Source: Pegethrix bostrychoides GSE-TBD4-15B (lineage in GTDB: Bacteria; Cyanobacteriota; Cyanobacteriia; Elainellales; Elainellaceae). Taken from it: DNA of 64,000 bases. Every line of letters starts with the position of its first letter. The first letter of the stretch is position 1. The stretch lies in NCBI GenBank assembly GCA_019359155.1, contig JAHHHV010000065.1, positions 1-64,000 on the forward strand, in the 5' to 3' direction. Positions 1-64,000 of the stretch are shown here, piece after piece. Below the pieces are notes generated by a model, which was not told the DNA's origin, ran no database searches, and was given only the letters and a program-made list of their open reading frames with translations. The translations under genes were made by a program, and so were the position numbers.

Positions 1-2
1 AT

Positions 3-104
3 GCTTCTGCTCAAGGCGAAGAGATTATGGAAAGTGTGGCTGCACTGACCTCTAGAGGATTCGTTGGCGAGCGAAGCGCAGGGTGGGGCGAGTCGATATG
101 TTAG
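3..104 (+). CDS. Possible C-terminal end of a gene truncated by the window edge
   Basis: An open frame enters from the left edge and runs 33 codons to a TAG. It reads ASAQGEEIMESVAALTSRGF and onward, which has protein-like composition, whereas the other two plus frames stop within 20 codons. I do not recognise the product. It could equally be a chance open frame. Confidence 0.25.
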   Translation, partial: ASAQGEEIMESVAALTSRGFVGERSAGWGESIC

Positions 105-203
105 TAGACATCTACTGTCGCCCGTTGCATGGTCGTCACCCACCCTGTTTCCCAGTCTTGAAGTTGAGTTTATCGCCTCTACTTCTGTCCTGTCCCCCCA
201 TAA

Positions 204-281
204 AATCGTTGCAGCGGCGGAATAAGGATGGTCGGAGAAGATGCAAAAGTTAATCGCCGCCGCTGAACTCAATCGTTGTAC
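204..281. repeat. Imperfect palindrome, attC-like, downstream of the kinase operon
   Basis: A perfect 9-bp inverted repeat (CAGCGGCGG at 212-220, CCGCCGCTG at 257-265) encloses 36 bp and is flanked on both sides by ATCGTTG-type sequence. The architecture resembles an integron attC site or a decayed remnant of one. The outer core sites are poor matches, so the identity is tentative. It lies just 3' of the minus-strand kinase gene, where an attC would sit in a cassette. Confidence 0.35.
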
Positions 282-330
282 GGCGTCGCCACAGTTGTTT
301 AGCTGCAACCTTTCATGCAGAATTGGCTGC

Positions 331-1602
331 TCAACCCGCTATCGGCAGTCGAATACAAAACATAGTGCCTCGCCCTAACTTTGATTGCACTTCTAGGCTG
401 CCACCGTGTTTTTCTACAGCAATTTGACGGGCGATCGCCAATCCCAATCCTGTCCCTTTGCCCGCGCCTTTCGTCGTAAACAAATGGTCAAAAATGCGCG
501 CCCTCACCTCTTCTGTCATGCCTTTACCATTATCAGCAATCTGAATCTGCACTTGGTTTGCATCAGCGGTGGTACGAATCGTAATCTGTTGAGGGTGAGC
601 TTGTAGCTGATCGAAAGATTGACTTTGCGTCATTTCATCGAACATATCGATCGAATTCGCCAAAATGTTCATAAAAACTTGGTTGAGTTGTCCGGGGTAA
701 CAGTCAATCGCTGGAATATCTCCGTAATCTTGGATCACGTTAATTTCGGGACGATGTTTGTTGGCTTTAAGGCGATATTTCAAAATGAGGATGGTGCTGT
801 TGATGCCATCGTGCAAGTTGCCGCTGACTTTGTATTCCGTATCGGCGCGGGAAAAGGTGCGCAGGCTGGTGCTGATGCCGATGATCCGATCAGTGGCTCC
901 CTGCATGGAGTCCAGCAATTTGGACAAATCTTTCTGGAGGTAGTCTAAATCGATAGCTTCGGCTTTATCTTGAACGGGTGCTGCTGGATTAGGATGGTGT
1001 TGCTGATAGAGGGCGACATAATCCAGTAAATCTTTCACATAGTCTTTGGCATTGTTGATGCTGCCGTTGAGGAAGCCGATCGGATTGTTGATTTCGTGCG
1101 CCACCCCTGCAACCAAATTGCCCAGCGCCGACATTTTTTCACTCTGTACCAATTGCATTTGAATATTCTGGAGTTCGGATACCTTTTTGTTCACCTCCTG
1201 TGCCAGCGTTTGGGTTAAGCGATGTAACTTTAGATGAGTTCTAACTCGTGCTAGTACTTCTTGGGCTTCAAAGGGTTTCGTGACATAATCCACAGCACCC
1301 AATTCCAAAGCCTTTACTTTATTGTCCTTATCGGAGAGAGCCGTCATAAAAATGACCGGAACATTTTGTATTAAGGGAAGGGATTTCAGACATTGACAGG
1401 TTTGAAAGCCGTCAATCCCAGGCATCATGACATCCAGCAAAATGAGGTCAGGGATTTCTTGTGCAACTTGTTGGAGTGCTCGCTCACCGCTGATTGCGAT
1501 CGCCACATCAAAACCCTGCTCTTCAAGGACTTCACGAATGATATCAATATTTGTTGGAGTATCGTCAACGATGAGAATTAATCCTCTCTCAGGAGTGTTC
1601 AT
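331..1602 (-). CDS. Response-regulator/histidine kinase (REC-HisKA-HATPase)
   Basis: This is a 423-residue cytoplasmic two-component protein. Residues 1-125 are a receiver domain (LILIVDD acidic pocket, DVMMPG around the phospho-Asp, K in VTKPF). A short coiled linker follows, then an H-box (GVAHEINNPIGF) and an HATPase with DNGKGM and GKGTGLGLAIA ATP-lid motifs. The REC-first order is common in cyanobacterial kinases that act on a partner regulator. Its ATG overlaps the 3' end of the upstream kinase gene by 14 nt, so the two are probably translationally coupled. No DNA-binding output domain is visible, and the signal is unknown. Confidence 0.9.
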   Translation of the reverse strand: MNTPERGLILIVDDTPTNIDIIREVLEEQGFDVAIAISGERALQQVAQEIPDLILLDVMMPGIDGFQTCQCLKSLPLIQNVPVIFMTALSDKDNKVKALELGAVDYVTKPFEAQEVLARVRTHLKLHRLTQTLAQEVNKKVSELQNIQMQLVQSEKMSALGNLVAGVAHEINNPIGFLNGSINNAKDYVKDLLDYVALYQQHHPNPAAPVQDKAEAIDLDYLQKDLSKLLDSMQGATDRIIGISTSLRTFSRADTEYKVSGNLHDGINSTILILKYRLKANKHRPEINVIQDYGDIPAIDCYPGQLNQVFMNILANSIDMFDEMTQSQSFDQLQAHPQQITIRTTADANQVQIQIADNGKGMTEEVRARIFDHLFTTKGAGKGTGLGLAIARQIAVEKHGGSLEVQSKLGRGTMFCIRLPIAG

Positions 1603-3862
1603 TGAATTGTACTCCTAAAACATTGGATTGCGACTTTAGATGGGTTTGTAGCTGTTGCTCAATTTCCTCGAACTGATACTGTTTAGCCAATCGCAGAATT
1701 TTCTCGGCAAAGACTTGGGAGCGAGGATCTTGCTGTCTAATGTCTGTCATTAGATCGGTAAACTTTTTGAAGCGCCCCTTTTGTGCCAAGGAAAGCAGCT
1801 CCTCTAGCACTGCTAACGGTGGGAGAACCTCTTCATCAGAATCTGATTGAGTACTGTCTTTCTGGCAATCCTCTGATGAGGGTTCATACATCCAATTCAG
1901 ATGTAAATGTTCCTCTAAGAGTTGAAATAGGGTACTGGCGGGCACAGGTTTCGGTAAAAAATCGTCCCCACCTGCTCGAAGTGCCATTTGTTGATCGGTT
2001 TGAGCCACAGAAGCAGAAGAGACGAGGACTTTTAAATGCTTGAAGGACTCTGATTGCCTGATTTGCTTTAACAGTTCAAACCCATTCATGACTGGCATGG
2101 CAATATCGGTAATAATCAGATCTGGCTGAGTTCTCTGAATCTGATCCAGACCTTCCTTGCCATTAGAGGCTTCTAGGAGCGTAAACCCAAGGGGTTCTAA
2201 GAGATTGAGTAACACAGAGCGATTTTCCCAGCGATCATCTATGATCAGGATTTTGCGTCGCTCTCCTCCATAACCGATCGGTTTTTTGGTAGCCCAAGTT
2301 TGCTGTTGCTGCCAATCTAAGACGATCGGCACTGTAACCGTAAAGAAAAAGTGACTGCCTTGACCCAGTTCGCTACGAACTTGGATTTGCCCCCCCATTA
2401 ACTGCACAATCTTCTGACTAATGGCTAGTCCTAGACCCGTCCCCTCAGCCTGACGATGTTGCGCCCCAACTTGCTCAAAGGATTGAAAAAGCCTCCCCAC
2501 ATCTTCAGGGGCAATCCCAACACCGGTATCAGTGACCGTAAACGTCAACATTGCCGTTTGCATCCTTGGGTCGTTTTGGCAATTGACACGAAGTGTTACT
2601 GTGCCGCGATCGGTAAACTTAATCGCATTGCCTAGCAGATTAATTAAAACCTGGCGGAGTCGCGTCTCATCGACAGCAATACCCTGAGGTAATTCAGAAT
2701 CAGTTTCATACTCAAACGTGAGCTTTTTTTGTTCGGCTCGCACCTGGCAGATTTCGACCACACCTTGTAGAAAAGATCCAAAATGGAAGGCTTTGGGAAC
2801 CAATGCTAGTTTGCGCGCTTCGATTTTGGATAAATCCAAAATGTCGTTGATCAACGTCAGCAGGTGGGAACCGCATTGGTGAATGATGTTAATCCCATTC
2901 TGTTCTTTGTCTGAAAGGGTTTTGGAGCATCCGAGGATTTGGGCATAGCCTAAAATTCCATTGAGGGGTGTTCTCAATTCGTGGCTCATATTGGCCAAGA
3001 AGTCACTTTTAGCTTGGTTCGCCTGATCTGCGGCTTGTTTTGCTTTCTCTAGTTCCGCATTGTAGCGAGCCTGTTCCGTCAAATCCACGAAAACAGCAAT
3101 ACTTTGCGTTTCAACTCTCGATAAATGTACCTGAAAAAGCCCAATTTCGCCATTTTTTAGCTGAATTTCGACGGTTGAAGGTTCAACAGAAATCTCAGAT
3201 TGATCTGACTCCTGCAATTTAGTACTCCACTCATGCATCACTTGAAACCGATAAGCTTCATTTGGAAATGCTAAGTTCCACCAGTCAGAAATTTCTGTAA
3301 TTTCCTCTGCTGTAAAGCCTAAAATATCTTGAAAGCGTTGATTAGAAAGAGCCTTGGCACAGCTAAAACCCATTAGATCTCGAAAACCTTGGTTGGATAA
3401 TGGATTTATATTCTGAACATCATGTTCAAATACCAGCATTGGCAGAGGTGACTGCATAATTAAGCGATTGAGCGTTTTCTCGGCTTTTGCTCGTTGCTGT
3501 TCGGCATAATCAATCATGCCTTGAAAATCAATGACTTCTACTGGTTTATCGCCTACAGTCCATGCCAAATGTCCCATCGGCAGGTAAGATACATCTCCAG
3601 GTTTGCAATCAAATTCTGTCCCATCATCCATAACAACGTGCAATATACCTTTAACATGGTATTGAAAATGAGGAGCTAGACAGGTGGAAGTATTCGCTAG
3701 AGGTTGTACAGATGTTGACCAACTCCATCCTGGCTCAAAAACTGCCCTTCCTACAGTCGCGCCTCCAATCTGCATCAGCGCTAATTTCCCTTGTGGAAAA
3801 GCTCGGATATCTTCAACTTCTGTAAAGCTCTTGCATTCTGCACTGTCTTCAAGATATGTCAT
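1589..3862 (-). CDS. Hybrid histidine kinase with N-terminal cupin domain
   Basis: This is a 757-residue soluble hybrid kinase. Residues 1-125 form a cupin-like beta barrel (PHFQYHVKGILHVVMDDG, then KPGDVSYLPMGHLAW). Next come a PAS-like region (about 130-265), a coiled linker, HisKA (FLANMSHELRTPLNGILG), HATPase (DTGVGIAPEDVG, GTGLGLAISQ) and a C-terminal receiver (KILIIDDRWENR, DIAMPVMNG). No membrane segment is present, so it should sense a cytoplasmic cue; the cupin could bind a small ligand or metal. It is the first gene of a two-gene operon with the REC-HisKA kinase, and both are flanked by attC-like palindromes. The cupin assignment comes from pattern, the ligand is unknown. Confidence 0.88.
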   Translation of the reverse strand: MTYLEDSAECKSFTEVEDIRAFPQGKLALMQIGGATVGRAVFEPGWSWSTSVQPLANTSTCLAPHFQYHVKGILHVVMDDGTEFDCKPGDVSYLPMGHLAWTVGDKPVEVIDFQGMIDYAEQQRAKAEKTLNRLIMQSPLPMLVFEHDVQNINPLSNQGFRDLMGFSCAKALSNQRFQDILGFTAEEITEISDWWNLAFPNEAYRFQVMHEWSTKLQESDQSEISVEPSTVEIQLKNGEIGLFQVHLSRVETQSIAVFVDLTEQARYNAELEKAKQAADQANQAKSDFLANMSHELRTPLNGILGYAQILGCSKTLSDKEQNGINIIHQCGSHLLTLINDILDLSKIEARKLALVPKAFHFGSFLQGVVEICQVRAEQKKLTFEYETDSELPQGIAVDETRLRQVLINLLGNAIKFTDRGTVTLRVNCQNDPRMQTAMLTFTVTDTGVGIAPEDVGRLFQSFEQVGAQHRQAEGTGLGLAISQKIVQLMGGQIQVRSELGQGSHFFFTVTVPIVLDWQQQQTWATKKPIGYGGERRKILIIDDRWENRSVLLNLLEPLGFTLLEASNGKEGLDQIQRTQPDLIITDIAMPVMNGFELLKQIRQSESFKHLKVLVSSASVAQTDQQMALRAGGDDFLPKPVPASTLFQLLEEHLHLNWMYEPSSEDCQKDSTQSDSDEEVLPPLAVLEELLSLAQKGRFKKFTDLMTDIRQQDPRSQVFAEKILRLAKQYQFEEIEQQLQTHLKSQSNVLGVQFNEHS

Positions 3863-3975
3863 GGTTTTGGATGGGAGTGCTAAATCCGCATCTAAGAGAA
3901 TTATTGCCTTAGAGTTCCCAAACGATTAGGCGATCTCACCATACTAAAGTCACAGCCCCACAGAGCACCTGAGCC

Positions 3976-4064
3976 GCATAACAACGCCCATCACCCGCCG
4001 CCGATAACCTCAAACTCCCAGCCAGTCACCTTTCGGCGGTCGGTCTGCATTGGGGTCGTTAGCC
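3976..4064 (-). repeat. attC-like imperfect palindrome (possible integron cassette site)
   Basis: Read on the minus strand, this 89-bp element begins with GGCTAAC and ends with GTTATGC, each one step from the attC core consensus (RYYYAAC, GTTRRRY). An inner inverted repeat (TCGGCGG at 4033-4039, CCGCCGA at 3998-4004) sits within long imperfect complementary arms with unpaired bases, as in folded attC sites. It starts 33 bp after the stop codon of the AT-rich gene to its right, the position expected for a cassette. No integrase gene is in the window. Confidence 0.45.
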
Positions 4065-4097
4065 CGCTCGCTATTCGAGAGGTTTGCTACACAATCT

Positions 4098-4817
4098 CTA
4101 CCTGATAAATCTTTTTATTACAACTACTAATGATTCTCCCAATCCGTAAGCAAAATTATACCAACCTCCAGAAATAGCTTTAGCAAAGCTATCTTCTAGC
4201 TCTTTCTCATACTCCACTTGATCAAAGTAAAGTACCCCCCATCCTGGACCTCTTCCCTTAGCATCTCTAATTTTGATAGGACTTGACGAAAAAATATAGA
4301 GTTTAAGCTGATCTCTATATTGCTTAAATGGATTGAGAAACTTTATTGTCATTTCTATATTTTTACCAGATAGAGAAACATTTGCATCTTGAATCTCATT
4401 ATCACTGGAATCTACAATCAGTTTTTCGAGAACTTTGTTTTGAAGATCTTGCGTATCAGTTTTAATCGTAAGAGTAAAGTCTTTAATTGTTTCCTCGCCT
4501 TGATTAAATAAATCTAAAGATGTTCTGTAAAGCGAGTTTACTAAATTCCCCTTGTACTCTAGTTTTATATCTTTCTCCACCTGAGAATCTATATTTAGTA
4601 AAGATACCTGTTCTTTTTTGACAACTTCTATAATCTGTGGCCTCCGCCTAGTTAAAAATCTGACTATTAACCAGCCAATTATCCCAACGATTATTCCTAA
4701 AATAAAAAGTACGTAATTAGAAAATGCTTCATTTAGAAAAAGGTTGTTTAAACCTTGACTTTGAGGATTACTTTGCGCTTGTAATAATAGGAAAAAGATT
4801 GTATTGTCCAAAAACAT
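4098..4817 (-). CDS. Single-pass membrane protein of unknown function
   Basis: I chose the ATG at 4817, giving 239 residues, because it starts directly at the hydrophobic N-terminus (MFLDNTIFFLLL); the frame stays open upstream to 4928 but that extension looks non-coding. The N-terminal hydrophobic stretch is followed by a clear membrane segment (YVLFILGIIVGIIGWLIVRF), a basic stop-transfer RRRP, and about 180 residues of mixed beta-rich cytoplasmic domain. I do not recognise the family. The gene is markedly more AT-rich than its neighbours, stands alone, and is followed by an attC-like palindrome, which suggests acquisition. Its function cannot be inferred. Confidence 0.65.
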   Translation of the reverse strand: MFLDNTIFFLLLQAQSNPQSQGLNNLFLNEAFSNYVLFILGIIVGIIGWLIVRFLTRRRPQIIEVVKKEQVSLLNIDSQVEKDIKLEYKGNLVNSLYRTSLDLFNQGEETIKDFTLTIKTDTQDLQNKVLEKLIVDSSDNEIQDANVSLSGKNIEMTIKFLNPFKQYRDQLKLYIFSSSPIKIRDAKGRGPGWGVLYFDQVEYEKELEDSFAKAISGGWYNFAYGLGESLVVVIKRFIR

Positions 4818-4974
4818 AAAAGTTAGATAAACAAAATATAGATTATGTAGCTTTGTGGACGCCAAACAAAACAGTGTCCAACTGCCTCGTGGTAATCTTA
4901 AAGTGTTTTGGCTTTGGACACCAACCAATTATTTTCAAGTACTTCCTCAGCAAAGAACTTGCTGCATAACTACT
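4818..4974. other. AT-rich upstream region
   Basis: This is the 5' side of the AT-rich membrane protein gene, leading into the 40-bp tandem array. I see no convincing gene in it; the open frames it contains have no coding-like composition. Confidence 0.5.
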
Positions 4975-5180
4975 ATGTAGACGGACAACATCCGCATATC
5001 TACCCTTCAGCATGCATATAGGCGGACTGTTTCCAACTATATCGCCGCTAGAACTATTTAGGCGGACAGCTATCCGCATATCTACCCAAATCGGGTATTT
5101 AGACGGACAACTATCCGCATATTAGCCTTCATATCCATTTGGGCGGACAAGCTTCAGCAATTCTTTAGATGAGCTGCCTG
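4975..5180. repeat. Degenerate 40-41 bp tandem array with internal palindromes
   Basis: The pentamer CGGAC recurs at 4982, 5023, 5063, 5104 and 5144, which are intervals of 41, 40, 41 and 40 bp. The best units read RGRCGGACARCTATCCGCATAT, in which GCGGA and TCCGC form a small hairpin, followed by CTACCC. Units 1, 3 and 4 are well preserved; units 2 and 5 keep only the GGCGGAC half. It lies upstream of the AT-rich minus-strand gene. It could be a decayed recombinase site array or an operator array. Confidence 0.6.
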
Positions 5181-5479
5181 ATCAGCCAAAAATCACCCAA
5201 CGTAAAAAATCGTCTCTCCCCACTTGCGCTCAACCAGAGTTTCAGCTTATGATTTTCCAACTGATTGCGTGAAGCAGTCAGGACAGGTAAAAGCTTAAGG
5301 CGTCGCTGACTAGAAGTGTTACCAGCACAACTAGCCAGCTAACCCGGCCTCCTGATTAGTCCCAGAAGGCAAGGCTGAGTCGATTTTACATCGTGCTCGC
5401 TTCGTTTTACACGCATGTGGTTAGGTGACTCTACGCCTTAAGCTTTCAAACCCACAACCAAAAATACGAGGAAAATATC
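5181..5479. other. Leader region of the 66-codon gene with 14-bp inverted repeats
   Basis: A perfect 14-bp inverted repeat (AAAGCTTAAGGCGT at 5290-5303, ACGCCTTAAGCTTT at 5433-5446) bounds a 157-bp segment ending 33 bp before the next start codon. Smaller hairpins such as CGATTTTACATCG lie inside. It may be a MITE-like insertion or a structured 5' leader. No other gene is visible here. Confidence 0.5.
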
Positions 5480-5680
5480 ATGTCTACAGAGTTCAACGAA
5501 CGTCTGAGTGATTCGCTTGGCCATCAGGCGCAGATTTGGATCGTCGGAACCCGCGAACAAGTCAACCACATCATCAGCGAAATGTACGTTAAGCAGATGA
5601 TTACTGATCGAGGGCAATTCTCGCTGTTGGTTCCCGCACCCTTTGCTCAAGGCAAATTCATGAGCGTCTTGCTGCGGTAA
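5480..5680 (+). CDS. Small conserved-looking hypothetical protein
   Basis: This is a 66-residue soluble protein with no signal peptide or membrane segment. The ATG is preceded by GAGGAAAA at a good spacing, and the composition is protein-like (HQAQIWIVGTREQVNHIISE). The pattern of a short strand, a helix and a strand could fit a small alpha/beta fold. I do not recognise a named family. It stands alone after a structured leader. An open frame on the opposite strand covers the same bases but has no ribosome-binding site and poor composition. Confidence 0.6.
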   Translation: MSTEFNERLSDSLGHQAQIWIVGTREQVNHIISEMYVKQMITDRGQFSLLVPAPFAQGKFMSVLLR

Positions 5681-5943
5681 GCAAACGGCTAGAACAGCGG
5701 AATCACTCAGCTGATGGTGGGCGATTCCGCTGAGATGACCCCAAAGCCATTGAGATGAACAGTCTGACTTTGGATAATGCCGACCATCATCCAGCAGACC
5801 GTGGGAACTGGCTCTCCCGCAATTCGTTACCCTGTACACACAAGCGCTGTCAGCCTCCTAAATCCCCCTTTCTTGAATGCCCATTAGGGCGATGAGTTGG
5901 GGGGGGTAGGGGGCTGAAAAGCGAAAAATCATTCGCCACGGGT

Positions 5944-6681
5944 CTATTGAGGCATCCAAGCCGCAAACTGTTTTTCAGCAGCTTTCAATGGCTCTGAGAT
6001 CGCAGCAAACGTACCCTGAGAGACTGGATCGGGATAAACATCCTCTAGCCCTGCCCCAAGCGCTTGCAGTACCGCTTCTGCAACTTGGCTTGGCTCCACT
6101 TTCTGAATCGGCAGTCCTTCAGTCATCGCGGTATCAACAGGCCCCGGAAAGACACCCACCACTTTTGTGCCCTGTGTCGCCAATTCAGCTCGAATGTCTT
6201 GCGTCAGGGAATTGAGCGCAGCTTTAGATGCACTGTAAGAGCCAAACACAGGAGCATTCGCCACAGAAACCACGGACATCATGTTGACAATTGCGCCGCC
6301 GCCATTCTTCTGCAAGATTGGCGCAAAAGCTCGAACCATCGAAAGCGTCCCGAAGTAGTTGGTATTCATCTCCCATTGAGCTGTCTCTACGCTGCTGGCG
6401 GTAAACAGCCCGCCAGAGCCGATTACACCCGCATTGTTGATCAGCAGTGTGACATCCTGGGCAGCTTGGGCAACCGCATTAACCTGTGCGGTATCTGTGA
6501 TATCCAAAGCGACTGGAATAATGCGGTCGGGGGCGATTGCCACGATATCCTTCAGGCTGTCGATGTTTCGAGCGGCAGCATAAATGCGGCGAGCGCCCGC
6601 TTGGATCAAGGCTTCGACATAGGCTGTGCCAATTCCGCGATTTGCACCTGTGACCAAAGCAACTGAGTCTTGAACGTTCAT
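5944..6681 (-). CDS. SDR family NAD(P)-dependent oxidoreductase
   Basis: This is a 245-residue classical short-chain dehydrogenase. The start at 6681 is preferred over the longer frame because AGGAG lies 7 nt upstream and the protein begins directly at the first strand (SVALVTGANRGIGTAY, the TGxxxGIG dinucleotide motif). The NNAG motif (LLINNAGVIGSGG), the catalytic Ser (MMSVVSVANAP) and YxxxK (YSASKAALNSL) are all present. It is transcribed divergently from a LysR regulator and is the likely target of that regulator. The substrate cannot be read from the sequence. Confidence 0.9.
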   Translation of the reverse strand: MNVQDSVALVTGANRGIGTAYVEALIQAGARRIYAAARNIDSLKDIVAIAPDRIIPVALDITDTAQVNAVAQAAQDVTLLINNAGVIGSGGLFTASSVETAQWEMNTNYFGTLSMVRAFAPILQKNGGGAIVNMMSVVSVANAPVFGSYSASKAALNSLTQDIRAELATQGTKVVGVFPGPVDTAMTEGLPIQKVEPSQVAEAVLQALGAGLEDVYPDPVSQGTFAAISEPLKAAEKQFAAWMPQ

Positions 6682-6807
6682 AAAAATCTCCTGGGTTAAT
6701 GATGAAACTTTTGGCTGGATTGCTCCACTTAGAGTTGAGCTGCTTTCCATGTCTCCCATCTTGATTTATTTCATTTTGTTTGAGAAGACCGGAAAATAGA
6801 ATATGAT

Positions 6808-6826
6808 TTATTCGTATTTGGAATAA
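6808..6826. promoter_or_regulatory. LysR-type operator (T-N11-A) in the divergent promoter
   Basis: The interrupted palindrome TTATTC-N7-GAATAA contains the ATTC-N7-GAAT form of the LysR box, with exact T-N11-A spacing. It lies 9 bp upstream of the lysR start and 127 bp upstream of the SDR start, as expected for autoregulation plus control of the divergent gene. The match is by sequence alone. Confidence 0.5.
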
Positions 6827-6834
6827 TTAAACGC

Positions 6835-7764
6835 ATGGATCGTCTGGACTGCATTCAAAGTTTTGTGCGGGTCGTCGAAACAGGCAGCTTTTCTGCTGTC
6901 GCTCGCGAACTCAACATGACCCAACCTACGATCAGCAAGCAGATTGCGGCGCTAGAAGACTACTTAGATGTGCAGCTGTTGAATCGTTCCACCCGCAGGC
7001 TTCAGCTCACGCCGGAAGGAGAACGGTTTTTTCAGCATTGCCAAGGGGTATTGGATGCCGCTGCCGAGGCCGAAGCCAGCGTTGGGCAACGCCAAAAACC
7101 TGTCGGAATCTTGCGGATAAGCTGCCCTGTAGCATTTGGGCAATATCAGCTGATGCCTCACATTAAGGGGTTTCTAGAGCTTTATCCAGATATCAAGCTG
7201 GATCTGAGCCTGAGCGATGGCTTTATTGACTTGATTGAAGAGGGCACAGCGCTCGCCATCCGCATTGGGCAGGTGAATGATCCGAGTCTGATCGCCCATC
7301 GCATTGGACTCACAAATCGAGTCACAGTAGGTTCGACCAGCTATTTTCGCAACCACCCGGCACCTCAAATCCCCGAAGAATTGGTAGACCATAACTGTAT
7401 CGTCTACACTCGCCTTGCGACGGGGAATGAGTGGCATTTCCAACAGCCAGCCAGCTCTATAGGCGGTACAGCTAAGGTGGTGGTAACAGGCAATCTGCAA
7501 GTCGATAATTCTATAGCCATTCGAGAAGCCGTTTTAGCGGGCTTGGGGATTGCCGTTGCTCCAGTTTGGCTATTTGGTGATTTGCTTCAATCTGATCAGC
7601 TCAGGGTTGTGCTACAGGACTACCAATCCGTACCTTTGCCGATCCATGCCGTTTATCGACGGGGGCGATTTGTGCCCGCAAAAGTGCGCTGTTTCATCGA
7701 ATATCTCACAACAGAGTTCAAACTCAACCCGTGGGTTTCAGACTATGGAGTTGAGCGAGAGTGA
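6835..7764 (+). CDS. LysR family transcriptional regulator
   Basis: This 309-residue protein has an N-terminal winged helix-turn-helix (RLDCIQSFVRVVETGSFSAV, then MTQPTISKQIAALE) and a periplasmic-binding-protein-like effector domain from about residue 90 (ILRISCPVAFGQ). It resembles the group that commonly pairs with SDR oxidoreductases. It is divergent from the SDR gene and has a T-N11-A palindrome in front of its own start, so self-repression and effector-dependent activation of the SDR are likely. The effector is unknown. The Shine-Dalgarno before its ATG is weak. Confidence 0.92.
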   Translation: MDRLDCIQSFVRVVETGSFSAVARELNMTQPTISKQIAALEDYLDVQLLNRSTRRLQLTPEGERFFQHCQGVLDAAAEAEASVGQRQKPVGILRISCPVAFGQYQLMPHIKGFLELYPDIKLDLSLSDGFIDLIEEGTALAIRIGQVNDPSLIAHRIGLTNRVTVGSTSYFRNHPAPQIPEELVDHNCIVYTRLATGNEWHFQQPASSIGGTAKVVVTGNLQVDNSIAIREAVLAGLGIAVAPVWLFGDLLQSDQLRVVLQDYQSVPLPIHAVYRRGRFVPAKVRCFIEYLTTEFKLNPWVSDYGVERE

Positions 7765-7874
7765 CACGCATCCTACGTTTCTCAGCACTTCTAGCCCTGC
7801 TCTACTGCCAATTGAAATATCCAAAATCGATGCGAGAAACCAGATGAGGCTAGAAGCATCTCAACGATAAGCTA

Positions 7875-7961
7875 TTAATGCTGCGAAGAATGCTGGGAAT
7901 AATACTGCGAATACAATCTGGCGCATGGGGTTTCATGGCTAAAGGATGTGGTAATTCTCAT
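7875..7961 (-). CDS. Putative 28-residue peptide with a structured start
   Basis: An ATG lies 7 nt after a perfect AGGAGG and opens a 28-codon frame beginning MRITTSFSHETP and ending YSQYYSQHSSQH before a TAA. The last 12 codons are three degenerate 12-bp repeats encoding xSQ units, a codon-multiple period like the other coding repeats of this window. It follows moaA by 53 nt on the same strand and no gene follows it, so it could be the last cistron of lepB-uma2-moaA or have its own promoter. The start region is locked in interleaved inverted repeats. I do not recognise the peptide. Confidence 0.5.
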   Translation of the reverse strand: MRITTSFSHETPCARLYSQYYSQHSSQH

Positions 7962-7984
7962 GAAACCCCCTCCTGACATCCTTT
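7927..7984 (-). promoter_or_regulatory. Interleaved inverted repeats (potential pseudoknot) around the small ORF start
   Basis: On the minus-strand RNA, AAAGGATGT (7984-7976) is complementary to ACATCCTTT (7949-7941), and GGGGTTTCATG (7969-7959), which contains the start codon, is complementary to CATGAAACCCC (7937-7927). The arms are perfect (9 and 11 bp) and alternate A-B-A'-B', so both together would form an H-type pseudoknot or two competing hairpins. Either state changes access to the Shine-Dalgarno and ATG of the 28-codon ORF. Confidence 0.6.
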
Positions 7985-8014
7985 TGCAAGCTGCCGATTG
8001 CTAGCGGTCGCTCT

Positions 8015-9040
8015 CTAGCCGCCAATCTGTGACATTGTGCGCCCGTAAGCTCCAGTTACACCCGACTCGCGCATCTTAAAGTTGATCTCAGGTTTAGCGG
8101 CCAAGAGCTGCTCCACTTCAGCCCGCAGATCCGGCAGCGATACACCAGCCCGCAAAGCCGTCTTCAGGTCAATTTGGCGCGATTCGTTTAGCAGGCAGGG
8201 ACGCAGCCAGCCATCCGCCGAGAGCCGCATTCGGTTGCAGCGGTCACAGAAGCACTCTGACATTTGGCTGATAAAGCCCAGCGTTCCTTTTGCACCTGGA
8301 ATCTGAAAAATATCAGCTGGGCCATTTCCTGCCACTTTGCCAATGCTGAGTCCCCAGCGTTCTCGAATCTGTTGCCGTAGCTGTTCTGAATCTACCCAGC
8401 CCTTCCGTCCAAATAGCTCAGCGTTACCAATCGGCATAAATTCAATAAACCGCACGTGCCATTCGCGCTCAATACTCAGCGCCGCTAGATCTAACACCTC
8501 GCCATCATTCACACCTGGAATCACCACCACATTCAGCTTCAGCGGACTAAAGCCAACTCGATGCGCCGTCTGGATGCCGTCCCAGACCTGCTGCCAGCGC
8601 GAACGCCCGCGATTGCCAATAATTCGATCAAACGTTTCGGGTTCCAGCGAATCCAGGCTGATGTTGATTCGCCGCAGCCCTGCCTCATGCAGATCCTGCG
8701 CCAGCTCCGAGAGCCGAAAACCATTGGTAGTCATCGACAGATCCTGCGTTTCAGGATAGGCGGCAATCGCTCGCACTAGCTCAACTAGCCCAGTTCGCAG
8801 CAGCGGCTCGCCGCCCGTCAGTCGAAAGCGGGTAAAGCCTGCCGGAATCAGCACTTCGCGCAGCAGCAGCAGCAGCTCATCGTTGCTCAAAAACTCCTGA
8901 CGCTGCAAATAGTTCAGCTCCGCATCGTCGGGCATACAGTACTGGCAGCGAAAATTGCAGCGATCAATCAGGCTAATGCGAAGGTAGTCAACGACTGGGT
9001 TCACGGCGGTTGGATTTATCGAACGGAGCTGTTGCGTCAA
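8015..9040 (-). CDS. moaA: GTP 3',8-cyclase MoaA (molybdenum cofactor biosynthesis)
   Basis: This is a radical-SAM enzyme that converts GTP to 3',8-cyclo-GTP, the first step of molybdenum cofactor synthesis. At 341 residues it is full length. The SAM [4Fe-4S] cluster motif CNFRCQYC occupies residues 28-35, the second cluster is supplied by the C-terminal [10 protein letters not shown] and RPCL cysteines, and the chain ends in the characteristic Gly-Gly. It lies 30 bp after the uma2 gene in what looks like a lepB-uma2-moaA run. Other moa genes are not in the window. Confidence 0.97.
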
Positions 9041-9070
9041 TCTTAACGAACTTGGTTTGAATGCAACTGC

Positions 9071-9700
9071 TCAGCTCGCGATGCCCTGCTGCAAAACCCG
9101 CAGCACCTCGGCCAAGTCGCCCGCCAAGAGCGCCTGACTCGCTAGCCACAGGCCAGAAAACTGACGGCTGCGGAGGATTCCAGCCTCGGCGACCAGCGGC
9201 TGATATTCGCCAGCTTCCAGATAAAACCAGTCGAGCTGCTGGCTATAGGTACGCCAGACAATATATTCCTGAACGCCGTTGCGTCGGTAAACGCGCAGCT
9301 TGTCGTGCAGGTCGTATGAGGCGCTGCTGGCCGCAATTTCGACAATTAGCTCCGGCGCACCTTCAATGTAATCATCCTCGCTAATCCAGGAGTTCCCTGG
9401 CTCCAGACGCAATACCGCATCTGGCTGCGGCTCGTTATCGCCATCGAGGCGGACAGTTGGGTTGTCGTACAGCTCAGCGCTAGGAATGGCCGCACTGTAG
9501 GTTCCTAGCCAAGTCATAATCAATCCGTGCGGTTTACCATGCGCTCTGGCACGTAAGGGGGAGGCCAAATATACGACTCCTTCAATGAGTTCAGCTTTCT
9601 TGAGTGCAGGCATGGCCGTATAGCGACGCTCAAACTCAGCGCGGCTAAGGCGATCGCCGTTTTCGAGAGGCGGCAGTTTAAGCAGTCGTTCAGTCGTCAT
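9071..9700 (-). CDS. Uma2 family (DUF820) PD-(D/E)xK nuclease-like protein
   Basis: This is a 209-residue member of the family that is hugely expanded in cyanobacteria. The restriction-endonuclease-like core is visible: QPDAVLRL supplies the Asp, ELIVEIAASSASYD the Glu, and DLHDKLRVYRRNGVQEYIVW the Lys and following helix-strand. The N-terminal FERRYTAMP region is typical. The cellular role of the family is not established, and no partner defence genes are nearby. It lies 18 bp downstream of lepB on the same strand. Confidence 0.88.
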   Translation of the reverse strand: MTTERLLKLPPLENGDRLSRAEFERRYTAMPALKKAELIEGVVYLASPLRARAHGKPHGLIMTWLGTYSAAIPSAELYDNPTVRLDGDNEPQPDAVLRLEPGNSWISEDDYIEGAPELIVEIAASSASYDLHDKLRVYRRNGVQEYIVWRTYSQQLDWFYLEAGEYQPLVAEAGILRSRQFSGLWLASQALLAGDLAEVLRVLQQGIAS

Positions 9701-9718
9701 GGCAGGAAGCTGGCCTGA

Positions 9719-10378
9719 TTACTTGGCCTGATCATAGCGCGACGAGACTGCCCCGAATCGATCCAGCGGCCAGTAGCGCCAAATCACCCGACCCAGCAGG
9801 TTTTGCTGCGGCAAGGCTCCCCAATAGTGGCTGTCAAAGGCGTTATTGCGGTTGTCGCCCAGCAGAATCAGCGCGTTGGCCGGGACGGTGACGGGCCCCC
9901 AAGTATAGGCGGCGGCCTCGCTGAGGTAGGGTTCGGCGAGCGGCGATTGATCGATGTAAACTTTGCCCTGCTTGACTTCGACTCGTTCACCCGGCAGGCC
10001 AACCACCCGCTTCACAAATACGGTCTGGTCATCTAGCGGCATAGCTCCTTGCAGCATGTCCATCAGCTGCTCAGACGGGCGAAAAATCACAACATCGCCG
10101 CGCTGAGGTGCAGCAGTTTGATAGCTGGCTTGATCCGCTAGAATCCGGTCGTTGACCTCAAAAGTGGGCTGCATTGACTCCGAGGGAATGTAGTAGGCGC
10201 GGTAGCGACCGGGCGAGCAGGCGGTGACGCAGCCAGCCAGCACCGTCAGCAGGTAGCGTGGACAGGAGGAGCGTGATCGCCAGATTGATCGCCAGATTAG
10301 TAGCCAGATTGATCGCCAGATCGACCGCCAAATTAGCAGCCGCTGCGGTTTGAAGATGGACAGTTGCAGAACTTGCAT
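9719..10378 (-). CDS. lepB: Signal peptidase I
   Basis: This membrane-anchored serine protease (S26) removes signal peptides from exported proteins. Of 219 residues, the catalytic half is intact: IPSESMQPTF carries the Ser nucleophile, VFVKRVVGLPGE the general-base Lys, and LGDNRNNAFDSHYWG is the conserved box E. The N-terminus is odd: residues 14-38 are WRSIWRSIWLLIWRSIWRS-like, encoded by a 12-bp tandem repeat at about 10275-10335, ahead of a weak hydrophobic stretch (LLTVLAGCVTA). The anchor therefore looks remodelled, or the true start is further in. It heads the lepB-uma2-moaA group. Confidence 0.92.
   Translation of the reverse strand: MQVLQLSIFKPQRLLIWRSIWRSIWLLIWRSIWRSRSSCPRYLLTVLAGCVTACSPGRYRAYYIPSESMQPTFEVNDRILADQASYQTAAPQRGDVVIFRPSEQLMDMLQGAMPLDDQTVFVKRVVGLPGERVEVKQGKVYIDQSPLAEPYLSEAAAYTWGPVTVPANALILLGDNRNNAFDSHYWGALPQQNLLGRVIWRYWPLDRFGAVSSRYDQAK
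10272..10336. repeat. 12-bp tandem repeat in the lepB N-terminus
   Basis: Units of the form GATCGCCAGATT recur four to five times in tandem with substitutions. The period keeps the lepB frame open and encodes repeated W-R-S-I. Confidence 0.8.
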
Positions 10379-10569
10379 TTAGATCTAGGTCGGGGGCTTT
10401 ACTTTTAGCTGCGGTTTGTTACCCTAGTGAGAATACTCAAATTCTGAACCCCAGCCTTTTTATCCCTATTTATCTCTGCTTATTAAATTTATTTCAAGTT
10501 CATTTTCAAGTTCATTTAAGTTCGCATCGGCTACGGTTGTTTCTACTTTAGGCATATCAGGACAGAACA

Positions 10570-12198
10570 GTGACTCTCCAAACCGAACAGCCTCCGATTC
10601 AATCATCGACTCAAACAGCCCAAGCACCCGCCGAGCGGCTCGACCGTCAAATGATTGCGATTCTGGACTTTGGCTCCCAGTATTCTGAGCTGATTGCCCG
10701 CCGCATCCGCGAAACCCAGGTTTACTCAGAAGTCTTATCGTATCGCACCACCGCCGAGCAGCTGCGGCAGCTCAGCCCCAAAGGGATTATTCTCTCAGGT
10801 GGTCCCAACTCGGTCTATGACGAAAACGCGCCCCACTGCGATCCCGAAATCTGGGATCTGGGCATCCCAGTTTTGGGGGTTTGCTACGGGATGCAGGTGA
10901 TGGTGCAGCAACTCGGCGGCGGCGTGGAGCGGGCTGAGCGCGGTGAATATGGTAAGGCAGCGCTGCTGGTCGATGATCCTGACAGCTTGTTTGCCGAAGT
11001 CGTGAACGGCATCACGATGTGGATGAGTCACGGCGACTCTGTGACCCACCTGCCGGAAGGCTTCAAGCTGCTGGCGCATACCGAAAACACGCCCTGCGCC
11101 GCCATTGCCGATCCGGAGCGTCAGCTCTACGGCGTGCAGTTTCACCCGGAAGTGGTGCATTCGCTGGGCGGTCAGGTGCTGCTCCGCAACTTTGTCTATC
11201 AGGTCTGCGCCTGTGAACCCACCTGGACAACCGATGCTTTTGTGGAAGAAGCGATCCGCGAAGTGAGAGCTAGAGTGGGCGACAAGCGAGTGCTGCTGGC
11301 GCTCTCCGGCGGCGTAGATTCCTCAACGCTGGCCTTTTTGATGTACCGGGCGATTGGGGAGCAGCTCACCTGCATGTTTATCGACCAGGGCTTTATGCGA
11401 AAGGGCGAGCCAGAGCGATTGCTGAAGCTATTTAAAGAGCAGTTTCATATCCCGGTAGAATATGTCAACGCGCGCGATCGGTTTGTCTCCAAGCTGCTGG
11501 GTGTCACCGACCCGGAAGAGAAGCGCAAGCGGATTGGGCATGAGTTTATTCGGGTATTTGAATCCGAGTCGAAGCGGCTGGGGCCTTTTGACTATCTGGC
11601 GCAGGGTACGCTCTACCCAGACGTAATCGAGTCTGCCGACACCAACGTTGATCCGCAGACGGGCGAGCGGGTGGCTGTCAAGATTAAGAGCCATCACAAC
11701 GTCGGCGGTTTACCCAAAGATCTCCAGTTCAAGCTGGTTGAACCGCTGCGGAAGCTGTTCAAAGACGAGGTGCGAAAAGTTGGGCGCTCGATTGGTCTGC
11801 CCGAAGAGATCGTCAATCGCCATCCGTTCCCCGGGCCCGGTCTGGCGATTCGGATTCTGGGCGATATCACCGACGAGCGGCTGGAGATTTTGCGGGACGC
11901 TGATCTAATTGTGCGGCAGGAGATCAACCGCAGCGGTGCTTATAGCGAGCTGTGGCAGGCGTTTGCGGTGCTGCTGCCCGTCCGCAGCGTCGGCGTGATG
12001 GGCGACCAGCGCACCTACGCCTACCCCATTGTGCTGCGCTTTGTCACCAGCGAGGACGGCATGACGGCTGATTGGGCAAGAGTCCCCTACGATTTGCTAG
12101 AAACCATCTCCAACCGCATCGTCAACGAGGTGCGCGGCGTGAATCGTGTCGTCTACGACATCACCTCGAAGCCGCCAGGAACGATCGAGTGGGAATAG
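10570..12198 (+). CDS. guaA: GMP synthase (glutamine-hydrolysing)
   Basis: The enzyme converts XMP to GMP with glutamine and ATP in purine synthesis. At 542 residues it is full length. The N-terminal glutamine amidotransferase has its Cys in [10 protein letters not shown] and its His-Glu in [10 protein letters not shown]. The ATP pyrophosphatase PP-loop is [11 protein letters not shown], and the C-terminal dimerisation domain ends [15 protein letters not shown] start is used with a weak AGGA upstream; the next in-frame Met ([10 protein letters not shown]) would lose only the non-conserved leader. It is followed by a strong hairpin. Confidence 0.97.
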
Positions 12199-12224
12199 AG
12201 CCAGGTTCAAAATAGCTTGAGCCA

Positions 12225-12262
12225 GCCGCCAGATTCGGTAATCTGGCGGCCTGTTAGTTTTG
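12225..12262 (+). terminator. Hairpin terminator after guaA
   Basis: A perfect 11-bp stem (GCCGCCAGATT at 12225-12235, AATCTGGCGGC at 12240-12250) with a CGGT tetraloop starts 26 bp after the guaA stop. The following CTGTTAGTTTT is only moderately T-rich, so termination may be partial. Confidence 0.7.
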
Positions 12263-12280
12263 GGGATAAATGGCTGACTC

Positions 12281-12354
12281 TGTGGAAAACCTAGCTAAAC
12301 TCTGTGGAAAACTCCTGTTAGCCTGTGGAAAACCTGCCAACTTTCTGTGGAAAA
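12281..12354. promoter_or_regulatory. Array of four DnaA-box-like 9-mers
   Basis: TGTGGAAAA, the complement of TTTTCCACA, occurs four times in direct orientation at 12281, 12303, 12324 and 12346. The spacing is 22, 21 and 22 bp, or two helical turns. TTTTCCACA is the cyanobacterial form of the DnaA box. A weak inverted relative (CTACCCACA) is at 12372. The array sits between the convergent guaA and helicase genes. There is no adjacent AT-rich unwinding element and no dnaA or dnaN in the window. Confidence 0.7.
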
Positions 12355-12452
12355 GCTCAGTGAGCCGCAATCTACCCACAGGACAGAATCAGGACATTTT
12401 TCAGGACAGAGGCCAAGATTTGAGTCTATCCCTAAGCTCCCTGATCGGGGCG

Positions 12453-14681
12453 CTAGATCAGCGGCTCAGCAAGCGGCTCTGAGACAATTTGGCGCAGCGT
12501 ATTCCAGGCTTTTTGAACATCGAGATAGCCGGCGGCATAGTTTTGGCAGAGCAGCGGCTCGCTCAGGAACTGGTCGTGCTTCTCGCTGACTTTGTTGGCC
12601 ACCGTGGCAGCTAAGTTCAGCGCCTCAGGACAGTCGGCAGCTAGCTCAGTTAAATGACGCAGCAACTTTTGAGGCGTGATCCGGCTGACAGTGAGCGCCA
12701 GGGTGCCAGTTTCCACTTTCAGGCCCAGCCCCGCCAGCTCCAACGCCAGCGTGTTAATCACCAGACTCCCCATCCAGGGGAAAATCAGCGTATCGCCACC
12801 TGCCTCGACGAGTTGCCGCTGGTCTAGCCCATAGCGGCGAAAGTTTTGACGAGCTTCGAGCAGCAGACTCCGAGCCGTTTCGTCTAAAAAGACCGGAAGG
12901 TCAGAATCGAGATAGATCTGCCACATCTCCTGCCGAATCCGGTCATGCACCAGACCCGCTGCGCCGCTAAAGTAGGGCACGCGCCCCGCCGTAGAGCGCT
13001 GCACGTCGATGACGCGATGGCGACGGTCGACCGCCAAAATCTGCCAGCGCTTGCCTGCAAAGATCAAATACATCCCTTCGATCAGCGGATAGTCGATCGG
13101 CAACGTGCCCAGCGTTTTGCCAGTCGTGGTAACGCGATATTCCTCAGGGGTTTTGAACGCCGTATAAAAGCTGTAGTGATTGACCAATCGCTCGCCCGTC
13201 AAGCCCAGCAGCAACAGCCCTTCTGGAGTTTGCTGAATCAGGTCTTGCTCTCCTAGACAGCGCAAGAGCTGCATGTAGGTAGACTGATCAACGCGGTCAA
13301 AAGCGCCAGTTTGGCAGAGCAGCTTCCAGGCGTAATCAGGCCGGATGCCGCTCTGTTGAGCAATCAGCGAGAGCAGCTGCTGGATCAGCGTCGAGAGGTG
13401 CAGCCGCTGGATTTGGGGCGGCTCGTACCAGCCTTGCAGCAGCAGATTTACCACCGCAATCGCCTGCACCAAAGCCGGATGTAGCGCTGCTTCGGGGGAG
13501 GTTTGGGGCGTGACTTCCGGTTCGCTGATGTAGATCCGCAGGATGGCCGGGTCACTCTGCTGCCGACCAGAGCGCCCCAGTCGCTGCCGGGTGCTGGCCA
13601 CCGAGTAGGGCGCACCAATTTGGGCAATTGAGGTGACAGAGCCGATATCAATGCCCAGTTCCAGCGTCGAGGTGCAGACGACGTTAGCCGGACGGTTGGG
13701 TTCTTTAAGAGCCTCTTCAGCGGCTTGTCTCAGCTCTTTGGAAAGGCTGCCGTAGTGGGGCATAAATTCATTGGGCAACCGCTGCATTTCGCAGAGACGG
13801 CTGAGCAGATCAGTATATTTTTCGACTTCCTGCCGTCGATTAATAAAGATCAAATTCTTGCTGCCGCGCATCACCTTGAAAATATGCCGCGCGATATCCA
13901 GCTCGTCTACTGTGCCGTCCTGCTCTTGTTCCTGTTCATCCAGAAATAAAGGCGCAGTTCTTCGATAGCCGCGAATTTGCAGCTTCAGCTCCTGTCCGGT
14001 GGCGCTGGACAGAATCAGCCTCACCTGGGCATCTCGCAAATACTGCTTGGCAAGATCCATTTCACCCAGTGTAGCGCTGAGGCCAATGCGGGCCACAGGC
14101 CGACCCAGAGCTGCCTCTAGCCGATGCAGCAAGGAGCGCAGCTGCTGACCTCGCTCAGTGCCAATGAAGGAATGTAGCTCGTCAATGACGGCGTAGCGCA
14201 GGCCGCTAAACAGCTGGGTGAGTTGATGCCCGCGCAGGATAAACATCGCCTCTAGTGCTTCAGGCGTGATCAGCAAAATGCCAGAAGGCTGTTTGAGCAG
14301 CCGCTGTTTGCGGGAGGCACTCACATCGCCATGCCACGGATGGACGGCAATTTCCAGGCGTTCACCCAGCGCTTCTAAGCGGCGATGCTGGTCGTTGATG
14401 AGCGCCTTGAGCGGGCTGATGTAGAGTACCTGAACGCTGTTGGCTTCTCTGTTTTCAGCTTCTAGCAGCTTTGAGAAAATCGGCAGAAAGGCCGCCTCAG
14501 TTTTGCCGCCTGCGGTGGCTGCCGCAATAATTAGATCGAGATTGCCTGCCAAAATTGGTGCAATCGCCTGTTCTTGAATATCGCGCAGCTCTGCCCAGTT
14601 TTGCTCCCAGATCCAGCGCTGCACCTCAGGATGGAGCTGGTGAAACGCAGAGGAGGCAAATTCGTCAGGAGCAGCAGCCAA
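12453..14681 (-). CDS. Lhr-like DEAD/DEAH-box helicase
   Basis: This is a 742-residue superfamily 2 helicase. Motif I is ATAGGKTEAAFLP, motif II is VIDELHSF, motif III is LSATLG, and the second RecA-like domain has CTSTLELGIDIGSV and the QRLGRSGRQQ arginine finger. A long C-terminal region with winged-helix-like character follows. The layout matches Lhr-type helicases of DNA repair or RNA processing; no partner gene is adjacent. The C-terminal third is less conserved-looking. It converges on guaA, with the DnaA-box array between them. Confidence 0.85.
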   Translation of the reverse strand: MAAAPDEFASSAFHQLHPEVQRWIWEQNWAELRDIQEQAIAPILAGNLDLIIAAATAGGKTEAAFLPIFSKLLEAENREANSVQVLYISPLKALINDQHRRLEALGERLEIAVHPWHGDVSASRKQRLLKQPSGILLITPEALEAMFILRGHQLTQLFSGLRYAVIDELHSFIGTERGQQLRSLLHRLEAALGRPVARIGLSATLGEMDLAKQYLRDAQVRLILSSATGQELKLQIRGYRRTAPLFLDEQEQEQDGTVDELDIARHIFKVMRGSKNLIFINRRQEVEKYTDLLSRLCEMQRLPNEFMPHYGSLSKELRQAAEEALKEPNRPANVVCTSTLELGIDIGSVTSIAQIGAPYSVASTRQRLGRSGRQQSDPAILRIYISEPEVTPQTSPEAALHPALVQAIAVVNLLLQGWYEPPQIQRLHLSTLIQQLLSLIAQQSGIRPDYAWKLLCQTGAFDRVDQSTYMQLLRCLGEQDLIQQTPEGLLLLGLTGERLVNHYSFYTAFKTPEEYRVTTTGKTLGTLPIDYPLIEGMYLIFAGKRWQILAVDRRHRVIDVQRSTAGRVPYFSGAAGLVHDRIRQEMWQIYLDSDLPVFLDETARSLLLEARQNFRRYGLDQRQLVEAGGDTLIFPWMGSLVINTLALELAGLGLKVETGTLALTVSRITPQKLLRHLTELAADCPEALNLAATVANKVSEKHDQFLSEPLLCQNYAAGYLDVQKAWNTLRQIVSEPLAEPLI

Positions 14682-14812
14682 GCTAGAGCAGTGGGGTTGG
14701 GGATTGCTTTATTATGGCCTGAACGATGCTCAGGTGGCTTGAGCATCTATAGTTTAGAGATTCTAGTAGTTTAGAGATTCTAGGCGCGCTGAAGATAGGA
14801 CAAACCTGCATC

Positions 14813-16024
14813 ATGGTTCAACCGGCTGCTTGGCTGGCGCTGATGTTCTTGAGCGGCATTGCGCTGTTTTTGAGCCTCTGGATTCTGCTACCTGCCCCGA
14901 CCTTCTCTCTGCTGCCGCTGGCGGTGGGCGCACCCGAAGTTTGCCTGTGGCTGCTGCTAGGCAATGGTTTTTTGCTGCTGATCTGGCTGCTGATCTGGTT
15001 GTTCTCCTTCAAGAGCGGGCTGGCCAGCTGGCTGATCAGCGTGATGCTGGGCATGACGGCGCTCGGTCTAGTGCTCAGCGGCTGGCCCTTGCTGCAAATT
15101 CCGGCGGCAGTTCGGCGGGCTGAGCTGGCAATGCAGGCAATTCCAGTCGCCTCTTCAGCCGCCTCTTCAATCGATCCAGTCGGATTACGACCGCAGCCGT
15201 TTGTCTGGCGTGATGCGCTGCGTGGCATTGCGCTGCCCCAGGTGCGTCACAGCTCGGTGGTGTTTGCGGCTCCGGCAGGCGTGCCTCTGACACTGGAAAT
15301 CGATCGGCCACTGAAGCAGGACGGGCAACGTCTCAATCCAACGCTTATCGTGATCTATGGCGGTGCATGGCGCAGCGGTAGCCCCAAGAGCAATCCGCAG
15401 TTCAATCGCTATCTGGCGGGTCAGGGCTACACTGTGATTGCCCTCGACTATCGCCATGCGCCCCAGTATCGATTTCCGGCACAGCTAATCGATGTGCAGA
15501 CAGCACTGAAGTTTATCTGGGATCACGCAGCTGAGTACGGGGTTGATCTGGGTCGTGTGGCGCTGCTCGGTCGATCAGCCGGAGCCCATCTGGCGATGCT
15601 GGCAGGCTACAGTTTGGAGTTGCCGATTCGCGCTGTCGTTAATTACTACGGCCCAGTCGATTTGGTGAAAGGCTACTACGATCCGCCTCAGCCTGATCCC
15701 ATTGATACGACTGCCGTCTTACAGACGTTTATCGGCGGCAACCCCACAGAATATCCCGATCTGTATCGTCAGGCATCTCCCATCTATGCGGTCAAATCCG
15801 GCTTGCCGCCGACGCTACTGATCTATGGTGGACGGGATCATGTGGTGCGGCCTGAATATGGCAGAGTGCTTTATCAGCGACTCTTAGCCAACCAGAATCA
15901 GGCGGTATTCATCGAAATTCCCTGGGCTGAACATGCGTTTGACGCGATCTTTAGCGGCCCCAGCAATCAGCTCGCGCTCTACTACACCGAGCGGTTTTTG
16001 CGCGCCGTCCTGCAGGAGCGGTAG
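14813..16024 (+). CDS. Membrane-anchored alpha/beta hydrolase (esterase/lipase-like)
   Basis: This 403-residue protein has about three N-terminal membrane segments (residues 5-25, 42-68, 72-95) and a C-terminal alpha/beta hydrolase domain. The oxyanion region reads LIVIYGGAWRSG, a variant of HGGG. The nucleophile elbow is LLGRSAGAH, the acid is in YGGRDHVV and the catalytic His in WAEHAFD. It resembles BD-FAE/Aes-type esterases acting on short acyl esters. A 12-bp repeat encodes the SSAASS linker near residue 120. The substrate is unknown. Confidence 0.85.
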   Translation: MVQPAAWLALMFLSGIALFLSLWILLPAPTFSLLPLAVGAPEVCLWLLLGNGFLLLIWLLIWLFSFKSGLASWLISVMLGMTALGLVLSGWPLLQIPAAVRRAELAMQAIPVASSAASSIDPVGLRPQPFVWRDALRGIALPQVRHSSVVFAAPAGVPLTLEIDRPLKQDGQRLNPTLIVIYGGAWRSGSPKSNPQFNRYLAGQGYTVIALDYRHAPQYRFPAQLIDVQTALKFIWDHAAEYGVDLGRVALLGRSAGAHLAMLAGYSLELPIRAVVNYYGPVDLVKGYYDPPQPDPIDTTAVLQTFIGGNPTEYPDLYRQASPIYAVKSGLPPTLLIYGGRDHVVRPEYGRVLYQRLLANQNQAVFIEIPWAEHAFDAIFSGPSNQLALYYTERFLRAVLQER

Positions 16025-16046
16025 TCGCTTCTAGCTAAACCTCTAC

Positions 16047-16442
16047 TTAAACCTCTGCTGCATGTTGCTTTAGCTCATCCAGCGAGACATATTCTAGCGC
16101 TCTGGCATGGGTGGCGGCTAGCTTGACGCGCGGCGCAACGCCATCATCTAGAGCTTCTTTCCAGCGAGCCGCGCAAAGACACCAGCAGTCGCCCGGTTTC
16201 AGCCCTGGGAATCCGTAAGCTGGATTCGGCGTGCTCAAATCATTGCCCTGAGCTTTGGTATAGGCCAAAAATTCTGCCGTGACCTGGGCACAGACAACAT
16301 GCACACCCTGATCATGTGCGCCGGTTTCGCAGCAGCCGTTGCGGTAAAACCCAGTCATCGGCACGGTTGAGCAAGTCGCCAATAGCTCACCGAGGACATT
16401 CCTGGCGACAGCAGATTTGTTGAGCGGTGTAGATTCAGCCAT
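16047..16442 (-). CDS. DUF2237 family protein
   Basis: This 131-residue cytoplasmic protein matches the family length when started at 16442 (MAESTPLNKSAV). The open frame runs further upstream through a 12-bp tandem repeat encoding FWPG units that is unlikely to be translated. Typical family features are TGFYRNGCCETGAHD, HVVCAQVTAEFL and KPGDCWCLCAARWKEA, with several conserved cysteines. The biochemical role of the family is unknown. It converges with the esterase gene and is divergent from thrC. Confidence 0.85.
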   Translation of the reverse strand: MAESTPLNKSAVARNVLGELLATCSTVPMTGFYRNGCCETGAHDQGVHVVCAQVTAEFLAYTKAQGNDLSTPNPAYGFPGLKPGDCWCLCAARWKEALDDGVAPRVKLAATHARALEYVSLDELKQHAAEV

Positions 16443-16482
16443 AAGGCAATTTAGATAGAGAGCTACTTGGATCTTAATATTA

Positions 16483-16512
16483 GGCCAGAATCCAGGCCAG
16501 AATCCAGGCCAA
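16483..16512. repeat. 12-bp tandem repeat upstream of DUF2237
   Basis: AGGCCAGAATCC is repeated about 2.5 times in the thrC/DUF2237 divergent region. About 25 bp further on, CCCGA-N10-TCGGG forms a small hairpin. Confidence 0.7.
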
Positions 16513-16647
16513 AAATCTGTGGCTTCGTTAATCCCGACTATTTTTATCGGGTATGTTTGACGTAGGTTTTGGGCTGTGATACGATTCATCTTCATAGATT
16601 GAAAAGCAAACCTCCGAATCACCCCAAGACAAACCCAGGACAAACCC

Positions 16648-17961
16648 ATGACTCAGGCAACGCCCCAGACTCTTGCTCCTACCTGCGCCCGCACCGCCAC
16701 CTTTACCGGACTCAAATGCAAAGAATGTGGCGCTGAGTACGAAGCCAAGGCGATTCACGTCTGCGAGGAATGCTTTGGGCCGCTGGAGGTTGTCTATGAC
16801 TACGATGCGCTGCGCCAAACCGTAACCCGCGCCAGCATTCAGGCGGGGCCAAATTCGATCTGGCGCTATCGCCCCTTTCTGCCCGTCGAAACCGATACCC
16901 CAATCGATGTGGGAACTGGGATGACTCCCCTGCTGCAAGCCAACCGGCTGGCGCGTCGTCTGGGTATCAAAAAGCTTTACATCAAAAACGATGCGGTTAA
17001 CATGCCTACCCTTAGCTTCAAAGATCGGGTGGTTTCGGTGGCTCTGACCCGCGCCAAAGAGCTGGGCTTCTCGACTGTCTCCTGCGCCAGCACCGGCAAC
17101 TTGGCCAACTCCACCGCCGCAATTGCCGCCCATGCCGGACTCGAATGCTGCGTCTTTATCCCGTCCGATCTAGAAGCTGGCAAGGTGCTGGGAACGCTCA
17201 TCTACTCGCCCACGCTGATGGCAGTACATGGCAACTATGATCAGGTGAATCGCCTTTGCTCCGAAGTGGCTAACACGCACGGCTGGGGCTTCGTCAACAT
17301 CAACCTGCGCCCCTATTACTCCGAAGGTTCCAAAACGCTGGGCTACGAGGTGGCTGAGCAGCTAGGCTGGGAGCTGCCCGACCATGTGGTTGCGCCACTG
17401 GCTTCCGGGTCGCTGTTCACCAAAATCTACAAGGGCTTTCAGGAGTTCGTGAAAGTTGGGCTGGTAGCCGATAAGTCGGTTCGCTTTAGCGGCGCTCAGG
17501 CTGAGGGCTGCTCGCCAATCGCTCAGGCATTCCGCGAGAACCGCGACTTTATCTCGCCCGTCAAGCCGAACACGATTGCTAAATCGCTGGCGATTGGCAA
17601 CCCGGCAGATGGGGTCTATGCGCTCGACCTTGCCCACAAAACCAACGGCAATATTGAGTCGGTCAACGATCAGGAAATTATCGCGGGTATCAAGCTGCTG
17701 GCCGAAACCGAGGGCATCTTCACCGAAACGGCAGGTGGCACGACAATTGCGGTGCTGAAAAAACTGGTGGAAGCTGGCAAAATCAATCCCGACGAAACCA
17801 CCGTCGTCTACATTACTGGAAATGGGCTTAAGACGCAGGAAGCTGTTCAAGGCTATGTCGGCGAACCGCTGACGATTGAGCCGAAGCTGGAAGCCTTTGA
17901 GCGTGCCTGGGAGCGTGCCCAAACGCTAGAACGACTGGAGTGGCAGCAGGTGTCGGTCTAA
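16648..17961 (+). CDS. thrC: Threonine synthase
   Basis: This PLP enzyme converts O-phosphohomoserine to threonine. It is 437 residues long. An N-terminal zinc-ribbon-like segment ([18 protein letters not shown]) precedes the fold, the PLP lysine is in [11 protein letters not shown], the phosphate loop is [10 protein letters not shown], and [11 protein letters not shown] lies near the C-terminus. It is followed 64 bp later by a MoaD/ThiS-like gene on the same strand. The homoserine kinase gene thrB lies 37 kb away in this window. Confidence 0.96.
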
Positions 17962-18025
17962 CTGCGACTACGAAATCCGAACTCATCGCTCTAGCTGTTC
18001 TCTCTATTCTTTTTCTTGTGCCAAT

Positions 18026-18301
18026 ATGTCTGTCAAAGTATTAATCCCCACGCCGCTGCAAAAATTCACCCGTGATCAAGCCAGCATCGAATGCAGCGGC
18101 GGCAGCATCACCGAACTGCTCGACCAACTGGAGCAGGACTTTCCCGGCATCAAGGCGCGCCTCTGCGATGAGCAAGGCAACCTGCGCCGCTTCATCAACT
18201 TCTACGTCAACAGCGAAGATATCCGCTTCCTGGATGGGCCAAACACGGCACTGAATGCGGGCGATGAAGTCAGCATCGTTCCGGCGGTAGCGGGCGGCTA
18301 G
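18026..18301 (+). CDS. MoaD/ThiS family sulfur-carrier-like protein
   Basis: This is a 91-residue ubiquitin-like (beta-grasp) protein ending in VPAVAGG, the Gly-Gly tail that is adenylated and thiocarboxylated in sulfur carriers. Internal features fit the family: [22 protein letters not shown] and [19 protein letters not shown]. It follows thrC by 64 bp, so co-transcription is likely. It could serve molybdopterin synthesis, thiamine synthesis or another sulfur-transfer route; neither moaE nor thiG is nearby to decide. Confidence 0.9.
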
Positions 18302-18413
18302 CGCTAGTTCATCAGAATTAAGCCAGAATTAGGCCAAAATTAGGGGTTGAACAAAAAAGCGACCGGTCTTACAGTTTGATTTGAAACGGTTAAATTCAAA
18401 GAGCTTGATCGCC

Positions 18414-18908
18414 ATGCCAGACGAAACCACGCTTAACGCTGATTCTGCGCCCGACTCCCCGGCGGCTAAGCCTGCCAAAGCACCCAAGCCAACTGCCGAA
18501 GCAGGTGAGAAGAAGGTTGCCAAAAAAGAAAAGCCGCCAGCTCTGGAAGATAAGCCGTTTACGGAATTTATCAGCCAAGACTTCTTACCAAATCTCAAGT
18601 CAGTGCTGGCCAAGGCAGGTCTGCCGAATACCGAACTTCAGTTTGAAAAACGCCGACTGCCGATTGCCGCCTTGGGGACTGACGAGTGCTGGCAGGTGAT
18701 GGGGCAGATCCAGGGCGGACGGCAGTTTACGATTATCTTCTCTAAAGAAGACATTCAGGCTGCTAAGTTCTACACCTGTGCAGACAGCGGCGCGCAGCCC
18801 ACAACGATCGAATCTTTTATGATTGACGAGCGCAAGGTCAGCCTTGATTTACTATTGATGTATACCGTGCAGCGGCTGAACGGCCAAAAGTGGCTGGTGA
18901 TGAATTAG
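18414..18908 (+). CDS. DUF2996 family protein
   Basis: This 164-residue protein starts at the ATG at 18414; a TTG 33 nt upstream is in frame but less likely. Residues 1-50 are a Pro/Ala/Lys-rich low-complexity leader (AAKPAKAPKPTAEAGEKK). The conserved domain follows, with PFTEFISQDFLPNLKSVL, DECWQVMGQIQGGRQFTIIF and a C-terminal LLMYTVQRLNGQKWL. The family is found in cyanobacteria and plastids and has no assigned biochemistry that I can state. A strong bidirectional terminator follows. Confidence 0.85.
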   Translation: MPDETTLNADSAPDSPAAKPAKAPKPTAEAGEKKVAKKEKPPALEDKPFTEFISQDFLPNLKSVLAKAGLPNTELQFEKRRLPIAALGTDECWQVMGQIQGGRQFTIIFSKEDIQAAKFYTCADSGAQPTTIESFMIDERKVSLDLLLMYTVQRLNGQKWLVMN

Positions 18909-18931
18909 CCAACTGCAGCCCGCAGCTCTTA

Positions 18932-18967
18932 AAAAAGCGCGCCTCAAACTAAGGGCGCGCTTTTTAG
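18932..18967. terminator. Strong bidirectional rho-independent terminator
   Basis: AAAAAGCGCGCC (18933-18944) and GGCGCGCTTTTT (18955-18966) form a 12-bp stem with A and T tracts on both sides. It serves the plus-strand DUF2996 gene and the minus-strand protease gene. Confidence 0.9.
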
Positions 18968-18995
18968 CTGGCGATCTCTGATAACCTCTGGCAGT

Positions 18996-20123
18996 CTATC
19001 TCTGTAGCTGAGAGCTTTTGAGACTGAGACGCAGGTTGTAGTTACCTGTCTCCCCTGCTCGGTAAGCGTTGGCTAGCACGGTGTAGGTGCCGTCTACTGG
19101 CAGCGCCATCACCAGTCGAGCGTTGGAGTCGCCGCCGCCGTCATCGTCATGTGCCAAGTCTTGGCCGTCGGGAGCCAGCAGGATCAAATAGGGATCAATC
19201 TCGCTGCTGGTCATGTCAATTTCGATCTGCTGTCCCGCCTTGCCCTCAAACGTATAGGCGTTGAAGTAACTGCGGTCTGCTGGATGTACGCCGCTGGCCG
19301 GGGTCAGCTGACCTTCGATCGGACGGTTGAGGGCAATTCGCTCTGCTCGCTGTCCGCCTAGCAAGGGTGAGGTTTGCTGCGCCGTGCGGGGAGCCGTGCC
19401 GTCCCGCACCGAAACTAAGAATGGCTCGACTCGATCGACGTTAATCGCAAAGCCGATACCGATATTGCCCGCCGCGCCTCTGGGTGAAAAGATAGCGCTG
19501 TTGACCCCAATCAGCTCGCCGCGACCGTTGAGCAGCGGCCCGCCTGAGTTACCAGGATTGATCGCCGTATCGGTTTGAATCAGCCCCCGATCTGGATCGA
19601 CGCGGCTGACGATGCCTGTGGTAAACGTGCCCTGAAACTGCCCAAACGGGTTGCCAATCGCAAAGGCTCGCTGACCTACTGCCACCGACCCCGCCGGAGC
19701 AATTGCAATCGTGGGCAGATTGCGCTGACCCTGCACTTTCACAGCTGCCAAGTCAAGGTCACCCTCCCCAAAAGCGACGACCTCACCTGGCAGCTTGGTG
19801 CCATCTGACAAAATCACCTTAACGCTGGTTTGGCCGCTGACTACATGAGCATTGGTGAGAATCAGACCGTCGGGGCTGATGATAATGCCGCTGCCGTTGC
19901 CATCACCCGCTTCAATAGACACAACAGCCGGACTGGCCGCTTGATAGACTCGGACGTTGACATCTTCTTCTGCATCTTGTTGAGCGAGAGCACGAGCGGG
20001 TCGGCCAAGGCCGACTGGGTTCAGTAATTCGACGGGTGAGGCAGCGTTTAAGAGCGTGATGGCTAAGGAAGCCGCAATCGCCGTGAGCCTAGAAAAATGA
20101 CGAGGAGTAAGAGTTTTTTTCAT
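18996..20123 (-). CDS. Secreted trypsin-like S1C serine protease with PPC domain
   Basis: This 375-residue exported protein has a signal peptide (ITLLNAASPVELL region after a basic N-terminus). The catalytic triad is visible: His in TNAHVVSG, Asp in GDLDLAAVKV and Ser in NPGNSGGPLL. Unlike DegP/HtrA it has no PDZ domain; after residue 270 it has a prepeptidase C-terminal type beta domain (IEGQLTPASG, YTFEGKAGQQIEIDM, YLILLAPDGQDLAHDDD). It probably acts in the periplasm or outside the cell. It shares a terminator with DUF2996. Confidence 0.9.
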   Translation of the reverse strand: MKKTLTPRHFSRLTAIAASLAITLLNAASPVELLNPVGLGRPARALAQQDAEEDVNVRVYQAASPAVVSIEAGDGNGSGIIISPDGLILTNAHVVSGQTSVKVILSDGTKLPGEVVAFGEGDLDLAAVKVQGQRNLPTIAIAPAGSVAVGQRAFAIGNPFGQFQGTFTTGIVSRVDPDRGLIQTDTAINPGNSGGPLLNGRGELIGVNSAIFSPRGAAGNIGIGFAINVDRVEPFLVSVRDGTAPRTAQQTSPLLGGQRAERIALNRPIEGQLTPASGVHPADRSYFNAYTFEGKAGQQIEIDMTSSEIDPYLILLAPDGQDLAHDDDGGGDSNARLVMALPVDGTYTVLANAYRAGETGNYNLRLSLKSSQLQR

Positions 20124-20467
20124 GCTGAGCTTGGCTTGACTGAGGTTCTGTAAGATGAGCAGAGCGGATCGGGTGAGTGAATGCAGAGTAACTCTGAAAG
20201 TCTCTGTCGGAGATCAAAGCAGATCTGCTTCCTCCATTACAGCCTGCGGCAACCCCTACCTGTCAATATCTTGCCCACCCGATCAGTATTAATCGATCAG
20301 TATTAATCGATCAGTATTAATAAAGCTGGAATCCTGCTGCAAGACTGTCGCGTCGCACTCAGAATCAGCAATTCAGCTAAATTTCGACTTTATAAAAAAC
20401 AGCTTCGAGCTACCTGACATTCAGGATGGCTCAAAGCTGTTTTAGCTAACGAAGAATGGAGCGCCGC
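20124..20467. other. Intergenic region with 14-bp tandem repeat and terminator
   Basis: CGATCAGTATTAAT is repeated three times at about 20280-20322. A hairpin (AAACAGCTT with AAGCTGTTT) lies at 20394-20444; on the minus strand it ends in a T-run, so it terminates the ycf66 transcript. No gene is seen. Confidence 0.75.
20394..20444 (-). terminator. Terminator of ycf66
   Basis: The arms AAACAGCTTCGAGC and GCTCAAAGCTGTTT pair with one mismatch around an 18-nt loop that itself contains paired bases. On the minus strand the stem is followed by TTTTTTATAAAG, 24 bp after the ycf66 stop. Confidence 0.8.
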
Positions 20468-21229
20468 CTAACGCCACTCGTCTTTTGGACTATTAGAGCC
20501 ATCTGAACCTTCTGGCAGGTCAATCGGGCGATAGTCTACGTAGTCCGCATCGCCGCCGCGTCGTCTGGGAGAAGGTGCAGGTCGGTCGCTGCCGGTACGT
20601 CGGGGTGAAAAGCTATTGTCGCGGATCGACTCTCGCATACCACGACTCGGTTCGCCCCCCTCGTCCCAGCCTCGGCTATCTCGATCTGGCGGCAGCGGAC
20701 GCGAGCTTTGCCGATGGGAATCGCGTCCGCCTCGCTCGTCGCGGCCTCGGTCATTCTCGTAGCTGCTAGAGCGGCTGTCTAAGCGGCTATCTGCACGATA
20801 GTCATCACGGTAGTCGTCCGGACGACCGTCACGGCTACCGCGAATCCGGCGGGTAACATTGCGCTGCTCATCTAGAGGCGTTAATTCGTCTAGCTCAGCT
20901 CGATAAACTCGGCTCACCGGACGCTCATCGTCCACCAAAGGCGTGGAGCGCTTGGCTTGTTCGGTGGTGATGCCGCGTAGCCGAATCGTTTCGTAGGCAA
21001 ACCAAACCGCCGAGCCAATCGACAAAAACTGGGCAAACTGCAAGATCGGATCGAGTCGCCAGCTTTGAAACAGCAAAATGCCGCCGCAGAGGAGCGCCAC
21101 TGCCGCGAAGACAATATCGTGATCTCTAGCTAGATTGGGGCGCAGCGTCCGCAGAAAATATAGGCCAACTCCCGCCAGCGCCAGCGTGATGCCCAAGATC
21201 CCGCCAAGTCCAAGGCTCCAATTTAACAT
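20468..21229 (-). CDS. ycf66: Ycf66 family protein
   Basis: This 253-residue thylakoid/plastid-type protein has three closely spaced N-terminal membrane segments (GILGITLALAGVGLYFLR, HDIVFAAVALLCGGILLF, FAQFLSIGSAVWFAYETIRL), which are diagnostic of Ycf66. A long hydrophilic tail rich in Arg, Asp and Ser follows (RDGRPDDYRDDYRADSR and similar), probably disordered. The function is not established. It lies downstream of psbX on the same strand, an arrangement that suggests a role near photosystem II. Confidence 0.93.
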   Translation of the reverse strand: MLNWSLGLGGILGITLALAGVGLYFLRTLRPNLARDHDIVFAAVALLCGGILLFQSWRLDPILQFAQFLSIGSAVWFAYETIRLRGITTEQAKRSTPLVDDERPVSRVYRAELDELTPLDEQRNVTRRIRGSRDGRPDDYRDDYRADSRLDSRSSSYENDRGRDERGGRDSHRQSSRPLPPDRDSRGWDEGGEPSRGMRESIRDNSFSPRRTGSDRPAPSPRRRGGDADYVDYRPIDLPEGSDGSNSPKDEWR

Positions 21230-21408
21230 TGCAATTCTCCGTTCTTATGTCCCTATATTAGCGAGTTAAAGCGCAAAGGATATCCAGAGCCAGTCTGCCC
21301 CAAAATCCGCAGAACCACCTGATCCAGGCGGGGTCTCCGGATCAAGCGGCTCTATCTCAGATGGCTCTATGTTAGATGGCCAGATCTCAGATGGCCAAAT
21401 CGCCAAAC

Positions 21409-21528
21409 CTAGCCACGCTGAATTTTGTCTTTCTGGCTGATGAACACCAGCGCCACCGTCACCGGAATCACGACGATGACGATGCCAGCCAGAATGCTAT
21501 AGAGAAAGTTTGCTAAAGAAGGAGTCAT
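21409..21528 (-). CDS. psbX: Photosystem II protein X
   Basis: This 39-residue single-span subunit sits at the photosystem II periphery near cytochrome b559. The sequence begins MTPSLANFLYSILAG, has one membrane helix (GIVIVVIPVTVALVFI) and ends SQKDKIQRG, the standard PsbX signature. AAGG lies 10 nt upstream of the ATG. It is 179 bp upstream of ycf66 in the same direction. Confidence 0.95.
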   Translation of the reverse strand: MTPSLANFLYSILAGIVIVVIPVTVALVFISQKDKIQRG

Positions 21529-21659
21529 GAGATTTTACCTTTGCAAATTATGCTGAATTAAGAACTGCCGTAACTGCTGCTTAACATAGTATCGATTTGA
21601 GGCAGCATTTGGGAAGCTTTAGGCTCGATCAACTTGCCAGTTCTTGATCAACTTGCAGC

Positions 21660-22049
21660 TTAACGCGCATGATCTGAGCTAGAGTCACCTGAGTCAGTGC
21701 AGAGCTGCAAAATCGCCTCGCAGTAGCGCAGCAGCAGGGAGACTCTGGTGCGGATCTGCTGGCAGCGCTGTTCTATGGTCGCAGGCTGACGTGCTGCCTT
21801 CAAAAATACGGCATCCGTTTCGAGTAGCCGCATCTGCTTGTTGATCTCAATTTGGAGCGGCTGTAATTTTTCACTTAAATTATTCTCAGCCGAAATCTCT
21901 GTGGGCAAGCTCTGCTGAAACAGCCGTTGGAGCTGAGGTAGATGGGTCGCCAGCTTGGCTCTTAGCTGCGGCTCGGTTGAATCAGACAGCATAGCTTGCA
22001 GCAAGACTTGAGCCTGTTGGTAGAGAGTTTGATAGGAAGATGCGCTCAT
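21660..22049 (-). CDS. patD: PatD-like protein (heterocyst frequency control family)
   Basis: This 129-residue helical protein matches the cyanobacterial PatD family in its core: LQPLQIEINKQMRLLETDAV, FLKAARQPATIEQR and LLLRYCEAIL. In Anabaena PatD limits heterocyst number. The family also occurs in non-heterocystous cyanobacteria, where its role is open. There are no other heterocyst genes here. It is monocistronic and divergent from rsh. Confidence 0.78.
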   Translation of the reverse strand: MSASSYQTLYQQAQVLLQAMLSDSTEPQLRAKLATHLPQLQRLFQQSLPTEISAENNLSEKLQPLQIEINKQMRLLETDAVFLKAARQPATIEQRCQQIRTRVSLLLRYCEAILQLCTDSGDSSSDHAR

Positions 22050-22344
22050 GGCTTGACTGCTAATGGGGCTGCGAAAAATCCACCGACCATCGTGGCGAAG
22101 AATTTAGACAGTTCGGGTTAAAGTAGTGTTAAGAATACGGCTCTTGAGTTCGACCGGTCTGGGAGCTGAGTTTATTCGATGCATTACAATTCTTAGATCT
22201 TGGCTCCTGCAACTCACCGGAGTTCCCTGGCTAGGGCTTAGCTCAAGTTTGGCGATCGCTTAGGCTGTCGCTCTAGCTCTACGTCCAGGGCACATTTCAT
22301 CGATTGGGTCAGTCGCGCTATTCCTCTATTCTGGGCTTGATGGC

Positions 22345-24645
22345 ATGAATTCAGCAACTTTGATTCCAACTGACATTACGGTTCCAGACTGGCTGCAAGA
22401 CTGTTTGCGAGAGCAGGAGACTGCATCTATACCGGCGGTTCAGTGGGTTGAGGCTCCTGACAATTCAGCTGAAACCAACCTGGTCTGCGATGCCTTTACC
22501 TTCGCCTATGCGCTGCACAAAGGCCAGAAGCGCGCATCTGGCGAACCCTATATCGCCCATCCGGTGGCGGTAGCGGGGCTGCTGCGAGAACTGGGCGGCA
22601 GTCCAACAATGATTGCAGCAGGCTTTTTGCACGACGTGATCGAAGATACCGACGTGACGGCTGAGGAAATCGAGCAGCGGTTTGGGGCAGAGGTGCGGCG
22701 GCTGGTTGAGGCGGTCACCAAGCTCTCCAAGTTCAACTTCTCTAGCAAGACCGAACGCCTAGCTGAAAACTTCCGTCGCATGTTTTTGGCGATGGCGCAG
22801 GATGTGCGCGTGATTGTTGTCAAGTTGGCGGATCGTCTGCACAACATGCGGACGCTGGAGCATCTGCCAGATGCCAAACGCCGCAGCATTGCCCTGGAAA
22901 CCCGCGAAATCTTTGCGCCGCTGGCCAACCGCTTGGGGATCGGTCAGTTCAAGTGGGAGCTAGAAGATCTGGCCTTCAAATACCTGGAGCCAGAAGCTTA
23001 CCAGGAGATTCGTCAGCTGATTGCCGACAAGCGCAGCGACCGCGAAGCCCGCTTGGCCACCGTAGCCGCCACCCTGAGAGAACGGCTCGACCAGCTAGGC
23101 ATCCAGTGCTACGAGATCAGTGCTCGCCCTAAGCACCTCTACGGCATCTACGAAAAGATGCAGCGTCAGCAAAAGAGCTTTGAAGAGATCTACGATATTG
23201 CGGCAGTGCGGCTGATCGTCCAGACTAACGACGAATGCTATCGGGCACTGGCCGTGGTGCATGATGCCTTTCGTCCGGTGCCGGGACGCTTCAAGGACTA
23301 TATTGGCCTGCCCAAGCCCAACCGCTACCAGTCGCTGCATACGGTGGTAATTGGCAGCACCGGGCGGCCCCTAGAGGTGCAGATCCGCACCTTAGAAATG
23401 CATCACGTTGCTGAATATGGGATTGCGGCGCACTGGAAATACAAAGAGAGCGGCGGCAGCAGCGCCAAGCTGACGGCTGACGACGAAAAATTTACCTGGC
23501 TGCGGCAATTGCTCGACTGGCAGAGCGATCTCAAAGATGCCCATGAATATCTAGAGAGCGTCAAGGGCAACCTGTTTGACGACGATGTCTATGTGTTCAC
23601 GCCCAACGGCGACGTGATTGCGCTGGCGCAGGGAGCAACACCCGTCGATTTTGCCTACCGCATCCACACCGAGGTGGGAAACCGCTGCGCTGGAGCCAGA
23701 GTCAACGCCCGGATGGTAACGCTGGATCGGCCTTTGAAAAACGGCGATATCGTTGAGATTATTACCCAGAAAAACTCACACCCCAGTCTCGACTGGCTCA
23801 ACTTCACCGTCACGCCCGGTGCTCGTAACCGCATTCGGCAGTGGTACAAGCATTTTCATCGAGACGACAATATTTTGCGAGGCCGCGAAATGCTGGAGAA
23901 AGAGCTGGGCAAGCGCGGCTTTGAAGCCTTGCTGAAGTCAGAGCCGATGCAGGCCGCCGCCGAACGCTGCAACTACCAGACCCCCGACGATTTACTGGCT
24001 GCGATTGGCTACGGCGAAATCACTCTGAATCTAGCGATCAATCGGCTCAGGGAAGCGATTAAAGCCCGTCAGCCGATTGTCGCCGCTAAGGACGAAAAGC
24101 TAGAGACGCTGTTGCGTCCGGCCAGCGCTCCGTCGCTCACGCCCCATCGCACTCCCGCCAAATCTTCGCCAATTAACGGGGTCGAGGGGCTGCTCTACAG
24201 TCTGGCTGGCTGCTGCAATCCTGTACCGGGCGAGGCGATTATTGGCGTGGTCACGCAGGGCAGCAGTCGCGGCATCTCAATTCACCGCCAGAAATGCAGC
24301 AACACCGAAAACATTCCGGGCGAGCGGCTAATCCCGGTGAGTTGGAACTCTGCCGACTCGCATCGTCCAGCGACCTATCCCGTGCAGGTGCTCATTGAAG
24401 TAATCGACCGGGTAGGCGTTTTGAAAGATATCCTGTCTCGGCTCAGCGACTATGATGTTAACGTTCGCAGCGCTCAGGTCAAGACGTTTCCGGGGCAGAC
24501 GGCGGTAATTGACCTGGGCATCGACATCACGGATCACGAGCAGCTAGAGCGGATCTTCACCCAGATTCGCAAGATGAGCGATATTTTGCAGATGCGTCGG
24601 GTGAGTCAATTTGAAGAATCCGCAAACTCAGACTCCCCAAGCTAG
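22345..24645 (+). CDS. rsh: Bifunctional (p)ppGpp synthetase/hydrolase
   Basis: This 766-residue RelA/SpoT homologue is full length. The HD hydrolase domain comes first (YIAHPVAVAGLLREL, GFLHDVIEDT, KLADRLHNMRTL). The synthetase domain follows (YDIAAVRLIV, RFKDYIGLPKPNRYQSLHT), then TGS (VYVFTPNGDVIALAQGATPV), a conserved-cysteine segment (LAGCCNPVPGE) and a C-terminal ACT domain (LIEVIDRVGVLKDILSRL). An intact HD motif with the synthetase loop implies both making and degrading (p)ppGpp. It is convergent with the HpsJ-like gene, separated by only 6 bp. Confidence 0.96.
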   Translation: MNSATLIPTDITVPDWLQDCLREQETASIPAVQWVEAPDNSAETNLVCDAFTFAYALHKGQKRASGEPYIAHPVAVAGLLRELGGSPTMIAAGFLHDVIEDTDVTAEEIEQRFGAEVRRLVEAVTKLSKFNFSSKTERLAENFRRMFLAMAQDVRVIVVKLADRLHNMRTLEHLPDAKRRSIALETREIFAPLANRLGIGQFKWELEDLAFKYLEPEAYQEIRQLIADKRSDREARLATVAATLRERLDQLGIQCYEISARPKHLYGIYEKMQRQQKSFEEIYDIAAVRLIVQTNDECYRALAVVHDAFRPVPGRFKDYIGLPKPNRYQSLHTVVIGSTGRPLEVQIRTLEMHHVAEYGIAAHWKYKESGGSSAKLTADDEKFTWLRQLLDWQSDLKDAHEYLESVKGNLFDDDVYVFTPNGDVIALAQGATPVDFAYRIHTEVGNRCAGARVNARMVTLDRPLKNGDIVEIITQKNSHPSLDWLNFTVTPGARNRIRQWYKHFHRDDNILRGREMLEKELGKRGFEALLKSEPMQAAAERCNYQTPDDLLAAIGYGEITLNLAINRLREAIKARQPIVAAKDEKLETLLRPASAPSLTPHRTPAKSSPINGVEGLLYSLAGCCNPVPGEAIIGVVTQGSSRGISIHRQKCSNTENIPGERLIPVSWNSADSHRPATYPVQVLIEVIDRVGVLKDILSRLSDYDVNVRSAQVKTFPGQTAVIDLGIDITDHEQLERIFTQIRKMSDILQMRRVSQFEESANSDSPS

Positions 24646-24651
24646 AGATTC

Positions 24652-25473
24652 TCAGCGCTGCTTTTTCGCTCTATTGGGCTTCAGAGTTTTAGCTTTTCTT
24701 TTCCGCACGGTGCCCGTCTGAGCGCCACCCAGTCCCGTCCAAGCAATCGCAGCATAGCCTGCGGCAAACAGCAGACTGGCGAGGGTCGTGTAAATTCGGT
24801 CGCGCTTTAGCCCAGATTGGAGCTGGGTCAGCGCCTCTTTCTGGCGGGTTTCAATTTGCTGCAAGCCCTCGGTACGCGCCTTTGCCGCCTCTTGCTCTAG
24901 CGCCTTGGGATCAGACTTAACTTGTTCCAGTGTCGTTTTGATTTGCTGAAGCTGCGCCTGCTGGTCGGCGGGTAGCTCCAGACTGTCGAGCTGCTGCTCT
25001 AGCTGCGCCAGCTGCGTTTTATTGGAAATAATGCTGCTCACTCGCTGCTGCTGCTGATCGATCAGGCTATTGAGCTGTCTCTGTGCCTGAGCCGCCTGCT
25101 CGTTGATTTGCCGAGTCTGAGCGGCACTGGTCAGGCGACTGCTGTTGAAATAGAGCGGTGCCATCACCAGAAACAGCAGGCCGAGCAGCGCCGAGAGCAG
25201 GAAAGCAGCGGTGGGCAGAGGGCGATCGGTTCCCACAGCGTCAGGGTCACGATCGAGCCAGACCCCCAGAAATAAAACTGCAATGCCGAGCAGCGGCACC
25301 GTCCCTCTAGAGACATATTCTTTGATGAGAGCTGCTAGCCAGGTGCTGTCTAGAAAGTTGGGTGGCACCAGCATCACCAAATAGTCGAGCAGCGTCCCTA
25401 TAATCAGCACCACCCCGACGGCCTTGAGGATCAGCGCGTTGTAAGGTTGAGTGAACAAGCTGCTGGTTTTCAT
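24652..25473 (-). CDS. HpsJ-like membrane protein
   Basis: This 273-residue protein has membrane segments at about 15-35, 57-72, 86-106 and 230-250, with a long coiled coil between the third and fourth (QQQQRVSSIISNKTQLAQL and following, Gln/Leu-rich). It ends in a basic tail. The layout and N-terminal sequence (LLDYLVMLVPPNFLDSTW) match the HpsJ family linked to hormogonium polysaccharide and exopolysaccharide export. The nearby GH10-like gene and sugar transferase fit that context, but the assignment rests on recognition alone. Confidence 0.65.
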   Translation of the reverse strand: MKTSSLFTQPYNALILKAVGVVLIIGTLLDYLVMLVPPNFLDSTWLAALIKEYVSRGTVPLLGIAVLFLGVWLDRDPDAVGTDRPLPTAAFLLSALLGLLFLVMAPLYFNSSRLTSAAQTRQINEQAAQAQRQLNSLIDQQQQRVSSIISNKTQLAQLEQQLDSLELPADQQAQLQQIKTTLEQVKSDPKALEQEAAKARTEGLQQIETRQKEALTQLQSGLKRDRIYTTLASLLFAAGYAAIAWTGLGGAQTGTVRKRKAKTLKPNRAKKQR

Positions 25474-25614
25474 GACAGGAGTGGGTTGATAAGGAACAGA
25501 GCGTCTGAATCTGATTAAAGCCTAGATTGAGCCTAGAACGCTTAGAACTGCGCGCCCAGCCTCAGAATTCCCTGTTAGCGAAGCCCTTCAACAACATAGC
25601 AGGAATTCAGCGGC

Positions 25615-27192
25615 CTATTGCAGCTTACAAAACTTGCGGTTGCGGTCAAACTCTGGCTCCTGCCAAGAAAAGGCAAAGTGGCTGACTGACTGAAGTTGCG
25701 GAAACGCCTGCCGAACTGCCTGCATCTGCTGCTCCAGCGGCGGGTGGCCATTCAGCGTTTTGCCCCAAAGACCCGCCAGCACAGGCTGCACGTCAGTTCC
25801 CGCCGGAGCCTGCTTCATTACCCGCTGGATCTGAGCCACAATGCAGCTGGAGTCGGGGCAGGTGGCGTAGGACATCGGGTGCCATTCGATTGTACTCGGG
25901 AAGCGATCCCAGGGCTGCAAGCGCGAGTCAAAACCCTGCGCCCCGACAGTCTGGTTGCCGTCTGGGAAAAATACCGCGCCCGCTTTAATTCCCAGCTGCT
26001 CGACCGGAGCCACCGCTAGATTTAGAAAATCGAGCACGCCCTGGATCGCATGCGCCACGCTCAGCCGCCAGAGTTCGATCTGCCAGGAACCCGCCGACGA
26101 ATCACTGTCTGAGGGGTTGAGTCCTTGCCAGAGCGGAGTTTGGTCAGGATAAAGCGCATCTAAGCCGTCAAGACTGCTGGCGCTAACATAGCCCTGGCTG
26201 AGATATTGCTGAATCAACGCCGCCCCTTTCGGGTTCAGCGCCCGGTCGAACAAGGCTTGCTGAGCCGCAGCGCCAAAAATCCACAGATCCTGCACCCGAC
26301 TGGCCACCGAAGCAGATCCGGTACCCTTGGGATAGCGGATATAGTCAAACAGCACGCCATCTGGTCGGCGCTGCAAGATCGATTGCAGCAGCGTTACGTA
26401 GTCTTGCTTGGCTTGCAAGCTGTAGGGATCGACGAATGTTTCGTCGGCATTGGCCTGCGGGCCGTCAGCTTCAGGTGGGCGGGCGGTGATGCTGCTGTCG
26501 CCCGAGCCGTTACGCGCCAAAACTTGATCCGCACCAGGGCGCTGGCTGTAGGTATAGCCAAAGTTGAGCGTGAACATCCAAGCATCAACTTTGAGCCCTC
26601 GCTCATGGCCGCTAGCAATGGTGCGAGCCAGCAGATCGACGGTTTCGTGACCGGGCGTGCGAATCACAGACGGCCAGACGGTTGGGTTTTGGGCTGAGGG
26701 CAGCAGCACCTGACCGTTATAGAACACTTCTAAATAGACCTCGTTGTAGCCCCGCGCCACCACGCGATCCAGCAGCTCTTCCACCACGCCATCTAGGGCA
26801 TCGCAGGGATAGAGCCGCAGCCAGACTGCCTGAGCGCGCGGCCAATTCTGGCTGCGACATTGGTTGAGCTGCTGGGAATGCTGCCGCACTAACGCCTGAT
26901 ACTGCTGGGCTGCCGCCGCATCGCCCTTGAGTGCTGCCTGATGCAAGGTACTCGTCTGGGTGATTTCAGTCGGGCTGAGCTGGCAGTACAAATTAGAGAT
27001 AGGCAGCGCCGCATCGCCCCGATCCAAGAGCAAAACTCCCAGTCCTACCCAAATTGCCAAGGCTACCAGCAGCAAGCTGCGGCCTCTGCCGTTGAGTCTG
27101 GTTGAAAAAACTCTGGCTAAGAAACCTCTGGCCCCCAAATTAGTTAACCCAGTCAGCAGTCGGCCAGCAGTTCGGTTCAACAAGCGCGTCAT
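25615..27192 (-). CDS. Family 10 glycosyl hydrolase-like protein (GHL10/DUF4015 type)
   Basis: This 525-residue protein has an N-terminal membrane or signal segment (SLLLVALAIWVGLGVLLL). The remainder looks like a TIM barrel of the GHL10 group: VVARGYNEVYLEVFYNG, HERGLKVDAWMFTLNFGY, RPDGVLFDYIRYPKG, IKAGAVFFPDGN and WHPMSYATC. Such proteins are envelope-associated, with carbohydrate hydrolysis inferred. It is upstream of the HpsJ-like gene on the same strand, separated by about 140 bp. Confidence 0.8.
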   Translation of the reverse strand: MTRLLNRTAGRLLTGLTNLGARGFLARVFSTRLNGRGRSLLLVALAIWVGLGVLLLDRGDAALPISNLYCQLSPTEITQTSTLHQAALKGDAAAAQQYQALVRQHSQQLNQCRSQNWPRAQAVWLRLYPCDALDGVVEELLDRVVARGYNEVYLEVFYNGQVLLPSAQNPTVWPSVIRTPGHETVDLLARTIASGHERGLKVDAWMFTLNFGYTYSQRPGADQVLARNGSGDSSITARPPEADGPQANADETFVDPYSLQAKQDYVTLLQSILQRRPDGVLFDYIRYPKGTGSASVASRVQDLWIFGAAAQQALFDRALNPKGAALIQQYLSQGYVSASSLDGLDALYPDQTPLWQGLNPSDSDSSAGSWQIELWRLSVAHAIQGVLDFLNLAVAPVEQLGIKAGAVFFPDGNQTVGAQGFDSRLQPWDRFPSTIEWHPMSYATCPDSSCIVAQIQRVMKQAPAGTDVQPVLAGLWGKTLNGHPPLEQQMQAVRQAFPQLQSVSHFAFSWQEPEFDRNRKFCKLQ

Positions 27193-27592
27193 CAGAGATT
27201 TGTTCAGCCCCTAAAGTTCTCAGCCTCTAGTTATAGCGGATTCGTTCTTTTCTGCCGTAATTTGTTTTGGCTACACACTGGCTACACAGAGAAAACCAGA
27301 TCAAAAATTGGTATCTGATTCAAGAAATGCCTTGATGGTTAAATTTAGAGTCTTGCAGGGAAATCTGAGCAGAGCAACAGTTTCCTGGTGATCTCCCTTA
27401 AATTTGGAAATTAAATTACTGATTAATCCACTCTGTCAGTGTCTTAAATGCGACATTAAAACAAACTTTACAGAAACTACATAAACTTCAAAGATTCGAC
27501 AAACTCTCCGCAGTTTCACTGACTAGGGTCTGATCCAGCTCTTATAGTGTCAGCAACTAGCCGCTGCTATCGACCTACAAAGGAGCGTCACC
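27193..27592. other. Intergenic region upstream of the sugar transferase
   Basis: These 400 bp between divergent genes are AT-rich, with no coding-like frame. A weak promoter candidate is CTGACT, an 18-bp spacer and TATAGT near 27520-27550, about 45 bp before the sugar transferase start. Confidence 0.4.
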
Positions 27593-28285
27593 GTGATTAC
27601 TGCTGAGCCGACTTTATCCTCACACTACCGCTCGACTATGCTTGCTCGAACCGAAAGTTTCTTCACTCCGCCGCAGGTACATCCTTCTGTTCACAGTCGG
27701 CTAAAGCGTTTGATTGACATTCTAGGGGCGCTGGTTGGGTTAACCATTATTGGTCTGCTCTACCTGCCCATGGCGCTTGCGATTCAGCTGGATAATCCTG
27801 GCCCCATCTTTTACAGCCAAATTCGCTGCGGCCTCTATGGGCGCACGTTTCGCATCTGGAAGTTTCGCTCCATGGTAGTCGGGGCAGATCGGCTGAAGCA
27901 TCTGGTCAATAATCAAGCTAAGGGCAATATTTTTAAAAACCGCAACGATCCCAGAATTACGCGAGTTGGCCGATTTCTCCGCAAGACTAGCCTGGACGAA
28001 TTTCCCCAGTTCTGGAACGTGCTGAAGGGCGATATGAGCTTGGTGGGAACGCGCCCGCCAACCATCGATGAGGTGATGAACTATGAGCGCCATCATTTTC
28101 AGCGGCTGCTAGTTAAACCGGGCATCACAGGCGAGTGGCAGGTGAACGGACGCTCTCAGGTCGAGGACTTTGAAGATATTGTCAAGCTAGATGTCGCCTA
28201 CCAGCGCAAGTGGTCTACTCGCTACGACCTAATGCTAATTTGCAAAACCGTGCTGGCTATTTTCAAAAAAGACGGTGCTTTTTGA
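27593..28285 (+). CDS. Bacterial sugar transferase (polyprenyl-phosphate sugar-phosphate transferase)
   Basis: This 230-residue priming enzyme transfers a sugar phosphate to the lipid carrier for exopolysaccharide assembly. It has one N-terminal membrane hairpin ([19 protein letters not shown]) and the full family signature: [46 protein letters not shown] and [14 protein letters not shown]. The GTG start is chosen because GGAG lies 9 nt upstream. It is similar to HepC/WbaP-type enzymes. A clear terminator follows. Confidence 0.92.
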
Positions 28286-28328
28286 GCTGGCTCGCTGGCT
28301 CAGCGCACTTCAAATTCCACTCCTTGCC

Positions 28329-28360
28329 AAGTCCCCCTGAGTCAACTCAAGGGGACTTTT
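28329..28360 (+). terminator. Rho-independent terminator after the sugar transferase
   Basis: AAGTCCCC (28329-28336) pairs with GGGGACTT (28351-28358), extended inward by TGAG/CTCA, and ends in TTTT. Confidence 0.85.
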
Positions 28361-28366
28361 CTATCG

Positions 28367-28882
28367 CTACCACCAGCGAACCGTCAAAGGCCCTCGCTCT
28401 GGCTGGCTGAGCTCTGCTTCGGTAAGCCAGTCTACGGCCTTATAGGTGCCAAAAATGTGATCCCACCAGTCTAAGGCTAGCCCAAAGTTGTGATGCCACA
28501 TGCCGTATTTGTGGTGAACGTAATGCACCGGCATTTTCATCCAAAAGCAGCGCGTGGGGTTGTCATGCTGCAACTGATGCGCGTAAGCAGAGAAAGCTGC
28601 AAAGACCAAAGCGCCTAGCAGCCAGCCTGCTCCCGCAATCGGCGAAACAAAGAACATGAGGCACATCACCAGAATCGTGCCCTTAACATAGTCTAGGAAT
28701 TCCCAAAGCACGCCCTGCCCTGTACCGTCCCGGTGGTGGTTTCGGTGTTTTTCGCTGATTTTGAGCTTGGGAGATCCATGCATTAAGCGATGTACCCAAT
28801 ACTCAACTAGGCTAGCCAGCACAAAAGCTAGGACAAAACAAATGCTGAACACAAACGCATCAGCAGTCATCAAGCGGGTCAT
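28367..28882 (-). CDS. Fatty acid hydroxylase/sterol desaturase family protein
   Basis: This 171-residue membrane di-iron oxygenase has histidine clusters HRLMHG, HRNHH, HQLQHD, HYVHH and MWHHNF, between three or four membrane segments. The start at 28882 (GGAG upstream) is preferred; the open frame continues 23 codons upstream through a 9-bp tandem repeat encoding TGV units. The small size resembles plastid and cyanobacterial lipid or carotenoid hydroxylases, but the substrate is unknown. Confidence 0.85.
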   Translation of the reverse strand: MTRLMTADAFVFSICFVLAFVLASLVEYWVHRLMHGSPKLKISEKHRNHHRDGTGQGVLWEFLDYVKGTILVMCLMFFVSPIAGAGWLLGALVFAAFSAYAHQLQHDNPTRCFWMKMPVHYVHHKYGMWHHNFGLALDWWDHIFGTYKAVDWLTEAELSQPERGPLTVRWW

Positions 28883-28910
28883 AAATTTGATTCTCCATTG
28901 CAGTTCTCCA

Positions 28911-28951
28911 GTCACACCAGTCACGCCAGTCACACCAGTCACGCCAGTCAC
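28911..28951. repeat. 9-bp tandem repeat
   Basis: CCAGTCACR is repeated four to five times just upstream of the hydroxylase start. It is a multiple of three and keeps the upstream frame open, so an N-terminal extension cannot be fully excluded. Confidence 0.85.
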
Positions 28952-29336
28952 CAGACGAGGACGGCACAGGATCAGCCAGAGTTTAGCCTGACCACCTTTG
29001 CACCTCCTTGATTCTATTTGATTCTATCGAAGCATCCGTCAGAAGTGAAAGGCTGAGGCAGCTCCTAACTCACTGAGCAGATCTAGCGAAGGATATACAA
29101 GCTTAAATGTGACATTAATCACGGCAACATGCCTAAAAAATACGCAAACAGCTTGTTTATAGCCATCTATAGCTGTTATAAAAGCTGCATTTAAATCACC
29201 GAATACCGTATAAATTCGGATATAATAAGTTGAGTGCTTCCAGATTAAGTCGCGATCCTCGAATTGTGAAAGCCATCTATGTTGGGCTAGAGAGTTCAGC
29301 ACATTGTATAAAAACTCACATCAACTGCAAGCTGCT
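28952..29336. other. Intergenic region, AT-rich
   Basis: A TATAAT at 29221-29226 is a possible -10 element for the plus-strand small gene. The minus-strand open frame in this stretch (29039-29302) lacks a ribosome-binding site and coding-like composition, and I do not call it. Confidence 0.4.
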
Positions 29337-29531
29337 ATGAATCTGGAGGAATTTGAAGACCAATCGCGTGAGACAATCGAACAGACCTTAAATCAGCTCC
29401 ATACTGCCGCTTTGCTAGCTGGACAGCTAGAGACTCAAATTGCTGAAACTGGCAGGCAGATTCAGCAGCTCAGCCGAGTCATTGAAGCCTTTGTCGCTCA
29501 ACAAAAAGCGCAGCGCCCATCGCAGGAATAG
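29337..29531 (+). CDS. Small coiled-coil hypothetical protein
   Basis: This 64-residue all-helical protein is rich in Gln, Glu and Leu (IEQTLNQLHTAALLAGQLE, IQQLSRVIEAFVAQQ) with heptad-like hydrophobic spacing. The ATG at 29337 is preferred over an upstream in-frame TTG. No clear Shine-Dalgarno is present. I do not recognise a family. It converges on the response regulator. Confidence 0.5.
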   Translation: MNLEEFEDQSRETIEQTLNQLHTAALLAGQLETQIAETGRQIQQLSRVIEAFVAQQKAQRPSQE

Positions 29532-29600
29532 CCATCGCAGGAACAGCTGTCGCAGTGACAGGCAATTGCAGCAACAACTCAGTGCCCAAGTTTCTCAGGG

Positions 29601-30011
29601 TCAGACTGCTAGCTCGGTAGAGGTTGCTAGCTCGCGGCGAATTGCCTGCGTGAGCTGAGTCAGGCTGACTGGCTTGACCAAATATTGCGATGCACCCAGC
29701 TCCAGCGCCCGCTGCTGATCGGCCTGAAAAGCAAAGGCCGAGATCACGATAATAGGCACGTCTAGCGAGTCTGAGGAGCGCTGCTGAAGCAACGTGAATC
29801 CGTCTATATCAGGCAGCTTTAGGTCTAACAGCACGAGATTGGGGCAGAACTGCGTCATTGCCTGAGCAAACAGTGACCCTTTGGCTAGCGCCAGAACTTG
29901 GTAGCCGTAATATTCGAGATAGTCACTCATCAATTGACGGCTGGCCTCATTGTCTTCAATGAGTAAAATTCGGGTATCTACCTGCTGGTTTAATCCTAGC
30001 GTTTGAGTCAT
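29601..30011 (-). CDS. Single-domain response regulator (CheY-like)
   Basis: This 136-residue receiver domain has no output domain. The acidic pocket is LLIEDNEAS, the phospho-Asp is in VLLDLKLPDIDG, the Thr/Ser switch is in IIVISAFAF and the Lys in YLVKPVSL. It probably relays phosphate from a kinase to a partner protein. No kinase is adjacent. It may work with the TPR protein just upstream on the same strand, but that is only proximity. Confidence 0.9.
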   Translation of the reverse strand: MTQTLGLNQQVDTRILLIEDNEASRQLMSDYLEYYGYQVLALAKGSLFAQAMTQFCPNLVLLDLKLPDIDGFTLLQQRSSDSLDVPIIVISAFAFQADQQRALELGASQYLVKPVSLTQLTQAIRRELATSTELAV

Positions 30012-30349
30012 GCTTAGTTTCGTTTTGGATTGTCGAACAGCTCACGCAACAATTCGCCAATCATCACCTGCGGAACACACTTGCCGTTGTTGAAGCTGTC
30101 GTCGAAGCTGCGATTTAGACAGCAGTTCAGCGTTGAGTCAGAACCACTCACTCAATCTTACGACTGAAAGAAAAGCACCTATGCCTAAAACTGTAGTGTT
30201 TGGGTGAAGATTGCAGCCTAGCAGTTTGGCGAGTCAGCAGTCTACCTGGGATTAACTTGCTAACTCGAATTTACCTTCTCTTATGGTACGGCACTGAGTC
30301 GAGAATGGACGGGCGGCATCAGCTCCGCCTATTCCAACAGAGGCTAAGC
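30012..30349. other. Intergenic region, nothing recognised
   Basis: About 340 bp between the response regulator and the TPR gene. I see no coding-like frame, RNA or repeat of note. Confidence 0.5.
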
Positions 30350-32686
30350 CTAGAGCTGAGGCAGGATTTCAGCCAAAAGCTGACTGGGTAACCGCGAGAG
30401 CGCCTGGTTCTGCCCCGGTAGCTCTAGCTGGCTATAGAAAGCTCGCACTGTCTGCAAAATGCAGGTCAGCGCTACGGAACGCGATTCTGTCTGTTCCCAG
30501 CCTTGCAGCGCCAGCAGATGATACCGCAAAGCGAGTTCTAGATGCTGTGAGATTGATTTGATCTGGCCAGCCTGCTGGCCACCTGGTTGAACGTCAGACT
30601 TTGACTCAAGTGCGAGGTGATAGTGAGCTAAGCCCAGATTATTCTGGGTTGAGCTGAGGTCAAAGCTGAGCTGAGCCGCAGGCTGATCTAGCCTCAAGGA
30701 GTCGGCTGCGGCCAGCGCTGCTTCGTAAGCCGCAATCGCCTGTACCAGATAGGTCTGCCGTTCGACATCCTGAGTTTGGTTGGCCAAATGCCACTGCGCC
30801 GTGCCCAGATTATTTTGGGTGGCGGCAAATCCGGCTGGGTGGGTTTCCAGCCGCCGATACTGCAAAGCCGCCTGATAGGCCAGCGAAGCCAGCATCAGAT
30901 AGCCTTTTGCTTCTGAGGGTTCATACTGAGCCAGATTCCAGTAGGCCGTGCCCAAGTTATTTTGGATCATGGCGTAATGCAGCGGATCATCGGCGGCGCT
31001 GTAGTGATTTAACGCCTCGGCATAGGCGACAATGGCCTGCTTTAAATTGAAGGTGGGCTGCTGCTGCTGCGCTAGATTCCAGTAGGTTGTGCCCAGGTTG
31101 TTTTGAGTAGAAGCATAGCGAATGGGATCATCCTCAGCAGTTCGAGACTGGAGCGCCTGCTGATAAGCCTGAACCGACTGCTCTAGATTGACTTGAGGGT
31201 TTTGATAGCGCGCCAAATCTGCGTAAGCTCCGCCCAGGTTGTTTTGCAGCATGGCGTAGGTGTCGAGCTGCTGTGGCTCTAGGCAGTCTAGCGCTAGCTG
31301 ATAGAGCTGTAGCGCCCGCTGGAGGCAGGCTATGGCATCTGCGGCAATATCTGCGGCGGCATCTGTGAGGGCATCTGTAAGAGCATCTGTGGCGATATCT
31401 TGAGCCTGAACCTGAGCCAGATTCCAGTAGAGATTGCCCAAGTCGTTGAGCACCTCGGCCTGCTGATCGCGGTATAGACCGGGCAGCGACTGCTCGTAAG
31501 CCTGAATTGCCCTGGCCAGATTTTCGACTGTTACATCGCCCTGCTCAATGCAGTCACGGTAGAAATTCCCCAGCGTTCGGCAGGCGATGGCCAGCGTTAC
31601 GGGCGATTCTTCTCCCGATTGCAGTAGGGCAATCTGCTGTTGCAGTGAGCCAATCTGCTGTTGCAGATCGCTGGATTCTAAGCCGCTGCTTTCTAAGGCT
31701 TGATCGGGCAGCGGCATCGGCTGAACCAACGTAGCAAGCTGGTTGGCTTGAAGCTCTACTGCATCCTCGGTTTGCAGCCAGTCTGTCTGGAGCGAGCCTA
31801 AACTAGGGTCGCTGAATTCAGAAATCCAGGCTGTCCAGTCTGGTGGGGCTAGTCGATCTAGCGGGTCGGATGAGTGGGGATCGAGAGCTTCTAGCTTGGC
31901 TTGCTTGCCCTCGGCTGGCTCGTCCAAACGATCTGGCTCGTACCAGAGATCGAGATTATCAGCCAGGTCATTGGCGAGGGTCAGCCAGGGATTCTCAGTC
32001 GGAACTGCGGGTGCAGCGTCGGCGACGCGAGGGCGGCGGTCACGGCTGGGAGTCACTGGATCGAGCCGAATCCGCTCAGGGGAAGTGGTCAACAGCGGAG
32101 TCGGATCGCCCGCAAACTCGAATATACCCGTGCGGCAGCGCCAAAATTCGGGGGCAGCTTCAGGCAGCATTCGGAACCAGGGCTGAGTCATCCAGAGCAA
32201 AAGCCCTGACTCCAGCAGCGGCAAATCCGGCTCGATTTCCTGGAGATAGGCCAAAAACAAATTTTGATCGGCAGCGGATTGGCGCGTCAGCCGTTCGATC
32301 CCCAAAATCTGGAAAGCAGGAATCTCCGGTCTTCTGCATCGCCTCTGGGGAGCTGAACTCAGCCAGCTGTTGACTAAGGCAATCGGGTCTGGATCTTGCA
32401 GATCGAGATCCAGCGTCACCAGTTTGGGAGAGTCATTGGCACGGGCAGTAGCCTCTATAGCGGTTTCTACAGGAGCTGAGAGATCGGCCTCAAGCTGTCT
32501 GGCCAGCCGATCCCGCAGCCAGAGATCGTCACAAACTCCAATAAAGATCTGCCGCCGCAATCTGAGGCTGAGGCTAGTTTTCAACCGTTCATAGGTCTGC
32601 TGATTGACTCCTAAAGGGGAGGCTGGAAGGTCGGTCACGGAAGTGCCAAATGCAGAGGACAGATTAAGGAGAGGCGCACAAGTCAT
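30350..32686 (-). CDS. Tetratricopeptide repeat protein
   Basis: This is a 778-residue soluble protein. The N-terminal 200 residues look like a degenerate ATPase-type domain (QIFIGVCDDLWLRDRLARQL, LVTLDLDLQDPDPIALVNSW) with no Walker A motif. From about residue 350 there are repeated TPR/Sel1-like helices with the recurring pattern TQNNLGTAYWNLAQ and an AYQxAL motif. Between repeats, a 12-bp tandem DNA repeat encodes the TDALTDALTDAAAD insertion near residue 435. A scaffold role is likely; the partner is unknown. Confidence 0.85.
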   Translation of the reverse strand: MTCAPLLNLSSAFGTSVTDLPASPLGVNQQTYERLKTSLSLRLRRQIFIGVCDDLWLRDRLARQLEADLSAPVETAIEATARANDSPKLVTLDLDLQDPDPIALVNSWLSSAPQRRCRRPEIPAFQILGIERLTRQSAADQNLFLAYLQEIEPDLPLLESGLLLWMTQPWFRMLPEAAPEFWRCRTGIFEFAGDPTPLLTTSPERIRLDPVTPSRDRRPRVADAAPAVPTENPWLTLANDLADNLDLWYEPDRLDEPAEGKQAKLEALDPHSSDPLDRLAPPDWTAWISEFSDPSLGSLQTDWLQTEDAVELQANQLATLVQPMPLPDQALESSGLESSDLQQQIGSLQQQIALLQSGEESPVTLAIACRTLGNFYRDCIEQGDVTVENLARAIQAYEQSLPGLYRDQQAEVLNDLGNLYWNLAQVQAQDIATDALTDALTDAAADIAADAIACLQRALQLYQLALDCLEPQQLDTYAMLQNNLGGAYADLARYQNPQVNLEQSVQAYQQALQSRTAEDDPIRYASTQNNLGTTYWNLAQQQQPTFNLKQAIVAYAEALNHYSAADDPLHYAMIQNNLGTAYWNLAQYEPSEAKGYLMLASLAYQAALQYRRLETHPAGFAATQNNLGTAQWHLANQTQDVERQTYLVQAIAAYEAALAAADSLRLDQPAAQLSFDLSSTQNNLGLAHYHLALESKSDVQPGGQQAGQIKSISQHLELALRYHLLALQGWEQTESRSVALTCILQTVRAFYSQLELPGQNQALSRLPSQLLAEILPQL

Positions 32687-32943
32687 GGATGGACGTGAGT
32701 CAGAGGTCAGGAAATCACAGCAGATACCGGTATCTTTTTTACTTCAACGGCTCTGACCAGCGTTCAGGAAAAGACGCTCTGCCGCAGGTTGTAACCTGGT
32801 AAGTTACTGCTATTGTTCTGAGAGCGATTTCTTAAAGAAGTTAGAGACTTTTGGCGCAATCCTATCTATCTGCGTCAGGATAAATACAGCGCAGAGCTAA
32901 CCCAATTCATTGCCCCAGCCCACTCAAATCCCCTTCAAGCAGC

Positions 32944-34671
32944 ATGATTGAGCATGACGTAGTGATTGTCGGCGGCGGACTAGCTGGCTCGCGAGCCGCC
33001 GTTGAAATTGCCCGCACCGATCCGAGCCTCAGCATCGCCGTAATTGCTAAGACTCACCCGATTCGCTCGCACTCTGTGGCGGCACAGGGCGGCATGGCGG
33101 CCACCCTCCGCAACGTTGACGAAGCCGACTCTTGGGAAGCGCATGCCTTTGATACGGTGAAAGGCTCTGACTATCTGGCTGACCAAGATGCGGTCGAAAT
33201 CCTCACCCGCGAAGCGCCAGAGGTGGTGATCGATCTTGAGCATATGGGCGTGCTGTTCTCGCGTCTGCCGGATGGCCGCATTGCTCAGCGTGCCTTTGGC
33301 GGCCATTCTCACAAGCGTACCTGCTATGCTGCCGACAAAACCGGACATGCGATTCTGCACGAGCTGGTAAACAACCTGCGCCGCTACGGCGTGGCAATCT
33401 ACGACGAGTGGTACGTGATGCGGCTGATTTTAGAATCGGGGCAGGCCAAGGGACTGGTGATGTTTCGCATCCGCGACGGGCAAATGCAGGTGGTGCGAGC
33501 CAAAGCCGTGATGTTTGCTACAGGCGGCTATGGTCGCGTCTTCAACACCACGTCCAACGACTACGCCTCGACGGGCGACGGGCTGGCAATGACTGCCGCT
33601 GCCGGACTGCCGCTAGAGGACATGGAGTTTGTCCAGTTTCACCCCACCGGGCTGTATCCGGCAGGCGTGCTGATTTCAGAAGCGGTGCGGGGAGAGGGCG
33701 CTTATTTAATCAACAGCGATGGCGAACGCTTCATGGAGCGCTATGCGCCGAGTCGTATGGAGCTAGCTCCCCGCGACATCACCTCCAGAGCGATTGCCTG
33801 CGAGCTGCGGGGAGGCCGGGGCGTGCATCTCGACGGCAGAGCAGGTGGCCCGTTTGTGCATTTGGACGTGCGCCATCTGGGACGCGAGACAATCATGAGC
33901 CGGATTCCGTTTGCCTGGGAAGAGTCGCATCGGCTGGCGGGTGTCGATGCGGTGGTTGAGCCGATTCCGGTGCGTCCAACGATTCACTATTCAATGGGCG
34001 GCATTCCGGTCAATACAGAGGGTCAGGTTCGCAGCAGCCCGACGGGTCTGGTGGAAGGCTTTTTTGCGGCAGGCGAAACGGCCTGTGTCTCGGTGCATGG
34101 CGCCAACCGACTGGGTAGCAATTCGCTGCTGGAATGTGTGGTCTATGGCCGCAGAACTGGCGCAGCTATTGCTGAGTATGTCCAGAAGCGGGTCATGCCT
34201 GATCTAGATGAGTCTTACTATTTGACGCAGGCGCAGCAGCAGGTGCAGGCGCTGATCGATCAGTCTGGCGTTCACCGGATTGCTCAGGTGCGCCAGGAGT
34301 TTCAGGACTGCATGACGGAATATTGCGGCGTGTTTCGCAGTCAAGCGCTGATGCAGCAGGGGCTAGATAACCTGCGAAGGCTGCGCCAGAAGGCCGAGCA
34401 GGTCTATTTAGATGATAAGGGCAAGCTGTTTAACACCGAGCTGATTGAAGCGCTGGAGCTGCAAAGCCTGATGCTGGTAGGGGAAATCATCTTGACCGGG
34501 GCGCTGAATCGACAGGAAAGCCGAGGCGCACATTCACGGGAAGACTTTACAGAACGAGACGATGCCAACTTTTTGAAGCATACGCTGGCCTACTATTCGC
34601 CTGCCGGAATTGAGGTGAGCTATATGCCAGTGGTGATTAATCGGTTTGAACCGCAGGAGCGTAAGTATTAG
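32944..34671 (+). CDS. sdhA: Succinate dehydrogenase/fumarate reductase flavoprotein subunit
   Basis: This 575-residue FAD protein oxidises succinate and feeds electrons to the quinone pool of the thylakoid or plasma membrane. The Rossmann motif is VVIVGGGLAGSRAAVE, the FAD-linking region is RSHSVAAQGGMAAT, the substrate loop is QFHPTGLYPAG and the catalytic part is HYSMGGIPVNTEG. C-terminal helices are typical. sdhB is not adjacent, as is usual in cyanobacteria. Two small inverted repeats follow the stop, without a strong T-tract. Confidence 0.93.
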   Translation: MIEHDVVIVGGGLAGSRAAVEIARTDPSLSIAVIAKTHPIRSHSVAAQGGMAATLRNVDEADSWEAHAFDTVKGSDYLADQDAVEILTREAPEVVIDLEHMGVLFSRLPDGRIAQRAFGGHSHKRTCYAADKTGHAILHELVNNLRRYGVAIYDEWYVMRLILESGQAKGLVMFRIRDGQMQVVRAKAVMFATGGYGRVFNTTSNDYASTGDGLAMTAAAGLPLEDMEFVQFHPTGLYPAGVLISEAVRGEGAYLINSDGERFMERYAPSRMELAPRDITSRAIACELRGGRGVHLDGRAGGPFVHLDVRHLGRETIMSRIPFAWEESHRLAGVDAVVEPIPVRPTIHYSMGGIPVNTEGQVRSSPTGLVEGFFAAGETACVSVHGANRLGSNSLLECVVYGRRTGAAIAEYVQKRVMPDLDESYYLTQAQQQVQALIDQSGVHRIAQVRQEFQDCMTEYCGVFRSQALMQQGLDNLRRLRQKAEQVYLDDKGKLFNTELIEALELQSLMLVGEIILTGALNRQESRGAHSREDFTERDDANFLKHTLAYYSPAGIEVSYMPVVINRFEPQERKY

Positions 34672-34756
34672 GTTAGGTATTAGGCCGAATACTTAGATGA
34701 ATACTGAACGTGAATATCTCGAGAAATATCTTGAGATATAAAGACGCCGACTCGGC

Positions 34757-35092
34757 CTAGCCCGCTTTATTAAAGCAAGATTCAGCCTGACAGAGAAGTT
34801 CGATAGCCTGCTCGGCGTTGATCAGCCGCTTCAGCACGACGCTACCAATGGAGCGGCTCGCCGGATTGCTCAGCGCCTCATTCACAGGCTGCACCTCGAC
34901 CATAATCACCGCTTCTTCAACGCGATAGAGCCAAAGCCGTTCGGCGTTTTCGAGAATGCAGAGGTCTGTCTGCTGAATCTCAGGCTTGCGTCGCCATGCA
35001 CCTTCGTTCCACAGGCCGCCAAATTCCCAAACCCGACCCACAGCCCAGCCTTCTGATAGGAAAAAATATTTCACCTGACTCGGCTCATCCAA
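34757..35092 (-). CDS. Conserved hypothetical protein downstream of mutS
   Basis: This 111-residue soluble protein has aromatic-rich beta strands (VKYFFLSEGWAVGRVWEFGG, LWNEGAW) and ends in a helix (AEQAIELLCQAESCF). It starts 12 bp after the mutS stop on the same strand, so the two are very likely co-transcribed. I recognise no named domain. The tight spacing and composition support a real gene. Confidence 0.7.
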   Translation of the reverse strand: MDEPSQVKYFFLSEGWAVGRVWEFGGLWNEGAWRRKPEIQQTDLCILENAERLWLYRVEEAVIMVEVQPVNEALSNPASRSIGSVVLKRLINAEQAIELLCQAESCFNKAG

Positions 35093-35104
35093 ACAATTCT
35101 CTCA

Positions 35105-37918
35105 TTATGCCTGTCCAGATGCATTTGGTCGATTGGCAGATCGCTCTGCTGCCGCTTTTTCAAAGATATCGAGCTGAGCCGAGTCAGGTGAATTTTGAGT
35201 CTTGGTCTGACTGCCCGCATATTTTGCCGCTTTCTCCTGAGCGCCCTGCCGCAGCCCCACCGCAATTTTGGAATGCTTTTCGATCTGCCCTAGCACCTGT
35301 CTAGCGCGCTGAATCACCACCGCAGGCAGTCCCGCCAGTCGCCCTGCCTCAATGCCGTAGGAGCGATCTGCCCCGCCCGGACGCACCTGATGCAGAAAAA
35401 TAATCTGATCCGGCAGCTCTTTGACCACCACCTGATAGTTGGCGATGTTTGGCAAAATGGCAGCTAGCTCGTTCAGCTCGTGGTAGTGCGTCGCAAAAAT
35501 CGTGCGGGCGCGCAATTCCCCGGCCAGATATTCGGCCACCGCCCAGGCAATCGAAAGCCCGTCAAACGTTGCTGTGCCCCGACCAATTTCATCGAGCAGC
35601 ACCAGAGAGCGGTCACTGGCGTGATTCAGAATATTCGCCGTCTCGTTCATTTCCACCATGAAGGTAGACTGCCCGGTAGCCAGATCGTCCACGGCTCCCA
35701 CCCGCGTGAAAATTCGGTCACAGATGCTCAGACTCGCCGCTGCTGCCGGCACAAAGCTACCCACCTGCGCCATCAGCTGGATCAAGCCCACCTGCCGCAA
35801 ATAGCAGCTCTTGCCGCTAGCGTTGGGGCCAGTGAGGATGATTAAATCGGGCTGAGATATCTCCGTATGGCCTAGCTCCGTCGAGTTGGGCACAAAAAAG
35901 CCGGCAGGCAGCGACTGCTCCACCACCGGATGCCGACCGTCTGTGATGCTGATTTGGCGGGTACTCGTCATCTGAGGACGACAGTAGCCTTGATAGACAG
36001 CCACTTCGGCCAGGGCGCAGAGGACATCTAGCGCTGCAACGGCCTGGGCGACACGGCGAATTGGGTCAGCCAAGCGCGTCACCCCTTGGCGCTGCGTCAG
36101 AAAGATTTCGTATTCCAGCTTGCCCAGAGCGCTGCGGGCGTTGAAAATTGCCGCTTCACGGTCTTTGAGTTCGCTGGTGATGTAGCGCTCTTCGTTCGTT
36201 AAAGTCTGTTTGCGGGTGTAGCCTTCGGGTGGACGCTCGCTAGACTTGGCGCGTGAGATGCTGATGTAGTAGCCAAAGGCTTTGTTGTAGCTGACTTTGA
36301 GGCTGGAAATGCCGGTGCGCTGGCGTTCGGTGACTTCGAGCTGGGCGATCCACTGCTCGTCTGACTCAATCTGCTGGCGCAGTGCGTCGAGTTGCGGATT
36401 GACCCCAACGCGAATCAGATTGCCCTCGGTGAGCTGGATGGGCGGACTCTCAACGAGATGTGCCTTGAGCTGCTGGCCGAGCGCCTCTAACTCTGGCGGC
36501 ACTTGCTGCAAGCAGGTCAGGTACGGCGAACGCGCGGCGCTGACTAATGCCGCTAGCTCTGGCAGGCGCTCCAGCGAATCCGCTAGCGCCACCAGATCGC
36601 GAGCGTTGGCTGTGCCGGAACCTGCCCGTCCAGTCAGGCGCTCCATATCGTAAATCTGCTTCAGCAAGAGCTGCAACGCCTGCCGCAGCGAGCCATTTTC
36701 AACCAGTTCTTGGACAGTCTCCTGTCTGGCCTGAATTGCAGCTAAATCCAGCAATGGTTGCAACAGCCAGCGCCTTAGCGCCCGTCCACCCATCGCCGTG
36801 ACGCTGCGATCTAGTGCCCAGAGCAAGGAGCCGTGAAAGCTGCCGTCTCGACAGGTCTGGGTGATCTCCAAGTTGCGGCGGGTCTGGTGATCCAGCACCA
36901 GATATTCGCTGAGGCTGTAAGTGCTCAATAGCTGGAGCAAAATTATCGGCGCGGCTGTGGCTGTAGCTGTGGCTGTGGCTGTAGCTGTGGCTGCATTTGC
37001 GGCTCCTTTCCAGGTGTCCTCCAGATAGTCGAGCAGTCCGCCTGCTGCGGCTACCGCCAGCGGCAAATGCGCGCAGCCTAAGCCTTCCAATGAGCGCAGC
37101 CGAAACCGCTCCAGCAGCTTTTGACGTGCTTCGTTCACTAAAAACGGCTGCTGCGGGCGCGGCGTATAGCAAAACTGCGGCGGCAGATATTCGGGCAGAT
37201 TGGCGTTCGGCTGTCCCGGGGCCTGCCCCGGAGCCTGTCCCGGACGCAAGAGCCGTCCCAAATCGACCGCACCCGGCAGCAGCACCTCCGAGGGCTGGAG
37301 CCGCATCAGCTCTTGGGTCAGCTGCTCTAGCCCTTCTGCCTGCGTAGTCAGAAATTCGCCCGTCGAAACGTCAGCATAGGCCAAGCCCCAGTGGGTTCCA
37401 GCAATCATCACCGCCGCCAAAAAGTTATTTTTGCGGGCGCTGAGCATCCCCTCTTCCAGCACCGTACCGGGCGTGATCACCCGTGTTACTTCCCGCTGCA
37501 CCAGTCGCCCCTGCACGTCAGCCGCATCTTCAGTCTGGTCGCAGATGGCCACCGCATAGCCGCGCTCAACCAGCAGCACGCAGTAGCGATCCAGCGCATG
37601 GTGTGGGATGCCGGAAAGCGGCACTTTACCTACGGCTTTGCCGCCGTCTTTGGCGGTTAGCACTAGCTCCAGCTCGCGGGAAATGGTGATTGCGTCCTGG
37701 AAAAAAGTCTCGAAAAAATCGCCGACTCTGTAAAGCAGCAGTGCCTGCGGATACTGGTCTTTGAGTTCGGCGTAGTGCCGCAGCATGGGGGTCAGATCGG
37801 CTCGGTTGACAGCCTGATGATCGGGGTAGCGGACAGCATGCTTGACCAGTCGATTGGGCAGATCGCCGAACTGAGGGGTAGCGGACAGATCGGGGCTGGA
37901 GTCAGAATGAGCGCTCAT
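35105..37918 (-). CDS. mutS: DNA mismatch repair protein MutS
   Basis: This mismatch-recognition ATPase has 937 residues, longer than the usual 850-880. The mismatch-binding motif is VGDFFETFF near residue 65 and the ATPase Walker A is [15 protein letters not shown]. Further motifs are [24 protein letters not shown] and IFATHYHEL. Two in-frame repeat tracts explain part of the extra length: [11 protein letters not shown] (about residue 230) and an (Ala-Thr)n tract near residue 310. Repeats inside a mutator gene are noteworthy. It is followed 12 bp later by a small conserved gene. Confidence 0.97.
36950..36998. repeat. Hexanucleotide repeat inside mutS
   Basis: On the plus strand, GGCTGT and AGCTGT alternate about seven times; in mutS this encodes an alternating Ala-Thr run. 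The period of 6 changes length without shifting frame. Confidence 0.9.
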
Positions 37919-38063
37919 GCAGGTGCCAAAAAATCGGGAGCCAGAGTCTTCTATCTTGGCGTAAGTTGCTGATTTCTGCCGAGTCTGGCGCTATATCTCG
38001 GCTAGATCACAAGTGTGACATTCAGTGCCTCATCTGCAATCCAGCCTGCAAGTTTTAGAGCTG

Positions 38064-38261
38064 CTAGCAGTTGGGCGGCTCTACTTCGTTGGGGGTCAAA
38101 ACAGAGTTGGGGTCAAAACAGACGGTGAGCAGAGTCGGTTTGCCGATTAGCCGCCCTAGCTTCGCCTTGTGGGATTCTGCCTCGTTGCGTCGATGAAACC
38201 TGTCTACTAGCTTGCGGCCTCCAGGGGCATAAAACCAAACTTCCCAAACGCCTCTTTTCAT
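38064..38261 (-). CDS. Small hypothetical protein
   Basis: This 65-residue protein starts MKRGVWEVWFYAPGGRKLVD and has a compact beta-hairpin plus helix composition (DRFHRRNEAESHKAKLGRL) that looks like real coding. The C-terminus carries a near-perfect 17-18 bp duplication giving FDPNSVLTPNEVE, so the tail may be altered by slippage. No named family is recognised. Confidence 0.5.
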   Translation of the reverse strand: MKRGVWEVWFYAPGGRKLVDRFHRRNEAESHKAKLGRLIGKPTLLTVCFDPNSVLTPNEVEPPNC

Positions 38262-38398
38262 GGGTTTTTCTAATTGCTAAAGGATTCAGAAGCTCCAAGA
38301 CCTCTGCAATTAGATTATCGAATCTGGCTACTATTGGCATCCAATGGTTGCCACTGGCTATTATTAGCTACCAAAAGCGCGTTAAAGTATTGATCTAT

Positions 38399-38662
38399 AT
38401 GCCGTTTGGTACAATTTTGATGCACCTAGATTCCGTAAATGATTTGCCTCGTAAACTGTCGCGTGTCCATACGCCTTTGCCTGAAGATACCTTGCAGCGT
38501 CTAGAACAGTTGGCTGACTCTGAGGCTCGCCCTGTTGCAAATATGGCCTCTGTGCTAGTTCAGGCAGCGTTAGAGCTAATCGATCAGCAGGGGTTTCGCT
38601 TAGTTGAAGGTAAATTGAGAAAGATTTCTTTTGAGCCAACTGAAACAGACAAATCAAACTAA
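38399..38662 (+). CDS. Ribbon-helix-helix-like small protein (possible regulator or antitoxin)
   Basis: This is an 87-residue protein from the ATG at 38399; ATG 38420 is an alternative and neither has a good Shine-Dalgarno. The core THTPLPEDTLQRLEQL-like segment, followed by an alanine-rich helix (VANMASVLVQAALELID), resembles a CopG/MetJ ribbon-helix-helix. It ends 4 bp before the Nudix gene, so the two form an operon. No toxin-like partner is visible unless the Nudix protein plays that part, which would be unusual. Confidence 0.55.
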   Translation: MPFGTILMHLDSVNDLPRKLSRVHTPLPEDTLQRLEQLADSEARPVANMASVLVQAALELIDQQGFRLVEGKLRKISFEPTETDKSN

Positions 38663-38666
38663 GCTC

Positions 38667-39203
38667 ATGTCTAATGCGACCCTGCTCACTCAGCTTGCAT
38701 CATACTCACCCTGGGATGAATCTGAAGCCAGGTATCATGCGGCATTCCTCGATCTGCTGCGTACTGACGCTGCCTTTGACCGCAACTCCTACGAACCCGG
38801 TCACATCACGGGCAGCACATGGATTCTGGCTGAAGACACTGGGCGAATCGCGTTAATCTACCACGGTCGGCTAGAGCGCTGGTTGCAGCCCGGAGGCCAT
38901 GTCGAACCCGGAGAAACAGACGGCATTGGCACGGCATTACGGGAAGCCAGAGAAGAGCTAGGCTTGGTACTTGATCCAGAGCGAGCTAGCCTATTTGATC
39001 TCGACGTACATCAAATTCCGGCCACTGCAACTCAGCCCAGCCACTTTCACTATGATCTACGCTATCTCTGCTTCACCAAGCAGCAGCCGTTAATCTCAGA
39101 TTCCGATGCAGCGCGGGCTGAGTGGTTCACAGCAGTAGAGTTAGAGGCAATGGGGCTGGATGCAGGAATGCGGCGCATGTTTAAAAAAGGGCAGCACCGC
39201 TAG
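38667..39203 (+). CDS. Nudix hydrolase
   Basis: This 178-residue protein has a clear Nudix box (GHVEPGETDGIGTALREARE followed by ELGL), which coordinates the metal for hydrolysis of nucleoside diphosphate-linked substrates. WILAEDTGRIALIYH, LQPGG and the C-terminal WFTAVELEAMGL are typical of the MutT-like fold. The start at ATG 38667 follows the ribbon-helix-helix stop by 4 bp. The substrate is unknown. Confidence 0.88.
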   Translation: MSNATLLTQLASYSPWDESEARYHAAFLDLLRTDAAFDRNSYEPGHITGSTWILAEDTGRIALIYHGRLERWLQPGGHVEPGETDGIGTALREAREELGLVLDPERASLFDLDVHQIPATATQPSHFHYDLRYLCFTKQQPLISDSDAARAEWFTAVELEAMGLDAGMRRMFKKGQHR

Positions 39204-39312
39204 CTTAGAACAGGCAACCGCTGCTTATTGCCCTCACTGTATTCCAAGTCATAGTTCCAAGTCATACAGGATCCCAAGTCTACGGGCTAGCAGCCTGTGG
39301 GTCTTCTGGAGG
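39204..39312. other. Short intergenic stretch
   Basis: It contains a short direct repeat (CCAAGTCATA) and no coding-like frame. Confidence 0.4.
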
Positions 39313-39444
39313 CTACTTTGGTCGTCCTAACCAGGCATCTTGCCTACTTTCATCAAACCAATCCTCTTGTGCTTGAGTGATATTAGATTGATATTCCAAC
39401 AGATGTTCCAACCTTGGATCAACGCCGCCTATGGTAACGCTCAT
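39313..39444 (-). CDS. Putative 43-residue acidic protein
   Basis: An ATG-initiated frame of 43 codons encodes MSVTIGGVDPRLEHLLEYQS and continues NITQAQEDWFDESRQDAWL to a TAG. The composition (amphipathic helix, acidic, Trp-containing C-terminus) is protein-like and resembles small antitoxins or adaptor peptides. The upstream GAAAG is a weak Shine-Dalgarno. It faces the Nudix gene. I do not recognise a family. Confidence 0.4.
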   Translation of the reverse strand: MSVTIGGVDPRLEHLLEYQSNITQAQEDWFDESRQDAWLGRPK

Positions 39445-39659
39445 ACTTTCAGAAAAACAAAGCTGTTAACCTTTCTACTTAGACTATAGGAATTTAATCA
39501 CAATTTGTATTGAACGTGATCAATACGCAGCGGGATATAAAGTAAAAAGCATATAATTGTGACCAAGAGTATGAACTGTTGGCACAACTTTAATCCAGCA
39601 AATTCAATATCTCTTTAAATATCCAAGACCTCTACCGCTGCATTCAGGAGGATAGATCA
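39445..39659. other. AT-rich intergenic region with possible promoter
   Basis: It leads to AGGAGGATAGATCA immediately before the ATG at 39660, an excellent Shine-Dalgarno. CATATAATTG near 39550 could be a -10 element. Confidence 0.4.
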
Positions 39660-39956
39660 ATGCGCTTTACAACAACTAACCAAACCTGGAGGCAGAAGTT
39701 TCAAGCGAATTCTTCCATCTGGGGGTTTGCTGTTCCTATGGTTCTGTGGGGCGACGATGCTGCTGATTATTATGCTGTCTTTTGCGCGTGGCTAATTTGC
39801 AAGAAACAAGAAAATAGTTGGGGGCAAAATAGTTGGGGGCAGTACCGCTGCATCTCATGCATCTCACAGAGCATCCCTGCGGTTCATCGACTCAATCAGC
39901 TCTTCCACCTCTTCAGACTCAGAAGCCGTCTGAATCTGCGCCTTAAACCACTCTAG
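39660..39956 (+). CDS. Uncertain small gene, two overlapping frames
   Basis: The ATG has an ideal AGGAGG 8 nt upstream. Its own frame runs 98 codons (MRFTTTNQTWRQKFQ...) through a 15-bp repeat encoding NSWGQ twice, then into the opposite-strand gene, where it is meaningless. The +1 frame, open but without its own ATG, encodes a convincing membrane helix (GGLLFLWFCGATMLLIIML) ending SFARG and a stop at about 39813. Either a frameshift (natural, programmed or sequencing) joins the two, or only one frame is used. Confidence 0.3.
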   Translation: MRFTTTNQTWRQKFQANSSIWGFAVPMVLWGDDAADYYAVFCAWLICKKQENSWGQNSWGQYRCISCISQSIPAVHRLNQLFHLFRLRSRLNLRLKPL

Positions 39957-40178
39957 CTCCTCCGGCTCAATCTGCTGTGACTGAAAAACCAGCAGCGTTC
40001 CAGCAACGCGGGCTAGAGTAATTGGCGCATAGTCAATATGGCTCAGCAGGGACACAGATTCCCGGTAGAGCTGAGCTGCTGTCTCCAAAGCAATCGGTCT
40101 TCCCATTTGAACCGCAATATCTTGGAGGCTCTGCTGAATGGTGAGCTGAAGCGGGTCATCGTTGGCTGAATGCATCAT
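39864..40178 (-). CDS. Conserved hypothetical protein
   Basis: This 104-residue helical acidic protein (LQLTIQQSLQDIAVQMGR, PITLARVAGTLLVFQSQ, EELEWFKAQIQ) starts 16 bp after the asparaginase stop on the same strand, so it is probably the last gene of the rsfS-CGLD27-asparaginase run. No named domain is recognised. Confidence 0.65.
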   Translation of the reverse strand: MMHSANDDPLQLTIQQSLQDIAVQMGRPIALETAAQLYRESVSLLSHIDYAPITLARVAGTLLVFQSQQIEPEELEWFKAQIQTASESEEVEELIESMNRRDAL

Positions 40179-40194
40179 CAGTTCCGCAGGCGGC

Positions 40195-41154
40195 TCACAG
40201 CATTGACAGCTCGCCGATCACTTCCAAGCGCTTGTACTGCCCCAGCGCCATGAAGGTTTCGGTAAGCTGCTCTTCTAGGGTGGGCGTGATCCAACCCATC
40301 TGCTTTAGCAGATAGATGGCAGCTGCATGTTTAGCGCGTTTTGCCCCGTCGAGCACCTTAATTGCCAGCCCCAGCCCTTCCCCGACGCGACCGACGCACT
40401 GAATCCCCTCTGCCCCAGACTTGCTGACAATTTCGCCTTCCGAGAGCCGCATTAGCTCGCTGTCAAAGCCGCCCTCTCCAGAAACCAGATTCGGGTGATG
40501 CGTCATGGCTCGCACAATTCGCTCTAGATCCAGGCTGTTGCCGGAGGCCAAATGGGCATAGAGCGTCGCCATCTGCGCCAGCTGCATAAAATAGGTGGGC
40601 GCGCCGCAGTCATCATGCGCGTTGATAAACTCTGCTGAGGGCATTCGCAGCAGCTCCGAAACCTTGCTCAAAATCAGCGACTGCACCGGATGATTATGCT
40701 GAAGATAGGTGGTCAACGGGAAGTTGCGCTGCCGACAGACAGCCAGCATTCCGGCATGTTTGCCAGAGCAGTTGTGCTCCAACGGGCTGCGCTTGCCGGG
40801 TGGGGTAGGGCATTGCAGCGCCGAAGGCTCAATGTCACTGCGCCAGAGAATATTAAACGCCTGCCTAGCCTGTACTGTCGTGCCCTGATGCGAGGCGCAC
40901 ATAATCGCCAAGTCGCGGTCATTGAGTCCGTAGCGGTCGAGCGTGCCAGTGGAGGTAACGGCTAGCGCCTGAAATGGCTTCAGCGCCGAGCGGATGAACG
41001 CGCCCGTTTCGGGACTGCCTGCAATATAGAGCGTGCGTCCGCGCTGATCGGCCACAACCGCCTGTACGTGATGCACCGATTCGACAATGCCTTCTCTTAA
41101 AAGCCGGACTTCGAGTTCTGCGGACTGCGTGCGTTTTCCCCTATTCATAGCCAT
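40195..41154 (-). CDS. Asparaginase (COG4448 family)
   Basis: This 319-residue protein matches the plant/rhizobial-type asparaginase family: EGIVESVHHVQAVVADQRG, GSPETGAFIRSALKPFQAL, AIMCASHQGT, LEHNCSGKHAGMLAVCRQ and SGEGGFDSELM. It should hydrolyse asparagine to aspartate and ammonia in the cytoplasm. It lies 72 bp after CGLD27 and 16 bp before a small gene on the same strand. Confidence 0.88.
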   Translation of the reverse strand: MAMNRGKRTQSAELEVRLLREGIVESVHHVQAVVADQRGRTLYIAGSPETGAFIRSALKPFQALAVTSTGTLDRYGLNDRDLAIMCASHQGTTVQARQAFNILWRSDIEPSALQCPTPPGKRSPLEHNCSGKHAGMLAVCRQRNFPLTTYLQHNHPVQSLILSKVSELLRMPSAEFINAHDDCGAPTYFMQLAQMATLYAHLASGNSLDLERIVRAMTHHPNLVSGEGGFDSELMRLSEGEIVSKSGAEGIQCVGRVGEGLGLAIKVLDGAKRAKHAAAIYLLKQMGWITPTLEEQLTETFMALGQYKRLEVIGELSML

Positions 41155-41226
41155 GACTGTGCCACAATCTGGCTACTCGAACAAGCAATTGACATAAAAA
41201 AAGAATCATCCAAACGGGAATCGAGC

Positions 41227-41724
41227 TTACAAAAACAACCAAATCATGGCGTTGGCCAGCAGCAGGGAAGAGAGTCCAATAAAGGTGAGCTGAATCCGCC
41301 GCAGCAGCGCCCGAATTTCATAGTTGACAATCAGCCGGTCGCGCTGCCAAACCTCAGCCGGCTTTTGCCAGCACTGCCCATCATACCAGCCCGACTCTTC
41401 GTAAAAGATGGTTTCTTGCGAGAGGCGATTGCAAACGTAAATCCAGCCCAGGTAGAGCCGCACCAGCGTCAGCGCCGGAATCACCATTGCCCCCGCCCCG
41501 GCGCTCAGCAAAAACTGCACTGGATATTTGGCAAATGGGAAGCTAACTGCCGCCACCGGAGCCGAGATCAGCCAGCTCAGCAGCCAGAGGATCACAATCG
41601 GCTTGAGATATCCAGCCCAACCCAGCGTTGCCCAGCGAAAAAACCAGGACTCCTTCAGCTCCTGATACTCATTGAGCGGCTGTTGCTCAGCCGGAACCGG
41701 ACAGACGGGGGCAGAAGGATTCAT
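41227..41724 (-). CDS. CGLD27/DUF1230 family membrane protein
   Basis: This 165-residue protein is conserved in cyanobacteria, algae and plants. It begins with the family hallmark CPVPAEQQPLNEYQELKES and FFRWATL, has membrane segments at about 42-62, 75-92 and 145-165, and a central EESGWYDGQCWQKPAEVW motif. The function is not established beyond its link to photosynthetic organisms. It follows rsfS by 36 bp in the same direction. Confidence 0.9.
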   Translation of the reverse strand: MNPSAPVCPVPAEQQPLNEYQELKESWFFRWATLGWAGYLKPIVILWLLSWLISAPVAAVSFPFAKYPVQFLLSAGAGAMVIPALTLVRLYLGWIYVCNRLSQETIFYEESGWYDGQCWQKPAEVWQRDRLIVNYEIRALLRRIQLTFIGLSSLLLANAMIWLFL

Positions 41725-41760
41725 GCTAGTCGCTGGGCTCAGAGCTATGACATTCTTAAT

Positions 41761-42264
41761 TTAGCGAATCTCCGACGATTGCGATAGGCCAGGATTGCGC
41801 TGACGCGCTTTAGAGAGTGACTTGGAGAGCGAAAAGTCCATCTGCTCTGCATGTCCCCAAAAGGCTTCGAGGCTGTAGAATTCGCGCTCGTTGGGCATGA
41901 AGATATGCGCGATCACGTCGCCGTAGTCAATCAGCACCCAGGTGCCCTCTCCCTGTCCTTCCACCCGAAACGGACGCTGCTGCCAGTCTGTCTCGACCGT
42001 ATCTTGAATTGAGCGGGCAATGGCGCGCACCTGGACGCTGGAAAACCCGGTGACAATCACAAAATAGTCGGCAATATAAGAGACATCTGCCACGTTGAGC
42101 AAGGCAATATTCGCGCCTTTGCGGTCATCTGCGGCTTGGGCGATAGCAATGGCTAACTCGCGACTCTGGGCATCGGTGCGCGTCACGGCCTGGAACTCTG
42201 ACGGGTCTGGAGCCAGCAATTCTAGGCTGTCGAGGTTGGCGGGGGAGATAGGGGTATTTGTCAT
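41761..42264 (-). CDS. rsfS: Ribosome silencing factor RsfS
   Basis: This 167-residue DUF143 protein binds L14 of the large subunit and blocks subunit joining under starvation. The core motifs are ELAIAIAQAADDRKGANI, YIADYFVIVTGFSSVQVRAI and WVLIDYGDVIAHIF, followed by FYSLEAFWG. The N-terminal 25 residues are extra. It heads the rsfS-CGLD27-asparaginase-hypothetical run. Confidence 0.94.
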   Translation of the reverse strand: MTNTPISPANLDSLELLAPDPSEFQAVTRTDAQSRELAIAIAQAADDRKGANIALLNVADVSYIADYFVIVTGFSSVQVRAIARSIQDTVETDWQQRPFRVEGQGEGTWVLIDYGDVIAHIFMPNEREFYSLEAFWGHAEQMDFSLSKSLSKARQRNPGLSQSSEIR

Positions 42265-42442
42265 TCAGAAAGTAGGTCTCCTTAAAGGGTTGCTTGGGAC
42301 TGGACAACAGGTGTGAACTCTATCGGTCACTTCATCGGTCTACAACATCCTGAACTGAACTGAATCGCTGCCAAAAGTTGATAGGCGGTCATGAATCGGC
42401 AGAGCCAAACCGCCCAATCAATTTAATTGAGCTTGATTGAGC
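42265..42442. other. Upstream region of rsfS
   Basis: No gene is seen. A 10-bp repeat (GAGCTTRATT) occurs near 42428-42450, just after the 44-codon ORF. Confidence 0.4.
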
Positions 42443-42577
42443 TTAATTGAGCCGCAAGCATTCGGCATCGCTGAGAAAATAAATTTGCTGGCGCTGCGCA
42501 GGCTTCACCCGCAGCGGCTGAGCCTGCCAGTTGAACTGAGCGTTTTGCTGTGAGAGCGTTTTGCTGTGAGAACTCAC
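42443..42577 (-). CDS. Putative 44-residue protein or gene remnant
   Basis: A frame ending FNWQAQPLRVKPAQRQQIYF and then LSDAECLRLN before TAA looks like a genuine protein C-terminus. The only start is a GTG at 42577, and a stop lies 15 codons further up. A 16-bp direct duplication (GCGTTTTGCTGTGAGA) sits at its 5' end. Since 16 is not a multiple of three, the duplication would have shifted the frame of a longer ancestor. It may be a short gene or the tail of a broken one. Confidence 0.35.
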   Translation of the reverse strand: MSSHSKTLSQQNAQFNWQAQPLRVKPAQRQQIYFLSDAECLRLN

Positions 42578-42765
42578 CCATGCAGTTGCGCTACCGCCGC
42601 TGAACGTCGAGGCTAAGGGCTATCATTTCAGGCCGTTGTAGCGACATCATTTGGCGATATCACCTGACCTGTGCTCTCATTCTAGATCAACTTTATGGCG
42701 CTAGCAGATTGGCATCGCAAACCGAAATATTTAGCGGCTGTATTAACTGCTCAGGATTCAGCGGC
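42578..42765. other. Region downstream of the pix operon
   Basis: About 190 bp between the pixL stop and the 44-codon ORF. No coding-like frame or clear terminator is seen. Confidence 0.4.
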
Positions 42766-45627
42766 TCAGGCGGCAACCATTTTTTCCAGCGCTTGCAGCA
42801 GCACTTGTTCATTGAACGGCTTAGAGAAATAGGCGGTCGCGCCCAGACTCAGGGCAAGCTGGCGGTGTTTGTCGCTGCTGCGGGTGGTTAGCATTGCAAC
42901 GGGCAGCTGCTCGTACACCGGATCGGCCTTGAGGCGAGCCAGAAACCCGTAGCCGTCCAGTCGCGGCATTTCGATATCACAAACCACCGCCTGCACCGTC
43001 ACATCCACCAGCTTATCGAGCGCATCCTGTCCGTCTCTGGCCTGAATTACCCGGTAGCCTGCTTTTTCCAACGTGAGCGCCAAAAAGCGGCGGACGTTGA
43101 TCGAGTCGTCCACAATCAGCACCGTTGAGCTAGGCTTGGCGGTGGCACGCAGGGTGGCATTTGAAACCATTGCCAGCTGTTGCTGCGCCAGAATATCGAG
43201 CTGTGACCGCTGAGCGCTGACCAGCCAGCGCAGCAGATCGGGCACGCTGACCAGCGGCACCACGCGCCCATCTCCCAAAATCGTACAGTTGCTAAATCCG
43301 GGCGGCAGGGCAGGGCCACCCTGAATTTTGCGGATCGCCACCTCCTGCTCGCCCCAGCAGCGATCTACTTCTAGCCCCACCGTTTGACTGCCCTGCGGCA
43401 GCAGCAGTACGGTCGGCACGCGCACCGCCGCAGTCCCCTCCGGGCTGTCTACTAGCCGCGCACAGTTAAAGCTGAGCCACTGCCGCAGCCGCAACAGCTG
43501 CACCATGCCGCCCTGCCAGGTAAAGGCTTCGTTGCCCGCCGTGGCGATCACCTGCTCAGGGGCTAGCATAATCATCTCCTGGATGGCGGTAGTGGGGAAG
43601 GCCATCATCAACCCGTCGCTTTCGATCAGCAGCACGCGCATCACCGAAAGCGTAAACGGCACCGAGAGCGTAAAGGTTGTGCCCCGTCCGGCCTCAGTTT
43701 CCACCTTGATTTCGCCCTGCACCTGTTTTAAGCGCTCCCGCACCACATCCATGCCGATGCCGCGTCCAGAGAGCGCCGTCACCTGATCGCTGGTGCTGAA
43801 TCCGGGTTCAAAAATTAGCGAGAGCAGATCTTCGTCGCTGGCCGCCGCCAGCAGCAGCTCATCTAGTCCCATCTGCCGCGCCCGACTGCGAACTTTTTCG
43901 AGCGGAATGCCGCCGCCGTCGTCACTGAGCGTAATCAGGGTGCGGCTTTGGCTGTGCGTGGCGCGGATCGTGATGTTGCCCTGTTCGGGTTTATTGCGGC
44001 TCTGGCGCAGCTCTGGCGGCTCAATGCCGTGGTCAAAGGCGTTTCGCACAAGATGCATCAGCGGCTCGCTCAGCGCTTCGAGGATATTGCGGTCAATCAG
44101 CGTGTTCGCGCCCTCCACCTGGAGCTGGACGGGCTTGCCGTACTGTAAAGACAGCTCGCGCAGGGCACGCGGGAAGCGGTCGATGATGTCTGAAAGCGGG
44201 CGCATCCGCACCTGCGAGAGCCGCGTCTGGAGCTGACGGGCTGTTTTATTTAGCTCGCGAGCAGTCTGTTCGGCTTCATCTAGTCCTAGCTCCAGGTCAC
44301 TGCTGACCTCCTGGATCTGCACCACCGTTTCCATCACCTCTTGCGAGAGCAGATGCAGTTCGTCGTAGCGGTCGAGTTCAAGCGCATCAAAACGGCCATC
44401 AACTCGGCTGGCGCGCAGCTCATCGTGGGCAAAGGCGGTACTCAGGTCAGGCTTTTGCGCTACTTTGTCATAGATGTCGCGCAGCTCGGTGTTTGACGAA
44501 TCTAGGATATGAATCCGCTCAGCCAGCGTTTTCATCAGGCCGCGCAGCCGCTTGAGGTTAATGTCGAGGCCGTTGCGTTCAATGGTGAGTTCGCCAAACA
44601 GATCGTTGAGCCGATCGAGATGCTTGACAGGCACGCGCACGCTGTTCTCGCTAGCTTCGGACGGCTGACCGGACTGAGTGCTGGTTTGGGCGCTGGTTTG
44701 GGTGCTGGTTTGGGTGCTGGTTTGAAGGCTGGGCTGGAGATCGGGTTGGAAATCGGATTGGCCGTTCAGCTTGGCATCTGCCAAACTCATCTCGGACAGC
44801 AGTTCTGGCAGCGTCTCCAGAGGCTCTGGGTGAATCACCACTGACTCGACGGGCAGACTGGCTGCTGCCTCCCAATTAATTCCAGGCAGACTCAGCCGAT
44901 CTGGCAGCGCATTGAGGTGTCCGGTCAGCACGAGTGCCTGCGAGCGTCGCCAGGACTGGAGCGCAGCTTCGGCAATGGCGCTGACCTGAGCGGGAGCGGC
45001 TGCAAGGTGCTGAGCAACCGACTCGCAGAGCTGCACAAACGCTGGCAGCTGGAGCATTTCGCCCAGACCACCCAGTGTCTCGGCCAGTTCGCTGAGACGC
45101 TCGGCTAGCTCAGGCTCGGTCACTGTCGCCTCAAACTGGGTCAGGCTCTCTTCTATTTCGGTTTGAAACAGCATCGGCACGATGTCCTGGCCTTCTTCGG
45201 GCGACAGGATGGAAAAGGCATCTTCATCCTGGGGGTCGCCAAGCTGCTCATGCAGCTGGTCAAAAATCGGCTGCGCCTGCTCCGTCAGCCAGTCGGCAGT
45301 TACAGGCTGGCCGTGCCGTTCCGCTGCGGCCACCTGATGCAGTCGCTCCGCGGCGCTCAGCAGCAGATTTTCGAGCGGTGCGTCCACGACAGTTTTCTGG
45401 ATTTTCAGCACCTTCAGCGAATCCTCCAGATGATGCGCCAAATCGCTGAGCACCTCAAAGCCCATCATGCCCGCGCCGCCTTTGATCGAGTGGGCAGCTC
45501 GCAGCGCGGCATTGATCCGGTCGGCTTCGCCGCTCTGGCTAAGTCCGACCAGCGCGGTTTCTAGCGTGCCGATATATTCCTGGGCTTCGTCGAGAAATTG
45601 GAGCTGAATTTCTTGTTCTCGGTTCAT
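42766..45627 (-). CDS. pixL: CheA-type hybrid histidine kinase (PixL-like)
   Basis: This 953-residue kinase belongs to a pilus-based phototaxis pathway. An Hpt domain leads with phospho-His 46 in AAHSIKGGAGMMG. A Gln/Thr/Ser-rich linker built from a 12-bp repeat (TSTQTSTQTSAQTSTQ, about residue 305) precedes the dimerisation and HATPase domains (HLVRNAFDHGIEPPELRQ, DDGGGIPLEKV, GRGIGMDVV). A CheW-like domain and a C-terminal receiver (VLIVDDSINVRRF, DIEMPRLDG) follow. It is the last gene of the operon, 78 bp after pixJ. Confidence 0.93.
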   Translation of the reverse strand: MNREQEIQLQFLDEAQEYIGTLETALVGLSQSGEADRINAALRAAHSIKGGAGMMGFEVLSDLAHHLEDSLKVLKIQKTVVDAPLENLLLSAAERLHQVAAAERHGQPVTADWLTEQAQPIFDQLHEQLGDPQDEDAFSILSPEEGQDIVPMLFQTEIEESLTQFEATVTEPELAERLSELAETLGGLGEMLQLPAFVQLCESVAQHLAAAPAQVSAIAEAALQSWRRSQALVLTGHLNALPDRLSLPGINWEAAASLPVESVVIHPEPLETLPELLSEMSLADAKLNGQSDFQPDLQPSLQTSTQTSTQTSAQTSTQSGQPSEASENSVRVPVKHLDRLNDLFGELTIERNGLDINLKRLRGLMKTLAERIHILDSSNTELRDIYDKVAQKPDLSTAFAHDELRASRVDGRFDALELDRYDELHLLSQEVMETVVQIQEVSSDLELGLDEAEQTARELNKTARQLQTRLSQVRMRPLSDIIDRFPRALRELSLQYGKPVQLQVEGANTLIDRNILEALSEPLMHLVRNAFDHGIEPPELRQSRNKPEQGNITIRATHSQSRTLITLSDDGGGIPLEKVRSRARQMGLDELLLAAASDEDLLSLIFEPGFSTSDQVTALSGRGIGMDVVRERLKQVQGEIKVETEAGRGTTFTLSVPFTLSVMRVLLIESDGLMMAFPTTAIQEMIMLAPEQVIATAGNEAFTWQGGMVQLLRLRQWLSFNCARLVDSPEGTAAVRVPTVLLLPQGSQTVGLEVDRCWGEQEVAIRKIQGGPALPPGFSNCTILGDGRVVPLVSVPDLLRWLVSAQRSQLDILAQQQLAMVSNATLRATAKPSSTVLIVDDSINVRRFLALTLEKAGYRVIQARDGQDALDKLVDVTVQAVVCDIEMPRLDGYGFLARLKADPVYEQLPVAMLTTRSSDKHRQLALSLGATAYFSKPFNEQVLLQALEKMVAA
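44683..44740. repeat. 12-bp tandem repeat in pixL linker
   Basis: GTGCTGGTTTGG is repeated about four times (plus strand), coding for the TSTQ repeats of the Hpt-kinase linker. Confidence 0.85.
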
Positions 45628-45705
45628 CTGCTTAGCTGCCTGCGGTGCGTTGATTGGGAATGCTGGTTGATCGGGCTGTTGAGCGGATTCACCTCTAGCG
45701 ATCCT

Positions 45706-48700
45706 CTAGCTCTCCACCTTGAAGGTTTCCACCGAAGCTCTCAGCTCCTGGGCAATGGCGACCGTTTGCTGAATCGCGGCAGCAACCTGCTGCGAAGACT
45801 GCGAGGTATGCTCAGAGACCAGCGCCGTCTGCTGGATCAGCGCTGAAACGGCGCTAGAGGTGGAGACCTGCGAAACGGTCGCTTCTGAAATCATCTGCAC
45901 CAGGCCGTCAATCTGGCGCGAGACTTCCAAAATCTGGCTGAGGCTATGCTTGGCTTCTTCCGCCAGCCGGGTGCCTTCCACCACCTGCAAAGTGCTCTGC
46001 TCCATGGCCTCCACCACCTGCGTGGTTTCCCGCTGAATCGTCGCCACCACTTTTTCAATTTCCTGGGTGGCCTCTGCCGAACGCGCCGCCAGATCGCCCA
46101 CCTCTTCGGCCACAATTGCAAACCCCCGACCGTCTTCACCTGCTCGCGCTGCCTCAATTCCGGCGTTGATCGCCAGCAGGTTGGTTTGCAGCGCGATCTG
46201 GTTAATCAGCGACACGACTTTAGAAATCTGCTGCGAGGACTCGCCCAGCCGCTTCACTTTTTTGGCCGTATCGCCAATCGTCTCTCGCAGGCTAAGGATG
46301 TTATGCACGGTCATCTCCATCGCCATGCCGCCCGTCTCCGCCGTGATGGAGGCCGTGCGCGCCACCTGCGCCGCCTGTCGAGCGTTATCGGCCACCGCCT
46401 GAATCGAGTGGGTCATCTGCTCGACCGAGGCCAGGGTCTGCGTGGTCTCGCTGGCCTGCTGAGCGGCTTCGTCGGCCAGACGGCGAATCGCGTCTTCGTT
46501 TTGCCCCAGGGCGCTGTTCACCTGCATCGCCGACTGCTTCACCTGGGTCACAATCTGCCGCAGACTCTCGATAATTGCATTGAAAAAGTCTGCCACCGTG
46601 CCAATTTCACCCGGCGTGACCTCAGCCCGCACAGTCAGGTCGCCCTCCGCCGCGCCCTCTACGTGGCTGAGCAAATCGACGAGATGCTTTTGCCAGGTTT
46701 CCTGCTGCTGCCGTCGCTGCTCCAAGAGGCTTTCGGCTTCTTGCCGCGCCTGCTCCTCTTGACTCAGCAGATTGGCCTGCTCCAGCGCAAAGCCCATCTG
46801 AATGGCAATCTGCCGCATAAACCGAATGTCAGCATCCTGCCACTGACGCGGCGCAGAACACTGGTGGGCGATCAGCAGCCCCAGCAGCTTTTCTTTCACC
46901 AGAATCGGCGCGACCAGATTGGCTTTGATTTGAAACGCCTCAAGCTGCTGAATATGACAGTCGGTGAGGCCAGCCTGCCGAATGTCGGCAGTTGCCTGGA
47001 CACGACCTTTGCGGTATTTTTCCACATACTTATCGGCAAAGCAGGGGTCGGTGATCTGCTCTCCCAACGCGGCTAGATAGTCATCATCAACCGATTCGGC
47101 CACAATTCGGCCTTCCCAGCTCTCGTTAAATAAATAAACTACCGTGCGGTCGGTGGCCAAAATCTGGCGGGTTTCTTGCAGCGCAATATTAAAAATCTGC
47201 TGCTGTTCCAGGGTTTCGCGCATCCGAAACACGGTGGCGTTGAGCTGACGTTCGCGTTCGACGGTAATCTGCTGCTGCGTCATCAAGTCGGCCTGCCAGA
47301 TCGCATAGCCTACCTGAGTTGAGAGCTGATGCATCAGCTCAACGTCGCTGGGCAGCCAGAGCCGAGGGCTGGCGCACTGGTGAGCGCAGAGCAGTCCCAG
47401 CAGTTCCTCACCCACCAAAATCGGCGCGACAATATTGGCCTGCACCTCCAGCCGCTCTAAGATTTCGCAGTGGCAGCGCGACAAGCTAGCCGTCGCCAAA
47501 TTTTCCACCATCGAAATCCGACCCGTGCGGTAGCGCTCCAGCGACACCGGGTTCAGCGGGTCAAGAATCGTCCGACTCAGCGCCTTAATCCAGCCATCGC
47601 CCACCGATTCTGCCGCGATCTCGCCGCCTGTGAAGTCGGAGTTGAAGCGATAGATCACCACCCGGTCGGTTTCCAGCAGCGCTCTTGCGCCCGCCACCGT
47701 GGTTGCCAAAATCGTCTCAATATCTAGCGACTGGCGAATCTGCATGGTCACCTCGGCGAGCAGCTTGGCGCGTTCGGTAGCCTGCTGCTGCGAATCGTTT
47801 TGGTCGCGCCACTGCCGCTCTGAATGCGTCACGCTGTCAGCCAGCTCATTAAAGGCCAGCGCCAGTTCGCCTACCTCATCTTGCGCCGTAACGCTAGCGC
47901 GCACCCGCCGATCCCCCGCAAACTGCCGCGTGGTCTGCCGCAGCTGCCGAATTGGTCGGACGATGGAGTGCCCTAGCAGCGAAGCCAACAGCAGATCGAA
48001 CAGCAGGATCAGCGCGCCCAGCCCCAGCCCCAGCCCTAGCAGGGTTTTGAGCAGATGATTGAGTCCAGTCTCAGAGCTGCCGCGCACCAGCACCGCCACA
48101 GGATTGCCTTTTGCGTCGGGCATTGCTCTTGCCGCAGCGCTGTAGGTCTGTCCTGCAATCTGCAAGCGCTCAGTCTGGCTGCTGTCTAGGCCGTTGCTAG
48201 CCGCCTCCAGCAAACCTGCATCCGGCAGCGGCACTTGGAACTCAGCCTGCGTGATATCAGTAGCTTCGCCTAAATTCTGGCTGGCAACCAAGCTGAAGCT
48301 GCCGTCAGACTGGCGGGCATAGATGCCGCTGTAGCCGCCCAGCAACGTTAGCATCTGGTTGACGACAGCGGATTGATTCAGTGGTTCGCTGCCCACTAGC
48401 ACGCCCAGCACCGTCTGAGTCTCCGGGTCGCGGACTGGAGTCAGGCTGTAGCGCAGCAGATCGGCTCCGTTGGGTAAGCTAGACTGCCCTGCTCGCAGTT
48501 CAGTCGCCTGAAGCTCACGCGGATTGGCCAAAACCGAACTCACCAGCCCGCCTGGGTTAAATGTTTTGTCAACCGGACTAGCGCTGGCAATCACCTGCCC
48601 GTCGCTAGCTACCAGGGTGAGCGAGTCGAGCCCTTGCGCCTTCTGCTCGGCTTTTAAGAGCTTCTGTGCCACCTGCACCAGCTCCGGTGAAGCGGAGCGA

Positions 48701-49086
48701 ACCGCGCTGTAGTCTTTGGCTAGAGCAACCAGCGCCGGGCTGTTCGCCTGTCCCCGCAGACTAGTCAACATCTGCGCTTGCTCCAGAGCATAGAGCTGCT
48801 GCATCACGCCTAGCTCGGTCTGCGCCTGCCGCTCTAGCCTGGCTCGTCCCCCCCAAAGCAGCAGCGCCGCCCCCGCAGCCGTCAAGCCGAGAACGGTGAG
48901 CAGATTGGTCGCTAAAAGCGTCAAAAAGGGCTTGCGACGAATCGGCAAATGACCAAACCAGCTGTCCATCGAGACAGCCGACTCGGTCAGAGCGGCCTCA
49001 GCCGAGGGATTCAGATTAGGCCGATAGGGCGCTAACTCTTCAGGCTGCGATTGACCATTCAGCGATTCGCGAAATTTTGTTGTCAT
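45706..49086 (-). CDS. pixJ: Methyl-accepting chemotaxis protein with two bilin-type GAF domains (PixJ-like photoreceptor)
   Basis: This is a 1126-residue membrane receptor. Two membrane segments (about residues 52-78 and 345-370) flank an extracytoplasmic sensor region, followed by HAMP (375-425), GAF1 (about 448-598), GAF2 (about 628-768), a second HAMP-like linker and the signalling domain (AREDGRG-type hairpin reads [20 protein letters not shown]). GAF1 has the Cys-His chromophore site (LSRCHCEIL) but DPLN where DXCF would be. GAF2 has both DPCF (about 678) and TDCHIQQL, the dual-Cys signature of blue/green cyanobacteriochromes. It signals through PixI to PixL to control pili. Confidence 0.93.
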
Positions 49087-49154
49087 AGGACGTGCAGAAA
49101 GAATTCAATCAGGACAAGATAGGAACTCGCGGATACTGGGCAAACAGCAGAACT

Positions 49155-49745
49155 TTAGGCAGGCAGGGAATTCTGCATCACGGGCGCTTGCAAAATAGCT
49201 TCAGCATCGAGCAGCAGCAGAATTTCTTGAGTCTGCCCCTGTTTCAGCAGCGCGCAGCCTTGCAGGTAGGGCAGCAGAGCCAGACTCATTTGGCCAATGG
49301 GCGACTGCACTGCATCAGCGGCAATCTTCACCATGCCTTCAATCTGCCGCACGGCCAGCCCCACCTGCACAAGCCCCACCTGAATCAGCAAAATGCTGTA
49401 CTGCACCGTCGCCGCGTCAAACACCGCAATCCCCAAAAGCTGCGCCAGATCCAGTACCCAAACCACCTGATTGCGCCGATTGGTCAGTCCCAAGACGGGC
49501 GCGGGCATATTGGGCATCGCCGTCAGCTGACGGGCCGGCAACAAAAATGCCTCCTGCACCGACCGCACGGCCAGAGCCGCAGGCACGTTGGCCTCCAGCC
49601 GAAATTTGAGGTAGCTCTCTTCTCCAGCGTCGGACTGAACCAGTGCCCCAGCAGGCAGTTCCCCTTTTGCAGCCCCGGTTGCGGCTCCGGTTGCGGCTCC
49701 ATGCATAGAGCGCTGCATATCAGCGGACGAGAGATTGGATGGCAT
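49155..49745 (-). CDS. pixI: CheW-like adaptor (PixI)
   Basis: This 196-residue scaffold couples receptor to kinase. The CheW fold is visible from about residue 45 (YLKFRLEANVPAALAVRSV, VLGLTNRRNQVVWVLDLAQLL, YSILLIQVGLVQVGLAV). The first 40 residues are a leader with an AATG repeat encoded by a 12-bp tandem repeat; a downstream start at about residue 10 or 15 is possible. Its 5' end overlaps pixH by 26 nt. Confidence 0.9.
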   Translation of the reverse strand: MPSNLSSADMQRSMHGAATGAATGAAKGELPAGALVQSDAGEESYLKFRLEANVPAALAVRSVQEAFLLPARQLTAMPNMPAPVLGLTNRRNQVVWVLDLAQLLGIAVFDAATVQYSILLIQVGLVQVGLAVRQIEGMVKIAADAVQSPIGQMSLALLPYLQGCALLKQGQTQEILLLLDAEAILQAPVMQNSLPA

Positions 49746-50130
49746 GAATCAGCTCCTCTCTAGTAAAAGGCTTGGTCATATAAATCGTGGCACCCTGCTT
49801 CAGTCCCCAGAGCCGATCAACATACTGATCTTTAGAGCTGCAAATCACGACCGGAACTTCTGCGGTTTCGGGATGGCGCTTTAAGCTGCGACATAGCTCA
49901 AATCCGCTCATTCCAGGCATCACAATATCGGTAACGATCACGTCTGGCCTTTGAAGCAGCGCTCTATCAAATCCCTCCTTGGCGTTCTCAGCATCAATCA
50001 CCTGGTATCCTCCCTGGCGCAGATAGTGACCCAGCAGCTCTCGCTCTGATGGCGTATCCTCGACGATTAAAACTGTGATAACACCAGATTCTCTACTCGA
50101 TTGCTTTAAGATATTCATCAAGATATTCAA
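49720..50130 (-). CDS. pixH: CheY-like response regulator (PixH)
   Basis: This 136-residue receiver-only protein has VLIVEDTPSERELL, phospho-Asp in VIVTDIVMPGMSG, VVICSS and MTKPFT. In Synechocystis the matching protein is one of two regulators of the motor output. It overlaps pixI, which implies coupled translation. Confidence 0.92.
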   Translation of the reverse strand: MNILMNILKQSSRESGVITVLIVEDTPSERELLGHYLRQGGYQVIDAENAKEGFDRALLQRPDVIVTDIVMPGMSGFELCRSLKRHPETAEVPVVICSSKDQYVDRLWGLKQGATIYMTKPFTREELIHAIQSLVR

Positions 50131-50171
50131 AATAATTCAAATAGATCTAGGCAAATTTAAGCTCGGCAAAT

Positions 50172-51260
50172 TTAAGAGAGATGCTTGAACACCATCTTGA
50201 CTAAATCGGGCTGCGTGAACGGCTTGGTCAAATAGCCTGATGCGCCGACTAGCTTTGCTTTGGCGCGATCAATAAAGCCGCTGTTACTGGTCACCATAAT
50301 CACGGGCGTGCGCCGAAAGCTGGGATGTTTCCGCAGCAGCGAACATAGCTCGTAGCCGTCTAGATTGGGCATGGTGACATCGAGCAAGATCAAGTCGGGC
50401 TTGCTGCGGATCACCTGCATCAGCGCTTTAACTGGATCATTGATCATAATCACCGCAACGTTTTCATCGTTGAGATAGGCGTTGATAGACTTCAAGATGG
50501 TTGGGCTATCGTCGATGCAAGCAATTTTGTACGGGGCGTTGCCTCGAGGCGAATTGGCAGGCGGATTGACAGCCTGATTGCCAACCTGATTGCCAACCTG
50601 ATTGACAGACAGACTGGCAAGCGGGCTAGGCTCCAGAGTCACGGCAATTGAGCGGGCTGAACTCTGCTGCGCCAACGCTGAGAGCGAATAGGAGCTTGTT
50701 GTATTCAAAGCGGTAGTGCGAGGCTGGGCTGTCAGACCTGCGGCTTGTCGCTGTCGCAATCGACTCTGACAGAACTGCATCAGAGAAGGCAAGTCAAAAT
50801 GGCAAAAGCTGTCGGGATCTTGCTCAAATGGAATCAGCTTGCAGTCCCCTTCCGGGACGCTCAGCAGGGATTCTAGAACCTCTTTGGCAATTTCTTCGAT
50901 TAAAATGGCGGCCTGTGCCGGATTGAGATGGCGCTGCTCGACGAGCCAGCTCACAGCCTGATAGTCGCGGCAGGTGGAAGCAGCCATTTCTTGAGTTGGC
51001 GCTTCAAACATGAGTCTGGCCTGAATCCGAATCGCGCTGACCAGCGTTGGCACTTGGACGCTCAGCCGCCGCAAATACCGATCGAAGCGCCCAAACGGGT
51101 CAATTGAATTGGATGCGTAGATTAATTTGCCTTGCTTCAAATAGATAAACCAGGACACCAGACCGCCTGAAATGCAGAGGCAGCCGTCTGTATGTCCCTC
51201 TACGCACTGAGTCAGCAGACGAGAAAGTGGAAACTCGCGGGAAAACCGATTGTGATTCAT
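50172..51260 (-). CDS. pixG: PatA-type response regulator (PixG-like)
   Basis: This 362-residue protein has a DUF4388/PATAN N-terminal domain (LSRLLTQCVEGHTDGCLCI, SWFIYLKQGKLIYA) and a C-terminal receiver (YKIACIDDSPTILKSI, LILLDVTMPNLDGYEL, GYLTKPFTQ). A 12-bp repeat encodes VGNQVGNQAVN in the linker. PATAN regulators contact the pilus extension motor in related systems. It is the first gene of the pix operon. Confidence 0.92.
   Translation of the reverse strand: MNHNRFSREFPLSRLLTQCVEGHTDGCLCISGGLVSWFIYLKQGKLIYASNSIDPFGRFDRYLRRLSVQVPTLVSAIRIQARLMFEAPTQEMAASTCRDYQAVSWLVEQRHLNPAQAAILIEEIAKEVLESLLSVPEGDCKLIPFEQDPDSFCHFDLPSLMQFCQSRLRQRQAAGLTAQPRTTALNTTSSYSLSALAQQSSARSIAVTLEPSPLASLSVNQVGNQVGNQAVNPPANSPRGNAPYKIACIDDSPTILKSINAYLNDENVAVIMINDPVKALMQVIRSKPDLILLDVTMPNLDGYELCSLLRKHPSFRRTPVIMVTSNSGFIDRAKAKLVGASGYLTKPFTQPDLVKMVFKHLS
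50566..50612. repeat. 12-bp tandem repeat in pixG linker
   Basis: GCCAACCTGATT is repeated about 3.5 times with substitutions. The frame is kept. Confidence 0.8.
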
Positions 51261-51847
51261 CAGGAACAGACCTGCGTAAACTTCTGCTAACGCTGCAACG
51301 ACTCAACGCTGTTCTAGCCTGATCGCAATCGTAAGGGAGAAGAACGGCAGTCTTCGGACTACAATCGCCTGCTTCGCTCACTCTGAGAGTTGCTATTTCT
51401 AAAGGTTCTCTGAGGTTCCCTACCGTGAGAATCGCTCTCGATTAGCTCTGGAAAGGGCGAAGCAGTGGAAACTACAGGGAAAAAATCACGGGGAGAAGGT
51501 TAACTGGCCTCGCGGAAAGTAGCTGTAAGTAAAGTTAGCTACAATTTTTTACCCTGATTCAGTAGTTTTACAGGATTGCCACACTATGTTAAACAGCCTA
51601 TCAGATGTTTTGGGGCTTTGGGAGACTTCACAAAAAATTCATCCGCTAGATCTAGCAGGCTGTCAGGGCAGGCCAAAGCCGCAGAAACCGCAAAAAAGGG
51701 GCAGGCTCTCACCTGTCCCTTCTCTAGCAAATTCACTGAATGCTGGCTCTCAGTAATTACCCTGAGTCAACAGCCCTAATTCACCTTCCCTAATTCACCT
51801 TCCCTAATTCACCTTCCCTAACTCAACCGCTCTTAAGACCTGCCGCG
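51261..51847. other. Intergenic region upstream of the pix operon
   Basis: This 587-bp region between two minus-strand genes presumably holds the pix promoter, though I see no strong consensus. TAATTCACCTTCCC is repeated three times at about 51777-51820, next to the ebsA stop. A plus-strand open frame at 51576-51779 lacks a Shine-Dalgarno and protein-like composition and is not called. Confidence 0.6.
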
Positions 51848-52282
51848 CTATTCTTCCTGCTTCAGCAGCTTGCGATAAAACCCCTGTGGAAAGTCTGCTG
51901 TGCGGCTGCTCTTAAAGCCAAACAGGACTTCAATCAAAAAATCGACGAACTCAAAGTTAGCCATAATCACCTCGTAGCTCAGCTCAGCGTTGCCGTCAAA
52001 CTGCATTCGACAGCGGGTTAAGTCGGCTGGAATCGAGGAGATGCTCCAGGTTGCCAAGAACGGAATGCTCTCACCGCCCTCAATTTTGCGCGAGCCTTCC
52101 AAATTGCCCATTTGGTAAAGGCTAATGGCTAAGGGCAAGGCGCTGCGCTTGCGACCCTGGTAATAGGGAGAATAGACGCTGACATCTTTTTGATTCGCAG
52201 GCTGGAGTTTCTCTAGCGACATGCTCAAACCTTCCTCAATTTCCGCTAAGTTTGGGGTGGATTGGGGAGAAGCTGGGTTCAA
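51848..52282 (-). CDS. ebsA: Type IV pilus biogenesis protein EbsA
   Basis: This 144-residue cyanobacterial protein is required for type IV pilus assembly and biofilm self-suppression. It is recognised by VYSPYYQGRKRSALPLAISLY, GSRKIEGGESIPF, PADLTRCRMQFDGNAELSYE and ADFPQGFYRKLL. It lies upstream of the pix operon on the same strand but 587 bp away, so shared function in pilus motility is more likely than a shared transcript. Confidence 0.88.
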   Translation of the reverse strand: MNPASPQSTPNLAEIEEGLSMSLEKLQPANQKDVSVYSPYYQGRKRSALPLAISLYQMGNLEGSRKIEGGESIPFLATWSISSIPADLTRCRMQFDGNAELSYEVIMANFEFVDFLIEVLFGFKSSRTADFPQGFYRKLLKQEE

Positions 52283-52407
52283 ACCCAGATTTCTTGCACC
52301 CTAGCAGCTAGTATTCCCTATCCAGGATATTCTGGCGCAGTTTAAGCCAAAATTATCGAGCCAAAGCAGCTGATTGCTTATGAATTTCTGCATTGAGTCA
52401 GCAGATC

Positions 52408-52445
52408 AGGCCAGTGCATTAGGCCAGTGCATTAGGCCAGTACCC
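52408..52445. repeat. 13-bp tandem repeat
   Basis: GGCCAGTGCATTA is repeated twice and a third copy begins, between ebsA and the flavoprotein gene. Confidence 0.85.
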
Positions 52446-52508
52446 GTTCGGCACCTCCAGAGTTGCCTAAAATCAAGGTAGTCCAGTTTAGCTGACGGAG
52501 TTGAACCC

Positions 52509-53726
52509 TTGCAGTCTCTTCAAGTCGTGGTGATCGGCGGCGGCGCAGCCGGATTTTGGGCGGCGATTGCCTGCGCCGAGGCCCATCCTCAGGCTCAGGT
52601 GACGTTACTGGAGGCTCGCCAGCCGTTGGCCAAAGTCAGGATTTCGGGCGGCGGACGCTGCAATGTGACCCATGCCTGCTTTGAGCCTGCGACCTTAGTG
52701 CAGCAGTATCCGCGCGGCGGCAAGGCACTACGCGGTGCATTTACGCGCTTTCAGCCCAAAGATACCATCGCCTGGTTTGCGCGGCATGGCGTTCAGCTCA
52801 AAACCGAGAGCGATGGCCGTATGTTCCCCATCACCGACGACTCGGAAACTATCGTCAGCTGCCTGCTTCAAGCAGCCCGTCAGGCCGGAGTCGAAATCTA
52901 TACGGCCTCGCCTGTACAGCAGCTAGAGCAGACGCAGCGCGGCTTTGAGGTGCTCTTGAAATCAGGACGACATCTCCCTGCTCATCGCTTGTTGTTGGCC
53001 ACAGGCAGCAGTCCGCAGGGGCATGAGCTGGCTCGCGGATTAGGCCATAGCATTGAGCCGCCTGTGCCTTCGCTCTTTACGTTTAACATCCCAGATCTAA
53101 ATCTGCACGAGCTGGCAGGTGTAGCTGTCGAAACTGCTGAGGTGAAACTGCTGACCCCTAAGCTAGAGCAGTTGGGAGCAGTGCTGGTGACGCACTGGGG
53201 CTTGAGCGGGCCAGCTGTGCTAAAGCTCTCGGCCTGGGGGGCGCGAATCCTGCATCAGCAGCGCTATCGAGCTGAGCTACAAATCAACTGGCTGCCGACC
53301 GATACGCTAGAAAGCTCACGGCAGGTTTTGCTGACGACCAAGCTTCAGCAACCGAAAAAGACGCTGGCCGGGTTCTGCCCGGTTGAGCTGCCGCGTCGGT
53401 TCTGGCAGTATCTTGTCAGCCGCGCTGAGGTTGACCCAGAGCGGCGCTGGGCAGAGCTATCCAAGCTGCAAGTTCAGGCGCTGCTGCGGGAGCTGCATCA
53501 AGGGCGATACCAGATCCAGGGCAAGAGTATCTTCAAAGATGAGTTTGTCACCTGCGGGGGCGTGCGGCTCCAGGAGGTTGACTTCAAAACCATGCAGAGT
53601 CGCCTCTGTCCAGGGCTGTTTTTTGCAGGCGAAGTGCTAGATATTGACGGCGTGACGGGCGGCTTCAATTTTCAGAGTGCTTGGACAACAGGCTGGCTGG
53701 CTGGTCAGGCGATTGGTGCAGGCTGA
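52509..53726 (+). CDS. NAD(P)/FAD-dependent oxidoreductase (BaiN/YhiN/HI0933 family)
   Basis: This 405-residue flavoprotein has a Rossmann motif (VVVIGGGAAGFWAAI) right at the N-terminus, LEARQPLAKVRISGGGRCNVTH, which is the family hallmark, and a C-terminal FFAGEVLDIDGVTGGFNFQS. A TTG start is used because no ATG precedes the motif. The physiological substrate of the family is not settled. It stands alone in front of a long untranslated region. Confidence 0.9.
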   Translation: MQSLQVVVIGGGAAGFWAAIACAEAHPQAQVTLLEARQPLAKVRISGGGRCNVTHACFEPATLVQQYPRGGKALRGAFTRFQPKDTIAWFARHGVQLKTESDGRMFPITDDSETIVSCLLQAARQAGVEIYTASPVQQLEQTQRGFEVLLKSGRHLPAHRLLLATGSSPQGHELARGLGHSIEPPVPSLFTFNIPDLNLHELAGVAVETAEVKLLTPKLEQLGAVLVTHWGLSGPAVLKLSAWGARILHQQRYRAELQINWLPTDTLESSRQVLLTTKLQQPKKTLAGFCPVELPRRFWQYLVSRAEVDPERRWAELSKLQVQALLRELHQGRYQIQGKSIFKDEFVTCGGVRLQEVDFKTMQSRLCPGLFFAGEVLDIDGVTGGFNFQSAWTTGWLAGQAIGAG

Positions 53727-54214
53727 CGGCTGGTTGACGGCTGGTTGACAAGAATCTTCGGGATATAAATTTGTAACTCCATATATACAAAGATGTAATT
53801 ATCTAAGTCAAATCTTTAGACTACAGAGCTAATCGATCCGGATATAAAGCTAGAGCATTGCGAGTAGAGCATCAGCACCATGCTCCATCTAGTCAATCCC
53901 GCGATCAGGTGCTAAAAATAGCGAAACCGAGTAGTGCCCTGAAGGGCAGGGAGAGTAGGAACTAAAGGAGCCGAAAGCTAGATTTCCCAAAGGTTCTATG
54001 CCTTTGATTCAGCTTCTACCCTTACCTTCAGTGCGAGTCTTAGAACCGGTATCGAGCGGTGCAAACAAATCTTAGGCTCGCCTGCCTGAAGCGCTATAGA
54101 CCAAGCGCTATGAGAAAATCAGGCTGGGCAATTTCTCCGATGATCTCAAACGATGGGGCACCTGAGAATCGCTCTTTACAGATCGCTTAAAATTGCTAAA
54201 TTGTGCCAACCGCC
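53727..54214. other. Intergenic region with candidate structured RNA
   Basis: An 11-bp repeat (GACGGCTGGTT) opens the region. Nested complementarity is present at 53936-54035: GCCCT/AGGGC closes a small hairpin (53936-53947), and GTAG/CTAC, AGCT/AGCT and CAAAGG/CCTTTG nest in order (53955-54019). This suggests a folded RNA or a structured thrB leader. No coding-like frame is seen. Confidence 0.4.
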
Positions 54215-55168
54215 ATGTCTGATTCTGTGAATCCTGCCGCTAGCCCTTCTGATATCAGTGTTACTGTCCCAGCCACAACAGCCAATCTCGGCCCCGGCTT
54301 TGACTGCCTGGGAGCAGCATTGCCGCTTTACAATCGCTTTCAGTTTCGGCTAACCCCAAATCAGCCACTCAAAATTACGGCCACAGGCTTGAATGCTGAG
54401 CGGGTTACCACCGATGAGCGCAACTTGGCCTATCAGGCTTTTAACCATTTCTATCAGCAGCTCGGTCAACAACCCCCGTCAGTGCATTTAGCGATTCAGC
54501 TAGCTGTGCCTCTGGCGCGCGGGTTGGGCAGTTCGGCAACGGCAATCATAGGCGGGCTAGTCGGCGCTAACTGCCTCGCGGGTTCACCGCTAGCCCAATC
54601 TGAAATTATGGCGCTGGCGATTGCGCTCGAAGGCCATCCCGACAACGTTGTGCCTGCTCTGCTGGGCGGCTGTCAGCTCACGACTCGCCGCATCGACGAG
54701 AGCTGGCTCGTCTGCGATCTGCCCTGGCATCCCAATTTGGTTTCCGTGGTCGCTATTCCTGACTTTGAGCTTTCCACCAGCGAAGCCCGCCGCGTTCTGC
54801 CCAGGTACTATGAGCGTCAAGATGCAATTTTTAACGCGGCGCACTTGGGTCTACTGCTGCGAGCGCTGCAAGTTGGCGAACCAGACTGGCTAGAGGCTGC
54901 CCTGCAAGATCGGATCCATCAGCCGTTCCGTCAACCGCTGATTGCTGGCTTTGAGGCAGTGCAGGCGGCGGCTTTAGCGGCTGGCGCTTATGGCTTGGTG
55001 ATCAGCGGTGCAGGGCCAAGTCTGCTAGCGTTAGCTAACATCAGCAAGGCAGACCAAGTGCAGAGCGCCATGCAGCTCGCTTGGCAAAACCTAGGAATTC
55101 AGGCAGAGGCTCATATTTTGCCACTTGAGAGCTGCGGAGCCACCGTGCATTCAACGCATCCAGCTTGA
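54215..55168 (+). CDS. thrB: Homoserine kinase
   Basis: This GHMP kinase phosphorylates homoserine, feeding threonine synthase. The ATG at 54215 gives 317 residues; a GTG four codons upstream is possible. ATTANLGPGFDCLG and PLARGLGSSATAIIGG (phosphate loop) with EGHPDNVVPALLGG and the C-terminal VISGAGPSLLAL are diagnostic. No operon partner is present, and thrC lies far away. Confidence 0.95.
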   Translation: MSDSVNPAASPSDISVTVPATTANLGPGFDCLGAALPLYNRFQFRLTPNQPLKITATGLNAERVTTDERNLAYQAFNHFYQQLGQQPPSVHLAIQLAVPLARGLGSSATAIIGGLVGANCLAGSPLAQSEIMALAIALEGHPDNVVPALLGGCQLTTRRIDESWLVCDLPWHPNLVSVVAIPDFELSTSEARRVLPRYYERQDAIFNAAHLGLLLRALQVGEPDWLEAALQDRIHQPFRQPLIAGFEAVQAAALAAGAYGLVISGAGPSLLALANISKADQVQSAMQLAWQNLGIQAEAHILPLESCGATVHSTHPA

Positions 55169-55239
55169 GCGCATTCAGCTTGAGTTGAACCCAGGTTTAG
55201 CATCAGTCAAGCGGCTACTGTCACCGCGGCTACTGTCAC

Positions 55240-56550
55240 CTATTGGCGGCTAGATTGCTGGACAGGATAAGCAGCAGTCTGGACTTCAATGCGTTCGTCG
55301 CGTCCCTCTCGCTTCAGCTCGACTTGCAGCTTATTGCCAACTTGAGAAGCCTCAACCACCTTTTGCAGTTCCTCTGCGGTCGCCACATCTTGGCCGTTGA
55401 TCCGCTTCACGACATCACCAGCTTTCATCCCCGCTCGATCGGCAGGTGAGCCGCTGACGACCTGAACCACCAGCACACCCTGCTCCTCGCTAATCTGTAA
55501 ATCTGCGTTGGGATTGCTGTTAATTTCCTGCTTCACCTGCGGCGTGAGGGTCGTCATCTGCACGCCCAAGTAGGCGTGTTCAGCTTTACCTTTGGTAGCG
55601 AGCTGATTGGCAATTCGCTGCAAGGTGTTGCTGGGAATGGCAAATCCGATTCCCTGAGCGTCAGCTCGGATGGCGGTATTCATGCCGATCACCTCGCCGC
55701 GTTCGTTGAGCAGCGGGCCGCCGGAATTGCCGGGATTAATCGCGGCATCAGTCTGGATGAAGTCCACCCGCTTGTCTGGGATGCCCGCTGCATTGCTGGA
55801 TCTGCCGGTAGCGCTGATAATCCCAACCGTTACCGTATTGTCGAGACCAAGCGGGTTGCCAATCGCAATCGCCCATTCGCCTGCCCGAATTTGCTCTGAG
55901 TCGCTGAGCGGCGCAACCGGCAGATTTTCGGCCTCAACCTTGATTACCGCTACATCTGTCACCGAATCATTGCCCAAGACGCGGCCTTGCAGCTTGCGGC
56001 CATCTTTCAGCGTCACCTCTACCGTGTCAGCCCCTTCCACCACATGCGAGTTTGTGATGATTTGCCCATCGCTGCTGACAATAAAGCCAGACCCCAAACC
56101 TCGCTCTGTGCGTTCACTGGGCTGCTGCTGCTGTCCAAAGAAGTCGCGCAGCGGATCGCTACCTGAAAAGGAGTTGGAGCGACGGCTGACGGTGCGAGAG
56201 GCATCAATCCGCACCACGGCAGGCCCAACCTGATTGACAACGTTCGTCACAAAGTTAGGACTCGTTGCGGCGGCAGGGGCGGCTTGAGCAATGGGTGAGG
56301 ATGAGCCAGAGGATAAGCCACCCTCAGCGGTCTGCGCTGCAACGACCGGCGTGGCCTGAGGGGGAACCGTCACGGGGCTGCGCGAGAAGTATGAACCAGC
56401 CGTTCCAACTCCCACACCAAGACAAATTAAGCCTAGCGAACGTCCTGCCGTCGAGCGGCTCCACTGGGAAATTTGGCTGAGGGGATGCCGCTTGGCTCGA
56501 TCTTTGGACGGCGTGAAGTCAGAGGGTTCGTCGGCATTGCGAGGATTCAT
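55240..56550 (-). CDS. HtrA/DegP-type serine protease (HhoA/HhoB/HtrA family)
   Basis: This 436-residue exported protease-chaperone has an N-terminal membrane anchor (SLGLICLGVGVGTAGSYF) and a trypsin-like domain with His in ITNSHVVEG, Asp in SVTDVAVIKV and Ser in NPGNSGGPLL. One PDZ domain follows (GVLVVQVVSGSPADRAGMKA, GDVVKRINGQDVAT). It acts in the periplasm or lumen on damaged proteins. Which of the three cyanobacterial paralogues it is cannot be decided here. It differs from the PDZ-less protease at 19-20 kb. Confidence 0.93.
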   Translation of the reverse strand: MNPRNADEPSDFTPSKDRAKRHPLSQISQWSRSTAGRSLGLICLGVGVGTAGSYFSRSPVTVPPQATPVVAAQTAEGGLSSGSSSPIAQAAPAAATSPNFVTNVVNQVGPAVVRIDASRTVSRRSNSFSGSDPLRDFFGQQQQPSERTERGLGSGFIVSSDGQIITNSHVVEGADTVEVTLKDGRKLQGRVLGNDSVTDVAVIKVEAENLPVAPLSDSEQIRAGEWAIAIGNPLGLDNTVTVGIISATGRSSNAAGIPDKRVDFIQTDAAINPGNSGGPLLNERGEVIGMNTAIRADAQGIGFAIPSNTLQRIANQLATKGKAEHAYLGVQMTTLTPQVKQEINSNPNADLQISEEQGVLVVQVVSGSPADRAGMKAGDVVKRINGQDVATAEELQKVVEASQVGNKLQVELKREGRDERIEVQTAAYPVQQSSRQ

Positions 56551-56810
56551 GGTTAAAGACCTGCTGTATTGCTGTATTAAAGTAGAGTGTGGCTGGAGCG
56601 TTACTGAATCTGGAGGTAGAGAGCTACCTTAGATTTGCTCGATAATCCTTACTCTAGCGAAGCTATATATCTATAGTATGACGGCGGTATGGAGACTCAG
56701 TTGCAGGTTGAAAGAGGAACGAGGACTGAGGACTAGAAGATGATGGCGCAGGTTCAGCAGGCAGCAGCCTATTAAAGCTTATCTAAGCAGCAGTTATCTG
56801 ACAGGCCTTT

Positions 56811-58208
56811 TTAAGAGGTCATTTCTTCAGACGGCAACTCAAACGAGGCTTCAACCGTTTTCAATTCCAGCATATCTGGCTCAGAGTAGCGGCGATGCTT
56901 GAGCTGAGAAAAGATGCGATAGGCGGTCATATCGGCCTCAATCTGCTGGCGTGAGCAGGATTCGCTCATATTGACCAGGTTGTACTCAATATTTTCCGTA
57001 TAGATGGCGGTGATGATCCGGAACATTTCAAAGAAGTTGACCACCCACTGACATTCTTCCTCTGAGTAACTGGAGTAGTAGCGGATTAGATCGGCAATTC
57101 GGGCTTCCAGATGGGTGCGAGCATAGCGACAGATCAAGATAATCTTGAGCAGCACCACGACCAGCGTCAGCGAATTGCCCTGTGACAGCAGCAGCACAAA
57201 CAGCGAAGAAGGCTCCTGATGGTTTTCAGTGGTTAGATACTCCAGCACCCGATTGGCAGTCCGCAAAATTAAGGCGTTATTGATCGGCTTGTCATCATGC
57301 TCTGCATAGAGCGACTCCAGCTTTTCGGCGAGCTGGCTCTTGAGAATGCTGGCAAATTCGTCCTTCTCGACCGAGAAAATCAGATATTCCAGCAGGCTCT
57401 GCTTAAATGCCCTGTAACTGGAGTTCTGTGTCTGGTTGATGAAAATATGGGCAATGTTGGGGTAGCTAAAAAAGCCACGTTTGGCGACAATACGCTTGAT
57501 CAAGCGCAACACGTCATCCCCCAGGCTGGTCGGGTTGTCAAACTTGCGGTCTTTAGGAATCACCTCTGGCGGCAGGGACGCCTGGGAGCTGGCGGTATAC
57601 ATTGCCAGATCGAACTTAAACTTCTCCTTCAGCTTGCGCGACAGATTGCGGGCAGCCTGCCGTTGCTCCATCGGATTTTCCAGGTTGATATACTGTGGCA
57701 CCAGCAGATAAGAGGCATAGCGCTGGCTCCAGTGCAGTCGGTCATCGTAGCGAGCCGTGAACAGCTTCAGCTCTTGAAAGTCTGGGCTTGCGATGAAATT
57801 TCGTAGCCATTCGCGCAGCCGCTTCAGCGTCGGCGAAATTGTATGTTTGTAGAGAATCGGATCTGAGAAAAGCTGAAGCAGCTGCTGGATGGACTCACGG
57901 TTGCGGGTGATGTCCCAGTTGTTGATCAGAATGTAGCAAGAGCGCTTCAGCGTATGCTGAAACTCCTGCTCCTGATTGGCAAAGACAATCTCATAAAGAT
58001 AGGGCAGCGTGTTGGAGCTAACCGTATCAGAATGGTGGATAAACAGATGCCGAAATTCCTTTAAAACGTCTTCAGGCGGCCAGTTTTTGACAATTTCTAA
58101 TAAAAACTCGTAGATCGCTTCTTGCGCCTTGGGGAGATTACGCCGAGACTGCTTCAGCTGACCTGGAGGCTGAAGCGATGGATGGGTGGGCAACTTGTCT
58201 CCAAACAT
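56811..58208 (-). CDS. Conserved hypothetical helical protein
   Basis: This 465-residue soluble, mostly helical protein starts MFGDKLPTHPSLQPPGQLKQ and has runs such as EAIYEFLLEIVKNWPPEDVL and LYEIVFANQEQEFQHTLKRS. There is no signal peptide, membrane segment or recognisable catalytic motif. Length and composition indicate a real gene, of a type I associate with cyanobacteria only. The function is unknown. It is monocistronic. Confidence 0.75.
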   Translation of the reverse strand: MFGDKLPTHPSLQPPGQLKQSRRNLPKAQEAIYEFLLEIVKNWPPEDVLKEFRHLFIHHSDTVSSNTLPYLYEIVFANQEQEFQHTLKRSCYILINNWDITRNRESIQQLLQLFSDPILYKHTISPTLKRLREWLRNFIASPDFQELKLFTARYDDRLHWSQRYASYLLVPQYINLENPMEQRQAARNLSRKLKEKFKFDLAMYTASSQASLPPEVIPKDRKFDNPTSLGDDVLRLIKRIVAKRGFFSYPNIAHIFINQTQNSSYRAFKQSLLEYLIFSVEKDEFASILKSQLAEKLESLYAEHDDKPINNALILRTANRVLEYLTTENHQEPSSLFVLLLSQGNSLTLVVVLLKIILICRYARTHLEARIADLIRYYSSYSEEECQWVVNFFEMFRIITAIYTENIEYNLVNMSESCSRQQIEADMTAYRIFSQLKHRRYSEPDMLELKTVEASFELPSEEMTS

Positions 58209-58884
58209 AGTGGCGTTAAAAATTTAAGTCTACAAGCATCCTAGGTACAAGTAACCCAGGCTAAACCCGAACCCAGAAATCGCTGCTCAATGTCAATGCT
58301 GCAATCATAGGCTGCAATCATAGAACGACGTTCTCTGAATCTATGGCAATCCTGGTGGAAAAGTCGGGGAGAGCGTTAAGAGTCTGTAAAATAAAATATG
58401 TCAGATTCAGCCCTAGCAGCTCTTCCAAACCCCCTCTAGGCAATTCACGAAAGCCCATAGCTGAAGCCAGATTCAGCCTATGCACCCAAGATACTGTAGA
58501 TCAAAGTCTATGTCATCTTTAACACCTGGTATTCACAGTCTCTTGACCTGAGAAATATCAGCTTGACAAAAAATTTCGCTTACATTCATTAGGCTTCATA
58601 CAGGCTTCTGTATAGAGCCTATAGAAAAAATAAATAAGCTACCTTGCAGACTGAGGAGAGCAAGGCAGGCAATACCGTTAGCGAGCAGTTTTTATACCAG
58701 ATTTGCGAAAATTCAGTGCCGATTTTGGTCTAATCACCAGATCTGGATACATGAGGTGTCAGAATCCAGCAGATGTCTAAAAACGCAGCAGCACTGCTAG
58801 GCCACCTAAAAACCTGACTACCTCAGCTATATCGACTGATTCGACTGCTCTAGCACCCGATAGATTTAGTAAAAATTTAGTAAG
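58209..58884. other. Long intergenic region next to tRNA-Leu
   Basis: These 676 bp contain no coding-like frame. A stem-loop at 58590-58621 has TAGGCT/AGCCTA and ATACAG/CTGTAT arms around GCTT with two mismatches; it lies 264 bp past the tRNA 3' end and may end that transcript. TTGACA at 58563-58568 is a possible -35 element, but no good -10 follows. Confidence 0.5.
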
Positions 58885-59227
58885 TAGGGGCAGAGGGACT
58901 TGAACCCTCACGATTATTCATCAACGGATTTTCACCTTCCTACAGCTTTCGCTGCAACCCTGAACCAATCTGGTCAAGATCTTGAAGATTGGACTCTCCC
59001 TTTACCCTCGTCTGCACGTTAGGGTAGCTCCCGTCGAGTCTCTGCACCTTCTAGAGTTGCCTCAGCCACTTGGCTTGGCGCTTCTAGCTTGGCTCAGGAT
59101 TGCCCTGTCAAAAACCCTGCGATTTCCGATTTAGGTTTCCCTGAGTTTGAGAGCGGCCACTTGATGAGTTTCTCCATCAAGGCTCAGTTTTCTAAGTCCG
59201 CAGCGTCTACCATTCCGCCATGCCCCC
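58885..59227 (-). tRNA. trnL-UAA: tRNA-Leu(UAA) split by a group I intron
   Basis: Exon 1 (59227-59194) is GGGGGCATGGCGGAATGGTA then GACGCTGCGGACTT, and ends at the wobble U of the anticodon. Exon 2 (58932-58885) begins AAAATCCGTTGA, contains GGTTCAAGTCCC (T arm) and ends TGCCCCTA. The acceptor stem pairs 7 bp with a G-U at the end. The interruption after U34 and the intron's terminal G are exactly the cyanobacterial/plastid trnL arrangement. CCA is not encoded. Confidence 0.95.
58933..59193 (-). other. Group I intron in tRNA-Leu(UAA)
   Basis: This 261-nt intron has no open reading frame. Core-like motifs are present: GACGGGAGCTACCC and the AAGGGAGAGTCCAA region, with P1 formed around the exon 1 end. 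It ends in G as group I introns do. It should self-splice with a guanosine cofactor. Confidence 0.92.
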
Positions 59228-59368
59228 ATGGTGAGCAGCCAGCTTCGCCAGTTTCAGCTGATGGCTCTCTATTATAGAACCTCTGTTGTTTCCAGCGCTA
59301 GCTGCGACTAGCCCCCTACCATACCAGAATGCAGAGGCCAAATGCAAACCATGCCCGAACCTGTCTAG

Positions 59369-59917
59369 CTAAAACCGCACGCCGACTCCGCCTTGGACTG
59401 AAGCTGCTGTCGCGTTACTGTTCTTGTAAGCATCAAACGCAATAATGGCGTTGCCAAACAGCACCACATTGCTATACGGGAAGCTGTGGTCGATGCCGGG
59501 TTGCAGCACAAAAGCCGTCTGGTTTCCGACAGGTGAAGCGTTTTGGTCGCTGTCCTGGATTGCGGCCCCGACCCCGACATAAGCGTCAGTCTGCCAGTTG
59601 AGCGGCAAGTCATAGGAGACGGTTGGCACAAAAGCTGTACTTTGGCCAATCAAAGCCTGAGCGCGAATTGAGATCGGCACTTCTAAAAACTTATAGCGGA
59701 ATGCAATCACGCCGCCGCCGCTGCCGCCATCGCCGCTAGTTGGATTGTCGGTCACGCCAAAAGAACCGCCAATGCCGATGTAGCTCCCGTAGGCAGCCTG
59801 GGCAGAAGCATCCGAAGCATGTGCCAGCAGCACTCCCAGTCCAATGATGCTGCCCAGAGCCACTTTCCAACCAGTCAATCGGCTAAGTGACTGGCCTAAC
59901 CGTTCAAAATTCGCCAT
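59369..59917 (-). CDS. Outer-membrane-type beta-barrel protein with signal peptide
   Basis: This 182-residue protein has a signal peptide (LGSIIGLGVLLAHASDASAQ with an ASA-Q cleavage pattern). The mature part is glycine-rich with alternating strands (YGSYIGIGGSFGVT, GGGVIAFRYKFLEVPISIRA, TDAYVGVGAAIQDSD) and ends in VGVRF, the terminal aromatic typical of outer-membrane barrels. No specific family is named. Confidence 0.75.
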   Translation of the reverse strand: MANFERLGQSLSRLTGWKVALGSIIGLGVLLAHASDASAQAAYGSYIGIGGSFGVTDNPTSGDGGSGGGVIAFRYKFLEVPISIRAQALIGQSTAFVPTVSYDLPLNWQTDAYVGVGAAIQDSDQNASPVGNQTAFVLQPGIDHSFPYSNVVLFGNAIIAFDAYKNSNATAASVQGGVGVRF

Positions 59918-60214
59918 AAAGATGAGCCTCCTCGCGATGAGACTGAAATAAATTCATCAAACGATAGCTCAGTTTGTCCAGAATGCTACTGAAAGTTTTA
60001 GCCAAGTTTTCGGCTCGGTTTCGTCAGATCTGGATCGCTGTGAGCTATTAATATTCTACAAGAGAAAATTAGAAGCCGAGTCATATAGCTGGGGATTGGG
60101 TTGAAGCAACGACATAGACTGCGAGTCTATTAGGTAGAATAAGATGATAAAGCTTCACAAAGCTTAGCACAGGCGCTTTTGAGCCATTTTTGACCCTGGT
60201 TTTTGCCCTGCACC
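59918..60214. other. Divergent intergenic region
   Basis: About 300 bp between the barrel protein and ccdA genes. No coding-like frame or clear signal is seen. Confidence 0.4.
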
Positions 60215-60958
60215 ATGCTTGACTCCTTCCAAACTGCGCTCTACCACCTCGAACAGTTTGCTGACGGGTTGGTAGCCAATCAGCTGACGCACCTGACTCC
60301 GCTCAGCGTCGGGATTATTTTTGCGGCGGGGCTGCTAACGAGCCTCACGCCCTGTATGCTCTCGATGCTGCCAATTACGATTGGCTACATTGGCAGTCGA
60401 GAGAACCAGAGTCGCGCTCAGGCTGCGATGCAGTCAACCTGGTTTGCACTAGGGCTGGCAACGACGCTGGCGGGGCTGGGCATTCTGGCGGCGGTGGTGG
60501 GCAAGGTCTACGGTCAGGTGGGGATTGGCCTGCCAATTTTGGTGAGCCTAATTGCAATTTTGATGGGGCTGAATTTGCTGGAAGCGCTGCCGCTGCGGCT
60601 ACCAGCCTGGGGCGGCATGGACTGGATCTCGGCAGATCTGCCCGAAGGTCTGCGCTCTTATCTGATTGGCCTGACGTTTGGGCTGGTAGCCTCTCCTTGC
60701 AGTACTCCCGTCTTGGCAACGCTGCTGGCCTGGATTTCCAGTACGCAAGATCCAGTGCTGGGGAGCCTGCTGCTGCTGGCCTACGCCACAGGCTACGTTG
60801 CGCCATTGATTTTAGCGGGCACGTTCACCGCCTCGATTAAGAAAATTTTGGAGCTGCGTCGCTGGTCAGGCTGGATCACACCTACCAGCGGCGCGCTATT
60901 GGTTGGCTTCGGCGTATTTTCGCTGCTGTTTCGGCTTTTTCCTTCAGGCATCGCCTGA
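60215..60958 (+). CDS. ccdA: Cytochrome c biogenesis protein CcdA
   Basis: This 247-residue thiol-reducing membrane protein carries electrons across the membrane to keep apocytochrome cysteines reduced. It has six membrane segments and the two conserved cysteine motifs TSLTPCMLSMLPI and ASPCSTPVLATLL. ATG 60215 is chosen over an in-frame TTG. It is followed after 9 bp by ccs1, so together they form the System II assembly unit. Confidence 0.95.
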   Translation: MLDSFQTALYHLEQFADGLVANQLTHLTPLSVGIIFAAGLLTSLTPCMLSMLPITIGYIGSRENQSRAQAAMQSTWFALGLATTLAGLGILAAVVGKVYGQVGIGLPILVSLIAILMGLNLLEALPLRLPAWGGMDWISADLPEGLRSYLIGLTFGLVASPCSTPVLATLLAWISSTQDPVLGSLLLLAYATGYVAPLILAGTFTASIKKILELRRWSGWITPTSGALLVGFGVFSLLFRLFPSGIA

Positions 60959-60967
60959 CCGCATCAC

Positions 60968-62353
60968 ATGGCTTTAGAACCTGCTCCCCAGACTTTTAAT
61001 CTCAGCCTCAGCTTGCGCCGCTACTTTAAGCGGGAGCTGGTGCCGCTGCTAGCTGATTTGCGGCTGGCAATTGTGCTTCTGCTGACAATTGCGGCATTTA
61101 GCGTTAGCGGTACAGTGATTGAACAGGGGCAGAGTCAGGCCTTTTATCAGGCCAATTACCCGGAGCATCCGGCGCTGTTTGGCTTTTTGAGCTGGCGACT
61201 GATCCTGCTGCTGGGACTCGATCAGGTCTATCGCACCTGGTGGTTTTTGGCGCTGCTAATTCTGTTTGGAGCCAGCCTCACCACCTGCACGTTTCAGCGG
61301 CAGATTCCGGCGCTGCGCTGGTTTTCGCGCACCTGGAACTTCTACAGCCAGCCGCGTCAGTTCCAGAAGTTTGCCCTCAGCGCTGAGCTGCCCCAAACCC
61401 AGATGTCGCAGCTCTTGCCGCTCTTGCAGCAACGTCGTTACAAAGTGTTCCAAGAAGGCGACAAGCTCTACGCGCACAAGGGAATTGTCGGGCGGATTGG
61501 GCCAATCTTGGTTCATGCCAGCATGTTGCTGATTTTGCTGGGCGCAATTTTGGGGTCAATGACGGGCTTTTTCGCCCAGGAAATGGTGCCCAGCGGCAAG
61601 ACGTTTCAGGTGCGAAATGTGTTTGATGCGGGGCCTTGGGCGGCGGCTCAAATCCCTAAAGACTGGTCGGTGAAGGTGAATCGGTTCTGGATTGACTATA
61701 CACCCGATGGCACAATCGACCAGTTCTACTCTGATCTCTCGGTGCTCGATCAGTCTGGTCAAGAAATCGACCGCCAGACGATTCACGTCAACAAACCGCT
61801 GCGACACAAAGGTGTGACGCTCTATCAGGCCGACTGGTCGGTAGCAGCACTGCGGTTTCACCTGAATAATAGCCCAGTCTTAGAGCTGCCGATGGCTCCG
61901 CTCGAAGCAGGCGGTGGACGACTTTGGGGCACCTGGCTTCCTACCAAGCCCGACTTGAGCGAAGGGGTTTCGGTTGTCACCAAAGATTTGCAGGGAATTT
62001 TGCTGATCTACGATATGCAAGGCAAGTTGATTGCTACGGTGCGGCAAGGCATGTCAGTCGAGGTGAATGGCGTGACGCTCTCGATTGTGGAGCTGGTGGG
62101 CAGCACGGGGCTGCAAATCAAAGCCGATCCAGGAATTCCGCTAGTCTACACGGGCTTTGGTCTGCTGATGCTGGGCGTGATGCTTAGCTATGTTTCGCAC
62201 TCGCAAATTTGGGCGCTGCAAACCGCAGACAGCTTTTATTTGGGCGGCAGAACCAACCGAGCGCAGGTGATGTTTGAGCGCGAAATGCTGACGTTGCTTG
62301 AACAGCTGGCGCCTGCTTCGCCTGCGGAAAGCAAAGCTGGCACCAGAATCTAA
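60968..62353 (+). CDS. ccs1: Cytochrome c biogenesis protein Ccs1 (CcsB/ResB)
   Basis: This 461-residue ResB-type membrane protein belongs to the haem delivery and attachment complex with CcsA. Its membrane segments fall at about residues 32-52, 83-103, 180-200 and 395-415, with a large lumenal domain between the last two. [40 protein letters not shown] and [13 protein letters not shown] are typical. It lies directly downstream of ccdA. Confidence 0.95.
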
Positions 62354-62373
62354 ATTTCAAAGACTGTAAAAGC

Positions 62374-63114
62374 CTAGACCACGAACTGCATCAGCCAGAA
62401 AGCCAGTCCGGCACTGCCCAGCGGCACCGTCAAATTGTCGATACCCAATTTTGAGAAAGCTTCTAGCAGCGCTGCCGCTACTGCCACAAGGATTGCCACT
62501 AGCCAAATCTGCCAGAGATTGCCATAGACCGCCAGCAAAACCAAACTGCTGACCAAACTGCTGACTATCAACATGGTCAAGCTGCCTTCCCAGCTCTTTT
62601 GAATCCCGCCTAGGCTATACGGATGCCGTCCCCAGCGCTGGCCAATCAGAGCGGCAAAGCCATCACCCCAGGTCATCACCAGCACGCCCAATACGGCAAA
62701 CTGCGGCGCAGTCTGCCAGAAGCAGGCAATTAGCACCCCAATGCTGACTGCATAGAAAAACGTGCCCAGGCTCTTGCGACCAACGCTGTTGATCCCCGGC
62801 AGAAGCGGCAGCCGATAGGAGAGCAGCGTCACCAGGCTAAACAGCACCGACGCGCCGATCCCCACAGCCGCCGGAAGCTTTAGCCACCAGGCAAACAGAA
62901 TCACGTTGCCCGTGCCAATATGCACGACTTTACGAATCACTTCCGGCTCAACGACTTTCCAGGCTTGAAGGCTAAAGGCCAAAAGCACCACAAAGCCTAC
63001 CCAGGCCGCAGCAAGGCCGATTTGCAGCCAGAGGGTTGGTTCTGTCAGCTGAGCCAGTTCATCGAATACTAGTTCATCGAACAACGGTAGATCCTGCAAA
63101 CCGATATTTTTCAT
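62374..63114 (-). CDS. Phytol/polyprenol kinase-like membrane protein
   Basis: This 246-residue protein has seven or so membrane segments. EPEVIRKVVHIGTGNVILF and VMTWGDGFAALIGQRWGRH with IQKSWEGSLTML match the dolichol/phytol kinase family (VTE5-like), which phosphorylates phytol or related prenols with CTP for tocopherol recycling. Start 63114 (MKNIGLQDL) is preferred over an upstream frame that runs through a 13-bp repeat. It converges on ccs1. Confidence 0.85.
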   Translation of the reverse strand: MKNIGLQDLPLFDELVFDELAQLTEPTLWLQIGLAAAWVGFVVLLAFSLQAWKVVEPEVIRKVVHIGTGNVILFAWWLKLPAAVGIGASVLFSLVTLLSYRLPLLPGINSVGRKSLGTFFYAVSIGVLIACFWQTAPQFAVLGVLVMTWGDGFAALIGQRWGRHPYSLGGIQKSWEGSLTMLIVSSLVSSLVLLAVYGNLWQIWLVAILVAVAAALLEAFSKLGIDNLTVPLGSAGLAFWLMQFVV

Positions 63115-63149
63115 ACTGTAGAGGATCTTGTTCCCGCCTGAGCAGCACC

Positions 63150-63192
63150 GCCATTCACAGCCGTCATTCACAGCCGTCATTCACAGCCGCCA
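63150..63192. repeat. 13-bp tandem repeat
   Basis: ATTCACAGCCGTC is repeated three times in the divergent region before the kinase and epimerase genes. Confidence 0.85.
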
Positions 63193-63255
63193 TCGGGCTC
63201 AGGGTTCTATACTAAGCTCTGTAAGATCCAAAGCCAGATTGAATCAGAATTCATT

Positions 63256-64000
63256 ATGAAAGTAGCGGTAACAGGTGCAACCGGATTTGTCGGCAGTCGG
63301 CTGGTCGCAAAGCTTCAGCAATCCGGGGAGCAGGTTCTAGTGCTGACTCGAAACCCAGCCAAGGCCGAGCAGATCTTTTCCAAAGCTGCTTTTCCTACCG
63401 TCGAAATTATCGCCTATCAGCCGCTGCAATCCGGCGATTGGCAGAGTCGCATCTCAGGCTGTGAGGGCGTAGTGAATCTGGCTGGCGCACCGATTGCCGA
63501 GAGCCGCTGGACGGCAGAACGCAAGCAAGAGATTCTAGAGAGCCGTACGATTGGCACAGCCAAGATTGTGGAAGCGATTGCCCAGGCCCGCGACAAGCCT
63601 ACCGTGCTCGTCAACTCCTCGGCCATCGGCTACTACGGCACCAGCGAAACAGCGGTGTTTGACGAAACCAGCCCCGCCGGAACCGATTTTTTGGCGCAGG
63701 TCTGCCAAGCCTGGGAAGCCGAGGCCGAGCACGTGAAAGCGTCCGGCACCCGGCTCGTAATTTTACGAACTGGCATTGTAGTTGGTGCAGGCGGCGCAGT
63801 CGCTAAAATGATGCTGCCGTTTCAACTCTTTGCAGGGGGGCCCTTGGGCAGCGGCAAACAGTGGTTCTCCTGGATTCACATTGATGACCTGGTCAGCTTG
63901 ATTGTGCAGGCATTGTGTCAGCCTGATCTAGAAGGCGTTTTGAATGCCACAGCGCCACAGCCCGTCAAAATGGCAGAACTCTGCCGAGCTTTAGGAGAAG
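63256..64000 (+). CDS. TIGR01777 family NAD(P)-dependent epimerase, truncated by window end
   Basis: This extended-SDR protein begins MKVAVTGATGFVGSRLVAKL and has VNLAGAPIAESRWTAERKQE, SSAIGYYGT and GGPLGSGKQWFSWIHIDDL, the marker motifs of the TIGR01777/YfcH family, homologous to plant GC1. 248 codons are visible and the stop lies beyond the window. The family is associated with cell-division effects in plastids and cyanobacteria; the reaction is unknown. Confidence 0.93.
   Translation, partial: MKVAVTGATGFVGSRLVAKLQQSGEQVLVLTRNPAKAEQIFSKAAFPTVEIIAYQPLQSGDWQSRISGCEGVVNLAGAPIAESRWTAERKQEILESRTIGTAKIVEAIAQARDKPTVLVNSSAIGYYGTSETAVFDETSPAGTDFLAQVCQAWEAEAEHVKASGTRLVILRTGIVVGAGGAVAKMMLPFQLFAGGPLGSGKQWFSWIHIDDLVSLIVQALCQPDLEGVLNATAPQPVKMAELCRALGE

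Follow-up and report, generated by a model that had tools for sequence, protein, structure and literature searches.

A conserved cluster of DnaA-box-like sites away from the presumed replication origin of the cyanobacterium Pegethrix bostrychoides GSE-TBD4-15B, and a second recurrent array beside DUF2811

Four evenly spaced putative binding sites for DnaA, the protein that starts chromosome copying, lie downstream of guaA in Pegethrix bostrychoides GSE-TBD4-15B, away from the presumed origin. The array is one of two recurrent arrays outside oriC in cyanobacteria: site G, found 3' of guaA in 23 of 30 loci of the own family and beside another gene in the other 7, and site D, found 5' of the unstudied small gene DUF2811, a gene that tends to be absent when dnaA is lost. 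Clusters of DnaA boxes outside oriC are known from other bacteria, but the two recurrent addresses and the link with DUF2811 seem to be new. No paper in the library searched mentions DUF2811 or PF10929, and searches on DnaA boxes in cyanobacteria showed, in titles and abstract openings and without subscription journals and preprints, no report of arrays outside oriC. We consider a datA- or DBC-like, DnaA-binding regulatory site to be the best reading, and hold it with moderate confidence.

The observation made in the first-pass annotation of the window (the whole analysed stretch of 64,000 nucleotides) was confirmed. The sequence TGTGGAAAA on the forward strand, which is TTTTCCACA on the reverse strand, is found at 12281-12289, 12303-12311, 12324-12332 and 12346-12354, with steps of 22, 21 and 22 bp and in one orientation, so that the four boxes are exact reverse-strand sites within 74 bp. 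The window contains 6 exact sites where 0.40 are expected, and the largest number in 100 shuffles was 3. The whole genome (5,724,334 bases in 92 contigs) has 31 exact sites, against 17 for the pattern read backwards, and these four form its densest exact group. A weaker reverse-strand match, TTATCCCCA at 12261-12269, has two mismatches and lies 20 bp before the first box, and its spacing suggests a possible fifth position. The claim that all boxes lie on one face of the helix is approximate, considering that 65 bp corresponds to about 6.2 turns at 10.5 bp per turn.

The surroundings also agree with what had been noted earlier. The gene guaA (GMP synthase, named by recognition of the sequence; 10570-12198, forward strand) and a DEAD/DEAH helicase gene (12453-14681, reverse strand) converge on the site. 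The boxes lie beyond a terminator-like hairpin of 11 pairs (12225-12250, forward strand), which is weak evidence on its own as one was found against a mean of 0.7 in shuffles. No promoter-like match was found in 12100-12600, and the site gave no Rfam match. No ORF in the 20 loci of relatives that were compared matched the helicase, which resembles the ligase-associated DEXH helicases (TIGR04121) with 226 bits, far below the cut-off of 850.

The interpretation offered in the first-pass annotation, which left open a chromosomal origin, a DnaA-titration site like datA or a relic of tandem duplication, was partly supported: the first and the last are not supported by the data, whereas the second gives the best fit, but only as a resemblance. 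The second array and the link with DUF2811 lay beyond what that annotation could have seen. With respect to the origin, no dnaA or dnaN is near the site. The one dnaN match of the genome lies at position 53647 of contig C6 and the one dnaA match at position 95230 of contig C71. The region between dnaN and an era-like gene (again named by recognition) carries 2 exact and 5 one-mismatch boxes and a 50-mer with only 28% GC, whereas the lowest-GC 50-mer around the guaA site has 40%, so that no AT-rich element flanks the latter. Of the conditions set beforehand for rejecting the earlier readings, a box cluster near dnaN was thus found, pointing to an origin elsewhere, although it has fewer exact boxes than the guaA site, whereas an absence of conservation in relatives was refuted. 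Moreover, the cumulative GC skew does not turn at 12 kb within the window. In relatives in which dnaN shares a contig with the array, here in the neighbourhood of guaA or of the U195 gene described below, the distance between them (by subtraction of positions) is 574 kb (genome G024), 2,442 kb (G186), 480 kb (G118), 200 kb (G149), 236 kb (G303), 482 kb (G135), 1,589 kb (G018), 1,958 kb (G115) and 1,996 kb (G197). On the basis of sequence alone the site is therefore probably not the origin. A second or auxiliary origin also appears very unlikely. Some cyanobacteria do replicate from several origins (PMC7198777), but the multi-origin mode in that study is DnaA-independent, and the absence of a low-GC stretch, the skew and the variable distance from dnaN all speak against it.

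Such arrays are kept in many cyanobacteria. A pattern of three direct boxes with gaps of 8-30 bp occurs in 165 of 388 genomes of the class, and the reversed control gave 0 in the rows listed; positions in seven of the families (f3, f9-f11, f13, f24 and f26) were read from 38 chosen entries. In the own family guaA was found in 36 of 36 genomes and 30 loci were read. In 23 of these direct boxes lie 34-458 bp after guaA, 22 of them with at least two exact boxes, and most family loci have three or four boxes. The boxes keep one orientation relative to guaA. In the other 7 loci (G261, G180, G186, G152, G200, G207 and G166) a three- or four-box array lies 3' of a conserved ORF of about 195 aa (U195), which has no Pfam family and which in G138 and G125 is the convergent neighbour of guaA across the array. 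The array thus outlives its neighbours, and a function tied to guaA is unlikely because the array stays beside other genes where guaA lies elsewhere. However, the site is dispensable. Among 80 named guaA loci, some of them from the same genomes, 15 have 2-4 boxes and 65 have none; about half of the 65 appear to be Nostocales and 7 of them had less than 600 bp of downstream sequence. A further set of 36 of 138 guaA loci holds duplicate genomes and was not used.

A young tandem repeat is in the main refuted as an explanation. A tandem-repeat search (TRF) does report a weak short-period repeat (score 41), but the linkers within the array match at only 5-7 of 12-13 positions. In 8 distinct genomes with 22/21 steps, picked for exact boxes so that box identity is by construction, the linkers are 54% and the flanks 36% identical. 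Where two exact outer boxes 40-44 bp apart were used to pick 19 family loci, the middle box, which was not used for picking, is exact in 18 and one mismatch off in 1, whereas control offsets gave 0 exact boxes and 1 with one mismatch. In addition, the array recurs in many families.

A comparison of 95 clusters from loci that were chosen and not random revealed the second address. Of these, 36 lie 5' of a DUF2811 gene (PF10929) in 14 families, 27 at guaA in 9 families, 13 at partner genes of the guaA site, 4 at oriC, and 15 could not be assigned, some of which are perhaps origins. The loci of the own family were partly chosen because guaA lacked boxes there, and the 13 partner clusters rest on genes seen beside guaA sites elsewhere. 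Clusters with neither guaA, DUF2811 nor dnaN/dnaA beside them were found at six loci (L263, L264, L268-L270 and L273) in families f26, f13 and f3. Over 109 DUF2811 loci of genomes with dnaA, site D has 1.78 exact boxes per 800 bp; 101 loci have at least two boxes with up to one mismatch, 91 have at least three, and 9 have no exact box, while genomes G008 and G014 have only one and two one-mismatch boxes, respectively. These loci are the best 30 per search plus 40 chosen for family spread, leaving out three shorter loci (L292, L332 and L381) and one without a tblastn hit (L300, genome G295). In a set of 110 loci, which includes one locus (L330, genome G247, 83% complete) without a dnaA match and gives nearly the same figures, the opposite strand has 0.07 and shuffles have 0.015 exact boxes per 800 bp, so that exact boxes occur at about 120 times the shuffled rate, and the steps peak at 11, 21 and 22 bp. 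In G118 (L340) site D is present twice, about 127 bp apart and with the same box order. S. elongatus is the only one of 14 named control genomes with a DUF2811 match. In the own genome the DUF2811 site (contig C80, L286) has only degenerate boxes. Indeed, in the window's genus this site has 0-1 exact boxes in the five genomes read, whereas the guaA site has 3-4 exact ones in three of the five, a possible exchange of roles.

Site D appears to be linked to dnaA. Among 334 genomes that are at least 90% complete and at most 5% contaminated, dnaA is absent (no match, or E above 1e-6) in 13: G143, G150, G157, G299, G322, G341, G350, G353, G356, G359, G365, G383 and G386. DUF2811 is absent in 12 of the 334, and 10 genomes are in both sets. 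Thus, 10 of 13 genomes without dnaA lack DUF2811, against 2 of 321 others (Fisher p 4e-15, kinship ignored). The two latter genomes, G027 and G151, are drafts of 380 and 460 contigs. On a guaA tree the 10 dnaA-less rows that could be placed need 5 changes, 4 of which are forced by well-supported branches. The association is not absolute. G150 and G383 lack dnaA but keep DUF2811, G353 keeps a remnant with stop codons (L299), and six incomplete genomes (G093, G106, G247, G263, G314 and G355; 62-83% complete) without a proper dnaA match have the gene; over all 388 genomes, unfiltered, the table is 10, 9, 3, 366 (p 1e-12). The set of dnaA-less free-living species fits the published losses in Cyanobacterium and Geminocystis (PMC7198777), where we infer that family f36 is that group. 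G143 is a near-complete 3.8-Mb genome that lacks dnaA and DUF2811 and also gave no guaA match at E 1e-150. Another dnaA-less genome, G299, has box-like 21-bp tandem repeats at positions 18150-18200 of its contig C2 (L098), a contig of 26.7 kb that is perhaps a plasmid.

In the three near-complete dnaA-less genomes that keep DUF2811 or its remnant, the boxes are gone or decayed. Compared with its congener G326, which has boxes at -346, -324 and -302, G150 has no exact and no one-mismatch box, yet a promoter-like block, identified by eye between boxes and gene in G326, is kept. Compared with G347, which has dnaA, G383 and G353 show decayed boxes, although G383 still has one exact and two one-mismatch boxes and G353 one one-mismatch box. 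The dnaA test bears on site D only. No array follows guaA in any of 29 loci of the same panel, 19 with and 10 without dnaA, and two of these have one lone exact box at 663 bp.

The promoter-like block and the observation that site D stays 5' of DUF2811 in 14 families while other neighbours change could point to DnaA as a transcription factor of the neighbouring gene, with replication not involved. We consider this unlikely. The site D boxes lie mostly about 230-670 bp from the gene, site G lies between two gene 3' ends in this genome without a promoter-like match, and in G150 the block and the gene are kept without any box. A site for some other protein, or an RNA or terminator element that happens to use the same 9-mer, is very unlikely. 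The constant orientation relative to guaA would be in line with it, but the same motif is found at the presumed oriC and, with the same steps, at site D, the site D boxes are gone or decayed in the genomes just described, the arrays lie on opposite sides of their neighbour genes (3' at guaA and 5' at DUF2811), and there is no Rfam match.

In our view site G is a chromosomal DnaA-binding array outside oriC, with site D as its sister array. DnaA would bind the head-to-tail boxes side by side and be held there, and perhaps have its ATP hydrolysed, so that less active DnaA is left for oriC. This is how datA works in E. coli, and it is the proposed mode of action of the DnaA-box clusters of B. subtilis. 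What the analysis itself establishes is the presence of the boxes, their phase, orientation and conservation, their persistence when neighbour genes change and, for site D, the tendency of boxes and gene to be lost with dnaA. The binding of DnaA in this organism, its sequestration or inactivation and any effect on initiation are inferred by analogy. The motif is the DnaA box of cyanobacteria, for which assays are reported in Anabaena 7120 and Cyanothece 51142 (PMC4674748), and published ChIP-qPCR looked at oriC and a far control locus (PMC6478999, PMC7198777). The cyanobacterial oriC usually lies next to dnaN and has the same TTTTCCACA boxes, but the guaA site has no dnaN or dnaA neighbour and no low-GC stretch.

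The datA locus of E. coli is likewise a non-coding DnaA-box cluster away from oriC, and its essential boxes share one direction, which suggests head-to-tail DnaA contacts (PMC5742627); the boxes at site G also share one direction. It stimulates DnaA-ATP hydrolysis and represses initiation, and it has an IHF site between its boxes; the boxes studied here are 21-22 bp apart. The datA locus is oriC-proximal; the present genome is in 92 contigs, and in relatives the distance from dnaN varies from 0.2 to 2.4 Mb. In B. subtilis there are several chromosomal DnaA-box clusters (DBCs) outside oriC, and removal of six of them makes initiation early (PMC5295017), whereas here two recurrent addresses are kept over many families and one of them is tied to DUF2811. 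DARS1 and DARS2 of E. coli are also two loci and have a three-box core (PMC5742627). A DARS-like site, which would help ADP-DnaA to exchange ADP for ATP and so promote initiation, is an unlikely alternative. All boxes here point one way, as stated for the essential boxes of datA, but no sequence feature at the site separates the two activities.

A bolder possibility, which we regard as tentative and somewhat less likely than not, is that DUF2811 is a dedicated DnaA partner of cyanobacteria, a small regulator working at the arrays or on DnaA itself. Sites D and G together with DUF2811 would then form one lineage-wide DnaA-control system, older than the split of the main cyanobacterial families, that falls apart when a lineage gives up DnaA. 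Cyanobacteria range from strictly DnaA-dependent to DnaA-free replication (PMC7198777), and how initiation is restrained in them seems to be poorly understood. Two DnaA-box arrays at defined addresses would be concrete candidates for that control, testable in S. elongatus and in strains where dnaA is dispensable, and the co-loss with dnaA would be a first functional lead for DUF2811. A ribbon-helix-helix fold for DUF2811 was suggested by eye only and was set aside: Pfam listed no such family even with the limit at E 10, although the filters of HMMER drop most weak matches. NCBIfam gave only a sub-threshold unrelated hit, the best PDB sequence match had E 1, and no DUF2811 was found in viral contigs. 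Finally, upstream of guaA in the window, an ORF recognized as signal-peptidase-like (9719-10378, reverse strand) has repeated IWRS motifs near its N-terminus, a coding short tandem repeat.
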